This document shows positions 1-60,586 of a stretch of 60,586 bases of DNA, in pieces (position 1 is the stretch's first letter; each line of letters opens with the position of its first letter). A program made the position numbers and the translations under genes. This DNA is from Halioglobus sp. (GTDB lineage: Bacteria; Pseudomonadota; Gammaproteobacteria; Pseudomonadales; Halieaceae): assembly GCA_020443325.1 (NCBI GenBank), contig JAGRIK010000234.1, positions 1-60,586 on the forward strand, written 5' to 3'. Under the pieces are notes generated by a model. That model was not told the origin of the DNA, made no database searches, and saw only the letters and a program-made list of their open reading frames with translations.

Positions 1-1
1 C

Positions 2-412
2 ATCATTGATTACATTCGCAAGATCGAGTTCGATACATTGCTGTTCTTCCTCGGTATCCTGCTGATCGTCGGGATGCTGAAGCAGATCGGCGCGCTGCAC
101 ACCATCACCCAGCTCTATGATGTGGCCGTTCCAGGCGTCGCGAACTTCCTGATCGGCTGTCTGTCGGCCATCATTGACAACGTCCCCCTGACCGCAGCCG
201 TGTTGAAGTCCAACCTCGATATGCCGGTGAGCGACTGGCTGGGCTTCACCTATTGTGTCGGCGTGGGCGGGTCACTGCTGGCTATCGGGTCGGCCTCAGG
301 CGTACTGATGATGAGCAAGATCGACGGCCTGGGCTTTATCAGCTACCTGCGCTATACCCCCCACCTCATCGCGGCGTATGCGGTGGGGTATACCCTCGTC
401 CTTGTGCTGTAA
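2..412 (+). CDS. nhaD: NhaD-type Na+/H+ antiporter, C-terminal part (partial)
   Basis: The reading frame is already open at base 2, so this is the last 136 codons of a gene starting outside the window. It shows the end of a polytopic membrane protein: a helix with FFLGILLIVGML, then SAIIDNVPLTAAV, then GVGGSLLAIGSASGV, then a final hydrophobic helix ending in LVLVL. The DNVPLTA and GGSLLAIGSASG stretches are typical of the NhaD branch of the ion transporter superfamily, which exchanges Na+ or Li+ for H+ at the inner membrane in many marine bacteria. The assignment is by recalled motif similarity. The ion specificity cannot be read from this fragment. Confidence 0.85.
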   Translation: MIDYIRKIEFDTLLFFLGILLIVGMLKQIGALHTITQLYDVAVPGVANFLIGCLSAIIDNVPLTAAVLKSNLDMPVSDWLGFTYCVGVGGSLLAIGSASGVLMMSKIDGLGFISYLRYTPHLIAAYAVGYTLVLVL

Positions 413-560
413 CGCTGAGGGCTTGCCGGTATCGGGCCGCCGTAATATTGCCAATCTTTATTCCATTGCCTGCATATACAACATCCGCCGTTGGCCTATA
501 CTCAACATTGACCGCGCCCGACTGGCGCCAGCGAGGAGGTAGGCAACCCCTTTTGCACAG

Positions 561-869
561 GTGACGAAAACCCTGATCAGACCACTGTTCACTTCGGCAC
601 TTCTTGTCCTCGTGTCAGTGTGGGCTCCCACCCACAGCCTCGGCAACAGTCCTGCGACTGATGTCTATCTCAGCAATACCACATTATCGTTCATCGGCAT
701 CCAGAGCCATTATCCGGCCAAGCCCGATGGCGATAACCAGAAGTTTTACCGCTGCGCTGAAAGTGCGGTTGATATTCAGCGCAAGCAACCCGACCCGGAC
801 TGCCCCGTGCATGTTTCCGCGACGGGTATTACGTTTAATGTCAGCCAGGCCCGCGCCCCGCCCCAGTAA
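561..869 (+). CDS. Small putative exported protein of unknown function
   Basis: This 102-residue protein starts at GTG. An in-frame stop lies just upstream, at 540-542, so no longer version is possible. Residues 1-28 look like a Sec signal peptide (Lys-Thr-Leu-Ile-Arg, then a hydrophobic LFTSALLVLVSVW stretch, then a likely cut near AP-T-HS-LG). The mature part has two cysteines (in FYRCAES and PDCPVHV) that could form a disulfide. A good AGGAGGT sequence lies at 534-540, but it is about 20 bases from the GTG, which is further than usual. I recognise no family. It lies between nhaD and a CBS protein on the same strand. Confidence 0.5.
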   Translation: MTKTLIRPLFTSALLVLVSVWAPTHSLGNSPATDVYLSNTTLSFIGIQSHYPAKPDGDNQKFYRCAESAVDIQRKQPDPDCPVHVSATGITFNVSQARAPPQ

Positions 870-961
870 TACGGTTGTTACCCAAAACACCTAAAACAAC
901 TTATTGGAACAGTGTGCCGCCGCCATCCCGCGCAGGCACGTTGGGTCTGGAGCGTACATTC

Positions 962-1537
962 ATGTCTATATCAAAAGCAGTAGATCCGTTATTTACAACC
1001 ACTATTCGCAATATCCAGCGGCCATCGGATATCAGCCCGTTGACCCTGCAGAGCCCCGCGATCGAGGTCCTGAATGACTTCACCCGGCAGAATCCACTGA
1101 TGCTGGAACAGAATACTTCCATCAACGATGCGCGCGAGATCATGCGTCGCACACACACCAGAATGTTCCTGGTAATCGATTCGCATGAACTGTTCTGCGG
1201 CATCATCACACTGGATGACCTGGTGTCAGAGAAGGTGATGAAAAAGATGGCCATTTCACAACTGCGGCGCGACGAACTGACGGTAGCGTATGTGATGACA
1301 CCTCGTAACCGCCTGCGCGCCATCGACCTGAAGACGTTCCAGCTCGCCTCTGTCGGCGAAATTCTGGCGCTCATGCAGGATTACGGTGAGCAGCAAATGG
1401 TCGTGGTGGATACACCCAATGGGTCAATACGGGGTTATGTCTCTGCCCACGGTATCGCCCGCAGGATGCACACGCCGTTGGTAATCAACGAACGGGCGGT
1501 GTTGTTCGCAGACATCTTCACGACCATAGCCGTTTAG
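962..1537 (+). CDS. CBS-domain protein
   Basis: The protein is 191 residues from the ATG at 962 and starts MSISKAVDPLF. A longer frame runs back to a TTG at 875, but that stretch has no protein-like character. Two CBS motifs follow: residues about 40-105 (DFTRQNPLML, then MRRTHTRMFLVID, then CGIITLDDL) and about 125-185 (VMTPRNRLRAID, then QQMVVVDTPNGSIRGYVSA). Such pairs bind adenine nucleotides and act as energy or redox sensors. There is no attached catalytic or transport domain. It could regulate a neighbouring transporter, but that is inference. It ends at a bidirectional hairpin shared with the convergent SLC13 gene. Confidence 0.8.
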   Translation: MSISKAVDPLFTTTIRNIQRPSDISPLTLQSPAIEVLNDFTRQNPLMLEQNTSINDAREIMRRTHTRMFLVIDSHELFCGIITLDDLVSEKVMKKMAISQLRRDELTVAYVMTPRNRLRAIDLKTFQLASVGEILALMQDYGEQQMVVVDTPNGSIRGYVSAHGIARRMHTPLVINERAVLFADIFTTIAV

Positions 1538-1554
1538 CGCGAGCCGTTAACGAA

Positions 1555-1586
1555 TGCGTCGAGCGGGGTCGCGCTCGCTCGACGCA
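1555..1586. terminator. Hairpin between convergent genes
   Basis: The arms TGCGTCGAGCG (1555-1565) and CGCTCGACGCA (1576-1586) are perfectly complementary around a 10-base loop. It sits in the 59-base gap between the CBS gene and the SLC13 gene, which converge here. There is no clear T-run on either side, so it may be a weak terminator or simply an mRNA 3' stabiliser. Confidence 0.55.
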
Positions 1587-1596
1587 CTCGCACCGG

Positions 1597-3381
1597 TCAG
1601 TTGAAGGGCCAGATCAGTGGTGCCAGGAGAACCGTCACCAGGCCCAACAGAATATTGAGCGGCACACCGATGCGCAGGTAGTCGGTGAAACGGTACCCAC
1701 CGGGGCCGTAAACCATCAGGTTGGTCTGGTAACCTATCGGCGTGGCAAAGCTGGCCGAGGCGGCCATCATCAGGCAGACAATAAAGGGCCAGAGCGACAC
1801 ATCGAGCGAGTCAGCTGCGGACTGCGCAATGGGAAACATCAGCACCGCCGCGGCGTTATTGGTGATGATTTCAGTCAGCAACGTGGTGAGCCCGTATATC
1901 ACCAGCAGCACCAGCCAGGGGTTCTCACCTACCAGCGACAGCCCACTGCTGGCGATCGCGTGCGCGGCACCGCTCACCTCCAGGGCGCTGCCCAACCCCA
2001 GGGAGGCGCCGATCATCACCAGCACTGACCAGTCGATACTGGCGCGCGCTGAAACGGCGCTGGTGCAGCGGGTCACCAGCATGGCTCCACCGGCGAGCAG
2101 CGCGGCTTCCAGCATCGACAACCAGCCCACTGTCGCCAGCGCTACCATCACCAGCAGAATCGAAGCCGCCAACCAGGCCCGGTCGTGCCGTGGCACCGCC
2201 TCTCCCTGCAACGGGTGAACCAGCAGGAAATCGCGGTTGTGTTGCTGTTGTTGCACGAAAGCCGGACGCGATTCCAGCAACAGGGTATCCCCGGGGTGCA
2301 ATACGATATCGCCAATCCTGCCATCAATGCGTTCGCCGTTGCGGGCCACTGCAATCACCACGGCATCGTATTGTGACCGGAACTTCGTATCGCGGATGGT
2401 ATGCCCTATCAGGGGGCAGGTTGCGGATAACACCACTTCGACGAGCTGGCTGTTGCTCCGCGGAGCGGTCAGGTCAAACAGGTTCTCCGGTGCCGGCACC
2501 AGCCCGGGTTGGCGCACCAGGTCGACCACAGAGCTGACCGCGCCCACGAACACAAGGCGGTCACCCGCAAGCAGCACCTCATCCGGAGATACCGCCACGA
2601 CGACATTGTCGCTGCGCCAGATGCCGGAAAGGAAAACGCCCGGCAGGTGTCGCAAGCCGGCGCGCTCGATACTTTTGCCAATCAGCGGACTGCCGTTGCT
2701 CACCATAAATTCAATCGTGTATTCGCGCACGCTGCCGCCCTGTAGCAGCGGCGGAATACGCTCGGGCAGCAACCAGCCCTGAACCACAATCATGTAAAGA
2801 AAGCCGACCAGCGCGATCGGAACCCCGACGGCTGCAATCTCGAAAAAGCCCATCGGCCCGAGCGTCGTGTTCTCCAACACGAGCCCATGAATAATCAGGT
2901 TGGTGCTGGTGCCGATCAACGTGCAACAACCGCCAAGGATTGCGGCGTAACTCAATGGCAGCATCAGTTTGGAGACCGACAACTGGTAACGCCGACACCA
3001 TTCCTCCACCACAGGCACCAGCATGGCAACAACGGGCGTATTGTTAAGGAAAGCGCTCAGCCCCATGACGGGCAACATCAAGCGCGATTGCGCTCCGACT
3101 ATGCTCCGCGGCTTCCCCAGCAACCGCGAGCCAAACGCCTGCACCGCTCCGGTGTCGACCAGGCCTGCCACGACGACATAGAGTACCGCGACGGTGACCA
3201 ACCCGGGGTTGGAGAAACCGGCGAGGGCCTGGGTGGTATCCAATATTCCCAGAAGCAACAGGCTGGCAAGCGCAGCGACCAACACCGCTTCCGGCGGGAA
3301 ACGGTTGCTTACCAGGCAGGCTAGGCTGGACAGGATGACCAGCAGTGTGACCCACGCATCCGCCGACATTAACACTTCCAT
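1597..3381 (-). CDS. SLC13/DASS-type permease with two TrkA-C (RCK_C) domains
   Basis: This 594-residue inner-membrane transporter has the split layout of the DASS/ArsB-like family. About 200 residues of N-terminal helices contain the loop SAFLNNTPVVAM and GTSTNLIIHG. Two soluble TrkA-C domains follow at about 225-285 and 310-385 (PLIGKSI...GDRLVFVG and PLIGHTI...GDTLLLES). A second membrane half carries TEIITNNAAAVLMFP and GYQTNLMVYGPGGY. The paired N-N-T and T-N-L motifs are the Na+/anion-binding clusters of the family. The substrate (sulfate, dicarboxylate or another anion) cannot be told. A second ATG at 3369 has a GGAAG box at better spacing and is a possible alternative start. Confidence 0.85.
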   Translation of the reverse strand: MEVLMSADAWVTLLVILSSLACLVSNRFPPEAVLVAALASLLLLGILDTTQALAGFSNPGLVTVAVLYVVVAGLVDTGAVQAFGSRLLGKPRSIVGAQSRLMLPVMGLSAFLNNTPVVAMLVPVVEEWCRRYQLSVSKLMLPLSYAAILGGCCTLIGTSTNLIIHGLVLENTTLGPMGFFEIAAVGVPIALVGFLYMIVVQGWLLPERIPPLLQGGSVREYTIEFMVSNGSPLIGKSIERAGLRHLPGVFLSGIWRSDNVVVAVSPDEVLLAGDRLVFVGAVSSVVDLVRQPGLVPAPENLFDLTAPRSNSQLVEVVLSATCPLIGHTIRDTKFRSQYDAVVIAVARNGERIDGRIGDIVLHPGDTLLLESRPAFVQQQQHNRDFLLVHPLQGEAVPRHDRAWLAASILLVMVALATVGWLSMLEAALLAGGAMLVTRCTSAVSARASIDWSVLVMIGASLGLGSALEVSGAAHAIASSGLSLVGENPWLVLLVIYGLTTLLTEIITNNAAAVLMFPIAQSAADSLDVSLWPFIVCLMMAASASFATPIGYQTNLMVYGPGGYRFTDYLRIGVPLNILLGLVTVLLAPLIWPFN

Positions 3382-3426
3382 AACGCTATATTTCCTTCAA
3401 GGGACGCTATTCAAATGGCCTGGCAC

Positions 3427-4383
3427 TTAACTGCGCTGCACCACGTAAACCATGTAAGCGATGTAGATGCAGACAAAAATACCGCCCCAGGTACGCGAGA
3501 TAGTAGCGGAGCGACTGGTCACGACGGCCAGCAAAATCAGCATGGTAGCGACAATAACCATGACAATATCGAAGTTGCTGATCGCATCGAAGGGCAGTTT
3601 CTTGATACTGGCCGTTACCCCCAGTATCCAGAGAATGTTGAAGATGTTGGATCCCACGACATTGCCCACGGCAATATCCGCTTCCTTGCGATAGGCGGCC
3701 ATCGCGGAAGCCATCAACTCGGGGAGCGAGGTGCCAATGGCGATAATGGTCAGGCCGATAACGGCATCGCCCACGCCCCAACCCCGCGCAAGCGCGACAG
3801 CGCCCTGCACCGCCCATTCGCCTCCCAGATAGAGACCGACGATACCTGCCATGATGAAGGCAACAGACCGCGAGACCGAATGCGTAACAGGCGCAGGGGA
3901 CTCATCGCTGCCAGGCGGGCTGGAGATAGAGAAGATGTACATCATGAAGAGCAGGAAGAACAACAGCAGGATGCCGCCATCCAGGCGGCTGATACTTAAC
4001 TCGTGCTTTGTGGCAAACAGGGCCGCGTTGGCCAGGAAGCCGAGAAGGATGGCTGCGCTGAGTGAAAACGGGATCTCTGACACCACGGTCGAGCTGTGCA
4101 CGTGCAACGGATAGATCATTGCGGCAACACCCAGCACGACCAGGATGTTAAACAGGTTGCTACCCAGGACATTGGCGACCGCCAGGTCCGCGCTGCCTTG
4201 CAGCCCCGCGGTGACACTGACCAGCATTTCCGGCATGGAGGTGCCGAAAGACACCACCGTAAGCCCGATCATCAGCGGGGACACACCGTATCTGGACGCA
4301 ATAGAGGATGCACCCTTGACCAGCAAATCGGCAGCTGCAACCAACAGCACCAAACCCGCTGCGGTTTGAAGAACATCCTGCAT
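3427..4383 (-). CDS. Calcium/sodium antiporter (CaCA family, YrbG-like)
   Basis: The 318-residue protein starts at MQDVLQTA, preceded by AGGGAGAG; a longer frame to 4446 is poorly supported. It has ten or so hydrophobic segments and the two inverted alpha repeats of the Ca2+/cation antiporter family. Repeat 1 has SFGTSMPE and VANVLGSNLFNI. Repeat 2 has AIGTSLPE and VGNVVGSNIFNI. The acidic residue of each G-T-S-x-P-E motif binds the ions. It would exchange Na+ (or H+) against Ca2+ across the inner membrane. The 45-base gap to the SLC13 gene downstream on the same strand suggests co-transcription. Confidence 0.9.
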   Translation of the reverse strand: MQDVLQTAAGLVLLVAAADLLVKGASSIASRYGVSPLMIGLTVVSFGTSMPEMLVSVTAGLQGSADLAVANVLGSNLFNILVVLGVAAMIYPLHVHSSTVVSEIPFSLSAAILLGFLANAALFATKHELSISRLDGGILLLFFLLFMMYIFSISSPPGSDESPAPVTHSVSRSVAFIMAGIVGLYLGGEWAVQGAVALARGWGVGDAVIGLTIIAIGTSLPELMASAMAAYRKEADIAVGNVVGSNIFNILWILGVTASIKKLPFDAISNFDIVMVIVATMLILLAVVTSRSATISRTWGGIFVCIYIAYMVYVVQRS

Positions 4384-4452
4384 TGCTTTTGAACTCTCCC
4401 TTGAACCCTGTATCCTGACACCCGGTGCATCTTGCCACACACCCATTTAAGT

Positions 4453-4478
4453 CTCTAGCAATCGACAGTATGCTAGAG
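4453..4478. promoter_or_regulatory. Perfect inverted repeat upstream of glutaminase (operator candidate)
   Basis: CTCTAGCA (4453-4460) and TGCTAGAG (4471-4478) are perfect 8-base arms separated by 10 bases. It lies in the 129-base divergent spacer between the Ca2+/Na+ antiporter and glutaminase genes. The geometry fits a dimeric repressor or activator site, or a promoter-overlapping operator. No regulator is identified. Confidence 0.35.
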
Positions 4479-4512
4479 CATCCCGTAAATACGCCACTGA
4501 ACGGAAGGTACC

Positions 4513-5532
4513 ATGCGACTCTCTCGAATAGCCAAACTGGCAGTACTATTATTGACGTGCGTCACAGCAGGCGTGCGCGCAGATCAAGCCCTCACGCCGG
4601 CCGATATTGAAACGGCCCTGACTACCGCCTTCGCAAAGTACAAGGGCCTGCAGGAAGGTGCCAATGCCGACTATATCCCGGCGCTGGCCAAGGTCGACCC
4701 GAACTTGTACGGCATCGCCCTGGTAACCCCCGACGGCAAGATCTATACCGCAGGCGACATTAAGTCGGAAGTCTCCATTCAGTCAATTTCAAAAGTGTTT
4801 ACCATGGCACTGGTGATTGAAGAAGCGGGCCCGGAAGCCATCTCCAGTAATATGGGGGTAGATGCCACCGGCCAGGTGTTCAACTCAATCGTGGCCGTGG
4901 AGCAGTACCAGGGCTCCGAGATGAACCCACTGGTCAACGCCGGGGCGATAACGGCCACCAGCATGGTATCGGGCAACAGCCGCGATGAAATATGGAACAA
5001 GATTCTTCATTTTTATGAAGATTTCGCCGGGCGGAAACTGGCAGTCAATCAGGAAGTCTTTGAGTCGGAAGCGGCCACCAACCAGCGCAACCAGGCGATC
5101 GCCAGCCTTATGTATGCCTACGGGCACATCAAGGACAACCCCGCCCAGGCAACCGACATTTATACCGAGCAGTGTTCCGTCAGCGTGAATGTGCAGGATC
5201 TTGCCACGATGGCGGCCACGCTTGCGAACGGAGGGCGCAACCCACTGACGGGCAAACAGGTGATGAGCTCACAGAATGTTGCCGAAGTGCTCGCGGTCAT
5301 GGCGACTGCCGGGCTTTACGATGACTCCGGGCAGTGGTTGTACCTCACTGGCCTGCCTGCCAAAAGCGGCGTGGGCGGCGGCATTATTGCGGTATCCCCG
5401 GGGCGCTTCGGCATCGCTGTTATCTCGCCTCCGCTGGATGCAGCGGGCAACAGCGTGCGCGCGCAGAAGGCTATCGCCGACATCTCCAATGCGCTCGGCG
5501 GCAACCCCTACGAGGTTACACCTGTAGAATAG
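4513..5532 (+). CDS. glsA: Glutaminase A with signal peptide
   Basis: This 339-residue protein hydrolyses L-glutamine to glutamate and ammonia. It belongs to the serine-dependent beta-lactamase-like glutaminase family. The Ser-Lys dyad is visible as SISK at residues 91-94 within SIQSISKVF. MNPLVNAGAI and a C-terminal glycine-rich KSGVGGGI loop are also family hallmarks. Unlike the cytoplasmic E. coli enzymes, it starts with a signal peptide (MRLSRIAKLAVLLLTCVTAGVRA, cut before DQA), so it should act in the periplasm. Length without the leader, about 315, is normal. An AAGG box precedes the ATG. Confidence 0.92.
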   Translation: MRLSRIAKLAVLLLTCVTAGVRADQALTPADIETALTTAFAKYKGLQEGANADYIPALAKVDPNLYGIALVTPDGKIYTAGDIKSEVSIQSISKVFTMALVIEEAGPEAISSNMGVDATGQVFNSIVAVEQYQGSEMNPLVNAGAITATSMVSGNSRDEIWNKILHFYEDFAGRKLAVNQEVFESEAATNQRNQAIASLMYAYGHIKDNPAQATDIYTEQCSVSVNVQDLATMAATLANGGRNPLTGKQVMSSQNVAEVLAVMATAGLYDDSGQWLYLTGLPAKSGVGGGIIAVSPGRFGIAVISPPLDAAGNSVRAQKAIADISNALGGNPYEVTPVE

Positions 5533-5562
5533 GACGCGGGCGGCGCGGCCCGATCGCTGGCC

Positions 5563-6369
5563 TCAATAGCGTTCGGGTACATACGTGACCGGATAGTTCG
5601 CCCCCTCGTCTTTAACCACTTTGCGCTTGCCCAGTTTAACTGCCGGCAGGGGCAATTCCTCGTACGGGATTTTCGCCAACAGGTGGCTCATGACATTCAA
5701 CCGTACCCGCCGCTTGTCCTCGGACCGGGCGACGTACCAGGGCGCCCACGGCGAATCGCTCGCCCTGAACATGGCTTCACGGGCCGCGGTGTAGGCGTCC
5801 CAGTGGTGGTAGGACTTGAGGTCCATCTCCGACAACTTCCAGGTCTTGCGACCATCGTGCACGCGGTCTTCCAGGCGCCGCTGCTGTTCCTCGGGACTCA
5901 CTTCCAACCAGTATTTAAGCAGGATAATGCCAGAATCGACCATCGCGCGCTCGATCGTCGGCACCTGGCCGAGAAAGTGTTCAGCCTCGTCCTCGGTGCA
6001 AAAATTCAGGACACGCTCGATACCGGCGCGGTTGTACCAACTGCGGTCAAAAATGACGATCTCGCCCGCGGCGGGGAAATGCTGTATGTAGCGCTGGAAA
6101 TATAACTGGGTTTTCTCGCGTTCCGTCGGCGCGGGCAGCGCGACCACACGAAAAATACGCGGGCTGACGCGTTCTGTAATCGCTTTGATGACTCCTCCCT
6201 TGCCAGCGCCATCACGACCTTCAAACACGATACACACTTTCAGGCCGTTGTGGACTACCCATCGCTGCAGATGGACCAGCTCAACATGCAGTCGCTCCAG
6301 CTCTTTTTCGTACACCTTGCGACGCATCTTTTCGGCTTTGCCCGCTGGCTTCTTGTCCTTTTTGGTCAC
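5563..6369 (-). CDS. ppk2: Polyphosphate kinase 2 (PPK2, short form)
   Basis: The 268-residue protein starts with GTG, preceded by AGGGAG. It has a basic, helical N-terminus (KKDKKPAGKAEKMRRK), the Walker A loop GRDGAGKGG at 51-59 and the Walker B/lid segment IVIFDRSWYNRAG at about 104-116. PPK2 enzymes transfer phosphate from polyphosphate to NDPs or NMPs. The single-domain length fits class I (NDP-phosphorylating) or III enzymes; which one cannot be decided by eye. It is followed, on the same strand, by no close partner: the porin upstream is 30 bases away. Confidence 0.9.
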   Translation of the reverse strand: MTKKDKKPAGKAEKMRRKVYEKELERLHVELVHLQRWVVHNGLKVCIVFEGRDGAGKGGVIKAITERVSPRIFRVVALPAPTEREKTQLYFQRYIQHFPAAGEIVIFDRSWYNRAGIERVLNFCTEDEAEHFLGQVPTIERAMVDSGIILLKYWLEVSPEEQQRRLEDRVHDGRKTWKLSEMDLKSYHHWDAYTAAREAMFRASDSPWAPWYVARSEDKRRVRLNVMSHLLAKIPYEELPLPAVKLGKRKVVKDEGANYPVTYVPERY

Positions 6370-6399
6370 GGCACGCTCCCTTGCGATTCTGTTGTTCGA

Positions 6400-7842
6400 C
6401 TACTGTTGCCGCAGCAGGTCCCCGGTATCGAAATCCACTTTCAGGCTGAACTGGATTCGGTAATCGGAGCCGGTACTGCCATCCACATCCTCGCGCTGGC
6501 CCCAGATAAATTCGGTACCGAGCAGGACATGGTCAACGGGATAGTGCAGCAGGTTGATCTGTGCGATCTGGCCCTGTTTAAACTCATTCCCTCCCTGGCC
6601 ATCGGTGGTGTCGAGATCGGTCATGGACCAGCCCAGGGAGGTCGACCATCGCTCATTCCAGAAATGGTCGTAGTAGGTGCTTATGCCCCACAACGGCACG
6701 GTCTCTGCACCTGCGATGGTAATATCCGCTGAATCAGGCGCGATATCCACACCGCCGTCATTCATGTAGTTGCCGATGCCCTTGCCGTAAGCGACCTGGA
6801 GTTTGAGCTGGTCGGCACCCCAGGTATTGATGCCGGCACTGGTATTGATACCCCAGCCAATCTCATAGTCCTTGGAGCCGGTATCCAGTCGTTCGAAACC
6901 GAGCTTGCGCACAATACCGGCGGCCTGGACATGCCCGAAATCGCCGTTGTGGCGATACCGGGCGGTCAGGTCGGGAACATTGTTGTACGACTGGAACACC
7001 TCCGCCGCCGTGCTGTCGGTGGATTCGCAGTCCTCGGGCGGGTTGGGCAGATCGCAGTTGCTGGTATTCCTGAACTCGCCGACGGTCAACGCTGTGCTGG
7101 GATCTTCCAGACTGATCGCAAACACATCATCGCCCAGGGGAAAGGTGTAGCGTGCCTGCTGGTTGCGGTAAAACACCATGCCCGTGGGGCCCCAGTAATC
7201 GATAGTGTTGGGGAAGATATCGATGTCCATGAAGTTGGACCAGGTCTGGCCCATACCAAACTCCTTGTAGGTCGCCCAGGCCTGTCGCAGCCTGAATGTG
7301 GTCTGGCCCTGGTCTGACCCTACGCCAAACAACTCGCCCTCCAACCAGAAGGTGACATCCTCGCCGTAGTTGCCTTTTATGCCCAGGCGCGACTGCCGCA
7401 CACTGAACAAAAAATCTCCGTCATTGCCGTAAGCACCACTCTGCACGGGAATGGTGGATACCCGCAGCGTGTCCTCCCAATCGGGATCCACGCGCTTGAA
7501 ATCATAGATCGCATCGGCCTGGGCAAAGCCATAGACTTTCGCCGAGAGTTTCCTCTCAGGGCTTGCGGGTGCTTTAGGGCTCGTATTCGCCAATGCTGCA
7601 GGCTGCGCCTGTGGGGCGGCCTCTGCCGGCACCACTGTCGGGGCGTGCTCACCCGCCTTGAGCGCCTGCAGTTGCGCCTCCATCGCCTCCAGCATCTTCT
7701 GTTGTTGCTGCATGACGACTTTCTGCTGGTTGAGCTGCTCTTCGAGCGCTGCGATTCTCTGCGCATCAGTAGCGGCCTCAACCTGTTGCACGCCCGCAGC
7801 CGTGACAACAGCGAGCAACATTGTTCTTACTGTAGTGGTCAT
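6400..7842 (-). CDS. DcaP-like outer-membrane porin
   Basis: The start is MTTTVRTMLLAVV with a GAGGAG box. The 480-residue product has a signal peptide cut near VEA-ATD, then an N-terminal coiled coil (IAALEEQLNQQKVVMQQQQKML, residues about 25-65), then a Pro/Ala linker and a beta-rich body with alternating aromatic strands. It ends in ...RIQFSLKVDFDTGDLLRQQ. The coiled coil followed by KVYGFAQADAIYDF is typical of DcaP-type trimeric channels that take up small acids in Acinetobacter and relatives. Substrate is unknown. The two cysteines in NTSNCDLPNPPEDCES probably form a disulfide in an external loop. Confidence 0.8.
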   Translation of the reverse strand: MTTTVRTMLLAVVTAAGVQQVEAATDAQRIAALEEQLNQQKVVMQQQQKMLEAMEAQLQALKAGEHAPTVVPAEAAPQAQPAALANTSPKAPASPERKLSAKVYGFAQADAIYDFKRVDPDWEDTLRVSTIPVQSGAYGNDGDFLFSVRQSRLGIKGNYGEDVTFWLEGELFGVGSDQGQTTFRLRQAWATYKEFGMGQTWSNFMDIDIFPNTIDYWGPTGMVFYRNQQARYTFPLGDDVFAISLEDPSTALTVGEFRNTSNCDLPNPPEDCESTDSTAAEVFQSYNNVPDLTARYRHNGDFGHVQAAGIVRKLGFERLDTGSKDYEIGWGINTSAGINTWGADQLKLQVAYGKGIGNYMNDGGVDIAPDSADITIAGAETVPLWGISTYYDHFWNERWSTSLGWSMTDLDTTDGQGGNEFKQGQIAQINLLHYPVDHVLLGTEFIWGQREDVDGSTGSDYRIQFSLKVDFDTGDLLRQQ

Positions 7843-7859
7843 TCCCGTTACTCCTCTCC

Positions 7860-8864
7860 CTAGGCCGCCAGCGCAGCCAGCCCACGCTCTATGCACCACA
7901 TCGCCGACAGGGAACCGAGGATGTAGATCGGCACCGGTAGCAGGCGGTCCTGCCATGGCTGTAGCGGCTTGCGAATAACGAACCAGATAGCCAGCACTAC
8001 TGCAATGAACGCAATCTGCCCCACTTCAATACCCACGTTGAAAAACAGCAGGGCCAGCGGCACATTGTCCTGCGGCAGGCCTGTCTCGGCCAGTGCCCCG
8101 GCGAAGCCCATCCCGTGCAGCAGGCCGAAGCCGCCGGCCAGCCACCAGGGGTTGCGCCAGAGCATATCGTGTTTTGCCGTACGGGTGAGTTCCACCGCGA
8201 GGATAAAAATACTCAGGGCTATCGCGAACTCCACCAGCGCTACCGGGTAATCGAAGAAACCCAACGTCACCAGGGACAACGTAATACTGTGTCCCAGGGT
8301 AAAAGCCGTGATGGTCCAGAGCAGGCGAGTCCCGCCGCCCACCAGCAACAGCAGGCCAAACACGAACAACAGGTGGTCGAAGCCGCCCCAGATATGTTCC
8401 ATCCCGAGCCAGGTGTAATTGCCCGCCACATCGCCGGCGGTGGATTCGGCGGGAATGACAAATTCAGCCTGTTCCGTGCTGAGCACCTGCTGGTACTGGC
8501 GACCGTCGAGCAGGCTTACCATCACCATCGCGGACGCCTGGTTCGCGCCCAACCCGGACACGCCAAGGGTCTGTCCCACCAAGCCTTCTTCACCGATCTG
8601 TTCGCATTGCAACTGCCAGCTGGTGACCACCCCGGTGTCCTCGAGCTGTGGCTCACTGGCGTTTGTCACCGTACACGTTTCGGGCCACAGGGGGCGTAGC
8701 GGTATATTGCTGACACCCTGTGCCGGCGTCTTCCACACCACGTTGTATTGCTGCGGGGCAATCTCCTGCACATTCAGCAGGGAGGGTGCAAAACGGTGGG
8801 CATGGGCGCCCTGCGCAAGGCTGAAACCCAGCAACAGGCCCAGCAGGATATGCAAGCTCTTCAT
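7860..8864 (-). CDS. HupE/UreJ_2 family membrane protein
   Basis: The 334-residue protein has a signal peptide (MKSLHILLGLLLGFSLAQGAHA), a periplasmic beta domain up to about residue 145, and then about six membrane helices. The helices carry WLGMEHIWGGFDHLLFVFGL, TAFTLGHSITLSL and GFGLLHGMGFAGAL. The histidines in these helices (EHIWGGFDH, GHSIT, LLHGMGFA) are those conserved in the HupE/UreJ group, which has been linked to nickel or cobalt transport. No hydrogenase or urease gene is nearby. Its ATG overlaps the stop of the upstream peptidyl-prolyl isomerase gene (ATGA), so the two are translationally coupled. Confidence 0.8.
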   Translation of the reverse strand: MKSLHILLGLLLGFSLAQGAHAHRFAPSLLNVQEIAPQQYNVVWKTPAQGVSNIPLRPLWPETCTVTNASEPQLEDTGVVTSWQLQCEQIGEEGLVGQTLGVSGLGANQASAMVMVSLLDGRQYQQVLSTEQAEFVIPAESTAGDVAGNYTWLGMEHIWGGFDHLLFVFGLLLLVGGGTRLLWTITAFTLGHSITLSLVTLGFFDYPVALVEFAIALSIFILAVELTRTAKHDMLWRNPWWLAGGFGLLHGMGFAGALAETGLPQDNVPLALLFFNVGIEVGQIAFIAVVLAIWFVIRKPLQPWQDRLLPVPIYILGSLSAMWCIERGLAALAA

Positions 8865-9793
8865 TGTCTGATCTCGTAGTGTTGGCGCATGGCCTCTATG
8901 CTCTCTTTAAGCGCCGCCTCCCTGGCGCGCGACTCCAGGTCGCGCTGTAATTGTAAACGGACCTCATCCACCGTCGCGTCCCTGGCGGGCTCCAGCGCAT
9001 CGACCCATACGTAGTGCAGCCCGTAGGTGGAGCGCACCGGGCCGACCCAGTGGCCGGGCGAGGGGTTTTCCTTTTGCAGGTTCTCAACGAAGGAGGCACC
9101 GAAATGACGCGCCAGTTGATCGGGCGTCTGCCCGGTGAACTGGTAACCCGGCAGGAAGGGCGAACTCAATTGCCGCGCCTGCTCGGGTGTCAGGCTCTCC
9201 TGCTGGATTTTTGCGATAACGGCTTCTGCCTCGGCCTCGCGCTCCCGGTTAAAATAGATATGTTCAATGGAGTAGCGCGGCGGTCTTCGCAACTCCTCCC
9301 GGCGCTGTTCAAATTCGGCGACAATCTCCGCCTCGGTAGGCTCCTGCGGCGGATTACTCGCCAGCATCAATTGCTCCATCACCTGGATCAGGCGGCGCTT
9401 GATCACTTCATCGCCCAGGTGCAGGCGCATATCCAGCGCCATCTGGTACAACTCCTCATCGCTCTTCCCCTCCCCCATCTGCAGGAAGCGCATGTTCAGC
9501 AAAAGGCGCTGGTACACCACCGTGTCGTAGAGATGAAGTTCCAGTTCCACCGCGCGCTGGAACAACATATCGCGATCGAGTTCAGCCTGCTTCATCCGCT
9601 CCAGTTGCTCGGCCGTCGGCGGGCGCCCAACACTGGCAAACCACTGCTGTTGCAGTGCTTCGATACGCGCTTCGCTCAACGGCCCCAGCACGGGCCTTGG
9701 CTCGGGGAAGAACTCGCCCTGCAGGTAATAGAGCACACTGCCCAATACAATAAAATGCAGCCACGGCCGGTTCAGCCGGGATAGAAACTTCAT
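8861..9793 (-). CDS. PpiC/parvulin-type peptidyl-prolyl isomerase
   Basis: The 310-residue protein starts after GGAGAG. A short N-terminal hydrophobic segment (WLHFIVLGSVLYYL) serves as membrane anchor. An alpha-helical SurA-N-like region rich in E/R follows (about 40-165), then a divergent parvulin domain (about 170-290) with YSIEHIYFNRE, FLPGYQFTGQ, and the end motif HWVGPVRSTYGLHYVWVDAL. It likely assists folding of an exported client. Its four-base overlap with the HupE-like gene suggests that protein is the client or partner, which is inference. Confidence 0.82.
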   Translation of the reverse strand: MKFLSRLNRPWLHFIVLGSVLYYLQGEFFPEPRPVLGPLSEARIEALQQQWFASVGRPPTAEQLERMKQAELDRDMLFQRAVELELHLYDTVVYQRLLLNMRFLQMGEGKSDEELYQMALDMRLHLGDEVIKRRLIQVMEQLMLASNPPQEPTEAEIVAEFEQRREELRRPPRYSIEHIYFNREREAEAEAVIAKIQQESLTPEQARQLSSPFLPGYQFTGQTPDQLARHFGASFVENLQKENPSPGHWVGPVRSTYGLHYVWVDALEPARDATVDEVRLQLQRDLESRAREAALKESIEAMRQHYEIRQ

Positions 9794-9875
9794 TGACTAC
9801 TCTCCAGAATGCACTCGATGACGCTTTGGCCTGAACTGCGGCGTCGCCCGATCATGCGATTGAATGACGGTTCGA

Positions 9876-10688
9876 CTAGTCCTCGTAAACCGCGTGCGTC
9901 TTCCCCATTTGCGCTTCCATGCCGGCCTGCAAATCGACCTGGCTCATCATACCGGCGTTCCAGGTAGCGATGTAATTTAGACCTTCAGACACACTGTGAT
10001 CGCGCGAATAGAGCAGCATTTCCTTACTACCGCGCACCGCCAGCGGCGATTTGGCGGCGATGGACCTGGCGATCGCCGTCACTTCACGCAGCATTGTCTC
10101 GCGGTTGTCAAAGACCTTGTTCACAAAGCCCACTTCGCGGGCTTCCTCCGCATCCATATTGCGCCCCGTGTACGCGAGCTCCCGCACCACCCCGTCGGGT
10201 ATAATTTTCGGCAGGCGCTGCAGTGTACCCACGTCGGCCGTCATACCGATGTCGATCTCCCGGATAGAAAAGTAGGCGTCTTCCGTGGCGTAGCGCATGT
10301 CGGCGCAGCAGGTCATATCGACACCGCCGCCGATGCAGGTGTTGTGGATTGCAGCCAGTACCGGCACGCGACACTGCTCAATAGCGCTGAGATTGCCCTG
10401 CAGGCGCAGGATGGTACGGCGCAGTTTCTCCGCACGGCGCGCGGGATCAGCGGAGGAATCCTCCTGATTACCGAACACAGCAAGGTCCAGTCCGGCGCAG
10501 AAATGCTTGCCGTTGCCCGCCAGGATCACGGCGCGCACCGAAGGCTCCCCGTCCAGCCACTCAAAACACTGCTGCAACTCATCCCACATGGTGGCATTCA
10601 TTGCGTTGGCCTTGTCGGGACGGTTTAACAGGACGGTGGCCACCTGGTGCTCAATCGATACGTCGAGTGTCTCAAAACTTGGGGGCAT
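9876..10688 (-). CDS. Delta3,5-delta2,4-dienoyl-CoA isomerase-like crotonase
   Basis: The 270-residue crotonase-fold protein has the CoA-binding oxyanion segments HFCAGLDLAVF and IHNTCIGGGVDMTCCAD. The stretch REIDIGMTADVGTLQRLPK is very close to the active-site segment of eukaryotic ECH1, where Glu and Asp shuttle protons. So isomerisation of 3,5-dienoyl-CoA to 2,4-dienoyl-CoA during unsaturated fatty acid oxidation is the best guess. A plain enoyl-CoA hydratase role is the alternative. It is followed downstream by a 62-base gap and no partner in the same operon. Confidence 0.82.
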   Translation of the reverse strand: MPPSFETLDVSIEHQVATVLLNRPDKANAMNATMWDELQQCFEWLDGEPSVRAVILAGNGKHFCAGLDLAVFGNQEDSSADPARRAEKLRRTILRLQGNLSAIEQCRVPVLAAIHNTCIGGGVDMTCCADMRYATEDAYFSIREIDIGMTADVGTLQRLPKIIPDGVVRELAYTGRNMDAEEAREVGFVNKVFDNRETMLREVTAIARSIAAKSPLAVRGSKEMLLYSRDHSVSEGLNYIATWNAGMMSQVDLQAGMEAQMGKTHAVYED

Positions 10689-10725
10689 GGTTCGTTACCT
10701 CACAATCATTTGCGTTGCATGAATA

Positions 10726-11283
10726 CTACCAAGCGCTTACGTAGTCGGCAGCATCCAGTTGGGGTATGGATTTGGCGGGCCCCAGTCGCGAGCCGATGTA
10801 GATGAACCCGACAACCTCCTCGTTCTCGGCGAGGCCGAGCCCATCCATCACATTGCGATCAAAAGCCGGTGCGCCGGTGCGCCAGATACCCGCGAAACCC
10901 GATGCCTCCACTGCCAGCAAAATGGCATGTGCAGCACAGGCAGCCGAGAAGCGTTGCTCCTGCGGTGGCACTTTGGGATGGGGCGATACGCTGGCGATAA
11001 CGACGACCACCAGGGGAGCGCGCAGCGGTGCATTGCGCGCTTTGGTGCGCGCTGCCTCATCGGCATCGGGTGTGCGCTGCAACAGGCAGGAATCCAACAA
11101 TTCGCCAAACGCTTCCCGACGCTCTCCGGCAATCGTGAGAAAACGCCAGGGTCGCATCCAGGCATGATCGGGCGCACGCAGCGCGGCGCGGAATATTTCT
11201 GCCATGACTTCAGGGGACGGGGCGGGCTCCTGTAACTTTGGAGCGGAATTGCGCTGCTGCAAAAAACGCAGAATGTCGTTCAT
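10726..11283 (-). CDS. Nitroreductase family protein (YdjA-like, short)
   Basis: The protein is 185 residues from MNDILRFLQQRNSAPKL. The frame extends to an ATG at 11319, but neither start has a clear ribosome site. FMN-binding features of the minimal nitroreductase fold are visible: RNSAPKL near the start, RAALRAPDHAWMRPWRF, and a C-terminal GFAGIWRTGAP followed by GLGLAENEEVVGFIYIG. This matches the short YdjA/TdsD type, usually FMN-dependent NAD(P)H oxidoreductases. Its substrate is unknown. Confidence 0.8.
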   Translation of the reverse strand: MNDILRFLQQRNSAPKLQEPAPSPEVMAEIFRAALRAPDHAWMRPWRFLTIAGERREAFGELLDSCLLQRTPDADEAARTKARNAPLRAPLVVVVIASVSPHPKVPPQEQRFSAACAAHAILLAVEASGFAGIWRTGAPAFDRNVMDGLGLAENEEVVGFIYIGSRLGPAKSIPQLDAADYVSAW

Positions 11284-11361
11284 AAAAACGTACTGCTGGA
11301 AAAAGTGAGCCGCAATCATACCAGTATTTTCGTGCTGTGTAGTACGCGGCGCGGGGAGCCC

Positions 11362-12168
11362 TCAATCCATCCGGCCCACGAGGATATTGATGAAGCCCCT
11401 GTCCTCGGGCACCCGATCCCAGTTGTCACACCATACGGCCAGCTCCTCGACGGTGCAGCCGTGGAGGCTGTGATCGATATGATCAATGATCCACAGCGGT
11501 TGCCCGAGTTTTGCCAGCAGCTCGATCAACTGCCGGCCACTGGCACCGGCCTCACGCAGGGAGTACGGTGTCAGCTCAATAATAATCCTCGGCTTGTGTT
11601 GCAACGACAGTAGCAATGTCATCAAACCGGCGATGACATGAAATTCCGAACCCTGGGTATCGACCTTCAGCAAATCCAGGCGCTGCAGGCGGCTCTTCAG
11701 GAACTCGCTGCCCTGGTACAGCGCTATCGGCACGCTGGGCCGCGCCTCCTCTCCCTCGTAGACCTGGTGATCGCCCAGGTTGTCTGTGGCAAGGAACAAC
11801 CGGCCTTTGCCCGTGGTGTCTGACAGGGCCGCTGGCACGGAGGTGATGCAATGCTGCTGGGAGTTGAGTACGGCATTGGCCTGCAACAGGCGGAAATTGT
11901 CCGGGTCCGGCTCAAAGGCAAACACGGCACCCTCCTCACCTACCACACTGGCCGCGAGCACGGAAAAATAGCCGATATTTGCGCCCACATCGACGAACAC
12001 GTCTCCGGGGCGCAGCAGATCCAGCATCAGTTCCGTTTCATAGGGCTCCCAGATGCCCTCCTCCCGGATGCGCCGGGATACAAACTTGTCCTGCTCTCCG
12101 TGGACGTAGAGTTGCAGGCGCTGTGGCAGATTGGGAATCTGCAGTTCAACAGCGGTGGATGGGTACAC
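11362..12168 (-). CDS. FkbM-family SAM-dependent methyltransferase
   Basis: The 268-residue protein starts at GTG. The SAM-binding motif I is VFVDVGANIGYFSV at about 57-70, followed by AFEPDPDNFRLLQAN (motif II) and LDLLKVDTQGSEFHVIAGL, the typical FkbM middle motif. The family methylates hydroxyls on sugars, polyketides or lipids. It lies 25 bases downstream of fabY on the same strand, so the two could be co-transcribed and the methyltransferase could act on a lipid-derived product, but that is inference. Confidence 0.85.
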   Translation of the reverse strand: MYPSTAVELQIPNLPQRLQLYVHGEQDKFVSRRIREEGIWEPYETELMLDLLRPGDVFVDVGANIGYFSVLAASVVGEEGAVFAFEPDPDNFRLLQANAVLNSQQHCITSVPAALSDTTGKGRLFLATDNLGDHQVYEGEEARPSVPIALYQGSEFLKSRLQRLDLLKVDTQGSEFHVIAGLMTLLLSLQHKPRIIIELTPYSLREAGASGRQLIELLAKLGQPLWIIDHIDHSLHGCTVEELAVWCDNWDRVPEDRGFINILVGRMD

Positions 12169-12193
12169 GATAAACCCCGCGTGGTCGTTGGCG

Positions 12194-14053
12194 TTAGTCG
12201 ATTTTCATATCGTCGTAGGGCGATTCGAGATTCAACCGGACCTCGCGCCCTCCAATGGTGAGTGATTGTGCACCCATTTCGATGTCGTTGTCATGCAACA
12301 CACCGTGATCAAACTTGTACACGGGCGGGATAGTACCGGCAATCATCCCGTCATCGTAAGCCTGCTGGCGTGCGCGCACAACCTCGTTCGCGCGCTCCCA
12401 GTCCTGCCACTGCTGTGCAGAGTATCGCGCCTGCAGCATGCGTTTGGTGGTACCGGGGCTCATCAGCGTCGCCGATGCGTTGTTGCCGCCGAAACCCTTG
12501 GCATTAATAATCGCGTAGTGCTGCTGTGCGAGGTCTACCTCGCGATGACTGTGGCTGAAGGCCAGGTGTTCGCGGTGCACATCCGCGGCGATGCTATCGG
12601 TCGTCGTGATTCCCGGGAGGATGCCGTGCTGCCACACACCCAGCGTACTGTTCAACTGGTCGCCCGCTGCCGCGCCGATGGAGTGCCCCAGATAACATTT
12701 GACGGCAAGCACCGGCCACTCCTCAATACCGAAGGCCTGCGCGGTGCGGCTGAGAATCTCCGATTCCGTGACACGGTTCTGCGGCGTCCCTGTGCCATGC
12801 GCCTGCACCAGTCCACCTCGACGCAGGGCCTTGTCGCCGATAATCGCGCGGGCAGCGGCAGTCGCCTTGGCCATGGTGATGTAGTTGCCCACGCCCGGAC
12901 CGGAGATCGATTTTTTGTGTCCGTCGGCATTCACAAACACGTCCGTGGCCGCGCCAAAGATCGTCGCGCCCAGTTCCATCGCCAGTTCATCGTCGAACAA
13001 CACCACCATCTGCGCAGACTCGGCGATGGTAAACCCGCAGTTCGGTGCAAACGGCCGACAGGCGCGGCGAAAATCCGGCTCCTGCCCATCGTCCAGGCCG
13101 TCCAGTTGACGCAGGCCTTTTTCGGTTGCCAGCGCACCCATCGCGGAATAGCCTTCCATGATTTCCGGGGTAATCGGTGCCTCCGCGGCGCCGATGAATG
13201 CCACGCGCGCACGACCGCTGCGGATATCGTCAATGCCGTGGCGCAGGTTGTACAAAAACGACGCACAGGCCCCGAGGCTGGCACCCGTTGAACCCAGGCT
13301 TCCGAGCACATACGCGTTGATGAAATCCGCCGGCATCTCGGCAAAACTGAGCGGACAATACTTGGAGGTCACGCGCTGCCCGTTGTAGCGCGACTTGATC
13401 ATGCCACCGGCCCCGGCCGCATCCAGCTGGCCCATCGCACTGCCGGCATAGACGCTGATCTGGTCCGCCGCCACGCGACGGGTGACGTCCTCCCAGTCCA
13501 GGCCGAGGCTACCCAGCGCATCGGAAGCTGCATAGACCGCCATCTGCAGGCCGCGCGGATGATTGCGCGACTGGTAGAGCTGGCCCGGCTCAAAACCCGT
13601 GGGCAACTGCCCCGCCGATTTCACATCGAACTCGCGCGAGGTGGGCAGCAGGAAATCCTGTTGCCCGGCGATTTGCACGTTGACGTGCGTCACCGACGTA
13701 CTGGTTACCACCCAGTGTGGCGGAATGACATCGGGCAAGTGCTTGCGATCGAGGTCAAAACTGAGCGGCTGGTCGTCGCCCTGGATGGGTAACCGCTGGT
13801 TCCAGGAAACGGCAGTCACATCGAAATGCCGGGGTTCAATCCGCCTGATGAGGGTGTGATCGAGTATGTAACCCTCCTGCGGTGGGCCGGATTCGACCCC
13901 CATGAGCCGCGCCATTGCGTCGAGGGTCCGCCCGCGCTGTGCTGCGGACTGCGCGGACCATGTCATTCTTGTATAGGCATGGTGCCCGGAACTTCTCCCG
14001 GCGGCATTCACACCGCCAAAACCCACTATCACCGGTAATCGTTGCCTGCCCAT
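12194..14053 (-). CDS. fabY: FabY-type beta-ketoacyl-ACP synthase
   Basis: The start is MGRQRLPVIVGFGGVNAAGR, preceded by AGGGGAG. The frame extends further but the upstream part is not protein-like. The 619-residue length and the opening LPVIVGFGG-NAAGRSS match FabY of Pseudomonas aeruginosa, which condenses acetyl-CoA with malonyl-ACP to start fatty acid synthesis in place of FabH. The thiolase-fold triad is present: Cys263 in LGACASF, His419 in QAHGTGTP and His457 in YLGHSIGAAAG. It is divergent from a GlxA-type regulator with a 116-base spacer. Confidence 0.88.
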   Translation of the reverse strand: MGRQRLPVIVGFGGVNAAGRSSGHHAYTRMTWSAQSAAQRGRTLDAMARLMGVESGPPQEGYILDHTLIRRIEPRHFDVTAVSWNQRLPIQGDDQPLSFDLDRKHLPDVIPPHWVVTSTSVTHVNVQIAGQQDFLLPTSREFDVKSAGQLPTGFEPGQLYQSRNHPRGLQMAVYAASDALGSLGLDWEDVTRRVAADQISVYAGSAMGQLDAAGAGGMIKSRYNGQRVTSKYCPLSFAEMPADFINAYVLGSLGSTGASLGACASFLYNLRHGIDDIRSGRARVAFIGAAEAPITPEIMEGYSAMGALATEKGLRQLDGLDDGQEPDFRRACRPFAPNCGFTIAESAQMVVLFDDELAMELGATIFGAATDVFVNADGHKKSISGPGVGNYITMAKATAAARAIIGDKALRRGGLVQAHGTGTPQNRVTESEILSRTAQAFGIEEWPVLAVKCYLGHSIGAAAGDQLNSTLGVWQHGILPGITTTDSIAADVHREHLAFSHSHREVDLAQQHYAIINAKGFGGNNASATLMSPGTTKRMLQARYSAQQWQDWERANEVVRARQQAYDDGMIAGTIPPVYKFDHGVLHDNDIEMGAQSLTIGGREVRLNLESPYDDMKID

Positions 14054-14077
14054 AGCTCCCCTGTGCTCCACCTGAAT

Positions 14078-14097
14078 CCTACAGACGACAGTGTAGG
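14078..14097. promoter_or_regulatory. Short inverted repeat in the fabY/regulator spacer
   Basis: CCTACA (14078-14083) and TGTAGG (14092-14097) form a symmetric site in the divergent spacer, close to the fabY start. A T-rich stretch at 14132-14151 could hold a promoter for the regulator. Neither is demonstrated. Confidence 0.25.
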
Positions 14098-14181
14098 GTT
14101 GTCCGGATCGATTGAGCATGTCATTACGGTCACTTTTTATGGTATTTTTGACACCCTTTCCGACACACCGTGGTGTATCGC

Positions 14182-15177
14182 ATGCACATGGCCGCCGCAG
14201 TCCTGTACCCGCAGGCACTCGCTACCAGTATTACACTGCCGATGGAAATCCTGCAGGCAGCCAGCCAGATGGCGCGCGTGCAGGATCGGGAGGCATCCCG
14301 CGTGCGCTTCCTGCTGGCGGGCCCCACGGGCGGCGACGTCACACTGGGTAGCGGGATTGTGCTCAAGCCCGATATCACACTGGCAGACCTCCCTCCCCTT
14401 GATCTGCTGTTGCTGCCGGCCATCTGGCGCAATCCACTACCGGCTGTCACCGCCGCGCGGGATTGGCAGGACCTCTTGCGGGAGCAGGCGGCCAGCGGAA
14501 CCCGCATTTGCAGTGTCGGCACCGGCAGCTACCTGTTGGCAGAAGCCGGCCTGCTGAACGGCAGGGCAGCCACAACACACTGGAACTACTTTGAGGCGTT
14601 CAGCCAGCGCTACCCCGCGGTGGACCTGAAAACCCGGCACCTGATCACGCAGAGCGACAATATCTATTGCGTCGGCAGCGTGAACTCCATCGCCGACCTG
14701 ATGGTGCACATCGTGGAAGAGTGGTTTGGCAGCGCCATTGCGAGGGCTATCGAGAACCAGTTCTCGCCGGAAATACGGCGCAGCTTCCGCGCAGCGGCTT
14801 ACCAGAACGAAGCGGACAGCTCGCATCACGACGAGGTTGTCGCGCAGGCGCAACAGTGGCTGCAGATGCACTTATCCACACCGGTCTCCATGACACAACT
14901 GGCCGCGCAGACACAGTTGAGTGCGCGCACGCTGCACCGCAGGTTCAAGCGCGCCACGGGCATGGCACCCCTGAACTACCTGCAAAGCCTGCGTATCGCC
15001 GGGGCCCGCGAGCTGTTGCGCCACAGCAACCTGTCGGTGGGCGATATCGCCTGGCAGCACGGGATACAGGATGTCAGTTATTTTTCGCAGCTGTTTCGCC
15101 GCCACTGTGGCATGAGTCCGCTGGAATACCGCAATGCGGTGCGCGGCAAACTGTTCACGCCGGATGTAGAGCCTTGA
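14182..15177 (+). CDS. GlxA-family transcriptional regulator (DJ-1/PfpI + AraC HTH)
   Basis: About 331 residues from the ATG at 14182; a GTG at 14170 adds four residues. The N-terminal half (about 1-195) has the DJ-1/PfpI amidotransferase-like fold: AVLYPQALATSITLPMEIL, DLLLLPAIW, and ICSVGTGSYLLAEAGLLNGR. The catalytic cysteine position reads VGTGS, so the domain probably senses a ligand and has no enzyme activity. The C-terminal HTH pair is at about 225-325, with MTQLAAQTQLSARTLHRRF and DIAWQHGIQDVSYFSQLFRRH. It is divergent from fabY and just upstream of a thiolase gene; either could be its target. Confidence 0.88.
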   Translation: MHMAAAVLYPQALATSITLPMEILQAASQMARVQDREASRVRFLLAGPTGGDVTLGSGIVLKPDITLADLPPLDLLLLPAIWRNPLPAVTAARDWQDLLREQAASGTRICSVGTGSYLLAEAGLLNGRAATTHWNYFEAFSQRYPAVDLKTRHLITQSDNIYCVGSVNSIADLMVHIVEEWFGSAIARAIENQFSPEIRRSFRAAAYQNEADSSHHDEVVAQAQQWLQMHLSTPVSMTQLAAQTQLSARTLHRRFKRATGMAPLNYLQSLRIAGARELLRHSNLSVGDIAWQHGIQDVSYFSQLFRRHCGMSPLEYRNAVRGKLFTPDVEP

Positions 15178-15283
15178 GAAAAGGGGCCGTGTGTGGCTAA
15201 ATTGGCGCCCTTTTAGAAATGACTGCAACGCGTATTTTCGCCTGTTTACCGACACCATCAGCATCACGCAACGGAGTTCTTCC

Positions 15284-16465
15284 ATGAGCAATGATTCAGT
15301 AGTTATCGTACACGGCGCCCGCACTCCCATGGGTGGACTGCTGGGAGCATTGTCCGAGGTTCCGGCACCGGAGCTGGCCGCCACGGCCATCGCTGCCACC
15401 CTCGAGCGCAGTGGCCTGGACGCCAGTGACATCGACGAGGTGTTCATGGGCTGCGTGCTCCCGGCCGCGCTGAAACAGTGCCCTGCACGCCAGGCCGCGA
15501 TCGGCGCAGGCATTCCCAAATCTGCGGGTGCTGTCACCGTCAACAAAGCCTGCGGCAGCGGCATGCAGGCGGCGATCTTTGCGTATGACAGCATCATGGC
15601 GGGCACCAATAGCGCAGTGATCGCCGGCGGCATGGAAAGCATGAGTCGCGCGCCGCACATGCTGCAGGGCGCACGCGGCGGCGTTGGCTCGGGCCACAAG
15701 AGCATGGTCGATCACATGTTCACCGACGGCCTGGAAGACGCCTATACCGGGCGCGCCATGGGCAGCTTTGCGCAGGAAACCGCCGATCAACGCGGTATCA
15801 CCCGGGAGCAAATGGACGCCTTTGCGATCGAGTCGCTGACTCGCGCCAAGCGCGCGATCGAGGACGGCTCACTGCAGGCGGAAACGGCCCCGGTCACCGT
15901 AAAAACCCGCAAGGGTGAAACCGTGGTGAGCGACGACGAGCAGCCGCACAAGGCCGCGCTCGACAAGATACCCAATCTGCGCCCGGCCTTTGCCGCCGAT
16001 GGCACCATCACTGCCGCGAATTCCAGTTCCATCTCCGACGGTGCCAGCGCGCTGCTGCTGATGAGTGAATCACAGGCCAAAGCCAGGGGGCTCAATCCCA
16101 TGGCGCGGATGGTGGCACACACGCGTCACAGCCAGGAGCCCGGCGAGTTCACGACCGCCCCTATTGGCGCTATCGAGAAACTGTTCGCGAAAACGGGCTG
16201 GACGGTAGCCGATGTGGACCTGTTTGAAATCAACGAGGCTTTCGCCATGGTCACCATGATGGCGATACAGGATTTGCAACTCGACCCGGCCACGGTGAAC
16301 GTCAACGGCGGTGCCTGCGCGCAGGGGCATCCGATCGGCTCCACCGGCTCGCGCATCATGGTCACATTGATGCACGCCCTGCAGCAGCGCGGGCTCAAGC
16401 GCGGCGTAGCGGCACTGTGTATCGGCGGCGGTGAAGCCACTGCAGTCGCTATCGAGATGCTATAG
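15284..16465 (+). CDS. Acetyl-CoA C-acetyltransferase (thiolase)
   Basis: The start is MSNDSVVIVHGARTPMGG after an ACGGAG box, giving 393 residues, the standard length for degradative or biosynthetic thiolases. The catalytic residues are visible: Cys90 in VNKACGSGMQA, His349 in GHPIGSTGSR and Cys379 in LCIGGGEATA. It condenses two acetyl-CoA or cleaves acetoacetyl/3-ketoacyl-CoA. An AtoB/PhaA-like role is likely, but chain-length preference cannot be assigned. No PHA synthase is in the window. Confidence 0.92.
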   Translation: MSNDSVVIVHGARTPMGGLLGALSEVPAPELAATAIAATLERSGLDASDIDEVFMGCVLPAALKQCPARQAAIGAGIPKSAGAVTVNKACGSGMQAAIFAYDSIMAGTNSAVIAGGMESMSRAPHMLQGARGGVGSGHKSMVDHMFTDGLEDAYTGRAMGSFAQETADQRGITREQMDAFAIESLTRAKRAIEDGSLQAETAPVTVKTRKGETVVSDDEQPHKAALDKIPNLRPAFAADGTITAANSSSISDGASALLLMSESQAKARGLNPMARMVAHTRHSQEPGEFTTAPIGAIEKLFAKTGWTVADVDLFEINEAFAMVTMMAIQDLQLDPATVNVNGGACAQGHPIGSTGSRIMVTLMHALQQRGLKRGVAALCIGGGEATAVAIEML

Positions 16466-16525
16466 TCGCGACAACAATTCTATTCGGCGCAGCAACGGCC
16501 GCGTCACGCCCCTGGAGGCAGCACC

Positions 16526-17638
16526 ATGGCACTGAGTAGCGTCCCGGATATCCTCGATGATATCCGCGCTGGCAAGATGGTTATCCTGATGGATGACGAG
16601 GACCGCGAAAACGAGGGCGACCTTATCGTCGCCGCCGAGGCCGTCACACCGGAGATTATCACCTTCTTTTCCAGTGAGGCCTGTGGCCTCATCTGTATGC
16701 CTATTACCGTGGAGCGCGCCAGGCAGTTGCAACTGCCGTTGATGGTGCGCGACAACCGCTCGCAACACGAGACCAACTTTACGGTCTCCATCGACGCTGC
16801 CCAGCGCATCGGCCCGGGTATCAGCTCTGCGCAACGCGCGCACACCACACTGAAGGCAGTTGCGGCGGATGCCAAACCCACGGATATCGTCCAGCCCGGG
16901 CATATCTTCCCGCTGGTCGCCAAGCCAGGTGGTGTATTGCGCCGCGCCGGTCACACTGAAGCCGGCGTCGACCTGGCCCGCATGGCAGGCTTCGAACCGG
17001 CGGCCCTGATCGTGGAGATCATGAACGAGGACGGCACCATGGCCAGGCGTCCGGAGCTGGAGGTGTTCGCCGAGAAGCACAACCTGCGTATGGGCACCAT
17101 CGCCGATCTCATTCAATACCGCGCGCTGCACGAGCAGTCCGTCGACCTGCGCGACAGCAAACGCGTACAAACGGAATTTGGCGAATTCGAACTGCACACA
17201 TTCCTCGACCTGGTCGACGACACCGTGCACTACGCGTTGACCCGGGGAACCGTCGACGAAAACGTGGAGACCCTGGTGCGGGTGCAAACCATCAATACGC
17301 TCCGCGATGTACTCGGCACGTGCCTGGAGGGTGAGCAGGGGTGGTCCTATCGCCGCGCGATGCAGCATATAGCGCAGGCGGACCACGGCGTGGTCGTACT
17401 GATCGGCCAGCATTCCTCGGCGCTGCAACAACTCGATGAAGTCTTGCAGTTCCCCGAACCCGCCACTGTGGCACGCGGCAGCAGTTCGGAAGGTGTTCAA
17501 AACTATCGCGTGATCGGCACCGGCTCACAGATACTCAAACGGCTCGGCGTTGGCAAGATGCGCCTGATGTCTGCACCGATACATTTCAACGCGCTGTCAG
17601 GATTCAATCTTGAGGTGATCGACTTCGTACAGCCTTGA
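16526..17638 (+). CDS. ribBX: 3,4-dihydroxy-2-butanone-4-phosphate synthase with degenerate GTP cyclohydrolase II domain (RibBX type)
   Basis: The 370-residue protein starts after GGAGG. Residues 1-200 are an intact DHBP synthase, with DDEDRENEGDLIVAAE and RRAGHTEAGVDLARMAG, converting ribulose 5-phosphate to the four-carbon riboflavin precursor. Residues about 205-370 resemble GTP cyclohydrolase II in outline (GEFELHTFLD, LVRVQTINTLRDVLGT), but the zinc-binding C-x10-C-x-C segment and the arginine-rich QEGRG loop are absent. This corresponds to the RibBX variant known in Proteobacteria, in which the C-terminal domain has no cyclohydrolase activity. A separate ribA must exist elsewhere. Confidence 0.9.
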   Translation: MALSSVPDILDDIRAGKMVILMDDEDRENEGDLIVAAEAVTPEIITFFSSEACGLICMPITVERARQLQLPLMVRDNRSQHETNFTVSIDAAQRIGPGISSAQRAHTTLKAVAADAKPTDIVQPGHIFPLVAKPGGVLRRAGHTEAGVDLARMAGFEPAALIVEIMNEDGTMARRPELEVFAEKHNLRMGTIADLIQYRALHEQSVDLRDSKRVQTEFGEFELHTFLDLVDDTVHYALTRGTVDENVETLVRVQTINTLRDVLGTCLEGEQGWSYRRAMQHIAQADHGVVVLIGQHSSALQQLDEVLQFPEPATVARGSSSEGVQNYRVIGTGSQILKRLGVGKMRLMSAPIHFNALSGFNLEVIDFVQP

Positions 17639-17641
17639 GCA

Positions 17642-18787
17642 ATGGTTATACGTTTTCATTGCCGCCCAGTTAAGGTACGAGATGTGGTTTTTTTAACGTT
17701 CACGGGAACACGGATCCGTCTGCCGCTGGCGTTTTTCGCATTGCTGCTGCATAGCGTTCTGGCCCTGTCGGAAACCGCTCCGGGTGGTGTGCCCGTCCGG
17801 GTCGACACTGTCAACGAACAAGTCATCCAGCAAATCGTCGCGCTGACCGGCACAGTCACCTCCCCCCGTTCGGCTCGACTGTCCAGCGCGACCGCCGGCC
17901 TGGTGACTGCGATCCATGTCGATGCGGGGAGCCAGGTAAACGCCGGTGATGTATTACTGGAACTGGACCCGGTCCTGGCGCAAAGCCAGTGGCAAAGTGC
18001 GCAGGCCAGTGCCGACGTCGCGCGACTGGCGGCCGCAGATTCAACCCGGCGCCTCGCAGAAGCGCGCACACTTGTGCCGCAGAAAAGCATCGCCGAATCG
18101 GCGGTACGCGATCTCGAAGCCGAGGTCGAACAGGACGAGGCAGAGTTGCAACGCGCCGAAGCCGAGGCAGCCCACGCCAGGGGTATTCTGGACCGGCACC
18201 AGTTGCGGGCCCCCTTTAGCGGTGTGGTAAGCGCGAAGGAATCCGAACTCGGCGAGTGGGTCACGCCCGGCCAGCCGGTACTGACCCTTGTTGCCACACA
18301 GGGATTGCGCATGGATTTTCCGGTCGCCGAGGACTACCTGTCGGAGGTGACGCTCGATACACCCGTCTCCTATACCCTTGGCGATAACTCCCGCGATGCA
18401 AAGCCCGGCATTATCACCACGGTGGTGCCGGTGACCAACCCCGGCGCGCGAAGCTTCCTGCTGCGTGTGGAACCGCAACAACCCGACCCTCGCATGGTTC
18501 CCGGTATGTCTGCTCGCGCACAGTTGACGCTGGCGACCGGACGCCGCGGGCTGACCGTGCCCCGCGACGCATTGCTGAACTACCCCGATGGTCGCGTTGT
18601 CGTGTGGGTGGTGCAGAATGGCGCTGAAGGCTTGCAGGCCACGGAAACACTGGTAACGACCGGCATCGTGTTCGATGGCCAGGTTGAAATTCTCGAGGGG
18701 CTCACCTCCGGCGACCGGGTTGTGGTGCAGGGCAACGAAGCGTTACGCAATGGACAACCCATTACAATCCTCGCGGCGCAACCCTAG
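17642..18787 (+). CDS. RND efflux periplasmic adaptor (membrane fusion protein)
   Basis: The 381-residue protein starts three bases after the ribBX stop. An N-terminal hydrophobic signal (LPLAFFALLLHSVLALSET) precedes the biotinyl-lipoyl half motif (VTSPRSARLSSATAGLVTAIHVDAGSQVNAGDVLLELD, residues about 60-105), an alpha hairpin of about 70 residues, the second lipoyl half (LRAPFSGVVSAKESELGEWV) and a beta-barrel. It bridges the RND pump to an outer-membrane channel. No TolC-like gene is next to it. It forms an operon with the following permease. Confidence 0.88.
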   Translation: MVIRFHCRPVKVRDVVFLTFTGTRIRLPLAFFALLLHSVLALSETAPGGVPVRVDTVNEQVIQQIVALTGTVTSPRSARLSSATAGLVTAIHVDAGSQVNAGDVLLELDPVLAQSQWQSAQASADVARLAAADSTRRLAEARTLVPQKSIAESAVRDLEAEVEQDEAELQRAEAEAAHARGILDRHQLRAPFSGVVSAKESELGEWVTPGQPVLTLVATQGLRMDFPVAEDYLSEVTLDTPVSYTLGDNSRDAKPGIITTVVPVTNPGARSFLLRVEPQQPDPRMVPGMSARAQLTLATGRRGLTVPRDALLNYPDGRVVVWVVQNGAEGLQATETLVTTGIVFDGQVEILEGLTSGDRVVVQGNEALRNGQPITILAAQP

Positions 18788-18791
18788 CGAC

Positions 18792-21700
18792 ATGTTCGAG
18801 CAACTCATACAACGTGGCACGTTGATGACGGTGACGGTGCTGATTGTCTGCGTACTGGGCATCATCGCGGCGATGCGCATTCCCGTGCAGATGATCCCCG
18901 ACCTCGATATACGGGTTATCAGCATCCACACCAATTGGCCGGGCGCAACGCCGCAGGATGTCGAGAAAGAAATCCTGGTGGAGCAGGAAAAATACCTGCG
19001 CAACCTGCCCAACCTGTCGCGCATCGTGGCCACCGCAAACAGCGGCAGCGCGGCGATACAACTGGAGTTTCCGCTCGGCACCGACATCACGCAGATGTTG
19101 ATACAGGTGAACAATGCGCTGAGCCAGGTACCGTCTTACCCTGAGGCGGTAGACGAACCCCGTATCTACGCCAACTCGTTCTCCAGCAACCCCTTCATGT
19201 TTTTCAGCATCACCCCGCTGCCGGGCAACCCGCGCCAGTTGGATATGGGGCTGTCACTGGACTTTGTCGAAGATACCGTGAAGCCGCGCCTGGCGAGCGT
19301 TGCCGGCATCTCCGAGGTTGGCGTCTACGGCGGCGTCGAGCGCCAGATCCAGGTTCTCGTCGATCCCGCGCGACTGGCACAGCGCGGACTCTCCCTGATG
19401 GATGTGCGCGAGGCACTGCGCACGCGCAACCGGGATCGATCGGGCGGCACCATCGATGCGGGGAAACGGCAGTACCTGCTGCGCACCGTGGGTCGCTTCG
19501 AGGACCTGCGCGAACTCCCCTCACTGGTGCTGTCGCGACGTGGCGATACAGTCATACGCCTGGCGGATGTCGCCACCGTGCAACTGGATCATTTCGAAGA
19601 GAGCGTGCGCACATCCTTCAACGGTGAACAGAACCTCTTTATCACACTGCGCAAGGAGACCGGCGCCAATGTGATCGAAACCAAGCGCGACATCAGCGTG
19701 GAGGTCGCCGCGATCAACCGCGACATTCTGGAGCCCGCCGGGCTGCGCATCGAGCGTATGGCCGACGACGTGGTGTACGTAGAGGAATCTGTCGCCAATG
19801 TCTGGCAGAACCTGATACTCGGCGCACTGCTGGCAACTGCTGTCATGTACCTGTTTCTCCGCTCATTCAGGGCGACGCTGGCCGGTGTGGCCGGTATTCC
19901 TATCTGTGTGATCGTCGCATTCCTCGGCCTGCTGCTGGCGGGGCGCACCATCAACGTTATTTCGCTCGCCGGTATCGCGTTCGCCATTGGCATGACACTC
20001 GATAACAGTATTGTGGTCCTGGAAAGCATCGCACTGGAACGCCGCAAGGGTGCCGAGCGTTTTCGCGCCGCCGTCGACGGTGTCAGGCAGGTGTGGCCTG
20101 CGGTATTCGCCTCTACCATGACCACCGTGCTGGTATTCGTGCCTGTTGCATTCGTCGAGCAGGAGGCAGGGCAACTCTATTCCGATGTCGCCATCGCGAT
20201 TTCGGCGGCTATCCTGGCATCCATGCTGGTAGCCGTGACGGTCCTGCCGACTGCAGCAGCGCGCCTCCGATTTGCCAGCACCCCGGATGCCAACCCCGGC
20301 AGTGCGGGTTGGCATCCGGGCAGGCAAGCGCAGGAAGCTACGCTACACCTGGTTTCGAGGATTCTTGCCACCCGGCGCAGCCGGTTACTGTGTATTGCCA
20401 CCACGATGCTCATCAGCGTTGCTGTGATCGCGTGGCTGACACCCGCAGCAGAGTACCTCCCCGAAGGAGAGGAGCCCAAAGTGTTCGCCTCAATGAACGC
20501 GCCGCCCGGGTACAGCCTCGAGGCGATGACAGAGATATCTGCCGATATCGAGACATGGCTGTTACCCCACGTGCAGGCTGACCGCGGGGCATTTGCACGC
20601 GGGGAGACCAGCATGCCGCCGATTGCCTACTACAACATGCGGGTCGGCGCGGACTCCCTGCGCATTATCTCGGAGCCGATGGACACAGGGGATATCGATG
20701 CACTGATGGCAGCGCTGACACACAAGTACAGCGAGTACCCCGGTATGCGGCCCTTCGCGGCTCGCGGCTCAATCATCACCAGTAACGACGGCGGCACACG
20801 CAGTATCAATCTCGACATTGCCGGCACAGACCTCGCCACGCTCTATGCGGTGGCGCAAGCGGCCTACCAGCGCGCGCAGGAAGTGTTTGACGAACCGCGT
20901 GTCCAGAGCCAGCCCGCCTCACTGTCGCTCGCGCAACCGATGATAGAGATCAGGCCGCGCTGGGAGCGTGTGGCTGAACTCGGATTGTCCGGTGAAGATA
21001 TCGGCTTTATCGTGTCGGCCCTGACCGACGGCAGTTATGTTGATGAATTTTTCCTGGCCGATGACAAGATCGATATCTATCTGTACAGCGAGGCCGGGCG
21101 GGATGTCGACCTGGACAAACTGTCACAGCTGCCGGTGTATACCCCGAGCGGCGAGGTGCTGCCACTGGGGACGCTGGCAGACATCGTGGAGAGCGTGGAT
21201 ACCAATTCCCTGCGCCGCGTGAACGGTCGACGCACTGTCTCCCTGAACATCATCCCGCCGCGCAGTATCGCGCTGGAGACCGGGGTGAAAGCTGTGCGTG
21301 AAGAACTGGTTAACTACCTGCGTGAGAAAGGGGAGATCCCGGCAAACGTGGATGTCGTTATCTCAGGCGCGGCCGACCAGTTGGACGCCACGCGCGAGTC
21401 GCTCGTCGGCAACTACCTCGTCGCCCTGCTGGTAATTTACCTGCTGATGGTGGCGATCTTCAGCCACTGGGGTTACCCCCTGCTGATCATGACCTCCATT
21501 CCACTCGGAATCGCGGGTGGCATCGTCGGACTGGCCCTGCTCAATGGCGTTGGCGCGCTTCTGCCGATGGTTGGCCTGAACGCGATCGTGCAGCCCTTCG
21601 ACATGATTTCGATGCTGGGCTTTCTTATCCTGATGGGCACGGTGGTGAACAACCCGATCCTCGTCGTGCACCGCGCCGTAGAGAATGCGGACCGGGGAGG

Positions 21701-21965
21701 GATGGATGCGATATCCGCGGTCACGGAGGCTGTGCAGGTGCGCTTGCGACCGATCGCAATGTCGACCATTACGACCCTGGTAGGCCTCGCGCCCCTGGTG
21801 TTACTGCCCGGGGCGGGTACGGAGCTTTACCGCGGGGTCGGTGCCATTGTGATGTTCGGCATCATCGGCGCCGCGCTGGTGACATTGACCATGCTGCCGG
21901 CGCTGACGGTTATTGTCCTGCAGATGCGCGGTAGGGCTGGATCACATTCTCCGCGTACCAGTTGA
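18792..21965 (+). CDS. RND multidrug efflux permease (AcrB/MexB-like)
   Basis: The call uses the ATG giving MFEQLIQRGTLMTV (1057 residues). An alternative at 18750 (MDNPLQSSRR) would overlap the adaptor gene by 38 bases. The protein has one helix, a large periplasmic loop, then six helices, and repeats this plan in the second half. Motifs include GIAFAIGMTLDNSIVVLE and, in the second half, LGFLILMGTVVNNPILVVH and the PALTVIVLQ end. The proton-relay Asp is present in helix 4 (MTLDNSIVV), but the usual double Asp is D-N here. That argues for a divergent branch of the family. The last 56 bases overlap the convergent luciferase-like gene. Confidence 0.87.
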   Translation: MFEQLIQRGTLMTVTVLIVCVLGIIAAMRIPVQMIPDLDIRVISIHTNWPGATPQDVEKEILVEQEKYLRNLPNLSRIVATANSGSAAIQLEFPLGTDITQMLIQVNNALSQVPSYPEAVDEPRIYANSFSSNPFMFFSITPLPGNPRQLDMGLSLDFVEDTVKPRLASVAGISEVGVYGGVERQIQVLVDPARLAQRGLSLMDVREALRTRNRDRSGGTIDAGKRQYLLRTVGRFEDLRELPSLVLSRRGDTVIRLADVATVQLDHFEESVRTSFNGEQNLFITLRKETGANVIETKRDISVEVAAINRDILEPAGLRIERMADDVVYVEESVANVWQNLILGALLATAVMYLFLRSFRATLAGVAGIPICVIVAFLGLLLAGRTINVISLAGIAFAIGMTLDNSIVVLESIALERRKGAERFRAAVDGVRQVWPAVFASTMTTVLVFVPVAFVEQEAGQLYSDVAIAISAAILASMLVAVTVLPTAAARLRFASTPDANPGSAGWHPGRQAQEATLHLVSRILATRRSRLLCIATTMLISVAVIAWLTPAAEYLPEGEEPKVFASMNAPPGYSLEAMTEISADIETWLLPHVQADRGAFARGETSMPPIAYYNMRVGADSLRIISEPMDTGDIDALMAALTHKYSEYPGMRPFAARGSIITSNDGGTRSINLDIAGTDLATLYAVAQAAYQRAQEVFDEPRVQSQPASLSLAQPMIEIRPRWERVAELGLSGEDIGFIVSALTDGSYVDEFFLADDKIDIYLYSEAGRDVDLDKLSQLPVYTPSGEVLPLGTLADIVESVDTNSLRRVNGRRTVSLNIIPPRSIALETGVKAVREELVNYLREKGEIPANVDVVISGAADQLDATRESLVGNYLVALLVIYLLMVAIFSHWGYPLLIMTSIPLGIAGGIVGLALLNGVGALLPMVGLNAIVQPFDMISMLGFLILMGTVVNNPILVVHRAVENADRGGMDAISAVTEAVQVRLRPIAMSTITTLVGLAPLVLLPGAGTELYRGVGAIVMFGIIGAALVTLTMLPALTVIVLQMRGRAGSHSPRTS

Positions 21966-22800
21966 TCATGCCGATTTTTTCCTCCACCGACTGGGTATCA
22001 GGTTCGGCGTCGTAGGGATTGCGAAACGCGATGATCACCTCGGTCACGCCGGCATCGACCAGGTTTTTCAGGCCATCGACCGAGTACGCTGCCTCGGTCA
22101 TCGCGTGGTATTCAAACGGGATCTGGTCGCGGCCGCATTCCTTGCGCAGTGTTTCAATCTGGCCGATCATGCGCTGCAAATCGGCGATCGAGGAACCGGC
22201 TGAAATCCAGCCGTCGCCCAGCTGCGCGGCACGCCGCAACGCGGGTTTGGCATGTCCACCCACCAGCAGTGGAATGTGGTGATCGGGTACGGGGGTGAGC
22301 TTGATTTCGTCCAGCTGGAAAATCTCACCGTCGTAGCCAAAATACTCTCCGCTCATCAACCCGTTGATGATCTCCATCATCTCGTCCATACGCTTGCCGC
22401 GCTGCTCCCACGGAATTTGCGAGGCGAGAAAATCCTCGGGCCACGGACTGATACCCACACCGAAACCAAACCTGTCCCCGATCAGCACGCCGAGGCTGGA
22501 CAACTGCTTGGCTACGATCACGGGCTGACGGATGGCCAGCTTCACCACCGAGGTGGTGAACCGCAGTTTCTCTGTCTTCGCGGCGAGGTAGGGAATCGCG
22601 ATAAAAGGCTCGAGAAAGGGCACGCCGTCCAGGAACTCGCGCGTACCATCGTCGTTGTAGGGGTATACGTCGGAGCCCTCCTTCGGATAGCAGATGCTGT
22701 CGGGAAAGGTAAATGTATCGAAGCCGGCGGCCTCGGCAGCCTGGGCCAACGGCAGGTACTGATCGGGCGGACACATCGTTGCGTGGTAGGCGAATTTCAT
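21910..22800 (-). CDS. Luciferase-like (LLM class) flavin oxidoreductase
   Basis: The 296-residue protein starts after AAGGA. It has the TIM-barrel pattern of the bacterial luciferase family: MKFAYHATMCPPDQY, LAQAAEAAGFDTFTFPDS, LRFTTSVVKL, DRFGFGVGISPWPEDF and IPLLVGGHAKPALRRAAQLGDGWI. This subclass uses F420 or FMN to reduce or oxygenate organic substrates, and is common in steroid-degrading loci. Which cofactor is used cannot be told from sequence alone. Its 3' end overlaps the RND permease gene on the opposite strand. Confidence 0.85.
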   Translation of the reverse strand: MKFAYHATMCPPDQYLPLAQAAEAAGFDTFTFPDSICYPKEGSDVYPYNDDGTREFLDGVPFLEPFIAIPYLAAKTEKLRFTTSVVKLAIRQPVIVAKQLSSLGVLIGDRFGFGVGISPWPEDFLASQIPWEQRGKRMDEMMEIINGLMSGEYFGYDGEIFQLDEIKLTPVPDHHIPLLVGGHAKPALRRAAQLGDGWISAGSSIADLQRMIGQIETLRKECGRDQIPFEYHAMTEAAYSVDGLKNLVDAGVTEVIIAFRNPYDAEPDTQSVEEKIGMINWYAENVIQPYRASAGQ

Positions 22801-23028
22801 AAGTATCCTTGCGGCAAGAAGTTGAATTTATAACCCTGGTATACGCCGAACCGCCGTATCCGGATCACACCGTACGCCCTCTGCGTGCAGGAAGCACGAC
22901 CGTTGAGGTCAGATTTTTGTACTTTTCGCGTCTTTGGGGTTTATACAGGCTGCATTCACACTCGCGCCAGCCAATTCCGCTATCATTGTGGCAGCCCAGC
23001 TCCCCAACCTTCACACCGAGGCAGAGCA

Positions 23029-25254
23029 ATGACCATCCAGACAATCTATCGCAGCTGCCCCACGTGCGAAGCCAGTTGTGGACTGGTGATGGAAGTGGAT
23101 CAACAGGAGAATAAAGTCCTCTCGATCAAGGGTGACCCCGAGAATCATCGTTCCAGGGGTTACGTTTGCGCCAAATCACAGGCGTTCCGCTATATCTATG
23201 AGGACCCGGAGCGCCTCACCTCGCCTGTCAAGAAAGTAGACGGCCGGTGGCAGGACATAAGCTGGGAAGAGGCGCTCGCGGAAACCGCCCAACGGCTGGT
23301 CGACATCCGCGACCGGCACGGGAAGGATGCCATTGCGATGTACTACGGCAACCCGAACGGCCACAACTTCAGCACCCAGATCTACACCCAGATGTTTATC
23401 ACACTGCTGAATACCGAGCGCTTCTTCTCTGCTGGCTCGGTCGACCAGCAGCCGAAGAACCTGAGCTGCGAGCTGCTCTACGGCAACGGCTGGGTCTTCC
23501 CCATTCCCGACGTTGACCACAGTGACTTCTTTGTCTGCATGGGCGGCAACCCGATGGTATCCCAGGGTTCATTGATGTCGGCGCCGGATATTGAGAGCCG
23601 CCTCAAGGGCATACAACAACGTGGCGGCAAGGTAGTCGTCATAGATCCACGGCGAACCGAGACCGCCGACATCGCCGACCAGCACCTGTTCATAAGGCCG
23701 GGCACCGACGCGTTCCTGTTGATGGCATTCGTAAACGAATTGTTTGCCACCGACAGGGTCTCCCCTGGCAGGTTGCAGGCGTTCACGGACGGCATCGCAA
23801 AACTGGAGTCACTAAGTGCGCCCTACACGCCAGAGGCCGTGGCGGCGATCACCGGGGTGCCTGCTGATCGCCTGCGCCAGCTGGTCGATGATTTCTGCAA
23901 CGCCAGTGCTCCGGTGTTATACGGGCGTATCGGCTTGTGCACGCAACAATTCGGCACCCTCGCATCGTGGCTGGTGGATGTCGTGAACATACTTACCGGC
24001 CGCCTCGATGCGCGCGGCGGTGCGATGTTTCCCCGCCCCGCCACCGCCCATAACGATCCGGCTTCCGCGCCTCCGGAACTGGGCTACAACCGCTGGCAGT
24101 CAAAAGCGCGCGGCTTTCCCGAGTACATGGGTATGCTGCCCGCTTCGCTGATGGCCGAGGAAATGGAGTTGCAGGGTGAGCACCAGGTGCGCGCGCTGAT
24201 TACCGTGGCGGGCAACCCGGTACTGAGCGTACCCAACGGCAAACGCATTCATGCCGCGATGGACAAACTGGAATTTGTCGTGGCATTCGATTTCTATATC
24301 AATGAGACTACCAGCCAGGCCGACATCATTATTCCCTCGACTACTCAGCTGGAACACAGCAACTACGACTTCCTGTTCAGCGCTACCTGTGTGCGAAACT
24401 TCGCGCAGTACTCTCCGCCGACATTTGATCCGCCGGACGGTGCGCTTGAGCAGTACCAAATACTCAACGAGGTAACGGCGCGCATGAATGGCATGACGCG
24501 CGCCGACCTCGAAGCCATGATGCTGGACGGCCTGATTGATCAGTTGCTGTCTAACGCTCCAGACCTCTCACACCTTCCTGCCGAGGACATCAAACAACAG
24601 ACGGCAGAACACGAGGGCCCGGAGCGCCTGCTGGATATCATGCTGCGTGCCGGCCCCTACGGCGACAAGTTTGGCGGCGAAGGGCTGACCCTGGCGCAGC
24701 TAAAGGCGGCGCCCCACGGCATCGACCTGGGCCCCCTGGAACCGCGACTCCCGGAGTTACTGGCCACGCCGAACAAGCGTATCAACATCGTACCAGACGT
24801 GATCACCAGTGATATACCACGCTTGCAGGCCGCGCTCGACAAGGGCCCGTCTGAGCACATGCTGCTGATCGGTCGCCGCCATATTCGCGACATGAATTCC
24901 TGGCTGCACAACCTCACCCATTACGCGCGCGGTAAAAACCGCTGCACACTCCTGATCAACCCGCAGGACGCCAAACGCATCGGGCTGACAGATTCAGGAA
25001 AGGCGAAGATCTCTTCAAGGGTGGGTGAGTTTGAGGCGGAGGTCACAATCAGCGACAGCATCATGCCCGGCGTGGTCAGCCTGCCCCACGGCTTTGGACA
25101 TATCCACCGGAATACCCAGCAATCCGTGGCGACAACACTAGCGCCCGGCGTGTCTGCCAATGACCTCGTGGATGACAATGAAATGGATATGCCGTCTGGC
25201 ACCAGTGTGGTGAATGGGGTGCCGGTGACAATTGTGAAGGCTACCGCCCACTAA
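23029..25254 (+). CDS. Molybdopterin oxidoreductase with N-terminal 4Fe-4S motif
   Basis: The start is MTIQTIYRSCPTCEASCGL (741 residues) after GAGGCAGAGC; the upstream open frame is not protein-like. Cys10, Cys13, Cys17 and Cys47 form the 4Fe-4S site of the DMSO-reductase family. Molybdopterin-binding segments include DFFVCMGGNPMVSQGS, VVVIDPRRTETADIADQHLFIRPGTD and a C-terminal dinucleotide-binding domain (LLIGRRHIRDMNSWLHN, INPQDAKRIGL). There is no Tat signal, so it is cytoplasmic. It is annotated in many genomes only as a molybdopterin-dependent oxidoreductase. No small subunit is nearby. Confidence 0.88.
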   Translation: MTIQTIYRSCPTCEASCGLVMEVDQQENKVLSIKGDPENHRSRGYVCAKSQAFRYIYEDPERLTSPVKKVDGRWQDISWEEALAETAQRLVDIRDRHGKDAIAMYYGNPNGHNFSTQIYTQMFITLLNTERFFSAGSVDQQPKNLSCELLYGNGWVFPIPDVDHSDFFVCMGGNPMVSQGSLMSAPDIESRLKGIQQRGGKVVVIDPRRTETADIADQHLFIRPGTDAFLLMAFVNELFATDRVSPGRLQAFTDGIAKLESLSAPYTPEAVAAITGVPADRLRQLVDDFCNASAPVLYGRIGLCTQQFGTLASWLVDVVNILTGRLDARGGAMFPRPATAHNDPASAPPELGYNRWQSKARGFPEYMGMLPASLMAEEMELQGEHQVRALITVAGNPVLSVPNGKRIHAAMDKLEFVVAFDFYINETTSQADIIIPSTTQLEHSNYDFLFSATCVRNFAQYSPPTFDPPDGALEQYQILNEVTARMNGMTRADLEAMMLDGLIDQLLSNAPDLSHLPAEDIKQQTAEHEGPERLLDIMLRAGPYGDKFGGEGLTLAQLKAAPHGIDLGPLEPRLPELLATPNKRINIVPDVITSDIPRLQAALDKGPSEHMLLIGRRHIRDMNSWLHNLTHYARGKNRCTLLINPQDAKRIGLTDSGKAKISSRVGEFEAEVTISDSIMPGVVSLPHGFGHIHRNTQQSVATTLAPGVSANDLVDDNEMDMPSGTSVVNGVPVTIVKATAH

Positions 25255-25257
25255 ACT

Positions 25258-25405
25258 GCAGGAACTCCACCAGGAAGCCCAGATGCCTTCTTATAGATCT
25301 TGACCCCAAGTTCGGTCTCGGTGTGGCAGGATTTCCTCGCAGCCAGTTACTCAGGCTTTTCGGTGACTTGAAGGCTTTAATCTTCGCTGCATCGGGTTTA
25401 AGCAT
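25258..25405 (-). pseudogene. Remnant of a YdeI/OmdA-family gene
   Basis: On the minus strand an ATG at 25405 opens MLKPDAAKIKAFKSPKSLSNWL. After a shift of frame near 25325 the text continues as CHTETELGVKIYKKASGLPGG. Joined, this matches the start of the YdeI/OmdA family (F-x-S-x-x-x-W..WL, then E-x-W-x-x-IYKKASG-x-PG). The rest of the gene is missing: it stops where the molybdopterin gene ends. I call it a frameshifted, 3'-truncated pseudogene. It shows no sign of being translated usefully. Confidence 0.6.
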
Positions 25406-25542
25406 GAAATATGGTTCCTTTGAACGCAGGTGGGCAGCAAATTAAAGTTCTGTTTTTCCCACTAACAGGCTCTAGCTCCGGCACTTCAGCATAGTGTCGC
25501 GAGCACCAAAATTGAGAGTTTTTACTCTGACCCCAATCTTAG
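25406..25542. other. Intergenic stretch with no recognised feature
   Basis: This short stretch between the YdeI remnant and the GNAT gene is less GC-rich than the flanks. The phrase TCTGACCCC occurs near its end and is similar to a phrase in the remnant and in the GNAT gene (TTCTGACCCCAG), but I cannot define a repeat. I see no gene, promoter or terminator. Confidence 0.4.
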
Positions 25543-26085
25543 TCAGGCGCCACCATAAAAAGCCTTGTGAAAGGCAAATCGCCCGCCGGGAAAAGCTTCA
25601 GCTGAGAGTATCTTTAGCATAAAGAACTCTGCAGGTTCGTTCGAGGGCGCAATATCAGGCGCCAGCCGGAAATCGAACTTTTTGTAGTACGAGGGATTTC
25701 CAGTGAGAATACATCCGAGCGCATTCAACTTTTCCAAGCGAGCCAAACCACTTTCAATTAACGCGCTTCCGATACCCCGGCATTGATACTCGGGTAGTAC
25801 GGAGACGGGCCCCAGCGCAAACCACGGGCCTGACCCGTCGCTGGCCACTGCTGGCGAAAAGGCAATGTGGCCAACAAGTTCTGACCCCAGTACAGCAACC
25901 AAAGACAAAGTCAGCGCATTCGCAGTGCGGAGCCGATCAATGACATCCTGTTCATCCCCACCCGCGTAGGGCATGCCGTGAAATGCCCGCTCTGTGATCG
26001 AGCGAATTGGACCTATATCCGAGTGGCATTCTTCACGTAATACCGGGGACAGTTTACTTATTTCACCTCTGTGATCCGCCAACAC
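25543..26085 (-). CDS. GNAT-family N-acetyltransferase with a repeat-derived N-terminus
   Basis: The protein is 180 residues. From residue 16 onwards it is an ordinary GNAT domain of the YhbS kind: VLREECHSDIGPIRSITERAF, LVGHIAFSP, GLGPVSVLPEY-like ALGPVSVLPEYQCRGIGSALI (acetyl-CoA binding Q-C-R-G-I-G-S-A) and GCILTGNPSYYKKFDFR. It probably acetylates a small amine or a protein. Residues 1-15 (MLADHRGEISKLSPV) are translated from the GGGGACAGTTTACTT inverted repeat at 26045-26119, which also supplies the start codon. No other ATG or GTG is present near VLREEC, so the insertion may have created this start. Confidence 0.75.
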   Translation of the reverse strand: MLADHRGEISKLSPVLREECHSDIGPIRSITERAFHGMPYAGGDEQDVIDRLRTANALTLSLVAVLGSELVGHIAFSPAVASDGSGPWFALGPVSVLPEYQCRGIGSALIESGLARLEKLNALGCILTGNPSYYKKFDFRLAPDIAPSNEPAEFFMLKILSAEAFPGGRFAFHKAFYGGA

Positions 26086-26119
26086 GGCTATAACCCAGGC
26101 ATTGAAGTAAACTGCCCCC
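26045..26119. repeat. GGGGACAGTTTACTT inverted-repeat element, copy 1
   Basis: Arms GGGGACAGTTTACTT (26045-26059) and AAGTAAACTGCCCCC (26105-26119) differ at one position and enclose 45 bases. The left arm lies inside the GNAT reading frame and the right arm inside the end of the PEP-CTERM-like frame. This resembles REP/BIME-type or RAYT-mobilised sequences with GGGGACAG...CTGTCCCC ends, which is inference from the ends alone. Confidence 0.7.
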
Positions 26120-26762
26120 GGAACCGCAAACCGGACAGGGCAATCACAAACAAAGCCAGGGTCTGGGGCGCGGGAACAGGCTGCACTGATGTTGATCTGC
26201 CCAGGGTTATGTTGTCAAAACCCACCGTTCCCGGTTCGCCACTGAACACCACGGATCGCGCAACGCCCGAAAAACTGACGCCATGCAATGTCCAGTTACA
26301 AAAATCGCCATCTGGATCACCCAAACAGTCGTCAAAGGCTTGTGGTGCGAGAGCCTCAGCCGCCAAAAGATCCCCAGTGCCATCCAGTCCGCCGTAGACG
26401 CTGACCAGTCCGTCTCGAAATGCAGAGAAGTAAAAAGCAATTTCCACATCAAAACCTCCAATCACATTCATCACCGCTGATCCGGAATCAAATGTCATGG
26501 TCGTGTCCGGGCTGGGTTCATTGGCAAAATTGCCCGTTCCACCCGCCTCGGCATCGATCACAGCAATCGTATCGCTGTTAAAATAAATGCCGTAATCAGG
26601 CCCCGAATTACCCTGAGAGTCCATACCGCCACCGTAAAATCCGTCGATCACAGCCGCGTGACCAACTCCCTCAAAGTCCAGGAGAATTGGCAGGGCCTGA
26701 ACGCTTGCCGCAGCCAGCATCAAGCTGACAAATACCGTTGGAGATAGCCATTTTTTATTCAC
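26088..26762 (-). CDS. PEP-CTERM-like exported protein with a repeat-derived C-terminus
   Basis: The product is 224 residues and starts at GTG 26762 with AGGAG seven bases away. That start gives a signal peptide (NKKWLSPTVFVSLMLAAASVQA) where the longer frame would place it internally. The mature domain is beta-rich with few charged residues (LLDFEGVGHAAVIDGFYGGG, TGNFANEPSPDTTMTFDSGSA), typical of PEP-CTERM surface proteins. The C-terminus has the sorting pattern VPAP, then a hydrophobic LALFVIALSGL and RFR. The usual basic tail is replaced by GQFTSMPGL, encoded by repeat copy 1. Such proteins depend on an exosortase, none of which is in this window. Confidence 0.7.
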   Translation of the reverse strand: MNKKWLSPTVFVSLMLAAASVQALPILLDFEGVGHAAVIDGFYGGGMDSQGNSGPDYGIYFNSDTIAVIDAEAGGTGNFANEPSPDTTMTFDSGSAVMNVIGGFDVEIAFYFSAFRDGLVSVYGGLDGTGDLLAAEALAPQAFDDCLGDPDGDFCNWTLHGVSFSGVARSVVFSGEPGTVGFDNITLGRSTSVQPVPAPQTLALFVIALSGLRFRGQFTSMPGL

Positions 26763-26790
26763 AATTTTACTCCTGCAATCTGGCGAGCCA

Positions 26791-26865
26791 GGGGCCAGTT
26801 TACTTATTTCTTCTCTATAACCCACTACCAAAACTCTAATCCACGCGATTAAGTGAACTGTCCCC
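26791..26865. repeat. GGGGACAGTTTACTT inverted-repeat element, copy 2
   Basis: Left arm GGGGCCAGTTTACTTA (26791-26806) and right arm TTAAGTGAACTGTCCCC (26849-26865) are imperfect inverses (two to three mismatches) enclosing 42 bases. It sits just upstream of the PEP-CTERM-like gene. Together with copy 1 it brackets that gene, 75 bases each. Confidence 0.65.
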
Positions 26866-26956
26866 GTAGAGAAATCATTTTAAGCCACGTTTCCGCGGAA
26901 CGTTTTCTGGTTATAAAAAGCGCCGTAGTTATGCCACCGAGCTAAGACGCCCCCGA

Positions 26957-27883
26957 TTACTCGTGTCGGGTGCCCCGTGCAAACAGGTCGGCGTCTGCCT
27001 GCGCGCGCTGGGCGATGAAGTCGAACGTGGTGCGGATGCGGGCGCTGTGCCTGAGTTCCTCGTGCGTCACCAGCCACAGGTCTATCGATGCCGCACTGTA
27101 CTCCGGAAGCACCCGGATCAATCTGCCCGCCATGGATGCCCAGCGGTGTGAGAGTATGCCGACGCCGAAGCCCGCCTGCACCGCGATCACCTGGGCTGTA
27201 GGGCTGTTGCTGACGTAGGTGTATTCACCTGGCAGCGGGTCGAGGAACGGCAGGCTTTCGAACAGTTGCTCGCGGTTGTTTGAGGTGCGCAGGCCCACCC
27301 GTTTGTGTGCCGCCAGGTCCTCCAACGTCTGCAGCGGTGGCGCACTGTCGAGGTAGCCGCGGCTGGCGTAGAGTCCAAAGCCCACCTTCACGAGTCGGCG
27401 GGCGATCAACTCCGGCTGCTCCGGCCGACTCAGGCGCAGGGCGATGTCCGCCTCCCGATGGATCAGGTCTGCTGCACGGCTCTCAATCTGCACATTGAGC
27501 ACGATTTCCGGGTACTCGCGATGAAAATCCAGCAATACCGGGGTCAGCCACTCTGTACCCGTGCCCTCGGTTGCCGAAATCGTGACCTCCCCACAGAGGG
27601 CCGTGGATTGTGCTTCGAGGTTGCGCTCAATGGCCAGCATCTCAATTTCCATACGCCGCGCACTGTCCAGGATGGCCTTGCCGGCATCCGTCATTTGCAT
27701 GCGCCTACCGGCGCGCACAAACAGCGGAGTGCCAAAGCGGGTTTCCATAGCCGACAGGCGCCGACCCACAGTGGGTTGGGTCAGGCCGAGGTGTTCCGCC
27801 GCGCCGACGAGGCTGCCCTGGTCGAGGATCGCGAGAAACAGGCGGATGTCCGCCCAGTCACGTAAAGGGTCTATTCCATGCAT
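26957..27883 (-). CDS. LysR-family transcriptional regulator
   Basis: The 308-residue protein has the N-terminal winged HTH DIRLFLAILDQGSLVGAAEHLGLTQPTVGRRLSAMETRFG at about residues 12-52. The effector-binding domain starts near residue 95 (GEVTISATEGTGTEWLTPVLLDFHREYPEIVLNV). This is the subgroup that often regulates redox or catabolic genes. It is divergent from the TPR gene at 27980, with an AT-rich spacer, and either gene could be its target. Confidence 0.88.
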   Translation of the reverse strand: MHGIDPLRDWADIRLFLAILDQGSLVGAAEHLGLTQPTVGRRLSAMETRFGTPLFVRAGRRMQMTDAGKAILDSARRMEIEMLAIERNLEAQSTALCGEVTISATEGTGTEWLTPVLLDFHREYPEIVLNVQIESRAADLIHREADIALRLSRPEQPELIARRLVKVGFGLYASRGYLDSAPPLQTLEDLAAHKRVGLRTSNNREQLFESLPFLDPLPGEYTYVSNSPTAQVIAVQAGFGVGILSHRWASMAGRLIRVLPEYSAASIDLWLVTHEELRHSARIRTTFDFIAQRAQADADLFARGTRHE

Positions 27884-27960
27884 TTACGCATAGTAACTAT
27901 ATATAAATATGATATCTATACATTTTTTAAAGGAGTAGCGTAGCACCATACGTTCAGGTA
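27884..27960. promoter_or_regulatory. AT-rich divergent promoter region
   Basis: The spacer between the LysR gene and the TPR gene holds ACTATATATAAATATGATAT at 27896-27915, strikingly AT-rich against a GC-rich background, and CTATACATTTTTT just after. LysR proteins bind such T-N11-A regions. A -10 box such as TATAAAT is plausible. There is no proof of either. Confidence 0.35.
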
Positions 27961-27979
27961 AGCGTTAAGGAGGACGACA

Positions 27980-28459
27980 ATGCGAACCCAACGAATATTG
28001 ATAGCCCTGATTGGCGTCACTGCAATGCTGGCCCTGCTGTGGCAGGCGCGGGCCAACGCAGACACGCTGGGCGTTTACCAACCGCCGGTAGTCCGCCAGG
28101 CCCAGTGGGCTCTGCAGCAGGACAATCCGGAACAGGCCGTGGCTCTGCTCGAGAAACGCGACTCTGAATTGCGCCGCTGGGGCGCGCAGGCCCAGGGCAA
28201 CGCGCTGATCTGCCAGGCCTACTTCCAGCTCGGGGACTATACCCGCGCCGAACAGGCCTGCGATCTGGCGGTCCGAGCCTCGGGTGAGACCAACGGCCAG
28301 TACCTGTACAACCGCGCCGTGATGCGCCTGTTGCTGGGCCGGATCGACGAGGGGGTAGCGGACCTCAAACGAGTCGCCGCAATGAACGCACAGGAACAGG
28401 CGGCAATCACGGGATTGTCGGTAGCGGGCCTCGGGAGTGACCTGACGTCGCAGCGTTGA
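27980..28459 (+). CDS. Small exported TPR-like protein
   Basis: The 159-residue protein starts after AAGGAGG, an excellent ribosome site. An N-terminal hydrophobic segment (ILIALIGVTAMLALLWQARA) looks like a signal peptide. Two or three tetratricopeptide-like helices follow (RQAQWALQQDNPEQAVALLEKRD, NALICQAYFQLGDYTRAEQACDLAV, YNRAVMRLLLGRIDEGVADLKRV). It probably acts in the periplasm as a protein-interaction scaffold. I cannot assign a partner. Confidence 0.75.
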   Translation: MRTQRILIALIGVTAMLALLWQARANADTLGVYQPPVVRQAQWALQQDNPEQAVALLEKRDSELRRWGAQAQGNALICQAYFQLGDYTRAEQACDLAVRASGETNGQYLYNRAVMRLLLGRIDEGVADLKRVAAMNAQEQAAITGLSVAGLGSDLTSQR

Positions 28460-28474
28460 CCCGCAGCGGTCAGC

Positions 28475-29248
28475 CTACCCCGCCTTGTTTTTCCTGAAAT
28501 TCGGTGGGCGCTTTTCCATAAAGGCGGTAATCGCTTCAATATTCTCAGGAGACCCTGCCTGGCGCTCCATCCCGGCCTGCTCTGCCTTGATCGCGATATC
28601 GATCGCGGGCAGGTGATGCAGGCGCAACGAGCGCTTGATCTCACGCAGCGAATTCACTGGCCACTGTGCAATCTCCCGCGCCTTGGCCAGCGCGTGCTCA
28701 AACAGATCGGCATCGGGCAGGACTGCGGCGGCGATGCCGGCATTGAAAGCCTTGTCCGCGTCGATCCACTGCGCGGTATAGAACAGTTCGGCGGCGCGCT
28801 GCGCGCCAATATTGGCCTGCAACATATAGCTACTGCCCCACTCCGGCACCAGACCGAGGTTGGCAAACGGGAGACGCATGCGCAGGCTCGTGCCGACATA
28901 GACGATATCGGCGTGGAACAACACCGTGGCACCACCGCCGATCGCGACGCCCTGGGCCGCCGCCACCATGGGCTTATCGAACTCAACCACCGTGCGCGCG
29001 GCAGACTCGAACGGGTGCTCCTCGCCATCGACGCCTTCGCCGAAGCTCGCGAGGTCTACCCCGGAACAAAAATTATCACCGGCGCCGCACAACAACACGC
29101 ACACTACATCGTCGTCCATCGCCGCGGCTCGAAAGGTCTCACGCAGGTCGATCCACATCTGCGTGTTGATAGCATTCTTCTTCTCGGGACGATTGAGGGT
29201 GACGACCAGTACGCCGTCACGGTTGTCGCTGGTTACCAGTTCGGCCAT
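28475..29248 (-). CDS. Enoyl-CoA hydratase/isomerase family protein
   Basis: The 257-residue crotonase has VVTLNRPEKKNAINTQMW, the oxyanion segments NFCSGVDLASF and AQGVAIGGGATVLFHAD, and GLVPEWGSSYMLQANIG. The glutamate in LVPEWGS corresponds to the second catalytic residue of 2-enoyl-CoA isomerases or hydratases. Physiological substrate is not assigned. It sits 16 bases downstream of the nitroreductase gene at 29265 on the same strand, probably in one operon. Confidence 0.85.
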   Translation of the reverse strand: MAELVTSDNRDGVLVVTLNRPEKKNAINTQMWIDLRETFRAAAMDDDVVCVLLCGAGDNFCSGVDLASFGEGVDGEEHPFESAARTVVEFDKPMVAAAQGVAIGGGATVLFHADIVYVGTSLRMRLPFANLGLVPEWGSSYMLQANIGAQRAAELFYTAQWIDADKAFNAGIAAAVLPDADLFEHALAKAREIAQWPVNSLREIKRSLRLHHLPAIDIAIKAEQAGMERQAGSPENIEAITAFMEKRPPNFRKNKAG

Positions 29249-29264
29249 GGGAATGCCCCGTTAT

Positions 29265-29939
29265 TCAGGAGTGAAACGCTACAGCTTCCGCCACGGTGGC
29301 GCGCTCAGTGACACAGGCATTCACCGGGGCGTCCGGATCGGGATAGCCAAAGGAAAGCCCGAACACCAGTTTGTTGCTGGGCTCGATACCCAGTTGCTCG
29401 CGTACGTAATCCGCCTGGAAACCGAGGGCTGTCTGCGGGCAACTGCCGAGACCGTGTGCAGTGAGCGTCAGCATCAGTGTCTGGGCGTACATACCGAGGT
29501 CCGCAGCCTCGCGCAGTCCAAACGGTTCGGGCAGGAACAGGAAGGCGACATGCGGCGCATCGAAGAAGGTGAAATTGCGCATGAACTGCTCGTTGCGCTT
29601 CACCTTGTCCTCGCGGGCGATACCCACCGCGTCGTACAGGGATTGCGCGGCACCGTACTGGCGTTCTTTGTACACGCCCTGGTACACACCGTCGTACGGG
29701 AAATCCATGCTGATATTGCCCGTTACAAAGCGCTCGGGCATCTCTGCTCGCAGCGTTTCCAGCTTCTGGCCAGACACCACATGCACCACCCAGGGCTGGC
29801 TGTTGCAGTTGCTGGGCGCACTCTGCGCCACGGAAAACACCCTGTTCAGGGTCTCTTCATCCACCGCCTGCGGTAAAAACGCGCGCAGCGAATGCCGGGA
29901 CGTCACAATGTTATCGAATATTTCGGCCTTGTCAGACAT
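29265..29939 (-). CDS. Nitroreductase family FMN oxidoreductase
   Basis: The call uses the ATG of MSDKAEIFDNIVTSRHSLRAFLP (224 residues); a GTG four codons upstream is an alternative. FMN-contact signatures are SRHSLRAFLP near the N-terminus, QSAPSNCNSQPWVVHVV at about 38-54, and a C-terminal LGSCPQTALGFQADYVREQLG. Such enzymes reduce nitro groups, quinones or enones with NAD(P)H. Similar genes occur in steroid and aromatic catabolic clusters, which fits this neighbourhood. Confidence 0.87.
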   Translation of the reverse strand: MSDKAEIFDNIVTSRHSLRAFLPQAVDEETLNRVFSVAQSAPSNCNSQPWVVHVVSGQKLETLRAEMPERFVTGNISMDFPYDGVYQGVYKERQYGAAQSLYDAVGIAREDKVKRNEQFMRNFTFFDAPHVAFLFLPEPFGLREAADLGMYAQTLMLTLTAHGLGSCPQTALGFQADYVREQLGIEPSNKLVFGLSFGYPDPDAPVNACVTERATVAEAVAFHS

Positions 29940-30007
29940 GGATAAGCTCACGTTGTAGGAAAGACGGCTAGCCTAGCAAAAATCTGCCTCTTATGTGCAG
30001 TGTGGAC

Positions 30008-30826
30008 TTATGTGCCGGTGAAGTTCGCTTTCCGTTTTTCCTTGAAGGCCCGCATCCCCTCCTTCGCATCCGCCGAGGCGAATACCGGGTTGGCCAGTTC
30101 ATCCGAGAGCAGCATTGCATCCGCTTCCTTCACATCCGTCTGGATCTCCCGCAGCGAACGGGTGATCGCCTTCAACGCCAGTGGACCGGTCTCGCATATC
30201 CTGGCGGCGATTTCCTTCGCGTGGGCCAGCGTCTCGCCTTTCGGCACCACCCGGTTCACGAGGCCCCAATCCAGCGCCTCCTGCGCGGTGACGTGCCGTC
30301 CCAGCAACAGGATTTCCGCCGCGAGGCAATAGGGAATCTGGCGCGGCAGGCGGATGCTGGAACCCGCCATGGGGTAAAGTCCGCGCGCCACCTCGGTGAC
30401 ACCAAACGTTGCGTCCTCGGCCGCGACCCGAATATCGGTACCGGCCAGTATCTCGGTACCACCGGCCAGTGCATAACCCTCTACCGCAAGAATCAGTGGC
30501 TTGTTGGGCCGGTTATCGCGCAGCAGTGCCTGCCAGTGGACATTCGGCACTTTGCCCATCACTTCCATGAACTCGCCGGTAGAGCGCTGGTCGCCGTCGG
30601 CACCGGCCTTGAGGTCCATACCCGCTGAGAAGGTGTCGCCGTTCGCCGTCAGGATGGCGCACATCAGGCTGTCATCCTCATCGAGCCGGCGCCACGCCTT
30701 GTACATACCCAGCAGCATTTCGGGGCTGAAGGCGTTTTTGGCCTCGGGGCGGTTGAGCGTGACAATCAGGACTTTGCCTTCTTGTTCTACGGTGCAGTTC
30801 TTGGTGCTGATATCCAGTTCTGGCAT
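30008..30826 (-). CDS. Enoyl-CoA hydratase/isomerase family protein
   Basis: The 272-residue crotonase has VTLNRPEAKNAFSPEML, DTFSAGMDLKAG, EGYALAGGTEILAGTD and VTEVARGLYPMAGSSIRLPR. The second catalytic Glu position of the classical hydratase (in LxPExG) reads YPMAGS, so it may be an isomerase or a variant hydratase. The C-terminal KEKRKANFTG is the usual end. It is separate from the acyl-CoA synthetase operon downstream, which is divided from it by two palindromes. Confidence 0.85.
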   Translation of the reverse strand: MPELDISTKNCTVEQEGKVLIVTLNRPEAKNAFSPEMLLGMYKAWRRLDEDDSLMCAILTANGDTFSAGMDLKAGADGDQRSTGEFMEVMGKVPNVHWQALLRDNRPNKPLILAVEGYALAGGTEILAGTDIRVAAEDATFGVTEVARGLYPMAGSSIRLPRQIPYCLAAEILLLGRHVTAQEALDWGLVNRVVPKGETLAHAKEIAARICETGPLALKAITRSLREIQTDVKEADAMLLSDELANPVFASADAKEGMRAFKEKRKANFTGT

Positions 30827-30907
30827 GACAACCTCTTTCTTAAGATAAAAAAATCAAAAATCTGAACAACAATATCCAGATTAGAAACGTGTCTTCGAAT
30901 CGAGCCC

Positions 30908-31019
30908 GGCGGTAAATCCAGTAGCACGGGCAGGGACCCGCCGTGAACCCCTCCATGGGGGCTTGAGCTCGACATCCATGTCTCGCACAGTCCCTGCCCG
31001 TGCTACTGGATTTACCGCC
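30908..31019. repeat. Cloverleaf-like palindrome A1
   Basis: Perfect 30-base arms (30908-30937 and 30990-31019, ending GGGCAGGGAC / GTCCCTGCCC) enclose a 52-base loop that folds into two further hairpins: CCCC-TCCATG-GGGG and GACA-TCCA-TGTC. The whole forms a three-way-junction shape. The loop is closely similar, in inverted orientation, to the loop of palindrome A2 next to it, but the outer stems are unrelated. Confidence 0.85.
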
Positions 31020-31144
31020 TCAACGCCACGACAAGGCTCCTACCACTTTCCCGACAGATACAGTAGTGGGCCGACCAGCTTCCTCTGATCAATTACAGTT
31101 TGAACGAACACTGATTTGCCCATCATTTGGCAAGTAGGCGTTGG

Positions 31145-31239
31145 AACGTAGAGCCTGGGGCGGGACTGTGCGAGGCAGGACGCCGAGCTCAAGCCCCCAT
31201 GGAAGGGTTCACGGCGGGTCCCGCCCCAGGCTCTACGTT
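31145..31239. repeat. Cloverleaf-like palindrome A2
   Basis: Arms of 22 perfect bases (31145-31166 and 31218-31239, AACGTAGAGCCTGGGGCGGG-type) enclose a 51-base loop with small inner hairpins GGC-AGGAC-GCC and CCCC-CATGGA-AGGG. The loop is the inverse of the A1 loop with only a few changes. It may double as a transcription terminator region downstream of the crotonase gene and the acyl-CoA synthetase operon, which is not shown. Confidence 0.85.
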
Positions 31240-31298
31240 TCAACGCCGGACTACACAGTGACACAAACCGTCTTTTCCCCGACATTCTCTACTCGCCA

Positions 31299-32927
31299 CT
31301 AGGCGACCTTGAAATCCCCAGAGAGCGCAATCTCCAGCGCCTTCGGATAGGCCGGCTTCCCGCTCGGCGCCCGCGGCACCTCTTTCACCACGTGCAATTC
31401 ACGTGGCACCTTATACCCCGCGATGTGTTGGCGCACATGTTCCTGTACTCCACTCAGTGTCAGACTGGCATTGCCGCGCGGAGCCACCACCGCCGTTACC
31501 TTACTGCCGAAGCGCTCATCCGGCGTTGCCACTACCAGGCAATCGAAAATATCGGGGTTGGCTTTCAGCGCCTGCTCCACCTCTTCCGGGAAGATTTTCT
31601 CGCCGCCCGAATTGATGCAGTTGGAGCCGCGGCCGTACACGGTAATCGTGTCATCGTCTTCGAGGCGTGCTTCATCGCCCAGCAGTAACCACGGTTTGCC
31701 GTCGACATCGACAATGGTTTTCGCGGTTTTTACCGGGTCGTTGTAGTAACCCACGGGGATATGCCCGCTGCGCGCAAAGATGCCCATTTCACCGCGTTCC
31801 ACGTGGCGATTGGGTTCTCCCTCGACATCGGTGATCACCGACATGAATTCGCTCTTGGTGATGTTGCCAAGGCCCTGGCCTTTTTTACCGCCGCCATCGA
31901 AGCCCATATTGCCGCTCTCGGAAGAGCCGAAGGAATTGGAGATAAAGACGTTGGGGAAATGCTGCCGGAATGCCTCCTGCTTGGTTTCCGAGAACACCGC
32001 GCCGCCGGAACCGATGTTAAACACGGAACTCAGGTCCCAGCGATCGGGGTTGGCCTCCAGTGCGTCCAGCAACGGCACCGCCATCGCATCGCCGACAATG
32101 GAGATGGAGTTAACCTTTTCCTTCGCGACGATGTCCCACACATCCTCGCCGACCAGCGAGCGCCCGGGGTTCAACACCACCGAGTTGCCCGCCAGCAGCT
32201 GGATGCAGGCATACCACCAGCAGGCGCCGTGCATCAGAGGCGCCAGTGCCATACCGACAATGGCGAAGTCGCCCACGCGCCCGGCGATCTGCTCCGGGTC
32301 GGTGATGGCGCCGTCCGGGTGAAACCAGCCACCGCCACCCATTGCGGCAAAGAATACGGCCTTGTGCGGCCACATCACGCCCTTGGGCATGCCGGTCGTG
32401 CCACCGGTGTAGAGGATGAACAGGTCGTCATCCGAGCGCTCGCCGAAATCGCGTTTGTCACTCTGGCCCTGCATGCAGGCTTCGTACTCCACGGCACCGA
32501 TTGTCGAGGGGTCACACCCTGAATCATCTTTGACATAGATAAACGTTTTGAGGTCAGGTGCGGATTGCCGCACTTCGGCGATGTGCGGGGTGAACTCCTG
32601 GTTGTGGATGCACGCGACCATATCCGCGTTGTCAAAGATGTACAGCAGTTCGTCCTGCACATAGCGATAGTTGACGTTGATCGGCACTGCCCGAATTTTG
32701 AAGCAGGCGAGCATACCCTCCAGGTACTCGTTGCAGTTGTAGAGATACAGACCGACGTGATCACCGGCCTTTACGCCCTGCTGCGCGAGGTAATGGGCGA
32801 GTTTGTTGGCACGCTGTTCCAATTCCGCATAGGTCGCGCGCTGCTCGCCACACACGAGCGCACTGCGCGTGGGTACCTTGTCTGCCACCATTTCATAGAG
32901 GTCGGCAATATTGTAGTGCTTGGCCAT
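31299..32927 (-). CDS. Acyl-CoA synthetase (AMP-forming)
   Basis: The 542-residue enzyme starts MAKHYNIADLYEMVADKVP. Key motifs are the P-loop LYTGGTTGMPKGVMW, the NSFGSSESGNMGFDG A5-type region, LLLGDEARLEDDDTITVYGRGSNCINSGGEKIFPEEVE (A7/A8 hinge and CoA binding) and the AMP-lysine end GKPAYPKALE. It activates a carboxylic acid to its CoA thioester. The sequence style (FadD17/19-like) and the neighbours suggest a steroid side-chain or similar branched acid, which is inference. Last gene of an operon transcribed from 36171. Confidence 0.9.
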   Translation of the reverse strand: MAKHYNIADLYEMVADKVPTRSALVCGEQRATYAELEQRANKLAHYLAQQGVKAGDHVGLYLYNCNEYLEGMLACFKIRAVPINVNYRYVQDELLYIFDNADMVACIHNQEFTPHIAEVRQSAPDLKTFIYVKDDSGCDPSTIGAVEYEACMQGQSDKRDFGERSDDDLFILYTGGTTGMPKGVMWPHKAVFFAAMGGGGWFHPDGAITDPEQIAGRVGDFAIVGMALAPLMHGACWWYACIQLLAGNSVVLNPGRSLVGEDVWDIVAKEKVNSISIVGDAMAVPLLDALEANPDRWDLSSVFNIGSGGAVFSETKQEAFRQHFPNVFISNSFGSSESGNMGFDGGGKKGQGLGNITKSEFMSVITDVEGEPNRHVERGEMGIFARSGHIPVGYYNDPVKTAKTIVDVDGKPWLLLGDEARLEDDDTITVYGRGSNCINSGGEKIFPEEVEQALKANPDIFDCLVVATPDERFGSKVTAVVAPRGNASLTLSGVQEHVRQHIAGYKVPRELHVVKEVPRAPSGKPAYPKALEIALSGDFKVA

Positions 32928-32963
32928 AAGCCCTTTTCTCCCTTGTACTTTGTGACGCGCCTT

Positions 32964-34127
32964 TTACGACTTCTCCGAGCCGACGACCCACATCGAGAAG
33001 AACTGTGCGCCACCGCCATAAGCATGGCCGAGCGCCAGTTTCGCCCCCTCGACCTGGTGGGCTCCGGCATCGCCGCGCACCTGCCTGGCCGCCTCGGCAA
33101 AGCGGATCATGCCCGACGCACCGATGGGGTTGGAGGACAGTACGCCGCCGGAGCAGTTCCAGGGAATATCACCGCCCTCGTCCAGCGATGTGGCCCCTTC
33201 CATCGTGAGTTTCCAACCTTCACCCTCGGGTGCAAAGCCCAGGTTTTCCAGCCACATGGGCTCGTACCAGCTGAACGGTACGTACACTTCCGCACAATCG
33301 AGGTCCTTGCGCGGATCGGTGATGCCCGCCTGCTGGTACACGTCGGCCGCACAGTCGCGGCCGGCCTGCGGATTCACCAGGTTTCGACCGGCGTACATGG
33401 TCGGCTCCGAACGCATCGCGCTGCCGCGAATCCAGGCCGGTGGCTTGGACGCCTTGTCGGCCAGTTCCTCATTGGCGATAACCATCGCACAGGCGCCGTC
33501 CGAGGAGGGACAGGATTCAAGGAAACGGATCGGGTCCCACAACATGAACGACTCTTCCACTTCCTTCATGGTGATATCGGGCTTCTGCAAATGCGCCAGC
33601 GGGTTGCGTGCGCCGTGCAGGCGATCTTTCACCGCCACCTTGATACCCACGTCATAAGGCGCATTGGAGCGGCGCATATACTCGCGGATGATCGGCGCAA
33701 AATACCCGCCGGCACCGGCGTTCAGGTGAGTGGAGAACGGCTGCGAATTAGACAGTGCCCACATGGCATTGGATTCCGACTGTTTCTCGAAAGCCACTGT
33801 CAGCACTCGTTTGAAGGTACCGCTTTGCACATGGGAGGCCGCTACCAGCGCGGTCGATCCGCCCACAGACCCGGCCGTGTGGACCCGCAGCATGGGCTTG
33901 CCATTACAACCCAGTGCATCTGTCAGGTATACCTCCGGCATGATGACACCCTCGAACATATCGGGTGCCTTGCCGATAATCACGGCGTCGATATCGTCCC
34001 AGGTGAGCTCTGCATCCTGCAGTGCCTTGAACGCTGCCTCCCGCACCAGTCCGGCGATCGAGACGTCGGTTCGCTTGGTCATGTACTTGGTCTGGCCTAT
34101 GCCGACCACCGCTGCCAAATTAGCCAT
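32964..34127 (-). CDS. SCP2/lipid-transfer-type thiolase-like protein, copy 1
   Basis: The 387-residue protein starts at ATG 34127, one base overlapping the stop of the upstream thiolase. It has the thiolase fold (AAVVGIGQTKYMTKR, EVYLTDALGC) but the usual nucleophile region reads RVHTAGSVGGSTALV with no cysteine. The later HPxGASG motif is NPIGASG, and the last CxG is replaced in HAYGGGAQF. It is therefore unlikely to be a classical thiolase and is more like the Ltp-type proteins (Ltp4-like) that act with DUF35 partners as retro-aldolases or related enzymes in steroid side-chain breakdown. Confidence 0.85.
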   Translation of the reverse strand: MANLAAVVGIGQTKYMTKRTDVSIAGLVREAAFKALQDAELTWDDIDAVIIGKAPDMFEGVIMPEVYLTDALGCNGKPMLRVHTAGSVGGSTALVAASHVQSGTFKRVLTVAFEKQSESNAMWALSNSQPFSTHLNAGAGGYFAPIIREYMRRSNAPYDVGIKVAVKDRLHGARNPLAHLQKPDITMKEVEESFMLWDPIRFLESCPSSDGACAMVIANEELADKASKPPAWIRGSAMRSEPTMYAGRNLVNPQAGRDCAADVYQQAGITDPRKDLDCAEVYVPFSWYEPMWLENLGFAPEGEGWKLTMEGATSLDEGGDIPWNCSGGVLSSNPIGASGMIRFAEAARQVRGDAGAHQVEGAKLALGHAYGGGAQFFSMWVVGSEKS

Positions 34128-35194
34128 TATGCGTTCTCCCCTTTTTCCAGGACCGTTACGAGGTTGTGCTGTAGGCACGGACCTGAGGTCGCGTGGGCAA
34201 TACCCCGTTGCGCCTCGCCTTTCACAATACGGTTGAAGACTTCACCGACGCGCGACAGCCCTGATGCCATCATCAGGTTGCCCGCCAACACACCGCCACT
34301 GGGATTGACCACAGTTTCCTTATCCAGGCCAAGGGCCCTGGTCAGTATGATTTCCTGATGGCTGAAAGGTGCGTACAACTCGGCCACATCGACCTTGCCG
34401 GTATTCATACCCGCGTGGTTGGCCGCCATGCGGGTCGAGACTGAATCCGTCAGGTCACGCATGCCGAGGTTGTGGGTCTCAATGCAGTGATCTATACCGC
34501 TGACCACCGCATAAGGCAGGCCCCAGGCTTTCGCCTGCTCCACAGTGGCGATAATCATCGCGCTCGCGCCGTCTGAAATCGGGCTGCAATCCGATTTACG
34601 CAGGGGCGACAGGTAGGTCTCCTCAGCAAGAATATCTTCCGGCGAGATATCACCTGACAACTGGGCGTGCGGATTATTCATGGCGTTGCGACGTGAACGC
34701 GAAACCACTTCCGCCATATCGCGCTCGGTGATCATGCCCTGGTCCAGCATCAACCGGGCCTGCAGTGCAGCCAGCGACACGCTGTCTACCCAAAGAGGCG
34801 CCAGATAGTAGGGGTCGAGCTGTTGCGACAGCACAATGGGTAACTCGCCCGGCGAGGATTTCCCAAAGCCGTAGATCAATGCAGAGTCCGCGTGCCCCAT
34901 GCGAATCTTCAGAATGGATTCATAGAGCGCCCAGGCGGCATCCATCTCGACATGGGATTCCTTGATGGGTGGCACCGCGCCCAGCGCATCCACACCGGAC
35001 ACGAACGCAAACGCTGCACCCTGCAGGTAGTCACAACTGCCGGAGCAGACAAAATCGACATCCTGTGCGCTATTCAGGCCAGCCTGTTTAAAAGTGCGGG
35101 CCAGCACCGGCATGATCAGCTCCACCTCATTGACCGCTCCGGCTTTGGCGACGCTATCAGATTGCTGGTAGGCGACTATTGCAATATCTCTCAT
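34127..35194 (-). CDS. SCP2/lipid-transfer-type thiolase-like protein, copy 2
   Basis: The 355-residue protein starts MRDIAIVAYQQSDSV. Conserved blocks are VCSGSCDYLQGAAFAFVSG, KESHVEMDAAWALYE, GFGKSSPGELPIVL and YYLAPLWVDSVSLAALQARL, which match the Ltp3-like mycobacterial proteins paired with Ltp4. The normal catalytic Cys and His positions are again altered (ESHVEMDAA; GNLMMASG). The gene order synthetase, thiolase, thiolase, DUF35 resembles mycobacterial steroid loci. It lies three bases downstream of the DUF35 gene. Confidence 0.85.
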   Translation of the reverse strand: MRDIAIVAYQQSDSVAKAGAVNEVELIMPVLARTFKQAGLNSAQDVDFVCSGSCDYLQGAAFAFVSGVDALGAVPPIKESHVEMDAAWALYESILKIRMGHADSALIYGFGKSSPGELPIVLSQQLDPYYLAPLWVDSVSLAALQARLMLDQGMITERDMAEVVSRSRRNAMNNPHAQLSGDISPEDILAEETYLSPLRKSDCSPISDGASAMIIATVEQAKAWGLPYAVVSGIDHCIETHNLGMRDLTDSVSTRMAANHAGMNTGKVDVAELYAPFSHQEIILTRALGLDKETVVNPSGGVLAGNLMMASGLSRVGEVFNRIVKGEAQRGIAHATSGPCLQHNLVTVLEKGENA

Positions 35195-35197
35195 AGC

Positions 35198-35713
35198 TCA
35201 ACCCTCCCAGCCGGTAACAGGTAATTTGCCGATCTTGTCCACGGGGACATCCGGTTCGTCGATGGGTTTGAAGTAACGGATGTTGTCCATGGAGTAGCCC
35301 CATTCGGATTCAGGATTCCATACGCCCTGCACGCGCTGGCCAATATGAACTTCCTCGTTGACACACTCACTGAGCAAATGGATTAGGGAGATATTGGAGC
35401 CGTCCAGCACCAGGTTGGCGACAATAAAGGGCGGCTCAATCGGGTTGCCGGGAATGGGAATGGAGACGATGGTGAACGACTCCACCGTCGCTTTATCCGA
35501 CAGTTTCACTTCCTCTTCCGTTGCAACGCCACACAATGCGCAGGAACCGCGAGGCGGCACATACACCGCCGAACACTTCGGGCAGCGCTGTCCCATCAGT
35601 ACGCCTTTCTTGATCTGGGAAAGGAAGCGCGACGGCGCCCTTCCTGCGGTAAAATTGTATTTGAGGTAGACCGGGGCATTGATACCGGTGATTACGTCCT
35701 GTTCATCGCTCAT
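35198..35713 (-). CDS. DUF35 OB-fold protein with intact zinc ribbon
   Basis: The 171-residue protein has an N-terminal rubredoxin-like zinc ribbon: Cys44-x2-Cys47 (RCPKCSAV) and Cys58-x2-Cys61 (GSCALCGV). An OB-fold domain follows (about 75-150, VESFTIVSIPIPG...FIVANLVLDG). DUF35 domains bind SCP2-type thiolases, as in the Ltp2-ChsH2 steroid aldolase. This one probably pairs with the two thiolase-like proteins of the operon. Confidence 0.87.
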   Translation of the reverse strand: MSDEQDVITGINAPVYLKYNFTAGRAPSRFLSQIKKGVLMGQRCPKCSAVYVPPRGSCALCGVATEEEVKLSDKATVESFTIVSIPIPGNPIEPPFIVANLVLDGSNISLIHLLSECVNEEVHIGQRVQGVWNPESEWGYSMDNIRYFKPIDEPDVPVDKIGKLPVTGWEG

Positions 35714-35724
35714 TGCTTGCTCTC

Positions 35725-36171
35725 CTATACCAGTTCGAAGCAGCGAATATCGGTGATGAAACCCACTGTTTCATCGGCCCATACGGCGCGCACTCGCGCA
35801 CCCGTGGCAATATCACTTTCAGCGGCAGCTGCCACACAGTGGATCATCGGCACGTCTGCACCATCGAGTTTGATCATTGCCCACGCAAACGGTACCTGCA
35901 TCGGATGTGCCTCACGCGGCTTCTTCACCCAGGCAAAGCTGACGATCTCGCCCTGCTCACCCACTTCGACGAACTCACTGAGTTCCTCTGCGGTATCCGG
36001 GTCATATTCCATGGGCGGCACGACCACCCGGCTATCGCTGGCCTTGATACCAACGATCTTGCGCTTTTTGAGTTCAGTGAAGAATCGACCGATCACCGGA
36101 CCGGTGGAGCGGGTGTAGGTATAACCAAGTTCAAATGCCTGGCTGAGGATTTCTGGTTGCGACACGGTCAC
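35725..36171 (-). CDS. DUF35 OB-fold protein without zinc ribbon cysteines
   Basis: The 148-residue protein starts at GTG after GGAGGGCT. It has the same layout as the downstream DUF35 gene (SRVVVPPMEYDP, then an OB fold with FVEVGEQGEIVSFAWV). The ribbon region (residues 41-57, GIKASDSRVVVPPM) contains none of the four cysteines. So the two DUF35 proteins are one zinc-binding and one not, likely forming a heterocomplex with the two thiolases. It is the first gene of the operon. Confidence 0.82.
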   Translation of the reverse strand: MTVSQPEILSQAFELGYTYTRSTGPVIGRFFTELKKRKIVGIKASDSRVVVPPMEYDPDTAEELSEFVEVGEQGEIVSFAWVKKPREAHPMQVPFAWAMIKLDGADVPMIHCVAAAAESDIATGARVRAVWADETVGFITDIRCFELV

Positions 36172-36446
36172 AGCCCTCCAAGGTAGCGGTACAGGATTGA
36201 ATCACCAGTATCGGTGAGGCACCGCAGACACTCAATGACACAAAGGATCACGTGAACATGACTTTTCAGATCAATCGGCTCTCAATGGCCGCTGAGGACA
36301 GTAAATGCGAGGGCTTTCCCGCCGGAGGGTTGCGTTACTTGTACCACCCGGCACAGAATACCGCTGCCCGCCTTCAAGATCGATGAAATTGGCTGATAAT
36401 GGAGGTCGGTTGCCACATACCTTACGAACTCACCAGGAGCACATCT
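36172..36446. other. Divergent spacer between the DUF35/thiolase operon and the dioxygenase gene
   Basis: This 275-base region must hold both promoters. The stretch GGATCACGTGAACATGACTT (36246-36265) contains a short palindrome (TCACGTGA) that could be an operator. I see no clear KstR-like or other known site, and no gene. Confidence 0.4.
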
Positions 36447-37349
36447 ATGTCAGTCTCAGCCGTTGGTTATTTGAGAATCGCGTCCACCGATACATCCGCC
36501 TGGATGGACTTCGGCACCGGCGTGCTGGGCCTGATGGACGCACAGCGCGCGGATGACGCCGGCGCGCGCTTCCTGCGCATGGACGACCACCCTTTCCGCT
36601 TCATGATCGAATCCGCCGATGCCGACAAACTGATCGCGACCGGCCTGGAGTTCCCCGACGAAGCCGCCTGGCGATCCACCATCGACGCCCTGGCAGGCGC
36701 GGGTCATACCGTGACGGCCGGATCACCCGAAGAGGCACAGCGCCGCTGCGTCACCGCGTTTTCCACGGTACAGGACCCGGCGGGCAACACCCTGGAACTC
36801 TACTGGGGCCGTAAGCTGGACTACGTACCGCTGGTCTCACCCACCGGTGTGAGCCGCTTCGTCACCACCTACCAGCAATCCGGTGATATGGGCTTCGGGC
36901 ACTGCGTATTGCCCGCGCCCGACATCGAGTCCTGCGTGGATTTCTACACCCAGCTTATCGGTACCGGCCTAACCGACACGTTGTACCCACCCGGCCTGGA
37001 CGGCCTGCAGATCAAATTCATGCACGCGAACAACCCGCGCCAGCACTCCATCGCCCTCTTCAGTGGCCCGCACCCGGCGGGAATCGTCCACATGATGGTC
37101 GAGGTGCAGACCCTGGACGAGGTAGGCCAGGCGATGAAGCGCGCAGAAAAGGCTGGCGTGCATTTCCTTGCCACACTGGGGCGTCACGTCAATGACAATA
37201 TGTGTTCCATCTACATACTGGCACCTGGCGGCATTGCGGTCGAGTATGGCTACGACGGTTTGCTCATTGACTGGGAGAATTATGTGCCTACGGTGAGTGT
37301 CGAGGGTGACCTTTGGGGGCATGAGTACAACTTTCCCGGCGTGAACTAG
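36447..37349 (+). CDS. Extradiol ring-cleavage dioxygenase (HsaC/BphC-like)
   Basis: The start is MSVSAVGYLRIASTD (300 residues); 16 upstream codons of the open frame are not protein-like. It has two vicinal-oxygen-chelate modules. Fe(II) ligands are His152 (MGFGHCVLPAPD), His215 (AGIVHMMVEV) and Glu266 (AVEYGYDG). A second-sphere His200 (RQHSIALF) and the GRHVND loop are conserved as well. It cleaves a catechol next to the hydroxyls. The overall similarity to HsaC, which opens the A ring of secosteroid catechols, suggests the same here, but a biphenyl-type catechol substrate is possible. Confidence 0.9.
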   Translation: MSVSAVGYLRIASTDTSAWMDFGTGVLGLMDAQRADDAGARFLRMDDHPFRFMIESADADKLIATGLEFPDEAAWRSTIDALAGAGHTVTAGSPEEAQRRCVTAFSTVQDPAGNTLELYWGRKLDYVPLVSPTGVSRFVTTYQQSGDMGFGHCVLPAPDIESCVDFYTQLIGTGLTDTLYPPGLDGLQIKFMHANNPRQHSIALFSGPHPAGIVHMMVEVQTLDEVGQAMKRAEKAGVHFLATLGRHVNDNMCSIYILAPGGIAVEYGYDGLLIDWENYVPTVSVEGDLWGHEYNFPGVN

Positions 37350-37454
37350 CAGCGTGTTGGAAAACCTTCAGCTGACATCTCGGCTTGTTTTCTCCTTGAA
37401 TAGCAACGAGATGGATTTTGTCTTAGCGCTGTCGGGGGGTTAGTCGGGGCCGAC

Positions 37455-37529
37455 GGGCTCGCACCCCAGTAGGCGTTTCAGTCGCTCCACGTGATTCGCT
37501 TGGTGAAACGCCTACTGGGGTACGAGCCC
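37455..37529. repeat. Hairpin H1 with conserved 23-base loop
   Basis: Arms 37455-37480 (GGGCTCGCACCCCAGTAGGC...) and 37504-37529 are 26 bases with one mismatch. The 23-base loop (37481-37503) starts GTCGCTCCACGTGATTC. It is exactly the reverse complement of the loop of hairpin H2. Confidence 0.85.
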
Positions 37530-37627
37530 TACATCCCAATGCTACGGCACGATGTGTGATGAACGTTAGATTGTGGAGTGTATGAATGGTACATTTTTTA
37601 GTGATCTCGTCGAATGGTTTGCACTGA

Positions 37628-37704
37628 GGTTGCGGATAGAAAATGTGTTTCTCACCAAGCGAATCACGTGGAGCGACTGAGAAACACATTTTCTATCCGC
37701 AACC
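37628..37704. repeat. Hairpin H2 with the inverted copy of the same loop
   Basis: Arms 37628-37654 and 37678-37704 are perfect over 27 bases (GGTTGCGGATAGAAAATGTG...). The 23-base loop (37655-37677, starting CCAAGCGAATCACGTGG) is the exact inverse of the H1 loop although the stems are unrelated. The stem sequence is found again, fused to H1 sequence, at 43201-43291. Confidence 0.85.
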
Positions 37705-37859
37705 GCCCTACAAAGCCACTTCCCAGAAGGGCGGAAATACCTCAGCTTTCATCCCGGTTAGTTTCCCCCCCGGTCTTGCACTCGCTAGAGACTTTTTCAA
37801 CACGCTGCCAGTGAGATTCTAAGGGCTAGTTAAAGAAGCTCCATGTAAACTTCGGGGTC

Positions 37860-38004
37860 GGCGGAAGTTTGAGTCTTATAGGGTTGGGACCCACTGCTAT
37901 AGCATTCGATTTACCGCCGTCTCGAGGTGCTGGTAAGAGCGATTCGGTACAGAATACCGATCTTCAGCGCAGAACGTATAGCCTCTACCGAATCCAGTGT
38001 ATCC
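37860..38004. repeat. Left copy of the island-flanking direct repeat
   Basis: Bases 37860-37925 match 43296-43361 at 62 of 66 positions. Bases 37965-38004 match 43395-43434 almost exactly (first 28 identical). The 39 bases in between differ. The second block encodes, on the minus strand, the last residues (DTL-SVEAIRSAL) of the phosphotransferase at 43392-44426, but here without a stop. So this is a copy of a gene end and its downstream region. Confidence 0.8.
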
Positions 38005-38116
38005 CAGGAGCAACTGCACGAGGAAACTGCAACCGCAGTGCACTGTGAAAGCGGGGAGATTGATGGCAGAATACGCGGTCAAAAACAGCGTCGAACAACA
38101 CACTACAGGCCCCATC

Positions 38117-39832
38117 ATGTCTACAAAAGTTGGAACAATTATTAGTCTTTTCCTGAGCAGCTCGCTGGCAACGGGCACCTCTCTCGTCTTCGCCCAATCG
38201 GGGAATACAAAATTCGGCCTGGGTGCACTCGAGGTGGTGACTTTTGGCGATTACAATTCAGCCTTTGGGGACCGAGCACTTTTTTTCAATAGAAATGGCG
38301 GAGGTAATACGGCTGTTGGGGCAAACTCGCTTTACGCCAACAACGAGGGTGAATTCAATACGGCCATCGGCATCGACTCCCTCCGCTTCAACGACGGTTC
38401 CTACAATACAGCCAGCGGTAAAAGTTCGCTTTATGCTAATACCACGGGTAATAGGAATACGGCCAATGGCACCGCTTCGCTTTATTCCAACACCACTGGC
38501 GAAGTCAATACGGCTACTGGAGCGTACTCGCTCTACTCCAACACTACTGGCGGCAGAAACACTGCTAACGGCTACAATTCACTCTATTTCAATACCAACG
38601 GGGAATACAACACGGCTAGCGGTGCATTAGCGCTCTATAACAACACCACCGGTGATCATAATACTGCAAACGGGGTCGAGTCCCTCCTGTTCAACACAGG
38701 CGGCAATTACAATACAGCCAATGGTAGTAACTCACTACGTTCGAACACTACCGGCGAAGGCAACACGGCCAGTGGCCTCTCCTCTCTCGGCTCCAACACC
38801 ACCGGAAACTACAATACGGCGGTGGGTTATGACTCGCTCAGGGGTAGCAGGACAGGCAGCGGAAACTCTGCCTATGGGGCTTTTTCCTTGAACAACAACA
38901 GCACTGGCCGCGACAACACGGCCAGCGGGATGGATGCTCTTCATTCCAACTCCAGCGGCGTTGAGAACACTGCGATGGGCAAAAGCGCGCTGGAAGAAAA
39001 TACGACAGGGAAACTGAATACTGCGATAGGCGCGTCATCAATGCTTGAAAACAAGTCCGGCAAATGGAATAACGCCGTGGGCGGGAAAACCCTGTACTCC
39101 CTCAGGAGCGGCAATGGAAACTCCGCACAGGGTTTTGCGGCACTGCATAATACGGCTACGGGCTCGAACAATGTAGCCATCGGCAATACTGCCGGTTATT
39201 CCAACGTGGCGGGCAACGGTAATGTTTTTATCGGGTGGAACGCGGGTTTTTCAGAAGGTGGCAGTAACAACCTCTATATTACCAACAATAAAACGACCCC
39301 CCTGATCTATGGTTATTTTAGCCCCGATCCCAGCGCCAACTTTCTCGGTATAGGAACCCGGCTCAGACCGGATGACGCTACGATTAATGTCTGGAACGGT
39401 GCACAGCTGACCAAGGGAGGTGTATGGATGAACGCTTCCTCACGCGAATTGAAGGACGATATCGAAGCGCTCAGCGTCGAGGATGCTACAGCGGCATTGG
39501 CGGCGTTATCTCCGGTTCGCTATGTCTACAGGAATTCACGCGATGAAGAGTATGTGGGGTTTATTGCGGAAGATGTACCTGCCCTTGTAGCTTCGAATGA
39601 TCGCAAATCGCTATCATCAATGGACATTGTGGCGGTATTGACCACCGTAACGAAAGATCAAAACGCCAGGATGACAGAGAAAGATGCTGAGATAGCCTCA
39701 TTACGCAAATCCCTCAAACAACAGGAAGCTGTGAATCAAGAACAGGAGGCGCGCATATTACAAATAGAAGCCGCATTGTCGGAAGCATTTCGAGATAATT
39801 CTGGCGAGATGCAACTCAGCGCGGCTCGATAA
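38117..39832 (+). CDS. Secreted beta-roll protein with C-terminal peptidase S74 domain, paralog 1
   Basis: The start is MSTKVGTIISLFLSSSLATG, a signal peptide cut before QSGNTKFG (571 residues). Residues about 60-330 are about 16 units of 17 residues with the pattern NTA-G-SLYxNTTGxx (51 bases each in DNA), which probably form a YadA/Hia-head-like trimeric beta roll. Residues about 440-510 are an S74 intramolecular-chaperone domain: SSRELKDDIEALS with the Ser/Lys dyad, and EEYVGFIAEDVP. A coiled coil (about 520-560) ends it. It lacks a YadA membrane anchor, so how it is attached or released is unclear. Stop codon is 7 bases from its convergent paralog. Confidence 0.82.
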   Translation: MSTKVGTIISLFLSSSLATGTSLVFAQSGNTKFGLGALEVVTFGDYNSAFGDRALFFNRNGGGNTAVGANSLYANNEGEFNTAIGIDSLRFNDGSYNTASGKSSLYANTTGNRNTANGTASLYSNTTGEVNTATGAYSLYSNTTGGRNTANGYNSLYFNTNGEYNTASGALALYNNTTGDHNTANGVESLLFNTGGNYNTANGSNSLRSNTTGEGNTASGLSSLGSNTTGNYNTAVGYDSLRGSRTGSGNSAYGAFSLNNNSTGRDNTASGMDALHSNSSGVENTAMGKSALEENTTGKLNTAIGASSMLENKSGKWNNAVGGKTLYSLRSGNGNSAQGFAALHNTATGSNNVAIGNTAGYSNVAGNGNVFIGWNAGFSEGGSNNLYITNNKTTPLIYGYFSPDPSANFLGIGTRLRPDDATINVWNGAQLTKGGVWMNASSRELKDDIEALSVEDATAALAALSPVRYVYRNSRDEEYVGFIAEDVPALVASNDRKSLSSMDIVAVLTTVTKDQNARMTEKDAEIASLRKSLKQQEAVNQEQEARILQIEAALSEAFRDNSGEMQLSAAR

Positions 39833-39839
39833 CCAGGTG

Positions 39840-41489
39840 TCAGTTCGTCGAGCTAACTTGCACTGCGGCTGACTGAGTGCGAAGTACTTCTGCGAGCGCC
39901 ATCTCCAGCTGCAATATTCGGTCCGCAGTAGCCTTCTCCGCATTCAACGCACGACGTTCTTGCTGCTGTATCGCAATTTTCTGCTCTGCGAGTGCATCGC
40001 GTAGTACAGTAATCTCGCTTTCTTTTTGTGTCATTTTGGCCCTCTGATCCTGAATCACCGTGGTCAGAACGGCCACGATATCCATTGGCGATAACGACTT
40101 GTGGTCATTGCTTGCAACAAGGTCAGGTACATCTTCCGCAATAAACCCCACATACTCTTCATCGCGTGAATTCCTGTAGACATAGCGAACCGGAGACAGC
40201 GCTTCCAATGCCGCTGTAGCATCCTCGACACTAAGCGCTTCGATATCGTCCTTCAGATCGCGCGAGGAAGCGTTTGTCCATACACCCCCTTTGGTCAGAT
40301 GTGCACCATTCCAGACCGCAATGGCGTCACCGCTGCCCACCATCCTGGTACCGATACCCAATTTGTTGTTCCCGGGAGCTGAAGAAAACTCACCGTAAAG
40401 CAGTGGAGTTGCCTGATTGTTTGTGATGTACAGCTTGTTGTCACCCGTTTCAGAAAACCCTGCGTTCCAACCCAGGAAGACGTTGCCACTGCCATACCGG
40501 TTGCTGTAACCGGCGGTATTGCCGATGGCTACATTATTGGAGCCGTGGGTGGTGTTGTAGAGTGCGGCAAAGCCCTGGGCAGAATTACCATTGCCGGAAT
40601 GAAGGTTGTATAGCGATTTGGCACCGACAGCGTTGTTCCATTTACCCTGGTAGTTTTCATACATTGACTTCGACCCCACTGCCGTATTGAGCTTGCCGCT
40701 GCTATTTTGAAACAATGCGGAGAAACCACTGGCGGTATTGTCTGCACCGGTACTGTTGGAGTAGAGAGTGCTATAGCCACTGGCTGTATTGAATCTACCG
40801 GTTGAGTTTCTGTGTAGTGCAAAAGCACCAGTGGCCGTGTTTTGAACACCACTTGTGTTACCGTAGAGCGAATCAACACCACTCGCCGTATTGTAGTTTC
40901 CGGTGGTGTTAAAAACGAGCGCCCGGTAACCACTGGCGGTGTTGTAACTGCCGGAAGTGTTCGAATTGAGCGATTTGGCGCCATTGGCGGTGTTGTAATC
41001 TCCGGTGAGGTTCTCATAGAGCGCTGAAAGACCGCTGGCCGTATTGCCCTTACCGGAAATATTTGAGTAGAGCGCTGAAACGCCGGTGGCGGTATTTTCT
41101 CGGCCATTGCCGTTGGCATAGAGCGCATAGGAACCTGTCGCCGTATTGCTCTCGCCAGCAGTATTGAAGCGGAGTGCGAATGCACCACTAGCAGTATTGA
41201 ATCTACCGTGGGTGTTGCCAGAGAGCGAATAACTGCCACTGGCGGTGTTGTGTGTACCTACGTCGTTGCCATGTAAAGAGAAAGCGCCATTGCCTGTGTT
41301 GTGCTCGCCGGTGGTATTGGAAAAGAGCGCCTCGTAACCAAATGCAGAATTCATTTCTCCGGTGGTTACTTGTCCGAGTGCGTCAGTACCATATTGTGTA
41401 TTCCCGACTTGTGCCGACACCTGACCAGAGACTAACGCTGGCGCAATGGCCAACACCAGAAGATATCCTGTTTTCGCCTTTATCCTCAT
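39840..41489 (-). CDS. Secreted beta-roll protein with C-terminal peptidase S74 domain, paralog 2
   Basis: The start is MRIKAKTGYLLVLAIAPALV, with a signal peptide cut near VSA-QVGNTQYG (549 residues). The architecture is the same as the convergent neighbour: 17-residue NTA-G repeats (GDYNTANGAKSLNSNTSG and similar), the transition NVFLGWNAGFSETG, an S74 domain (SSRDLKDDIEALSVEDATAAL) and a coiled coil. The S74 domains of the two paralogs are nearly identical while the repeats and tails differ. Each gene appears to have its own promoter: the start is 286 bases from the next gene. Confidence 0.82.
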   Translation of the reverse strand: MRIKAKTGYLLVLAIAPALVSGQVSAQVGNTQYGTDALGQVTTGEMNSAFGYEALFSNTTGEHNTGNGAFSLHGNDVGTHNTASGSYSLSGNTHGRFNTASGAFALRFNTAGESNTATGSYALYANGNGRENTATGVSALYSNISGKGNTASGLSALYENLTGDYNTANGAKSLNSNTSGSYNTASGYRALVFNTTGNYNTASGVDSLYGNTSGVQNTATGAFALHRNSTGRFNTASGYSTLYSNSTGADNTASGFSALFQNSSGKLNTAVGSKSMYENYQGKWNNAVGAKSLYNLHSGNGNSAQGFAALYNTTHGSNNVAIGNTAGYSNRYGSGNVFLGWNAGFSETGDNKLYITNNQATPLLYGEFSSAPGNNKLGIGTRMVGSGDAIAVWNGAHLTKGGVWTNASSRDLKDDIEALSVEDATAALEALSPVRYVYRNSRDEEYVGFIAEDVPDLVASNDHKSLSPMDIVAVLTTVIQDQRAKMTQKESEITVLRDALAEQKIAIQQQERRALNAEKATADRILQLEMALAEVLRTQSAAVQVSSTN

Positions 41490-41775
41490 AATCAACACCC
41501 GAATGTTAGTTGTTCCAAACTGCATTGCGCTTCAATTCGAGCAGGAGTATAGGGCATATTCCAGATAATTGTGATTGAGATTTCTCATTGTTCTCGCCTG
41601 AAATCGCCGCCGAAAAAGCCATTCGGCCCCAGGATAGAGCACGTTGTCGTCACCACCGAGGTCTGAATGTGAGCAGTAAGTGGGGGACGGAGAAAATTCT
41701 ATTTAGCCAATCACCTGATTCGAGTGTAAAGTTTCTTCTCCATCCCATTTCACATTCTTCGGTATACTCCGCCTT
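41490..41775. other. Divergent spacer upstream of paralog 2 and the TPR gene
   Basis: This 286-base spacer must hold the promoters of both divergent genes. It is AT-richer than the flanks (for example ATTGTGATTGAGATTTCTC). I recognise no operator. One open frame at 41588-41830 is an overlap shadow. Confidence 0.4.
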
Positions 41776-43032
41776 ATGGAAGAACTCGAAGAACGTAAAT
41801 CCAGAGCCAGACGTGTTGTCAGCGCGATGATCTGGGCGGTTCTCATCGGTTACTTTGCCTACAGTAACGGGTATCTGGAAAAATTTGCATTTGACGATGG
41901 GAAACGTGTCGCTGCGGATGTCCTGATTAGGGCTGTCGATGCCTTTGGGCTTTCGTCGAGCACACTGCGGGTGCAAGTTGAAGCGGGGAAGCTGTACTTT
42001 TTCGCGGGAGAGAACGAAACCGCGGTTACCGTACTTGAGGCTACGTTACCCCTGATTGCTGAGTTCGACAATGTAGAACAGCGCCATTACGCGAGTGTGT
42101 ACTTTGTGCTTGGCGAAATTACTGCTCAATCAGCACAGTTCAAGCGCTCCGTGGATTTTCTTCTTCAAGGCCTCAGATTGGAGCCTCAGAATCTCCATTA
42201 TCAACTCTATTTGGGTGATGTTTATACCCGAGCAGGTAAGCATCGTCTGGCAACAGAACACTATACTGAGCTACTGGAAGTTCCCAATCTGAAACCTGAA
42301 CAGCGGGCAATCCTCAAAATAGGTATCGCCGAAGGTGGCGGGGAAGATCCCTCCGCTGTCGAAGCAGGAAGAAAACTGGCGGAGATGCCCTATCTCGATT
42401 ATCCGCTGTTAACGCTGGTTCCGATCAACAATTTGCCGGAGACAGTGGCGTTACAAGACTTGTGTCTTGTTCTCGAATCTGTATTTCAAATGGGTTGCGT
42501 TATAGAGCGCCCATTGAAGTCGAGTGCGAAGCCATCCAGTGGACGAAATCAAATAGATGCTGTCGATGTGATTGATGAACTGGAAACCACCTATCCGCGT
42601 GAAGGATTCGCCCCCATCGTTGGTATTATGGCTGACGACATTTACTCTGGCACTGCAAGGTTTGTATTTTCAACTCAAGCTCTGGACACCGGTTATGGCG
42701 TAGTTTCCATATCTCGATTTTTTCGCGCCGGCCTTAATGTGTACGCGAATGAGAAGGTTTATAATCGGCGACTGGCGATACAGTTGATCTCTGTCGTCGG
42801 TCAGCTCCTGGGATTTCCGAGACCTGCAAAACCTCACTGTCCGCTGGCGTATCCGGACAGTATGCAAGAGTTCCTGTTGAAGCAGGCCACCCTTTGCCCC
42901 TCTACGCGCAGGTCACTCAAGGCGTTACTAACGCAAATCGCCGCGCAAGATGGCGTGCAGTTCTCCAGAATTTCAAAGTCCAAGATTGATGAAATGCTTC
43001 GGATCAAAGCCAAATACGGGTTGGAAGGGTAG
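41776..43032 (+). CDS. Membrane-anchored TPR protein fused to a zinc-less archaemetzincin-like domain
   Basis: The 418-residue protein has a charged N-terminus, one likely membrane helix at about 14-30 (VVSAMIWAVLIGYFAYS), and TPR-like helices at about 60-175 (RHYASVYFVLGEITAQSAQFKRSVD and NLHYQLYLGDVYTRAGKHRLATEHY). Residues about 265-380 resemble archaemetzincin: VGIMADDIY, ARFVFSTQALDTGYGVVSISR, then ISVVGQLLGF at 338-347 and HC-x..-LCPS at 354-375. In true enzymes the zinc motif is HExxHxxGxxH; here those positions read S, Q and R, so it should be catalytically dead. I infer a pseudoprotease. Lower GC than its neighbours. Confidence 0.6.
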   Translation: MEELEERKSRARRVVSAMIWAVLIGYFAYSNGYLEKFAFDDGKRVAADVLIRAVDAFGLSSSTLRVQVEAGKLYFFAGENETAVTVLEATLPLIAEFDNVEQRHYASVYFVLGEITAQSAQFKRSVDFLLQGLRLEPQNLHYQLYLGDVYTRAGKHRLATEHYTELLEVPNLKPEQRAILKIGIAEGGGEDPSAVEAGRKLAEMPYLDYPLLTLVPINNLPETVALQDLCLVLESVFQMGCVIERPLKSSAKPSSGRNQIDAVDVIDELETTYPREGFAPIVGIMADDIYSGTARFVFSTQALDTGYGVVSISRFFRAGLNVYANEKVYNRRLAIQLISVVGQLLGFPRPAKPHCPLAYPDSMQEFLLKQATLCPSTRRSLKALLTQIAAQDGVQFSRISKSKIDEMLRIKAKYGLEG

Positions 43033-43200
43033 GCAGGGATTGGTATCACGACACATTACTTGGCGCCCAGTTTGTTGGGCATACCATGTCACCCCAACTG
43101 CAAACTACGGATATCATGGTCGCTGACCGATCGTGGTTGACCGAGCACCTTAGCCCCCATGGCAAGTCGGGCCAGAGGAACGATACTTTTTTGCTGGGCC
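43033..43200. other. 3' region of the TPR gene, no gene seen
   Basis: A short hairpin GCCCA-GTTTGT-TGGGC at 43065-43080 follows the gene end and could be a weak terminator. The rest has no recognised feature. Confidence 0.4.
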
Positions 43201-43291
43201 GTCGGGGGTTAGTCGTGGTCGACGGGCTCGCACCCCGGGAGCGACTGAGAAACACATTTCTATCCGCAACCGCCCTACAAAGCCACTTCCC
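43201..43291. repeat. Fused remnant of the MITE-like element
   Basis: 43201-43236 matches 37431-37467 (left part up to the H1 left arm, GACGGGCTCGCACCCC) and 43237-43291 matches 37670-37725 (right part of H2). The 202 bases between those points in the left copy are missing here. So this is a deleted copy of the same element, in the same orientation. Confidence 0.75.
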
Positions 43292-43295
43292 ACGA

Positions 43296-43434
43296 GGCGG
43301 AAGTTTGAGTCCCATAGCGTTGGGACCCACTGCTATAGCATTCGATTTACCGCCGTATCGATGCACAAGTACGCAACGAAACACTCCCGACCTACAGCGC
43401 AGAACGTATAGCCTCTACCGAACCCAACGTATCC
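43296..43434. repeat. Right copy of the island-flanking direct repeat
   Basis: Matches 37860-38004 as described there. The right copy contains the intact 3' end and stop (CTA, 43392-43394) of the phosphotransferase gene, so it is likely the original site and the left copy the duplicate. Confidence 0.8.
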
Positions 43435-44426
43435 AGCGCAGCATGTAGCCGCTCCATTGACGCTAGCAAATAGTTGACCGGCTGCCACGCATCACCCATG
43501 GCGAGGGTCACTGCAGCGCCTACCCAGACATAGGCCGCATGCCACTGGTATTGCTGCCAAAGCTCAGTCTCAGTTGGCGCCGTCACCCCGAGTGAAAGAA
43601 GTTGCTCGCGGTAATACCGCAACATGTTGCGGCCACTATCCCGCTGGTCCTGCGGGGTCAGGTTACCAGCGAGAAAATATCCCACATCGCGCATCGCCGG
43701 GCCTCTCGCTACCATCGCCCAATCGAGGAAGCCGGGCTGGCCTGCGTCATAGAACAGGTTGCCATCGTGGACATCGCCGTGGATCAGGGTGGGCTCTCCG
43801 CGCAACCACAGCTGATGGATGGCATCGGTGTGCGCCAGGTATAACTCGCACATGTCCCTGAAGACAGCGGGCATGTTGTCGGCGTGCCTTTGCAGTGCCC
43901 GGGCGATCAGCTGCGCGCCGATCTCATGCTGCACCGGCGGCTGCACCCAGCTGAGATTGGAGGCAAAGCGCGGTGAGTTCCAATAGGCGGCGTGCAGGCG
44001 GGCGAAAGCCGCCAGTATCTGGCGGATATAGTCTAGCGAGTAGCGCTTGCTGGCGTTCTTGAAGGTGCAACCGCTGTCCACCAGGTTCTCGAGCAGCATG
44101 ATGTAGGCTTCACCGGCCTCATCGCTGGCGGCAAAGTAGCAGCGCGGTACCCGCACGGGGAGTTCGGCCGCCAGGCTGCCGTAGAATAACGCCTCGCGCC
44201 GCCCCATCCCGCTGGAGGTGACAAACTGTCGCTGGCGTTCATCTGTCGGCGGCAGTTTCACGAAGAGCCTGGCGGGCAGGTCTGCCGCTTCACCGTAGCC
44301 CAGTTCGAGCAGTGCGCGGCCCGTGGTACCCGCGTGGGCATCGACAACCGTGAATTTCGTGACAGGTGTCTGCAACGCTTCGGACAGCCAGTCACGGGAC
44401 AGGCTGTTTAAATCGGCGGGGATCAT
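43392..44426 (-). CDS. Phosphotransferase family protein (APH/ecdysteroid-kinase-like)
   Basis: The start is MIPADLNSLSRDWL (344 residues); the open frame extends upstream without protein-like content. Kinase-like residues are the nucleotide-binding lysine region RLFVKLPP, the catalytic loop LIHGDVHDGNLFYD and the metal-binding FLDWAMVARGPAMRDV. It phosphorylates a hydroxyl on an unknown small molecule; such proteins are abundant in steroid-degrading actinobacteria and proteobacteria. Its 3' end is duplicated at 37965-38004. It is 17 bases downstream of the amino-acid binding protein gene, on the same strand. Confidence 0.85.
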   Translation of the reverse strand: MIPADLNSLSRDWLSEALQTPVTKFTVVDAHAGTTGRALLELGYGEAADLPARLFVKLPPTDERQRQFVTSSGMGRREALFYGSLAAELPVRVPRCYFAASDEAGEAYIMLLENLVDSGCTFKNASKRYSLDYIRQILAAFARLHAAYWNSPRFASNLSWVQPPVQHEIGAQLIARALQRHADNMPAVFRDMCELYLAHTDAIHQLWLRGEPTLIHGDVHDGNLFYDAGQPGFLDWAMVARGPAMRDVGYFLAGNLTPQDQRDSGRNMLRYYREQLLSLGVTAPTETELWQQYQWHAAYVWVGAAVTLAMGDAWQPVNYLLASMERLHAALDTLGSVEAIRSAL

Positions 44427-44443
44427 GGGCACGCGTCCCGGGA

Positions 44444-45193
44444 TCAACGCACCTCTACCGTGACTGGGACCCAGCGATTGAAAATATAGCCCAGCGTGCC
44501 ATTGCGTTTGAGTGTCTGCAGCGCATCGTTGAGCCTTGCCGCCAGACGCTGATCGTCCTTGCGTACTGCCCACGCCAGTTGCTCGTGGGTCAATGGTTTG
44601 TAAAGGCTGATCAGGTCGCTGTTCTCGTCAGTGGTGGCCAATTGCCAGCTGGTGGGGGCATCGTGGATATACAGGTCAATGTCCTTGCCGCGCAACCCGG
44701 CAAAGGCGGCATTGGAATCCTTGAAAAATTTCACCTCGGCGTTCGGGAGTTCAGCCGCCGCGTAATCGGCACCGGTGGTACCGGGCTCCACGCCAATGCG
44801 CACTCCTTCGCTGTGCAATGCCCAGGGCTGGGAAAAATGCCCGACTTTTTCCGTCGTCATGATCGCCATTTGCCCTACCTCCATAAAGGAGTCGGTGAAC
44901 AGTACCTGCCCGCTGCGCTCGGATGTGACGCTCATGCCCGACATGATGACGTCGATGTCCCCTGCCACCAGGGCGGGGATCAGTTGTTCAAAGGGCATAT
45001 CCACCAGCGTCATCTCCTGGCCGATAATAGCGCTTAACGCTTTGGCGTTATCCGCCTCGATGCCCACAATGCGCCCTTCCTGTTTGTAGACCATTGGCGG
45101 ATAATCTGCCGACACGCCGACCTTGAGCCCGGCCGCCATCGCGCTCACCGCGCAGAGGGAAATAAGGGCTGAAAATAACAATCTGACGAACAT
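44444..45193 (-). CDS. Extracytoplasmic amino-acid-type solute-binding protein (SBP_bac_3)
   Basis: The start is MFVRLLFSALISLCAVSAMA, a signal peptide cut before AGLKVGVSADYPPMVY (249 residues). The fold is the periplasmic binding family 3, with GRIVGIEADNAKALSAIIG, DVIMSGMSVTSERSGQVLFTD and a C-terminal GTLGYIFNRW. No permease or ATPase gene of an ABC transporter is nearby, so it may be orphan or act in sensing. The ligand is unknown. Confidence 0.85.
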   Translation of the reverse strand: MFVRLLFSALISLCAVSAMAAGLKVGVSADYPPMVYKQEGRIVGIEADNAKALSAIIGQEMTLVDMPFEQLIPALVAGDIDVIMSGMSVTSERSGQVLFTDSFMEVGQMAIMTTEKVGHFSQPWALHSEGVRIGVEPGTTGADYAAAELPNAEVKFFKDSNAAFAGLRGKDIDLYIHDAPTSWQLATTDENSDLISLYKPLTHEQLAWAVRKDDQRLAARLNDALQTLKRNGTLGYIFNRWVPVTVEVR

Positions 45194-45302
45194 GAAGTAC
45201 CTCTGCGCTTGCCGTTGATGTATTTGAGTCTGGTTTCTGGGTGCGGGCCACAATGTAACACTGCCTCATGCAGCTAGGGAAGTCACCAGGGAAACCTCGA
45301 CG

Positions 45303-46094
45303 ATGCAGCTCACTTTCAGCAATAAAACAGCACTCATCACCGGTTCCGACCGCAACACGGGCTATGTGATCGCAAGCCGTCTCGCGCGCAGTGGCGCCAC
45401 GGTGATTGTGCACAGCAACGAGGGCGAGGGTCGCGCTGCCGCCAGCGCGGGAGAACTGCAGTGCAAGTTCTCTGTAGAGGGCGATATCGGCACTGAAGAG
45501 GGATGCGCGGCTGTGCTGTCACAACTTCAGTCGCAGGGCTTGCAGGTCGACATCCTGGTCAACAACTACGGCACCGCAGGCTTCGCGAAATGGGATACCG
45601 CAAGCAGCGCAGACTGGCTGGACATGTACCAGAAGAACGTGCTGTCTGTGGCGCGACTGGTGCAGGGCATTGTGCCGGGTATGAAAGAGCGCGGCTGGGG
45701 GCGGGTCGTCAACCTCGGCACGATCGGCTCACACCGGCCGGGCAGGATCATGCCCCACTACTACGCGGCAAAGGGTGCGCTGGCGAATCTCGGGGTCAGC
45801 CTTGCGCAGGAACTGGCCGGCACGGGGATCACGGTTAACACGGTATCGCCCGGGCTGATACGGACACCGGAACTGGAGGCGGGCTACCGCGCCAGGGCAC
45901 AGAAGAAAGGCTGGGGTGACGACTGGCGGGAAATCGAGCGCCATATCGTTGCCGAGGACTTCCCCAACCCCGTTGGCAGGTTGGCAGAGCGCGAGGAAGT
46001 TGCCGATCTCGTGACGTTTCTGTGCAGCGACAAGGCGGGCTTTATCAACGGGCAGAACATCCGGATCGACGGTGGTGCCATTGCCTATGTATAA
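45303..46094 (+). CDS. SDR-family oxidoreductase
   Basis: The 263-residue protein starts MQLTFSNKTALITGSDRNTG. It has the NAD(P)-binding TGxxxGxG variant TGSDRNTGYV, VNNYGTAG (the NNxG motif), and the catalytic YxxxK as YYAAKGALANLG, followed by SPGLIRTPE. The substrate is unknown. It is transcribed divergently from the binding-protein gene with a 109-base spacer. Confidence 0.85.
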   Translation: MQLTFSNKTALITGSDRNTGYVIASRLARSGATVIVHSNEGEGRAAASAGELQCKFSVEGDIGTEEGCAAVLSQLQSQGLQVDILVNNYGTAGFAKWDTASSADWLDMYQKNVLSVARLVQGIVPGMKERGWGRVVNLGTIGSHRPGRIMPHYYAAKGALANLGVSLAQELAGTGITVNTVSPGLIRTPELEAGYRARAQKKGWGDDWREIERHIVAEDFPNPVGRLAEREEVADLVTFLCSDKAGFINGQNIRIDGGAIAYV

Positions 46095-46143
46095 GGTTTT
46101 CGTGGTGAGCTAGGTAGCAGTGCCACACTCACGGAGCACGAGC

Positions 46144-46237
46144 GATAGAGCGTTGCTGGGGACGCCAAAAAGCGTACATCCGTGTACAGGCTCGGCTGGC
46201 GACGTCCTGTCGCCAGACGCCCCATCAACGCTCTATC
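46144..46237. repeat. Cloverleaf-like palindrome B
   Basis: Arms GATAGAGCGTTGCTGGGG (46144-46161) and CCCCATCAACGCTCTATC (46220-46237) match with one mismatch. The 58-base loop folds into two inner hairpins, GTACA-TCCG-TGTAC (46174-46187) and CTGGCGAC-GTCCT-GTCGCCAG (46196-46216). The plan is the same as palindromes A1 and A2 but the sequences differ. It lies between the SDR gene and the SYLF gene. Confidence 0.8.
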
Positions 46238-46365
46238 ACACGTACTCCTCTCTCCTGGCTCCGAGCCCAAAACTCGCGCTTATTCCGCTTGACGCATTCA
46301 GGCGTGTTTGCGATGCTTCGGCGAGCGCCACCCCCAACCACCACTGCAGAGAAGGAATTTCTACT

Positions 46366-46938
46366 ATGAAAACATTAATTCGAGCCACGCTGGCTTTTCT
46401 TGTGATCAGCCTGTCTGGTCAGCTGGCACACGCCGATGAATATGACGAGGCCATCAACAGCTTCAGGGAAGCGGGTGAAAGCGGCGCCTACTTTGAAAAG
46501 AGCATCGGCTATGCGGTATTCCCCACCATCGGCAAGGCTGGAATCGGCATTGGCGGTGCGCATGGTTCAGGTCGGGTCTATAAAGGTGGCGAGGTCATTG
46601 GCACCTCTGACATGACCCAGGTGACAATCGGCTTTCAACTCGGCGGGGAAGCGTTCAGCCAGATCATATTCTTTGAGAATGAATCCGCGCTAAACGATTT
46701 TATCTCGGGCAACTTTGAGTTCAGTGCAGATGCAAGTGCGGTGGCGATTACCGCCGGTGCACATGCTACTGCGAACACCGGCGGCGGCGCTTCCGCTGGA
46801 ATGAGTGGCGGCCAGAACAATGCGGACACCAAGTCACTGGGTTATCGCAAGGGGATGGCGATTTTCACCATCGCCAAGGGTGGCTTGATGTACCAGGCAA
46901 CACTGGGTGGACAGAAGTACAGCTACGATCCTATCTAG
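46366..46938 (+). CDS. Lipid-binding SYLF domain protein
   Basis: The start is MKTLIRATLAFLVISLSG after AAGGAATTTCT. The signal peptide is cut before DEYDEAI (190 residues). The SYLF (Ysc84) body shows GYAVFPTIGKAGIGIGGAHGSGRVYKGG and TIGFQLGGEAFSQIIFF, typical of a glycine-rich phosphoinositide-binding or actin-binding fold found from bacteria to eukaryotes. A low-complexity stretch (AHATANTGGGASAGMSGGQ) precedes the end. Probable periplasmic role is unknown. A strong terminator follows. Confidence 0.88.
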   Translation: MKTLIRATLAFLVISLSGQLAHADEYDEAINSFREAGESGAYFEKSIGYAVFPTIGKAGIGIGGAHGSGRVYKGGEVIGTSDMTQVTIGFQLGGEAFSQIIFFENESALNDFISGNFEFSADASAVAITAGAHATANTGGGASAGMSGGQNNADTKSLGYRKGMAIFTIAKGGLMYQATLGGQKYSYDPI

Positions 46939-46953
46939 TTCACGCTGTTACAG

Positions 46954-46989
46954 AAAAGGCCGCGCCCGCAGGGGCGCGGCCTTTTTTTA
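46954..46989. terminator. Rho-independent terminator
   Basis: A GC-rich stem AAAGGCCGCGCCC / GGGGCGCGGCCTTT is followed by a run of T (CCTTTTTTTAT) on the plus strand. It sits 15 bases after the SYLF stop. The inverse AAAAGG on the other side could also serve the convergent SDR gene at 47015. Confidence 0.9.
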
Positions 46990-47014
46990 TGCCTGGAAAG
47001 CGCGGGCGGTGGCG

Positions 47015-47710
47015 CTACCACTGCTCGCCAAAGGGCCTGATGACAACATCGAACGTCCAGGTAGATCGGGGCTGGTGCGCGATATGAAAACACTCGCTGG
47101 CGATATCGGCGGGATTAGCAAAGAATTCATCGGGGTGATCCGGCAATGCCTTGCGGGTCCACGGCACATCGATCGCCGCGTCGATGGCGACATAGGCCAC
47201 ATGGATACCCTGCGGGCCCAGGGTGCGCGCCGCCGACTCCAGCATGATGCGCTGCGCTGCCTTGGTTGGCGCGAAACTGACGAAATTGCTCCGCCCCCGG
47301 TAAGCCGCGGTATTACCCGTGGCCAGAATGGCGCCCTCTCCCGCCTCTATCATCGCGGGCGCAAAAGCCTGGATCAGGTGCAGCAGCGACATCGTGTTGA
47401 TCTGGAAATTACGGTTTAACGTTGCGGGGTCGATGGCCAGGATATCACCGGCGCCGCCACCCACCGCATTGTGAATAACGACGCACGGCGTCCCGAGACC
47501 GGCGATGTGTGCCAGCGTCGACTGCAGCGCCACAACATCCGCGACATCACAAACCAGCGGGATACTTCCCGGCACCTGCGCAGCAAGGTCCTGCAGCCTG
47601 CGCTCATCGCGGGCGATCATCACGACGCGATAACGCTCGGCAAACTTGCGTACCAGCGCAGAGCCGGTGCCCGGCCCCACGCCCGTAATCACGCAGAGCT
47701 GGTCACTCAT
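47015..47710 (-). CDS. Short-chain dehydrogenase-like protein with Phe in place of the catalytic Tyr
   Basis: The 231-residue protein has TGVGPGTGSALV at its start, but the active-site YxxxK position reads FAPTKAA in ...RSNFVSFAPTKAAQRIM, with no nearby tyrosine. The end fits the branch with IHVAYVAIDAAID. That branch is known for F in this position, so it may be an altered activity or a non-catalytic binding protein. The four-base overlap with the PEP-synthase-like gene downstream indicates a common transcript. Confidence 0.8.
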   Translation of the reverse strand: MSDQLCVITGVGPGTGSALVRKFAERYRVVMIARDERRLQDLAAQVPGSIPLVCDVADVVALQSTLAHIAGLGTPCVVIHNAVGGGAGDILAIDPATLNRNFQINTMSLLHLIQAFAPAMIEAGEGAILATGNTAAYRGRSNFVSFAPTKAAQRIMLESAARTLGPQGIHVAYVAIDAAIDVPWTRKALPDHPDEFFANPADIASECFHIAHQPRSTWTFDVVIRPFGEQW

Positions 47711-50079
47711 AACGCCTCCACTAGACCCTTGTCCCCATCCAGCCGGATGCGATCGCCGGTGCGAAAGAAGCGTGTGCCGTCGCGCGTATTCACCACACAG
47801 GGCAACCCGTATTCACGCGCAATCACCGCACCGTGGGACACCGCGCTACCCAGGTCGGTTACCAGCCCACCGATCAGGCTGAAATACGGTGTCCAGCCGA
47901 TGTCGGTAATCGGTGTGATCAGTATCTCGCCGGGTTGCAACTCCGCTGCTTCCGCGAGTGTGTGGGCGACGCGGGCGATACCTTCTACAACGCCGCGGGA
48001 AGCCGGCCTGCCGTGCAGTACGCCCTCGCTGGTGTCGATGGTGCGCACTTCCAGCGGCGCGGGGATACCCACCGATATTTCGGGAAACTCGAATCGCTGC
48101 TGATAGGTCAGGGCCTCCCTGCGGGCGAGCGCCCGCTGCACCGCTGCCTGGCTGGGCGCGGCAACAAACCCCGGTAATTCATCGGTGCTGAAGAAATTGA
48201 CCAGATCCGCCTCCGGCAGGGTGCCTTCGGCCTGCAGCAGGTTTCCGAGCTGGCGAAAGCCCTGCTTGAAGCGATGCGCGACGTCGACCAGCTGCGATTT
48301 GGTGTGCTCCCGACGGCGGATTGCATTGTGCGCCTTCGGCAGCACCCAGCGCAGGCCGCGGCTGAGACTGGCCCAGGCTATTGCCTCGGTGTGCAGCTGC
48401 GTATGCCCCCCTGTCACCAGGCGTGCGTGCACTGCGGCCTGCATACTCTGGATCAGCGGCGAAGGGTCATTGCCCCATGAGGGGTCGCGCATGCAGAGTT
48501 CCCGATAGCCGCGATGCCCGTGCTCATGCATAAACGAGGCGTAATCAGGTGCGACCTCGGCCGTGTTGCCTAACCAACCGAGGGCGTCTGCGACACTGGC
48601 GCGCTGGAAGGACTCCGGCGCCTCGGGGTGTGCCACGATGCGGTCGATAAGCCTGTCCAGTTCCTCGAGCATAACCGCACTCTCAACACCACTGGCGCCG
48701 GCCAGCAAACGCACCGCTTCGGCCTGTTCTTCCCCGGTACTGTCGTTGGAACGACCGGACACCATGTTTTCGACGATAGAGCACAGGAATCCGGACAGCG
48801 CTGAGGACTGGATATGCACTGCCATCGCGTGATCGAAGAAAGCGGATTTTGCGGCCAGCTCTGCCCACATGGCCTTGCTGTCCGTCTTATTCTCGATAAC
48901 AAATCGGTCCAGCTCGCGGCCGAAGTCGTCCACGACGCCGGGCGCACGCAGGCAATAGCGCAGCAATTTTGCCGTATTGATGACACGCCGCCACAGCGGC
49001 TGCGGCGGGAATGGTTTCAACTCAGGCACCAGTCGCCCACAGAGCGATTGCGCGGCCTGTTCTACGGTGGAGCCGAGCACCGCGGCAGACATCACCACAT
49101 TGCCGGTCATATTGAGAAACAGGTGCCCGTAGGCCCAGGCAGTCACCTGCCAGTCCTTTACAATCGCCGGCCGGGCGCCCACGGCAACCTGCATATCCTG
49201 CAAGCCGTAATCGATACCCCAGCCAGTAAAGGAACCGGTGAGCGGACACACGGCACCTGGCATCATCTCGCTGACATTGCTGATGGTCAGCACATCGTCC
49301 GGACGCGGCAATACCGTATCGAACTCGTTGAGGTCGGCCGGCAGCGTGGTAATGGGTCGCGCCTGCAACCAGTACAGCGTGCCGTCTTCATCGATGGCCC
49401 ACTCCAGATCCAGCGGGTGGCCCTCATGGCTGGCCGCGGCGCGCGCCTGTTCCGCGATTGCGCTAATTTCCCGGTCACCGAGCAACGGTTCGGCCCCTGT
49501 CAGTTGCCGCCGGACAATGGCGCCGCTGCGGTCCACGCCGTAATGATCGGGAGTCGCCTCCCCGCTCACCAGCGCCTCACCGAGGCCCGCAACGGCATCG
49601 ATCACCAGCAGGTCGCGCCGGGCGCTTACCGCATCGGCGGTAAATACGACACCGGCGACACGGGCATTCACCATGGCCTGCACCACGACATTCATCGTGA
49701 TTGCGGTGGCGCCGGTCTGCGCCTGCTGATAGCTGCGGGCGCGCTCATGCGACGCTGAGGCCACGCATTGCACCACGGCCTCGCGCAGTTGCTGCGTGCC
49801 GGTGACATTGAGTACGGTATCGTACTGCCCGGCAAAGGAAGCGTCCTGCCCATCCTCGCCCAACGCTGACGAACGCACAGCAACCTCGGCCTTGCCCAGA
49901 TCCAGGTAGCGCTGGTCCAGCTCATCAGGAAACTCGTCGGCACTGGCATCGCGCAACACGAATGCGGGAGGAACAGGAAGCCCCATGGACACCAGGCGTG
50001 CGAGGCCATAGGCCTTGCCGCCGGCGCTGGCATCCGAGATTTCAGAGAGTGAACAGATACTGCTGGGCATACCAGGCAT
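47707..50079 (-). CDS. PEP/pyruvate-binding domain and PEP-utilizing phosphotransferase-like protein
   Basis: The protein is 790 residues; an alternative ATG three codons downstream (MPSSICSLSEIS) has better spacing to GGAGG. The N-terminal ATP-grasp half (about 1-300) has AGGKAYGLARL, VAVRSSALGEDGQDASFAGQYDTVLN and ATPDHYGVDR. The C-terminal phosphohistidine domain ends ITDIGWTPYFSLIGGLVTDLGSAVSHGAVIAREYGLPCVV, with the transferred His in SHGA. This layout (PEP synthase/rifampicin-phosphotransferase type) transfers phosphate from ATP to pyruvate or a small molecule. The actual acceptor is unknown. It is coupled to the SDR gene at 47015. Confidence 0.85.
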   Translation of the reverse strand: MPGMPSSICSLSEISDASAGGKAYGLARLVSMGLPVPPAFVLRDASADEFPDELDQRYLDLGKAEVAVRSSALGEDGQDASFAGQYDTVLNVTGTQQLREAVVQCVASASHERARSYQQAQTGATAITMNVVVQAMVNARVAGVVFTADAVSARRDLLVIDAVAGLGEALVSGEATPDHYGVDRSGAIVRRQLTGAEPLLGDREISAIAEQARAAASHEGHPLDLEWAIDEDGTLYWLQARPITTLPADLNEFDTVLPRPDDVLTISNVSEMMPGAVCPLTGSFTGWGIDYGLQDMQVAVGARPAIVKDWQVTAWAYGHLFLNMTGNVVMSAAVLGSTVEQAAQSLCGRLVPELKPFPPQPLWRRVINTAKLLRYCLRAPGVVDDFGRELDRFVIENKTDSKAMWAELAAKSAFFDHAMAVHIQSSALSGFLCSIVENMVSGRSNDSTGEEQAEAVRLLAGASGVESAVMLEELDRLIDRIVAHPEAPESFQRASVADALGWLGNTAEVAPDYASFMHEHGHRGYRELCMRDPSWGNDPSPLIQSMQAAVHARLVTGGHTQLHTEAIAWASLSRGLRWVLPKAHNAIRRREHTKSQLVDVAHRFKQGFRQLGNLLQAEGTLPEADLVNFFSTDELPGFVAAPSQAAVQRALARREALTYQQRFEFPEISVGIPAPLEVRTIDTSEGVLHGRPASRGVVEGIARVAHTLAEAAELQPGEILITPITDIGWTPYFSLIGGLVTDLGSAVSHGAVIAREYGLPCVVNTRDGTRFFRTGDRIRLDGDKGLVEAL

Positions 50080-50137
50080 TTCCTCCAGTCTGGAAAGTTA
50101 GAATAATTACGGGATGTGGTTTGCTACGGTTAATGCA

Positions 50138-51601
50138 CTACCTGAATTCCAGCACCTTGTCCCTCAGCGGCCGCAAACGCAGCTGCAGGAAATCGAGGAT
50201 GTAGTTCTGGTAAAGCCGCCAGGGCAGTTTGACGCCCTGTTTTGGAAACTGGCCCACCGAGCGCATGACATAACCTGAATTGAGACCCATCATGGGTTCT
50301 TCCTCAACCGCGCCTTCCTGAAGCCGGGGGATCGCCACCTTAACGCCTGCACTGCGCATGTAGTTCAGCACACGACAGACAAAATCGCCGGTAAGGTCAC
50401 TTTTCAGCGTCCACGACGCATTGGTATAACCGAACACCTGCGCCAGGTTCGGGACGTTGCCAAACATCATGCCGCGATAGACAAAGAGCTGCGATGGATC
50501 TATCTCCTGGCCGTCCACCGTCAACCGGGCGCCGCCCATAAATTTGAGGTTCAACCCCGTCGCCAGTACGATGATGTCCGCTTCCAGCTCGCGACCGGAT
50601 TGCAGCCGTATGCCGTTTTCTGTAAAGCGTTCTATATGGTCAGTAACCACCTCGGCGCGTTGCTCGCGAATCGCCGTAAACATATCGCCCTCGGGTATCG
50701 CGCACAGCCGCTGATCCCACGGGTTGTAGGCAGGGGTAAAGTGCGTCTTGATATCGTAATCCTTCCCCAGTGCCTCGCGGACCTTGCCCAGCAGGAATTT
50801 TTTGACCAGCTCGGGTTTCCATCGCGACAACCAGTAGACGTACATCTGTAACAGCACCCGTTTCCAGCGCGTCACCCGGTAGACCCAGGAACCCGGCAAA
50901 AAGCGCTGCAGGTAGACCGCTGTCTGGTCTTCTTCCGGCACCGATGCAATATAGGTGGGGGAGCGCTGTAACATGACCGTATGCGCTGTCTCCCTGGCCA
51001 ACTCAGGAACCAGCGTTACGGCAGTGGCGCCGCTGCCGATCACGACAACCTGCTTGTCCCGGTAATCCAGGTCATCAGGCCAGTGCTGGGCATGGAACAG
51101 GCGCCCTTTGAAATCCCCGGTCCCGGCGAACTCAGGCGTGTAGGGGTGCTCATAATCATAGTAGCCGCTGCACATCAGCAGGAACTGGCAGGCAATTTCA
51201 ACCGACTCCCCGGTATCGGTATGCTCCGCTATCACTGTCCATCTGGCGGAGTCTGAAGACCAGCTGGCGCTGCGCACCTTGTGCCGGTATCGAATGTGCT
51301 GGTCGACACCCGTTTCTGTCGCGGTCTCCTTGAGGTAATTCAAAATGGACGGCCCATCGGCGAGTGACTTGCGCTGCAACCAGGGCTTGAAAGAGTAGCC
51401 CAGTGTGTACATGTCACTGTCCGAACGAATACCGGGATAGCGAAATAAATCCCAGGTGCCCCCCAGGGTTTCACGACTTTCCAGCAGCATAAAGCTGCGA
51501 TCGGGGCAGGCCTGCTGCAAGTGCCGGGCGCTGCCGATACCGGACAGGCCGGCACCCACAATCAGTACATCCACAAACTCTGCATCAGCTGACGAAGCCA
51601 T
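50138..51601 (-). CDS. Flavin-containing (Baeyer-Villiger-type) monooxygenase
   Basis: The start is MASSADAEFVDVLIVGAGLSG (487 residues); a start 10 codons earlier is possible. The FAD fold GAGLSGIGSARHL is at about 13-25, the second dinucleotide (NADPH) fold is VVVIGSGATAVTLV, and the Baeyer-Villiger-type fingerprint FKGRLFHAQHWPDDL lies between. ATGLNLKFMGG and GYTNASWTLKSDLT are also typical. It oxidises ketones to esters or lactones, or N/S atoms. A steroid ketone is a plausible substrate given the gene neighbourhood, which is inference. Confidence 0.87.
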   Translation of the reverse strand: MASSADAEFVDVLIVGAGLSGIGSARHLQQACPDRSFMLLESRETLGGTWDLFRYPGIRSDSDMYTLGYSFKPWLQRKSLADGPSILNYLKETATETGVDQHIRYRHKVRSASWSSDSARWTVIAEHTDTGESVEIACQFLLMCSGYYDYEHPYTPEFAGTGDFKGRLFHAQHWPDDLDYRDKQVVVIGSGATAVTLVPELARETAHTVMLQRSPTYIASVPEEDQTAVYLQRFLPGSWVYRVTRWKRVLLQMYVYWLSRWKPELVKKFLLGKVREALGKDYDIKTHFTPAYNPWDQRLCAIPEGDMFTAIREQRAEVVTDHIERFTENGIRLQSGRELEADIIVLATGLNLKFMGGARLTVDGQEIDPSQLFVYRGMMFGNVPNLAQVFGYTNASWTLKSDLTGDFVCRVLNYMRSAGVKVAIPRLQEGAVEEEPMMGLNSGYVMRSVGQFPKQGVKLPWRLYQNYILDFLQLRLRPLRDKVLEFR

Positions 51602-51767
51602 ACCGGTTTTCCTGTTCAGTCGCGATTGCATTGTGACGATTCCAGGCGCCTACTGTGACCCATTCACCGTCTTCATTCAATAAAACCAGGCTAAGCATTC
51701 ATGCTATCGATGCGAAAAACAGGCGCAAAGTGCCCGTTACAATTGATTGGTAAGCTGGAGGGGGATA

Positions 51768-51789
51768 ATGCGCTGCGGGCAGCGCATTG
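51768..51789. repeat. Hairpin in the spacer between the monooxygenase and vWA genes
   Basis: AATGCGCTGC and GCAGCGCATT are perfect 10-base arms around two bases. There is no T-run, so it is not an obvious terminator for either neighbour. The remaining spacer (51602-51848) shows no gene or clear promoter. Confidence 0.5.
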
Positions 51790-51848
51790 GGACAAACAGT
51801 GTTTCCCTACCGCCCGGAGCCGGGCAGCAGGGACAGATCGCGAGAGGG

Positions 51849-52949
51849 TTACCTGGCAGCCTTCCTGGTACCTACGAGAACGTCAACCCGACGGTTCATC
51901 GCACGCCCTTGCGCGGTGTCGTTAGTGGCAACCGGGTCGCGTTCGCCCATACCGATAACATCGATGATACCCGCCGACAGGCCACCGCTTACCAGATAGG
52001 CCTTGACCGCCGCAGCACGTCTAATCGACAGCGCCTGGTTGTACTCGTCACTGCCTACACTGTCAGTATGGCCCACCACATCGATGTCACCCACGGCCAA
52101 ACCCTGCGCTTTTATGGTATCGGCAAGCTTCTGCAATACGGCCTTACCCTGTGGCTTGACGACGGACTTGTCAAAGTCAAACAACACCTCGGCAGAGACA
52201 GTATGGGTCGTGTACTCCAAAGCGGCTTCCTTCGGGGTCAACAGGGTGTCTGCCACATAGGTGGACAGCGCGGGACCCGACGCAACATCGCCTGCAGACA
52301 CGGCACTGTCACACGACGCGGTGTCGGTGATACTCGCAATCATCGCATCGTGGTCTGCATCGCTGCCGACTTTTACCGTGTGTACGCAGATGTTGTTTGG
52401 ATGCTGCGCCTTCAATCCCGCCAGGGCCGTCTTCACTGCATCCGGATCGTTCCAGTTGAAGTCACTGACAATGATCACGGCGATACGACCGGTATCCTCG
52501 GCCACAATGCCTGTTGTTGCGTCAATGGCATCAGCAATGGGTGTGGTGCTGGCTGCGCATTTAATGGTACCCAACGCCTTGTTGAAATCTGCCGCATTAA
52601 ATGCCGCCGGGCCATAGAGCGTGTCCGCGATGCCGTAGCCTATACAGGAACCCGTCGCACCCTTGCCAAACGTAACCATGGCTGAGTTGAAACCCATTGC
52701 CGGTACAGCGTTGCCGAAACTGGCTGTCCAATCTTCCGCGGTGTACATTTTCGGGCGCCCCTGGGCATCCGACTTCATCGAGCCCGACGTATCCAGCAGT
52801 ACAACGAACGTATCCACCTGCTTGGTGTACGCATTGACATCAATAGGTTCACCCTGCTGCGTGACGGGCTTATACGGTGCTCCGCTACATGCCGCCAGTG
52901 CCATCAGGGACAAGCCCATCACCAAACGTCTAACGGGTTGTTTGTACAT
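51849..52949 (-). CDS. Lipoprotein with vWA and OmpA domains
   Basis: The 366-residue protein begins with a lipoprotein leader (lipobox ALAAC, Cys21). A von Willebrand factor A domain follows with the MIDAS motif DTSGS at 53-57. Two pairs of cysteines in the vWA body (SCIGY, IKCAAS, NNICVH, TASCDS) may form disulfides. The C-terminal OmpA peptidoglycan-binding domain has VLFDFDKSVVKPQG and VVGHTDSVGSDEYNQALSIRRA. It should be outer-membrane or periplasmic, linking peptidoglycan to a metal-dependent protein partner. Confidence 0.85.
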   Translation of the reverse strand: MYKQPVRRLVMGLSLMALAACSGAPYKPVTQQGEPIDVNAYTKQVDTFVVLLDTSGSMKSDAQGRPKMYTAEDWTASFGNAVPAMGFNSAMVTFGKGATGSCIGYGIADTLYGPAAFNAADFNKALGTIKCAASTTPIADAIDATTGIVAEDTGRIAVIIVSDFNWNDPDAVKTALAGLKAQHPNNICVHTVKVGSDADHDAMIASITDTASCDSAVSAGDVASGPALSTYVADTLLTPKEAALEYTTHTVSAEVLFDFDKSVVKPQGKAVLQKLADTIKAQGLAVGDIDVVGHTDSVGSDEYNQALSIRRAAAVKAYLVSGGLSAGIIDVIGMGERDPVATNDTAQGRAMNRRVDVLVGTRKAAR

Positions 52950-53201
52950 AGTTCTCTCCAGTCCTTAATTGAATTGATTTGAGCTTACGTATCTTCGCAA
53001 TTCCAGAATCGCCAACGGCAAGCACCGGCGAGACAGCTCAGTCGCAATGCGGCTTCCCCAGTAAAGCATATACGGCAAGATCCCGCAAAAAATAGTACGC
53101 AGCAGCTGTGAGAACGGATTATTCCGCCGGTGCTGCCGCAGCCTCGCGCACCAATTGAGCGCACCGAATATACTGCGCGCCGAACTGGTGCGTGCAACCG
53201 T
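52950..53201. other. Intergenic spacer, no gene seen
   Basis: The 252-base spacer upstream of the vWA gene contains no recognised element. Open frames that cross it are shadows of the flanking gene. The vWA promoter must lie here or just beyond. Confidence 0.4.
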
Positions 53202-54137
53202 TCACTTGCTCGCCTCGCGCTGGCGCCAGATCTGTAATCCCTGGGCATTGAGTTGCATATCGAACGAGATCTGTTGGCGCAGCTCATTCTCTTTGCCGTC
53301 TGTAGCAAACCCCTGCAGCAACGCCAGCGTATACTCGCTCAACTGCTGTTGTAACAAGTCGGCACCCGGAGAACCGGTTGTGGCCAGCTCGCAATAGGCT
53401 TCGATCTGGCGCACCAGCAACTGCGACGAGGCTGCGGAGTACGCCAGCTCACCGTAATGTGTAAGGTACATCCGGCGCGGCGCGTAGCTGCCCAGCAGAT
53501 CGAGGGAGGCGATAAAGGCTCCGGGGTCGAACTGGCTCGGCGTCGTGGATGGCAGCAGAAAATCTGCGGCGGGAAAGCGGCACCAGGGATACGACACGCC
53601 GAACATATCCCCGCTGAACCAGCCCCTGCTGACCTCATCCCAGACACAGAGGTGGTGCTCGGCGTGACCCCGCGTATGGCGAAACTCGAGGGGCCGACCC
53701 GCAAGCGTAACGGACTCGCCATCGGCCATCTCCCGTATACGCGTAACCTCTACCGGTTTCACCTCGCCGTAGAGCGTGTGGAACAGCTCCTCGCCGTAAA
53801 CGGCCCTGGCCGCCGAGACCAACTTTTCCGGGTCAGCCATATGCCGGGCGCCGCGCGGATGAACCAGCAACTGCGCATGGGGGAGGGCCGCCATCATGGC
53901 CCCGGCACCGCCGGCGTGATCCAGGTGTACATGCGTGGGAATGACATAACGCACCTGCTCCCGCGCGATACCCCGCTCGTGCAACACTTGCCACAACACG
54001 TCCGCGCTATGGCTGGTACCGGTCTCCAGGACTGCGCATTCACCGCCCTCCTCCATGAGGTAGAAACACGCCATTCCCTCGCGCACATAAGCGGCATCAA
54101 TGCAGGTGATGCCGTTAGCCAGACTCGTGTACGCCAT
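53202..54137 (-). CDS. Metallo-beta-lactamase-fold hydrolase
   Basis: The start is MAYTSLANGITCID (311 residues). The metal motif is THVHLDHAGG with His69, His71, Asp73 and His74. Further ligands are likely His in RHTRGHAEHHLCVW and in the C-terminal YLTHYGELAYS. The glyoxalase-like subtype without a nuclease C-domain fits many thioesterases and lactonases. The substrate is unknown. Confidence 0.87.
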   Translation of the reverse strand: MAYTSLANGITCIDAAYVREGMACFYLMEEGGECAVLETGTSHSADVLWQVLHERGIAREQVRYVIPTHVHLDHAGGAGAMMAALPHAQLLVHPRGARHMADPEKLVSAARAVYGEELFHTLYGEVKPVEVTRIREMADGESVTLAGRPLEFRHTRGHAEHHLCVWDEVSRGWFSGDMFGVSYPWCRFPAADFLLPSTTPSQFDPGAFIASLDLLGSYAPRRMYLTHYGELAYSAASSQLLVRQIEAYCELATTGSPGADLLQQQLSEYTLALLQGFATDGKENELRQQISFDMQLNAQGLQIWRQREASK

Positions 54138-54198
54138 TTTTTCCCTACCCCTTTCATACCACTCGCACTGGCCGGACACGATCCGACCCGGACTGTTG

Positions 54199-56097
54199 TC
54201 AGAGTTTGATATTGGACTGCACTTCCAACTGCACGGGCTGCGCCAGTTGCTTGCTGATCAGAACCTTGAGTTCTCCTACCTGTGTTGCGTCCAGTTGTTC
54301 TTTGGAGCTCAGCACCAGGCGCACCAGTGGCGGTTCTCCGAGCGTCACTTCCGCATGATCCACATGTACCTGTACGCCCTTCAACTGAACAACCTCCCCT
54401 ATCGCTATCCTTTCCAGAAGCCGTTGACGTTCTACGAGATGGGCGAAAGAAAAAGACAAAGGGACGCTGATGACCAGCAGCATCAGCAGGGAGACACCCA
54501 GGCCAGCGCGAGCGCGTTTGAACGGTGAAAAACCCAGCACCAGAAACGTGACACTGGCGGCCAGCGCGATACCCACAAGGTTGGTTACCAGCAGCAGTGA
54601 CGCCCCGGCGGCCATATCCCAGTCACCCCACCCCAGCCCAATACCCACAACACTCAGCGGGGGCACCAGGGCAACGGCGATCGCTACGCCCGCCAGGCTT
54701 TTGGCGATCTCCTCCTTGGCATTCGCGTAGGCGCAAGCCACGCCGGAAATCACTGCGACCAACAGATCCAGCAAGGTGGGGGCCATGCGCATTTTCATTT
54801 CCTGCGTCGGCAAGTCCAACGGCATTAACCAGGCCAACAGCACACCACAGGCCAACCCCAGGGCAACGCCCTGCATCAGCGTTCGCATCGCTGTGCGAAT
54901 CAACCCGATATCGGAACGCGCCAGGCCCATGGCCAGCGATACTATGGGCGCCATCAACGGCGCCAGGATCATCGCGCCGATAATCACCGGCGCTGAATTA
55001 GCGTAGAGGCCGGCAAGTGCCAGCAACACGCTCAGTACCATCAACACCTGGTAGGTAGGCGTTATCTTTGCATTGTCACGCAGTGAGACAAAGAGTTCTC
55101 GATACTCCTCCTCTGTCGCGTGACTGAAGAGTGGCAATGCCCGATCCAGAAGCGGCCCGGCTTCCTCTTCCTGCGGTATATGATTCAGGCGTATGGTCTC
55201 CTTGGAGACCGTTGTTGGTGCCGCGTCACGCGGCACCATCGCCGGCCCGGGCAGGAGATGCAGGCGCCCCTCGAGCACGTTGAACTCCAGTTGGGAGGTA
55301 TGCACCGGTTTGCCATCCAACAGGTACTCCATACCCTGCGGCGCGGTAATCCGGAGTCGATCGGTCTGGACCAGACCCAGCGACGCGGGCAAACGGGACA
55401 GGCTGATTTTTTTTGGCCACAACAGGTGCAGCAGAAACCACAGGTAGCTGGTGATACTGCGCGGCGCCAACGCCAGCACTGACAGGCGGCGATCCGCCGC
55501 GCTGAGATCCTGGGTAAACGCGCGACCCACCAACGCACTCCGCGATTGCCCCATCACGACCATTCCCAGCGCCGCCAGGTGGATATCCTTGTCTTTTCCG
55601 GTGGTGAGGTGGTACCGCGCCAGCCTTAACTTCCCAAGGCCCCTGAGTGCCCCGGAGACCATATTCCACGGCTTCTGCGGGCGATTAATATCGTAGGGCC
55701 GCAACGCCAGCACGCGCCCGATAACTACCGAGGAAAAGACCAGTTCATCATTGCACGTGAGGGCATCTGCCTCTATCACAGGCGCGGTGAGATAGTGCTG
55801 GAAAACCTGCTGCAGATCGCCGCGCACGCCGAGCGCCATCATTGCCTGCCTGGCCTCTGCATGCGGCAGGACACCAACCTCCCACTGCCGCGCCACCGCC
55901 GTGGCGGCCGTCTCCCGGATCATTTCATCGCCGAGGTACAACAGCACGCGCGATTTTCGCGGCGGCGTGTCGCGTTCCGCCCAGGGTAAGAATGTGACGC
56001 TCGCCTGGGCGGCCAACCCGGCGATCACGTCCGCCTGCAGGTTGGCATCGTGGATCAGGAACAGCGGCGGCCGCTCTGGTGCCTCCTCAACCGGCAT
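54199..56097 (-). CDS. Kinase-like (diacylglycerol-kinase-fold) domain fused to DUF389 membrane domain
   Basis: The start is MPVEEAPERPPLFLIHDAN (632 residues), 11 bases overlapping the upstream SDR gene. Residues about 1-290 resemble the diacylglycerol/sphingosine kinase fold (PLFLIHDANLQADVIAGLAA, VIEADALTCNDELVFSSVVIGR), but the GGDGT signature reads YLGDEMIR. Residues about 370-560 are the DUF389 (TIGR00341) membrane core with PVIIGAMILAPLMAPIVSLAMGL and ALVPPLSVVGIGLG, roughly five helices. The family function is unknown; it may couple a lipid substrate to membrane permeation. The C-terminal beta-rich tail is also typical. Confidence 0.8.
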   Translation of the reverse strand: MPVEEAPERPPLFLIHDANLQADVIAGLAAQASVTFLPWAERDTPPRKSRVLLYLGDEMIRETAATAVARQWEVGVLPHAEARQAMMALGVRGDLQQVFQHYLTAPVIEADALTCNDELVFSSVVIGRVLALRPYDINRPQKPWNMVSGALRGLGKLRLARYHLTTGKDKDIHLAALGMVVMGQSRSALVGRAFTQDLSAADRRLSVLALAPRSITSYLWFLLHLLWPKKISLSRLPASLGLVQTDRLRITAPQGMEYLLDGKPVHTSQLEFNVLEGRLHLLPGPAMVPRDAAPTTVSKETIRLNHIPQEEEAGPLLDRALPLFSHATEEEYRELFVSLRDNAKITPTYQVLMVLSVLLALAGLYANSAPVIIGAMILAPLMAPIVSLAMGLARSDIGLIRTAMRTLMQGVALGLACGVLLAWLMPLDLPTQEMKMRMAPTLLDLLVAVISGVACAYANAKEEIAKSLAGVAIAVALVPPLSVVGIGLGWGDWDMAAGASLLLVTNLVGIALAASVTFLVLGFSPFKRARAGLGVSLLMLLVISVPLSFSFAHLVERQRLLERIAIGEVVQLKGVQVHVDHAEVTLGEPPLVRLVLSSKEQLDATQVGELKVLISKQLAQPVQLEVQSNIKL

Positions 56098-56857
56098 TGG
56101 CCACAGCCCCGCCATCCAGCACAATAATCTGTCCGGTAACCCAGGCGGACGCGCGCGAGCACAGATAGATGGCCGTACCGGCCGCATCCTCAGCGTTGCC
56201 CAGGCGTCCACAGGGGAAGCCCACTGCCAACTCGGCCTCGTGTGGCAGCAGGTGTGCCGTCATTTTGCTGGGAAAGAATCCCGGGGCGATACCGTTGACG
56301 TTTATGCCCTCGGGCGCGAGGTCGGCACCCATGTGCCGGGTCAGCTGATGCACCGCCGCCTTACTGGCGGAGTACGCGTAGTTTTTCATATGGGGGTGGG
56401 TGATGCCATTGATCGAACCAATATTGATGACTCGTGATGGATCTTCCCTGGTGCCCGCAGCACGCAACTGGGGCAGGAGTTGCTGCGTGAGGAAAAACAA
56501 CGACTTGACGTTGATATCCATCGTCTTGTCCCAACCGCTTTCAGGGAAGTCGTCGATGTCCGCACCCCAGGTCGCGCCGGCATTGTTGACGAGGATATCC
56601 ACACGCGCTTCCCGGGCCTGCACCTCTGCGGCGAATTCACGCACCCCGGCCACGGTCGAAAGGTCAGCCGGTATAGCGATACACTGCCCCACCTCGCCCA
56701 GCTCACGCTCTGTGGCGCGCAATTCCTCCTCCTTGCGCGCCGTGATGTAGGTCTTGACCCCATTCTCGACAAACCCGCGCGCAATCATTGCGCCGATTCC
56801 ACGTGAACCCCCGGTGACCACCGCCACTTTGCCTTCCACGTTAAACAGATTTTTCAT
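56087..56857 (-). CDS. SDR-family oxidoreductase (classical, FabG/RhlG-like)
   Basis: The 256-residue protein starts after GAGGATGAGAT. The NADP motif is VVTGGSRGIGAMIA, then VDILVNNAGATWGA, then the catalytic NIGSINGITHPHMKNYAYSASKAAVHQL (Ser, Tyr-x3-Lys) and IAPGFFPSKMTAHLL. It likely reduces a 3-oxoacyl or other ketone. RhlG-like sequence features suggest a lipid substrate, but this is not proven. It is followed by the DUF389 fusion gene with an overlap, on the same strand. Confidence 0.9.
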   Translation of the reverse strand: MKNLFNVEGKVAVVTGGSRGIGAMIARGFVENGVKTYITARKEEELRATERELGEVGQCIAIPADLSTVAGVREFAAEVQAREARVDILVNNAGATWGADIDDFPESGWDKTMDINVKSLFFLTQQLLPQLRAAGTREDPSRVINIGSINGITHPHMKNYAYSASKAAVHQLTRHMGADLAPEGINVNGIAPGFFPSKMTAHLLPHEAELAVGFPCGRLGNAEDAAGTAIYLCSRASAWVTGQIIVLDGGAVANAG

Positions 56858-56904
56858 ATCTCATCCTCTATTGCGTTAAATTGGATTGGTCACTTTGCTC
56901 AGCG

Positions 56905-57951
56905 TCATTCGAGAATGCCTTCGCCACAGCTCCACCCTGGCGCACGGTGCCGATACTCGGTGGGCGCACAACCACACCAGGCTTTGAATGCATTGGAGAA
57001 GGACGCCTGGTCGGAATAGCCGAGAAGCAGGGCGATTTCCGTCACCGCGAGCCGCGGGTCGTCGAGGTAACGCCGCGATTGCTCCTCGCGTACATCCTGC
57101 AGTATTTTCTTGAAGCTCGAACCGAGTGCACTGAGGCGGCGCTGCAGCGTGCGGCGTGAAATCCCCAACTCCTGGGCGAGACTATCGATCGTCAGGCCGC
57201 CTCCAGGCAGGGCCCGGCGTATCGCCACCCGGGTATCCTGCAGAAAGGGTTCGACACTATCGGGCTGCTCGAAAACCGATCGCGCGCCCGCCCAGAAATC
57301 ACCACCGGGATCAAAGCCCACATCGATCAATGGATAGCGCACCACCTCGCGGGCAAAATAGAGGCAGCTGACCTCACAGCCAAATTTTAAATTGGTACCG
57401 AAGGCGCGTGTCAGCGCGCGCGTATCATCCGGTGCAGGATAGGCGAAATCAGCGCCGCGGACAGGCACTGGCAATGCGCAGATAGTGTTCACAATTTCTG
57501 CTGACGACTTCAGCATTTCATCAACCAACGGCCGCCAGGCTGCGGTTTCTGCATTCAGCGGATGCCACTCCAGGCGGATAAAATCGCCCTGCGAGCGAAT
57601 CAGCACGCGGCCGGTATCGCCACGAATGCGAATGGTGCTTGGAATGACATTGAAATACTCCTTCAGGTTGCGGCAGATCGTCGTCATGTAGAGATGGAGA
57701 TTCATCGCGCTGAAGTACACAACATGCCCCACACACAGCCCGATATCCGGATCGCCGCTGCGCTCGACGGCCATGCGGTAGGCGTACAGGTAACGTGCCA
57801 GCGGTATGCGCTCGCCGGGCGCGCGCAGCAGATCCTTGTTGATGCCCGCATCGCGCAGCAGTTGCGCGCTGTCCACACCCAATGCAGAGGCGGCCTGCAG
57901 CACCGCATTCAGGCAGGGCGCGGTGACACTGCCGCCGCTATCGAGCGACAC
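56905..57951 (-). CDS. AraC-family transcriptional regulator
   Basis: The 348-residue protein starts at GTG inside the 3' end of the carboxylase gene (14-base overlap). An N-terminal ligand-binding domain of the Arabinose_bd type (residues about 1-200, with LDSGGSVTAPCLNAVLQAAS and RIPLARYLYAYRMAVE) precedes a C-terminal double HTH (about 245-330; LAQELGISRRTLQRRLSALG and VTEIALLLGYSDQASFSNAFKAW). It could regulate the acyl-CoA carboxylase, crotonase and CoA-transferase genes upstream. The effector is unknown. Confidence 0.87.
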   Translation of the reverse strand: MSLDSGGSVTAPCLNAVLQAASALGVDSAQLLRDAGINKDLLRAPGERIPLARYLYAYRMAVERSGDPDIGLCVGHVVYFSAMNLHLYMTTICRNLKEYFNVIPSTIRIRGDTGRVLIRSQGDFIRLEWHPLNAETAAWRPLVDEMLKSSAEIVNTICALPVPVRGADFAYPAPDDTRALTRAFGTNLKFGCEVSCLYFAREVVRYPLIDVGFDPGGDFWAGARSVFEQPDSVEPFLQDTRVAIRRALPGGGLTIDSLAQELGISRRTLQRRLSALGSSFKKILQDVREEQSRRYLDDPRLAVTEIALLLGYSDQASFSNAFKAWCGCAPTEYRHRAPGWSCGEGILE

Positions 57952-59476
57952 AGGGCTTCGCTGCTCTCAGCGCCCGCAATACGACAGCGCGGGTGTCTGC
58001 GGGATCGATGACCGCGTCGAGTTCCAGGTAGGAGGCCGCTTCCGAGGCCTTACCGACTTCATACATCCGTGTGACCAGCTGCTGGAACAACTGTTCGCGC
58101 GCGACGGGATCTTCCTCGGCTTCCAGTTCCTTCCTGAACCCGAGCCGCACGGCGCCCTCCAGCCCCATGCCACCAAACTCTCCGGTCGGCCAGGCAGCGG
58201 CATAGACCGGCGCCACAAACGTGCCGCCCGTCATTGCCATCGCGCCAAGGCCATAGGCCTTGCGCAGGAATATTGCGACGATGGGCACCCGCAGCTTCGA
58301 GCCTGCCAAAAAAAGCGATGACATCCGCCGCACGGCGCCCTCCACTTCACTGTCGGGACCCACCATGAAACCGGGGGTATCTGTCAGCGAAAGCACGGGC
58401 AGGGAAAAGGCATTACAGATCTGCAGGAACCGCGCTGCCTTTTCAGAGGAAACGGCATCAACCGCACCACCCAGTTGCTGGCAGTCATTCGCGATCAGCG
58501 CAATGGGCCGGCCCTCCAGGCGGATAAAACCCGTGATGATGCCGCGCCCGTAAATGCGTTGCAGTTCCAGGAACGAACCGGTATCGGCCAGTGTTTCGAT
58601 AATCCGCCGCACCGGGTAACCCCAGCGCCGGTCGGCTGGAATGGCATCGCGCAGTGACTCCTGGGGGACGGCTTCCCAGTCAGCTACCTCGCCCTGGAAA
58701 TAGGAAAGCAACTGTTTGGCAATGGCTGTCGCATGGGCCTCATCATCGGCGACGATATCGACTACACCATTCTTTTCCTGCACGTCTATCGGGCCAATGG
58801 CTGTGGGTTCGTGCTTACCCATTCCGCCGCCTTCGATCATCGCCGGGCCGGCCATACCAATCCATGATTTGCGCGTGGCAATGCAAAAATCGGCACACCC
58901 GAACAACGCGGCGTTGCCGGCAAAACAATAGCCGTTGTTGACAGCGATCCGCGGCACCACGCCACTGAGCGCGGCCCAGGTGCTGAACGACTTGATATTC
59001 AATCCCGCTATCTGCGTGGCGACATCGGTATCGCCCGGTCGCCCACCGCCACCCTCGGTGTACATCACGAGCGGTAAAGACTGCTGTTCCGCCAGTTCAC
59101 AGATACGATCCAGTTTGCGATGGTGAAAGAAGCCCTGGGTACCGGCAAGCACGGAATAATCGTTAACGATGACACCCGCTCGCGCGCGCTCCGGTCCGAC
59201 GAGATGGCTGTTGATCGTGCAGGTACCCGTAACGACGCCGTCCGCTGCGGTGCTGGTTTGCAGATCCAGGTATTCGCGACGGTTGCGCTGGGCCGCCACG
59301 GCCAGTTGGCCGTATTCCTGGAAGGAGTCTGAATCGACGAGATCGGCCACGTTTTCACGCGCAGTGCGATAGCCCCTGGCGTGGCGTTTGCGACGCGCCT
59401 CATCGCGCGCGTCGTCGAGGGTAAGGGCTACCCTCTCCCGCAGCGCGAGTAATTCCGGCCTGGTTTCCTTGTCCAT
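57938..59476 (-). CDS. Acyl-CoA carboxylase beta (carboxyltransferase) subunit
   Basis: The 512-residue protein has the two crotonase-like carboxyltransferase halves. The first shows VSFIVNDYSVLAGTQG-type text (GVIVNDYSVLAGTQGFFHH) and MYTEGGGGRPGDT. The second has VLSLTDTPGFMVGP, IFLRKAYGLGAMAMTGG and AAWPTGEFGGMGLEGAVRLG. It carboxylates acyl-CoA together with a biotin-carboxylase subunit, which is not in the window. The substrate is not fixed, with propionyl- or methylcrotonyl-like acyl-CoA plausible. The gene continues an operon with the AraC gene downstream. Confidence 0.87.
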   Translation of the reverse strand: MDKETRPELLALRERVALTLDDARDEARRKRHARGYRTARENVADLVDSDSFQEYGQLAVAAQRNRREYLDLQTSTAADGVVTGTCTINSHLVGPERARAGVIVNDYSVLAGTQGFFHHRKLDRICELAEQQSLPLVMYTEGGGGRPGDTDVATQIAGLNIKSFSTWAALSGVVPRIAVNNGYCFAGNAALFGCADFCIATRKSWIGMAGPAMIEGGGMGKHEPTAIGPIDVQEKNGVVDIVADDEAHATAIAKQLLSYFQGEVADWEAVPQESLRDAIPADRRWGYPVRRIIETLADTGSFLELQRIYGRGIITGFIRLEGRPIALIANDCQQLGGAVDAVSSEKAARFLQICNAFSLPVLSLTDTPGFMVGPDSEVEGAVRRMSSLFLAGSKLRVPIVAIFLRKAYGLGAMAMTGGTFVAPVYAAAWPTGEFGGMGLEGAVRLGFRKELEAEEDPVAREQLFQQLVTRMYEVGKASEAASYLELDAVIDPADTRAVVLRALRAAKPCVAR

Positions 59477-59569
59477 CGATGACTCCGCATAACTGTCAGC
59501 GCAACACTATAACGCAGATAGCCACCGGGAATAACGCTCTCCTGCGGCAAGCCGGGAAGGCTTTATCGA

Positions 59570-60358
59570 TCAGCGACCCTGCCACACGGGTGCGCGTTTT
59601 TGTATAAAGGCCACCACACCCTCCTGGGCGTCCTGGCTGGTGATGCAGATGTGCTGCAGCTTGGCCTCTTTGGTGATGGTGTCACCCACCGACTCTTCGA
59701 TGGCCGCGTTGAGGGCCTGCTTGGCATAGCGCAACGACAGGGGTGCCTTGCCGGCAATTTCCGCGGCCCAGGCCAGGGTATCTTCCAACAGCTTGTCGGC
59801 CGGAACGACGCGGTTGCACAGGCCCCAATCCAGGCACTTATCCGCCCGAATCTTTTCACCGGTCACAATGACCTCATAAGCGCGCTTTCGGCCCAGGGTA
59901 CGGACCAGGTGCCAGGTGGCCCCGCCATCGGGTACCAGGCTGATAGCGGCAAACGCCTGGTAGAGGTAGGCGTCATCTGCCATCACGGTAAGGTCGCAGA
60001 CCATGCCGAAGGCGCTGCCAATACCGGCGCAGGCGCCGTTGATGGCACTGATCCACGGCTTGGGTGCCTCGAAAATCTCCATCAGGATGGGCTTGTACTC
60101 GCAATTGAGCTGGTCTTCCACGCGGAAGTTTGTTCTATCCTCCGGCATATCACCCAGGTCGGCACCCGCGCTGAACGCGCGGCCGGCTCCGGTCAACACG
60201 ACCACACGCACGCTGTCGTCGTCGTTGACCTCGCGCACTGCCGGCAGCAACTCACGCCGCAGCACAGCGTCAAAACTGTTGAGCTTGTCCGGTCGGTTGA
60301 GGCTGACCACTGCGACCGAACCGTGTCGCTCTACCTTTACTGTTGCATAATTTGCCAT
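59570..60358 (-). CDS. Enoyl-CoA hydratase/isomerase family protein (PaaG-like)
   Basis: The 262-residue crotonase starts after AGAGGA. Motifs are VVSLNRPDKLNSFDAVLRREL, AFSAGADLGDM, INGACAGIGSAFGMVCD and ISLVPDGGATWHLVRTLG. The Asp in LVPDGG is the proton-handling residue of PaaG-like 1,2-epoxyphenylacetyl-CoA isomerases. Whether it is an isomerase or a hydratase is undecided. It lies 24 bases downstream of the CoA-transferase gene, on the same strand. Confidence 0.87.
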   Translation of the reverse strand: MANYATVKVERHGSVAVVSLNRPDKLNSFDAVLRRELLPAVREVNDDDSVRVVVLTGAGRAFSAGADLGDMPEDRTNFRVEDQLNCEYKPILMEIFEAPKPWISAINGACAGIGSAFGMVCDLTVMADDAYLYQAFAAISLVPDGGATWHLVRTLGRKRAYEVIVTGEKIRADKCLDWGLCNRVVPADKLLEDTLAWAAEIAGKAPLSLRYAKQALNAAIEESVGDTITKEAKLQHICITSQDAQEGVVAFIQKRAPVWQGR

Positions 60359-60381
60359 GGGACAAATCCTCTATTGCACTG

Positions 60382-60586
60382 TCACAGAATGGAGCCGGCA
60401 TCTCTCAGTGTCGCCAGCTCCTGTTCAGCAAAACCCATTGCTTTGAGCACAACGTCGGTATCCTGCCCGGCCTGGTGTGCACCGTGTTGCACCTCGGAGG
60501 GGGTGCGACTGAAACGGGGTGCCGGGGCCGGCTGTGTGACGCCGTCCACTTCAATATAGGTGTTGCGCGCAACGTTTGCAGGGTGC
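60382..60586 (-). CDS. CaiB/BaiF CoA-transferase (alpha-methylacyl-CoA racemase-like), C-terminal part (partial)
   Basis: The minus strand from the window end reads, in one open frame, HPANVARNTYIEVDGV, TQPAPAPRFSRTPSEV and a C-terminus ELATLRDAGSIL before a TGA at 60382-60384. The stretch HP-NVARxT..EVDG..QPAPAPRFSRTP is a familiar end of alpha-methylacyl-CoA racemase-like CaiB/BaiF proteins. Only the last 67 residues are present. Its position just upstream of a crotonase gene supports a catabolic CoA-ester operon with the carboxylase. Confidence 0.85.
   Translation of the reverse strand, partial: HPANVARNTYIEVDGVTQPAPAPRFSRTPSEVQHGAHQAGQDTDVVLKAMGFAEQELATLRDAGSIL

Follow-up and report, generated by a model that had tools for sequence, protein, structure and literature searches.

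Islands that are mobilized by tyrosine integrases insert at the 3′ ends of genes, where one of the two repeat copies restores the gene. In homology-facilitated illegitimate recombination, one end is joined by homology and the other is not, and a duplicated segment can be left behind. The H47 genomic island of E. coli is bounded by two imperfect repeats (148 and 144 bp) with exact runs of 13, 11, 20, and 17 bp. Mutants of each of the 16 K-12 site-specific recombinases still showed its excision, as did a recT recA double mutant, with a weak PCR band (PMC5426353). H47 is described as excising at a low level independently of RecA and of any dedicated recombinase (PMC5426353). As for surface fibres, the mosaic adhesive trimeric (MAT) fibres of Bdellovibrio are S74 proteins of about 1,000 amino acid residues with a β-rich domain of about 130 residues after the signal peptide and the S74 motif SDxxxK (PMC10769870).

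Here, we analyzed a 60,586-nucleotide stretch (the window), which is contig C166 of a draft Halioglobus sp. genome (365 contigs, approximately 90% complete). An earlier note, made from the letters alone, had proposed an island integrated at a gene end between direct repeats. The features discussed below are listed in Table 1.

Insertion site and its counterparts in related genomes

The insert of about 5 kb carries two S74 fibre-like genes and one TPR-protein gene and lies between the genes for an extradiol dioxygenase/glyoxalase-fold protein and a kinase-like protein, the stops of which are 6,042 bp apart in the window. The former protein also matched the NCBIfam HsaC/BphC models, with scores below their cut-offs. 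The GC content was 0.509 for positions 38005–43186 and 0.597 for approximately 10.7 kb of flanking sequence, in agreement with the lower GC content ascribed to the island in the earlier note.

Table 1. Features of the insertion locus (positions in the window)
Feature	Position	Strand	Basis or remark
Left host gene, extradiol dioxygenase/glyoxalase-fold protein	36399..37349	+	Pfam Glyoxalase and BphC_D1 over cut-off; synteny
Full-length MITE-like element	~37350..37807	+	Terminal inverted repeats (CAGCGTGTTG../..CAACACGCTG), two internal hairpins
Left el2 copy, dispersed palindromic element	37850..37928	+	Core deleted; 37860–37925 is repeat block 1 of the earlier note
Left, decayed copy of kinase-like gene 3′ end	37957..38004	-	Stop codon gone; sequence comparison
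S74 fibre-like protein A	38117..39832	+	PF13884 32.1 bits, cut-off 22; C-terminal Peptidase_S74 domain
S74 fibre-like protein B, paralogue of A	39840..41525	-	PF13884 31.7 bits, cut-off 22
TPR protein with C-terminal archaemetzincin-like domain	41776..43032	+	No HExxH; hydrophobic N-terminal segment (by eye)
MITE fragment, truncated and internally deleted	~43187..43297	+	Joined to el2 at common GGCGGAA
Right el2 copy	43296..43361	+	Internal deletion identical to that of the left copy; sequence comparison
Right, intact copy of kinase-like gene end	43387..43434	-	Includes stop codon; sequence comparison
Right host gene, kinase-like protein (EcKL/APH superfamily)	43392..44426	-	Profile match; orthologues in 15 same-genus genomes

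Among the 17 other same-genus genomes searched, 15 had an orthologue of the kinase-like gene, with 59–84% identity. In six of these 15 genomes (G001, G016, G008, G009, G007, and G003), its immediate convergent neighbour was the glyoxalase/extradiol dioxygenase gene; the stop-to-stop gap was 0 to approximately 120 bp, and the stops overlapped in G016. Inspection by eye revealed no el2, MITE, or cargo in the sequences between the two genes in these six relatives. For eight of the remaining nine, the glyoxalase gene lay outside the stretch compared next to the kinase-like gene, which spanned about 1.5 kb (G005, 0.3 kb); in G014, the two genes were about 1 kb apart. These nine relatives are uninformative about an empty site because the glyoxalase gene does not adjoin within the compared stretch. 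The earlier note had called for this comparison and had held that a relative with the same order and no repeats would speak against its reading. The comparison returned an empty site in 6 of 15, and no such relative occurred among the genomes searched, since cargo was found at the site in 0 of the 15 same-genus genomes, all of other species, within the stretch of up to about 1.5 kb beside the kinase-like gene. The six empty sites indicate that this lineage gained the segment by insertion or, with less likelihood, that the six relatives lost it. An insertion of about 5 kb between two neighbouring genes is a real and fairly ordinary type of genome change.

Direct repeats and the mode of insertion

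A whole-genome search aligned 37860–38004 with 43296–43434 as one gapped block with 82% identity (E 6.7e-33). The two copies are 145 and 139 nt long, share a longest exact run of 38 nt, and comprise the sub-blocks D3 (66 nt, 94%) and D4 (48 nt, 90%), between which lies a spacer that is poorly conserved between the copies. The repeat core pattern, allowing up to three mismatches, occurred twice in the window and 0.00 times on average in 100 shuffles. Each copy carries the el2 element and the last ~43–48 nt of the kinase-like gene. D3 and D4 are the two blocks that the earlier note had described on both flanks, gene end included, and its observation that the gene and its stop are intact only on the right was reproduced: the kinase-like frame ends with TAG in the right copy and has lost its stop in the left copy. 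An assembly artefact at the repeats is extremely unlikely. At least seven draft contigs (C112, C53, C181, C146, C169, C33, and C102) do start within a MITE match, but the repeat copies differ at many sites, and the left junction (glyoxalase gene, el2, and gene tail in the window) has the same order as in relatives.

The left and right gene tails agreed with each other at 39 of 43 sites, and each agreed with those of G001, G016, and G008 at 32–35 of 43, the 43 sites being few for such a comparison. The two tails have two derived sites in common. At the four sites where they differ, the left copy was derived at three, including the stop loss, and the right copy at one, with the polarity judged from G001, G016, and G008; the rows of G009 and G004 were left out of this judgement, and those of G010 and G006, being out of register, were not used. 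Because the tails match each other better than they match those of the three relatives, the duplication most likely occurred after the split from G001, G016, and G008. The divergence of the repeat copies indicates that the insertion is not recent and that the duplication is old enough for the left tail to have decayed. A local tandem duplication from el2 to the gene tail might have come first, with the cargo entering between the copies later in an unrelated event. The derivation of both tails from this lineage is in line with such a duplication, and the dispersed repeats of the region could seed slippage; nevertheless, this course needs two events at one place, and no intermediate was seen in the 12 of the 15 relatives for which the sequence beside the gene was viewed, so we consider it unlikely.

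When 37812–38060 was searched against its own genome, the two window copies and seven weaker matches were obtained, the latter all inside the first block and corresponding to copies of the palindromic element of approximately 128 nt. Among the nine matches, only the alignments of the two window copies run across the deleted core and continue as far as the gene tail. A full el2 copy used as the query gave 55 matches in its own genome (40 of the 55 candidates were scored), which include both strands of the same palindromes. Because the deletion of the central core is common to both window copies, they would most simply derive from one another and not from separate insertions. Elsewhere in the window, 30933–30994 (+) and 31157–31227 (-) form two more hairpins in opposite orientation that share the core conserved among el2 copies but have long palindromic stems that are unrelated. 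A search of the window with Rfam gave 0 matches at gathering scores.

The earlier note had suggested looking for a phage-like integrase elsewhere. The profile search for the tyrosine recombinase family PF00589 gave no match on C166 and nine matches elsewhere in the genome. Neither a mobility domain nor a recombinase was detected in the three cargo proteins with Pfam, NCBIfam, and PHROGs. Site-specific integration at the 3′ end of the kinase-like gene by a recombinase that acted in trans or has since been lost, with the right copy representing the restored end that came from attP and the left copy the end that was displaced, would be in keeping with the gene-end target, the restoration of the gene by one copy only, and the nine matches elsewhere. 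It is nonetheless improbable in view of the contig lacking a PF00589 match and of the long, composite repeats (dispersed palindrome, variable spacer, and gene tail), which are only 82% identical. The proposal of integration at a gene end was thus upheld with regard to insertion, by the 6 of 15 empty sites and the duplicated gene end, and not with regard to its site-specific mode. Homologous or illegitimate recombination appears to fit better than site-specific integration. Since the exact runs reach 38 nt, a decayed att site may lie within the repeats.

MITE-like elements and conserved hairpins

The MITE family is represented in its own genome by at least 37 long matches with E of at most 2e-75 (36 of 114 candidates were scored), and weaker relatives were found in 2 of the 17 other same-genus genomes (G016 and G001). 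The right end of the MITE, used as the query in a search for an autonomous relative, gave 40 matches. As the earlier note had stated, MITE-like copies lie ahead of both repeats, a full one on the left and a truncated, internally deleted one on the right; the right piece lacks intact terminal inverted repeats, both termini being missing. Carriage of the cargo between two MITE copies as a composite would be consistent with MITE pieces in the same orientation at both outer sides, but the right piece lacks its termini, and both el2 and the gene tail are situated inward of the left MITE, so that their duplication is left unexplained. This composite movement is therefore quite improbable.

The right MITE fragment was compared with 28 subjects, namely 27 loci, some of which are the same place, and the left MITE. 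For its right part, the closest was the copy at C342, with 98.4% identity over 63 nt, and the identity with the left MITE was 98.2% over 56 nt (rows 19–20 of 47); the fragment also aligned over 72 nt with copies having a loop insertion absent from the left MITE. For its left part, the best row showed 100% identity over 34 nt and the left MITE 93.9% over 33 nt (rows 12 and 15 of 24). Derivation of the fragment from the left MITE was judged unlikely, as other copies are closer, although the difference is small. Gene conversion among MITE copies could possibly blur the relationships of the fragment. The comparison suggests a duplicated unit composed of el2 and the gene tail, to which the MITE pieces do not belong. 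However, the MITE may be part of this unit after all, because the right piece is 98.2% identical to the left one over those 56 nt.

The MITE hairpins at 37455–37529 and 37618–37714 have nearly invariant loops in opposite orientations, and their stems vary and covary. In 23 aligned copies (17 from its own genome, 4 from G016, and 2 from G001; 23 of 29 loci passed the filter), 20 of 56 predicted pairs showed at least one two-sided compensatory change, which do not amount to 20 independent events because related copies may inherit one change. The two loops of one element were exact complements in only 5 of 29 distinct elements, and a 15-nt loop insertion was present or absent independently; strict loop-loop pairing is therefore not kept. 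A literature search on the MITE and its hairpins gave no match, which does not imply that nothing is in print. The hairpin repeat families close by are more unusual than the island itself. It is conceivable, albeit with a very low probability, that dispersed hairpins whose loops are conserved, namely el2 and the twin hairpins of the MITE, serve throughout the genome as joining points for the capture of recombinase-free gene segments at gene ends, and the island would then be one product of such capture.

Cargo genes and comparison with known systems

The S74 fibre-like proteins A and B share 59% amino acid identity and are encoded convergently. Both contain 17-residue repeats and, by eye, signal-peptide-like starts, and the true start of protein B may be the second Met, where the signal-peptide-like stretch begins. 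Both matched PHROG virion structural and tail fibre families. At the SDxxxK position they read SSRELK and SSRDLK, S and K being retained and D replaced by S. The cargo most likely yields secreted, self-trimming trimeric fibres, judging from the domains. In the paralogous pair, two 359-nt arms with 80% complementarity are separated by 210 nt, a layout that could permit inversion or gene conversion. Pieces of a further S74 gene were located at two contig ends of the same genome (the end of C315 and the start of C32) and may represent a single gene. Among the 36 other relatives, protein B had one weak partial match only (G003, E 8.5e-4). S74-type relatives were distributed in diverse cellular genomes of many phyla (54 loci, best-segment identity 29–60%), in phages as repeat proteins (104 records, every one below 60% identity), and at 45 viral loci (identity 26–59%). 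Because they occur in phages and cellular genomes alike, no phage origin was assigned to the cargo. A sequence search of solved structures with protein B gave 0 matches at E 0.001.

The C-terminal domain of the TPR protein scored 52.9 bits against the archaemetzincin model, below the NCBIfam cut-off of 145. Archaemetzincin carries an HExxH zinc motif (PMC3427221); the corresponding region, located by eye, has the sequence SVVGQLLGF in the window protein and in its G008 homologue alike. The TPR protein with this degenerate domain is possibly a pseudoprotease. A full-length homologue was found in 1 of the 36 other relatives (G008, 61% identical, at a different locus), and weak partial matches were found in G016, G007, G034, and G033 of the same 36 (E 2.4e-13 to 5.6e-4). 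The TPR gene had no match in plasmids, and among 293 genomes of the order, its own genome alone matched; G008 was presumably outside this draw because its known homologue was absent from the matches. A search of solved structures returned 27 sequences, nearly all of them TPR proteins (designed or natural) or fusions; the matches spanned residues 68–227 at most, and none covered the C-terminal domain. The AlphaFold model, based on two sequences, was too poor to be used, with a mean pLDDT of 41.6.

Taken together, the locus is probably best explained by an old insertion through homologous or illegitimate recombination, in which a target of about 145 bp was duplicated, with no linked tyrosine recombinase. 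In the ancestor of the species, the extradiol dioxygenase and kinase-like genes would have been convergent neighbours, as in the relatives, and an el2 palindrome would have lain between them, because the same core deletion is found in both window copies. The three-gene segment (two S74 genes and the TPR/archaemetzincin-like gene) would have been inserted by homologous or microhomology-driven illegitimate recombination, through either a single crossover with incoming DNA bearing an el2/gene-end segment or template switching. The target of about 145 bp, comprising el2, the spacer, and the last ~43–48 nt of the kinase-like gene, would thereby have been placed at both sides, and the right tail would have been kept by coding selection while the left one decayed. 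The MITE pieces were most likely separate insertions, the right one joining el2 through the short homology GGCGGAA. Any excision of the island would be infrequent and would proceed by host-driven recombination across the imperfect repeats.

In favour of this old insertion, we counted the empty sites, the order at the left junction, the agreement of the tails, the lack of a PF00589 match on C166 and of a mobility domain in the cargo, the sparse homologues of the TPR protein and protein B in the relatives, and the lower GC content. Counted against it were the poor conservation of the spacer, which blurs the exact exchange points, the failure to find a donor or circle, the poorly explained MITE pieces of the same orientation at both outer sides, the 365-contig draft of approximately 90% completeness, and the nine relatives without an empty site. 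The analysis documents a small gene-end island with an empty site in relatives and no linked tyrosine recombinase, the flanking repeat of which is partly a dispersed palindrome.

The island resembles tyrosine-integrase islands in its gene-end position and in the restoration of the gene by one repeat copy. It differs from them in having no linked PF00589 integrase and in its long, diverged, composite repeats, and its target is a protein-coding gene. Its likeness to the products of homology-facilitated illegitimate recombination is inferred only, no donor having been found. Like the MAT fibres, the window proteins are bacterial, end in an S74 self-cleaving chaperone domain, and are likely exported, whereas they are shorter (561–571 residues as searched) and read S for the D of SDxxxK.

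H47 of E. coli is the nearest precedent (PMC5426353). Both islands are small, have imperfect direct repeats (145/139 nt here) with short exact runs, and carry no site-specific recombinase of their own. Exact runs extend to 38 nt in the present island and to 20 bp in H47. Unlike H47, the present island has one repeat block that is a member of a family of dispersed palindromes and another that is the end of a gene. The cargo of H47 also differs from that of the present island. Excision has been demonstrated for H47; by analogy, low-level excision of the present island is possible. If such excision could be demonstrated, the island would be a further H47-like case and would support recombinase-free mobility of surface-fibre genes.
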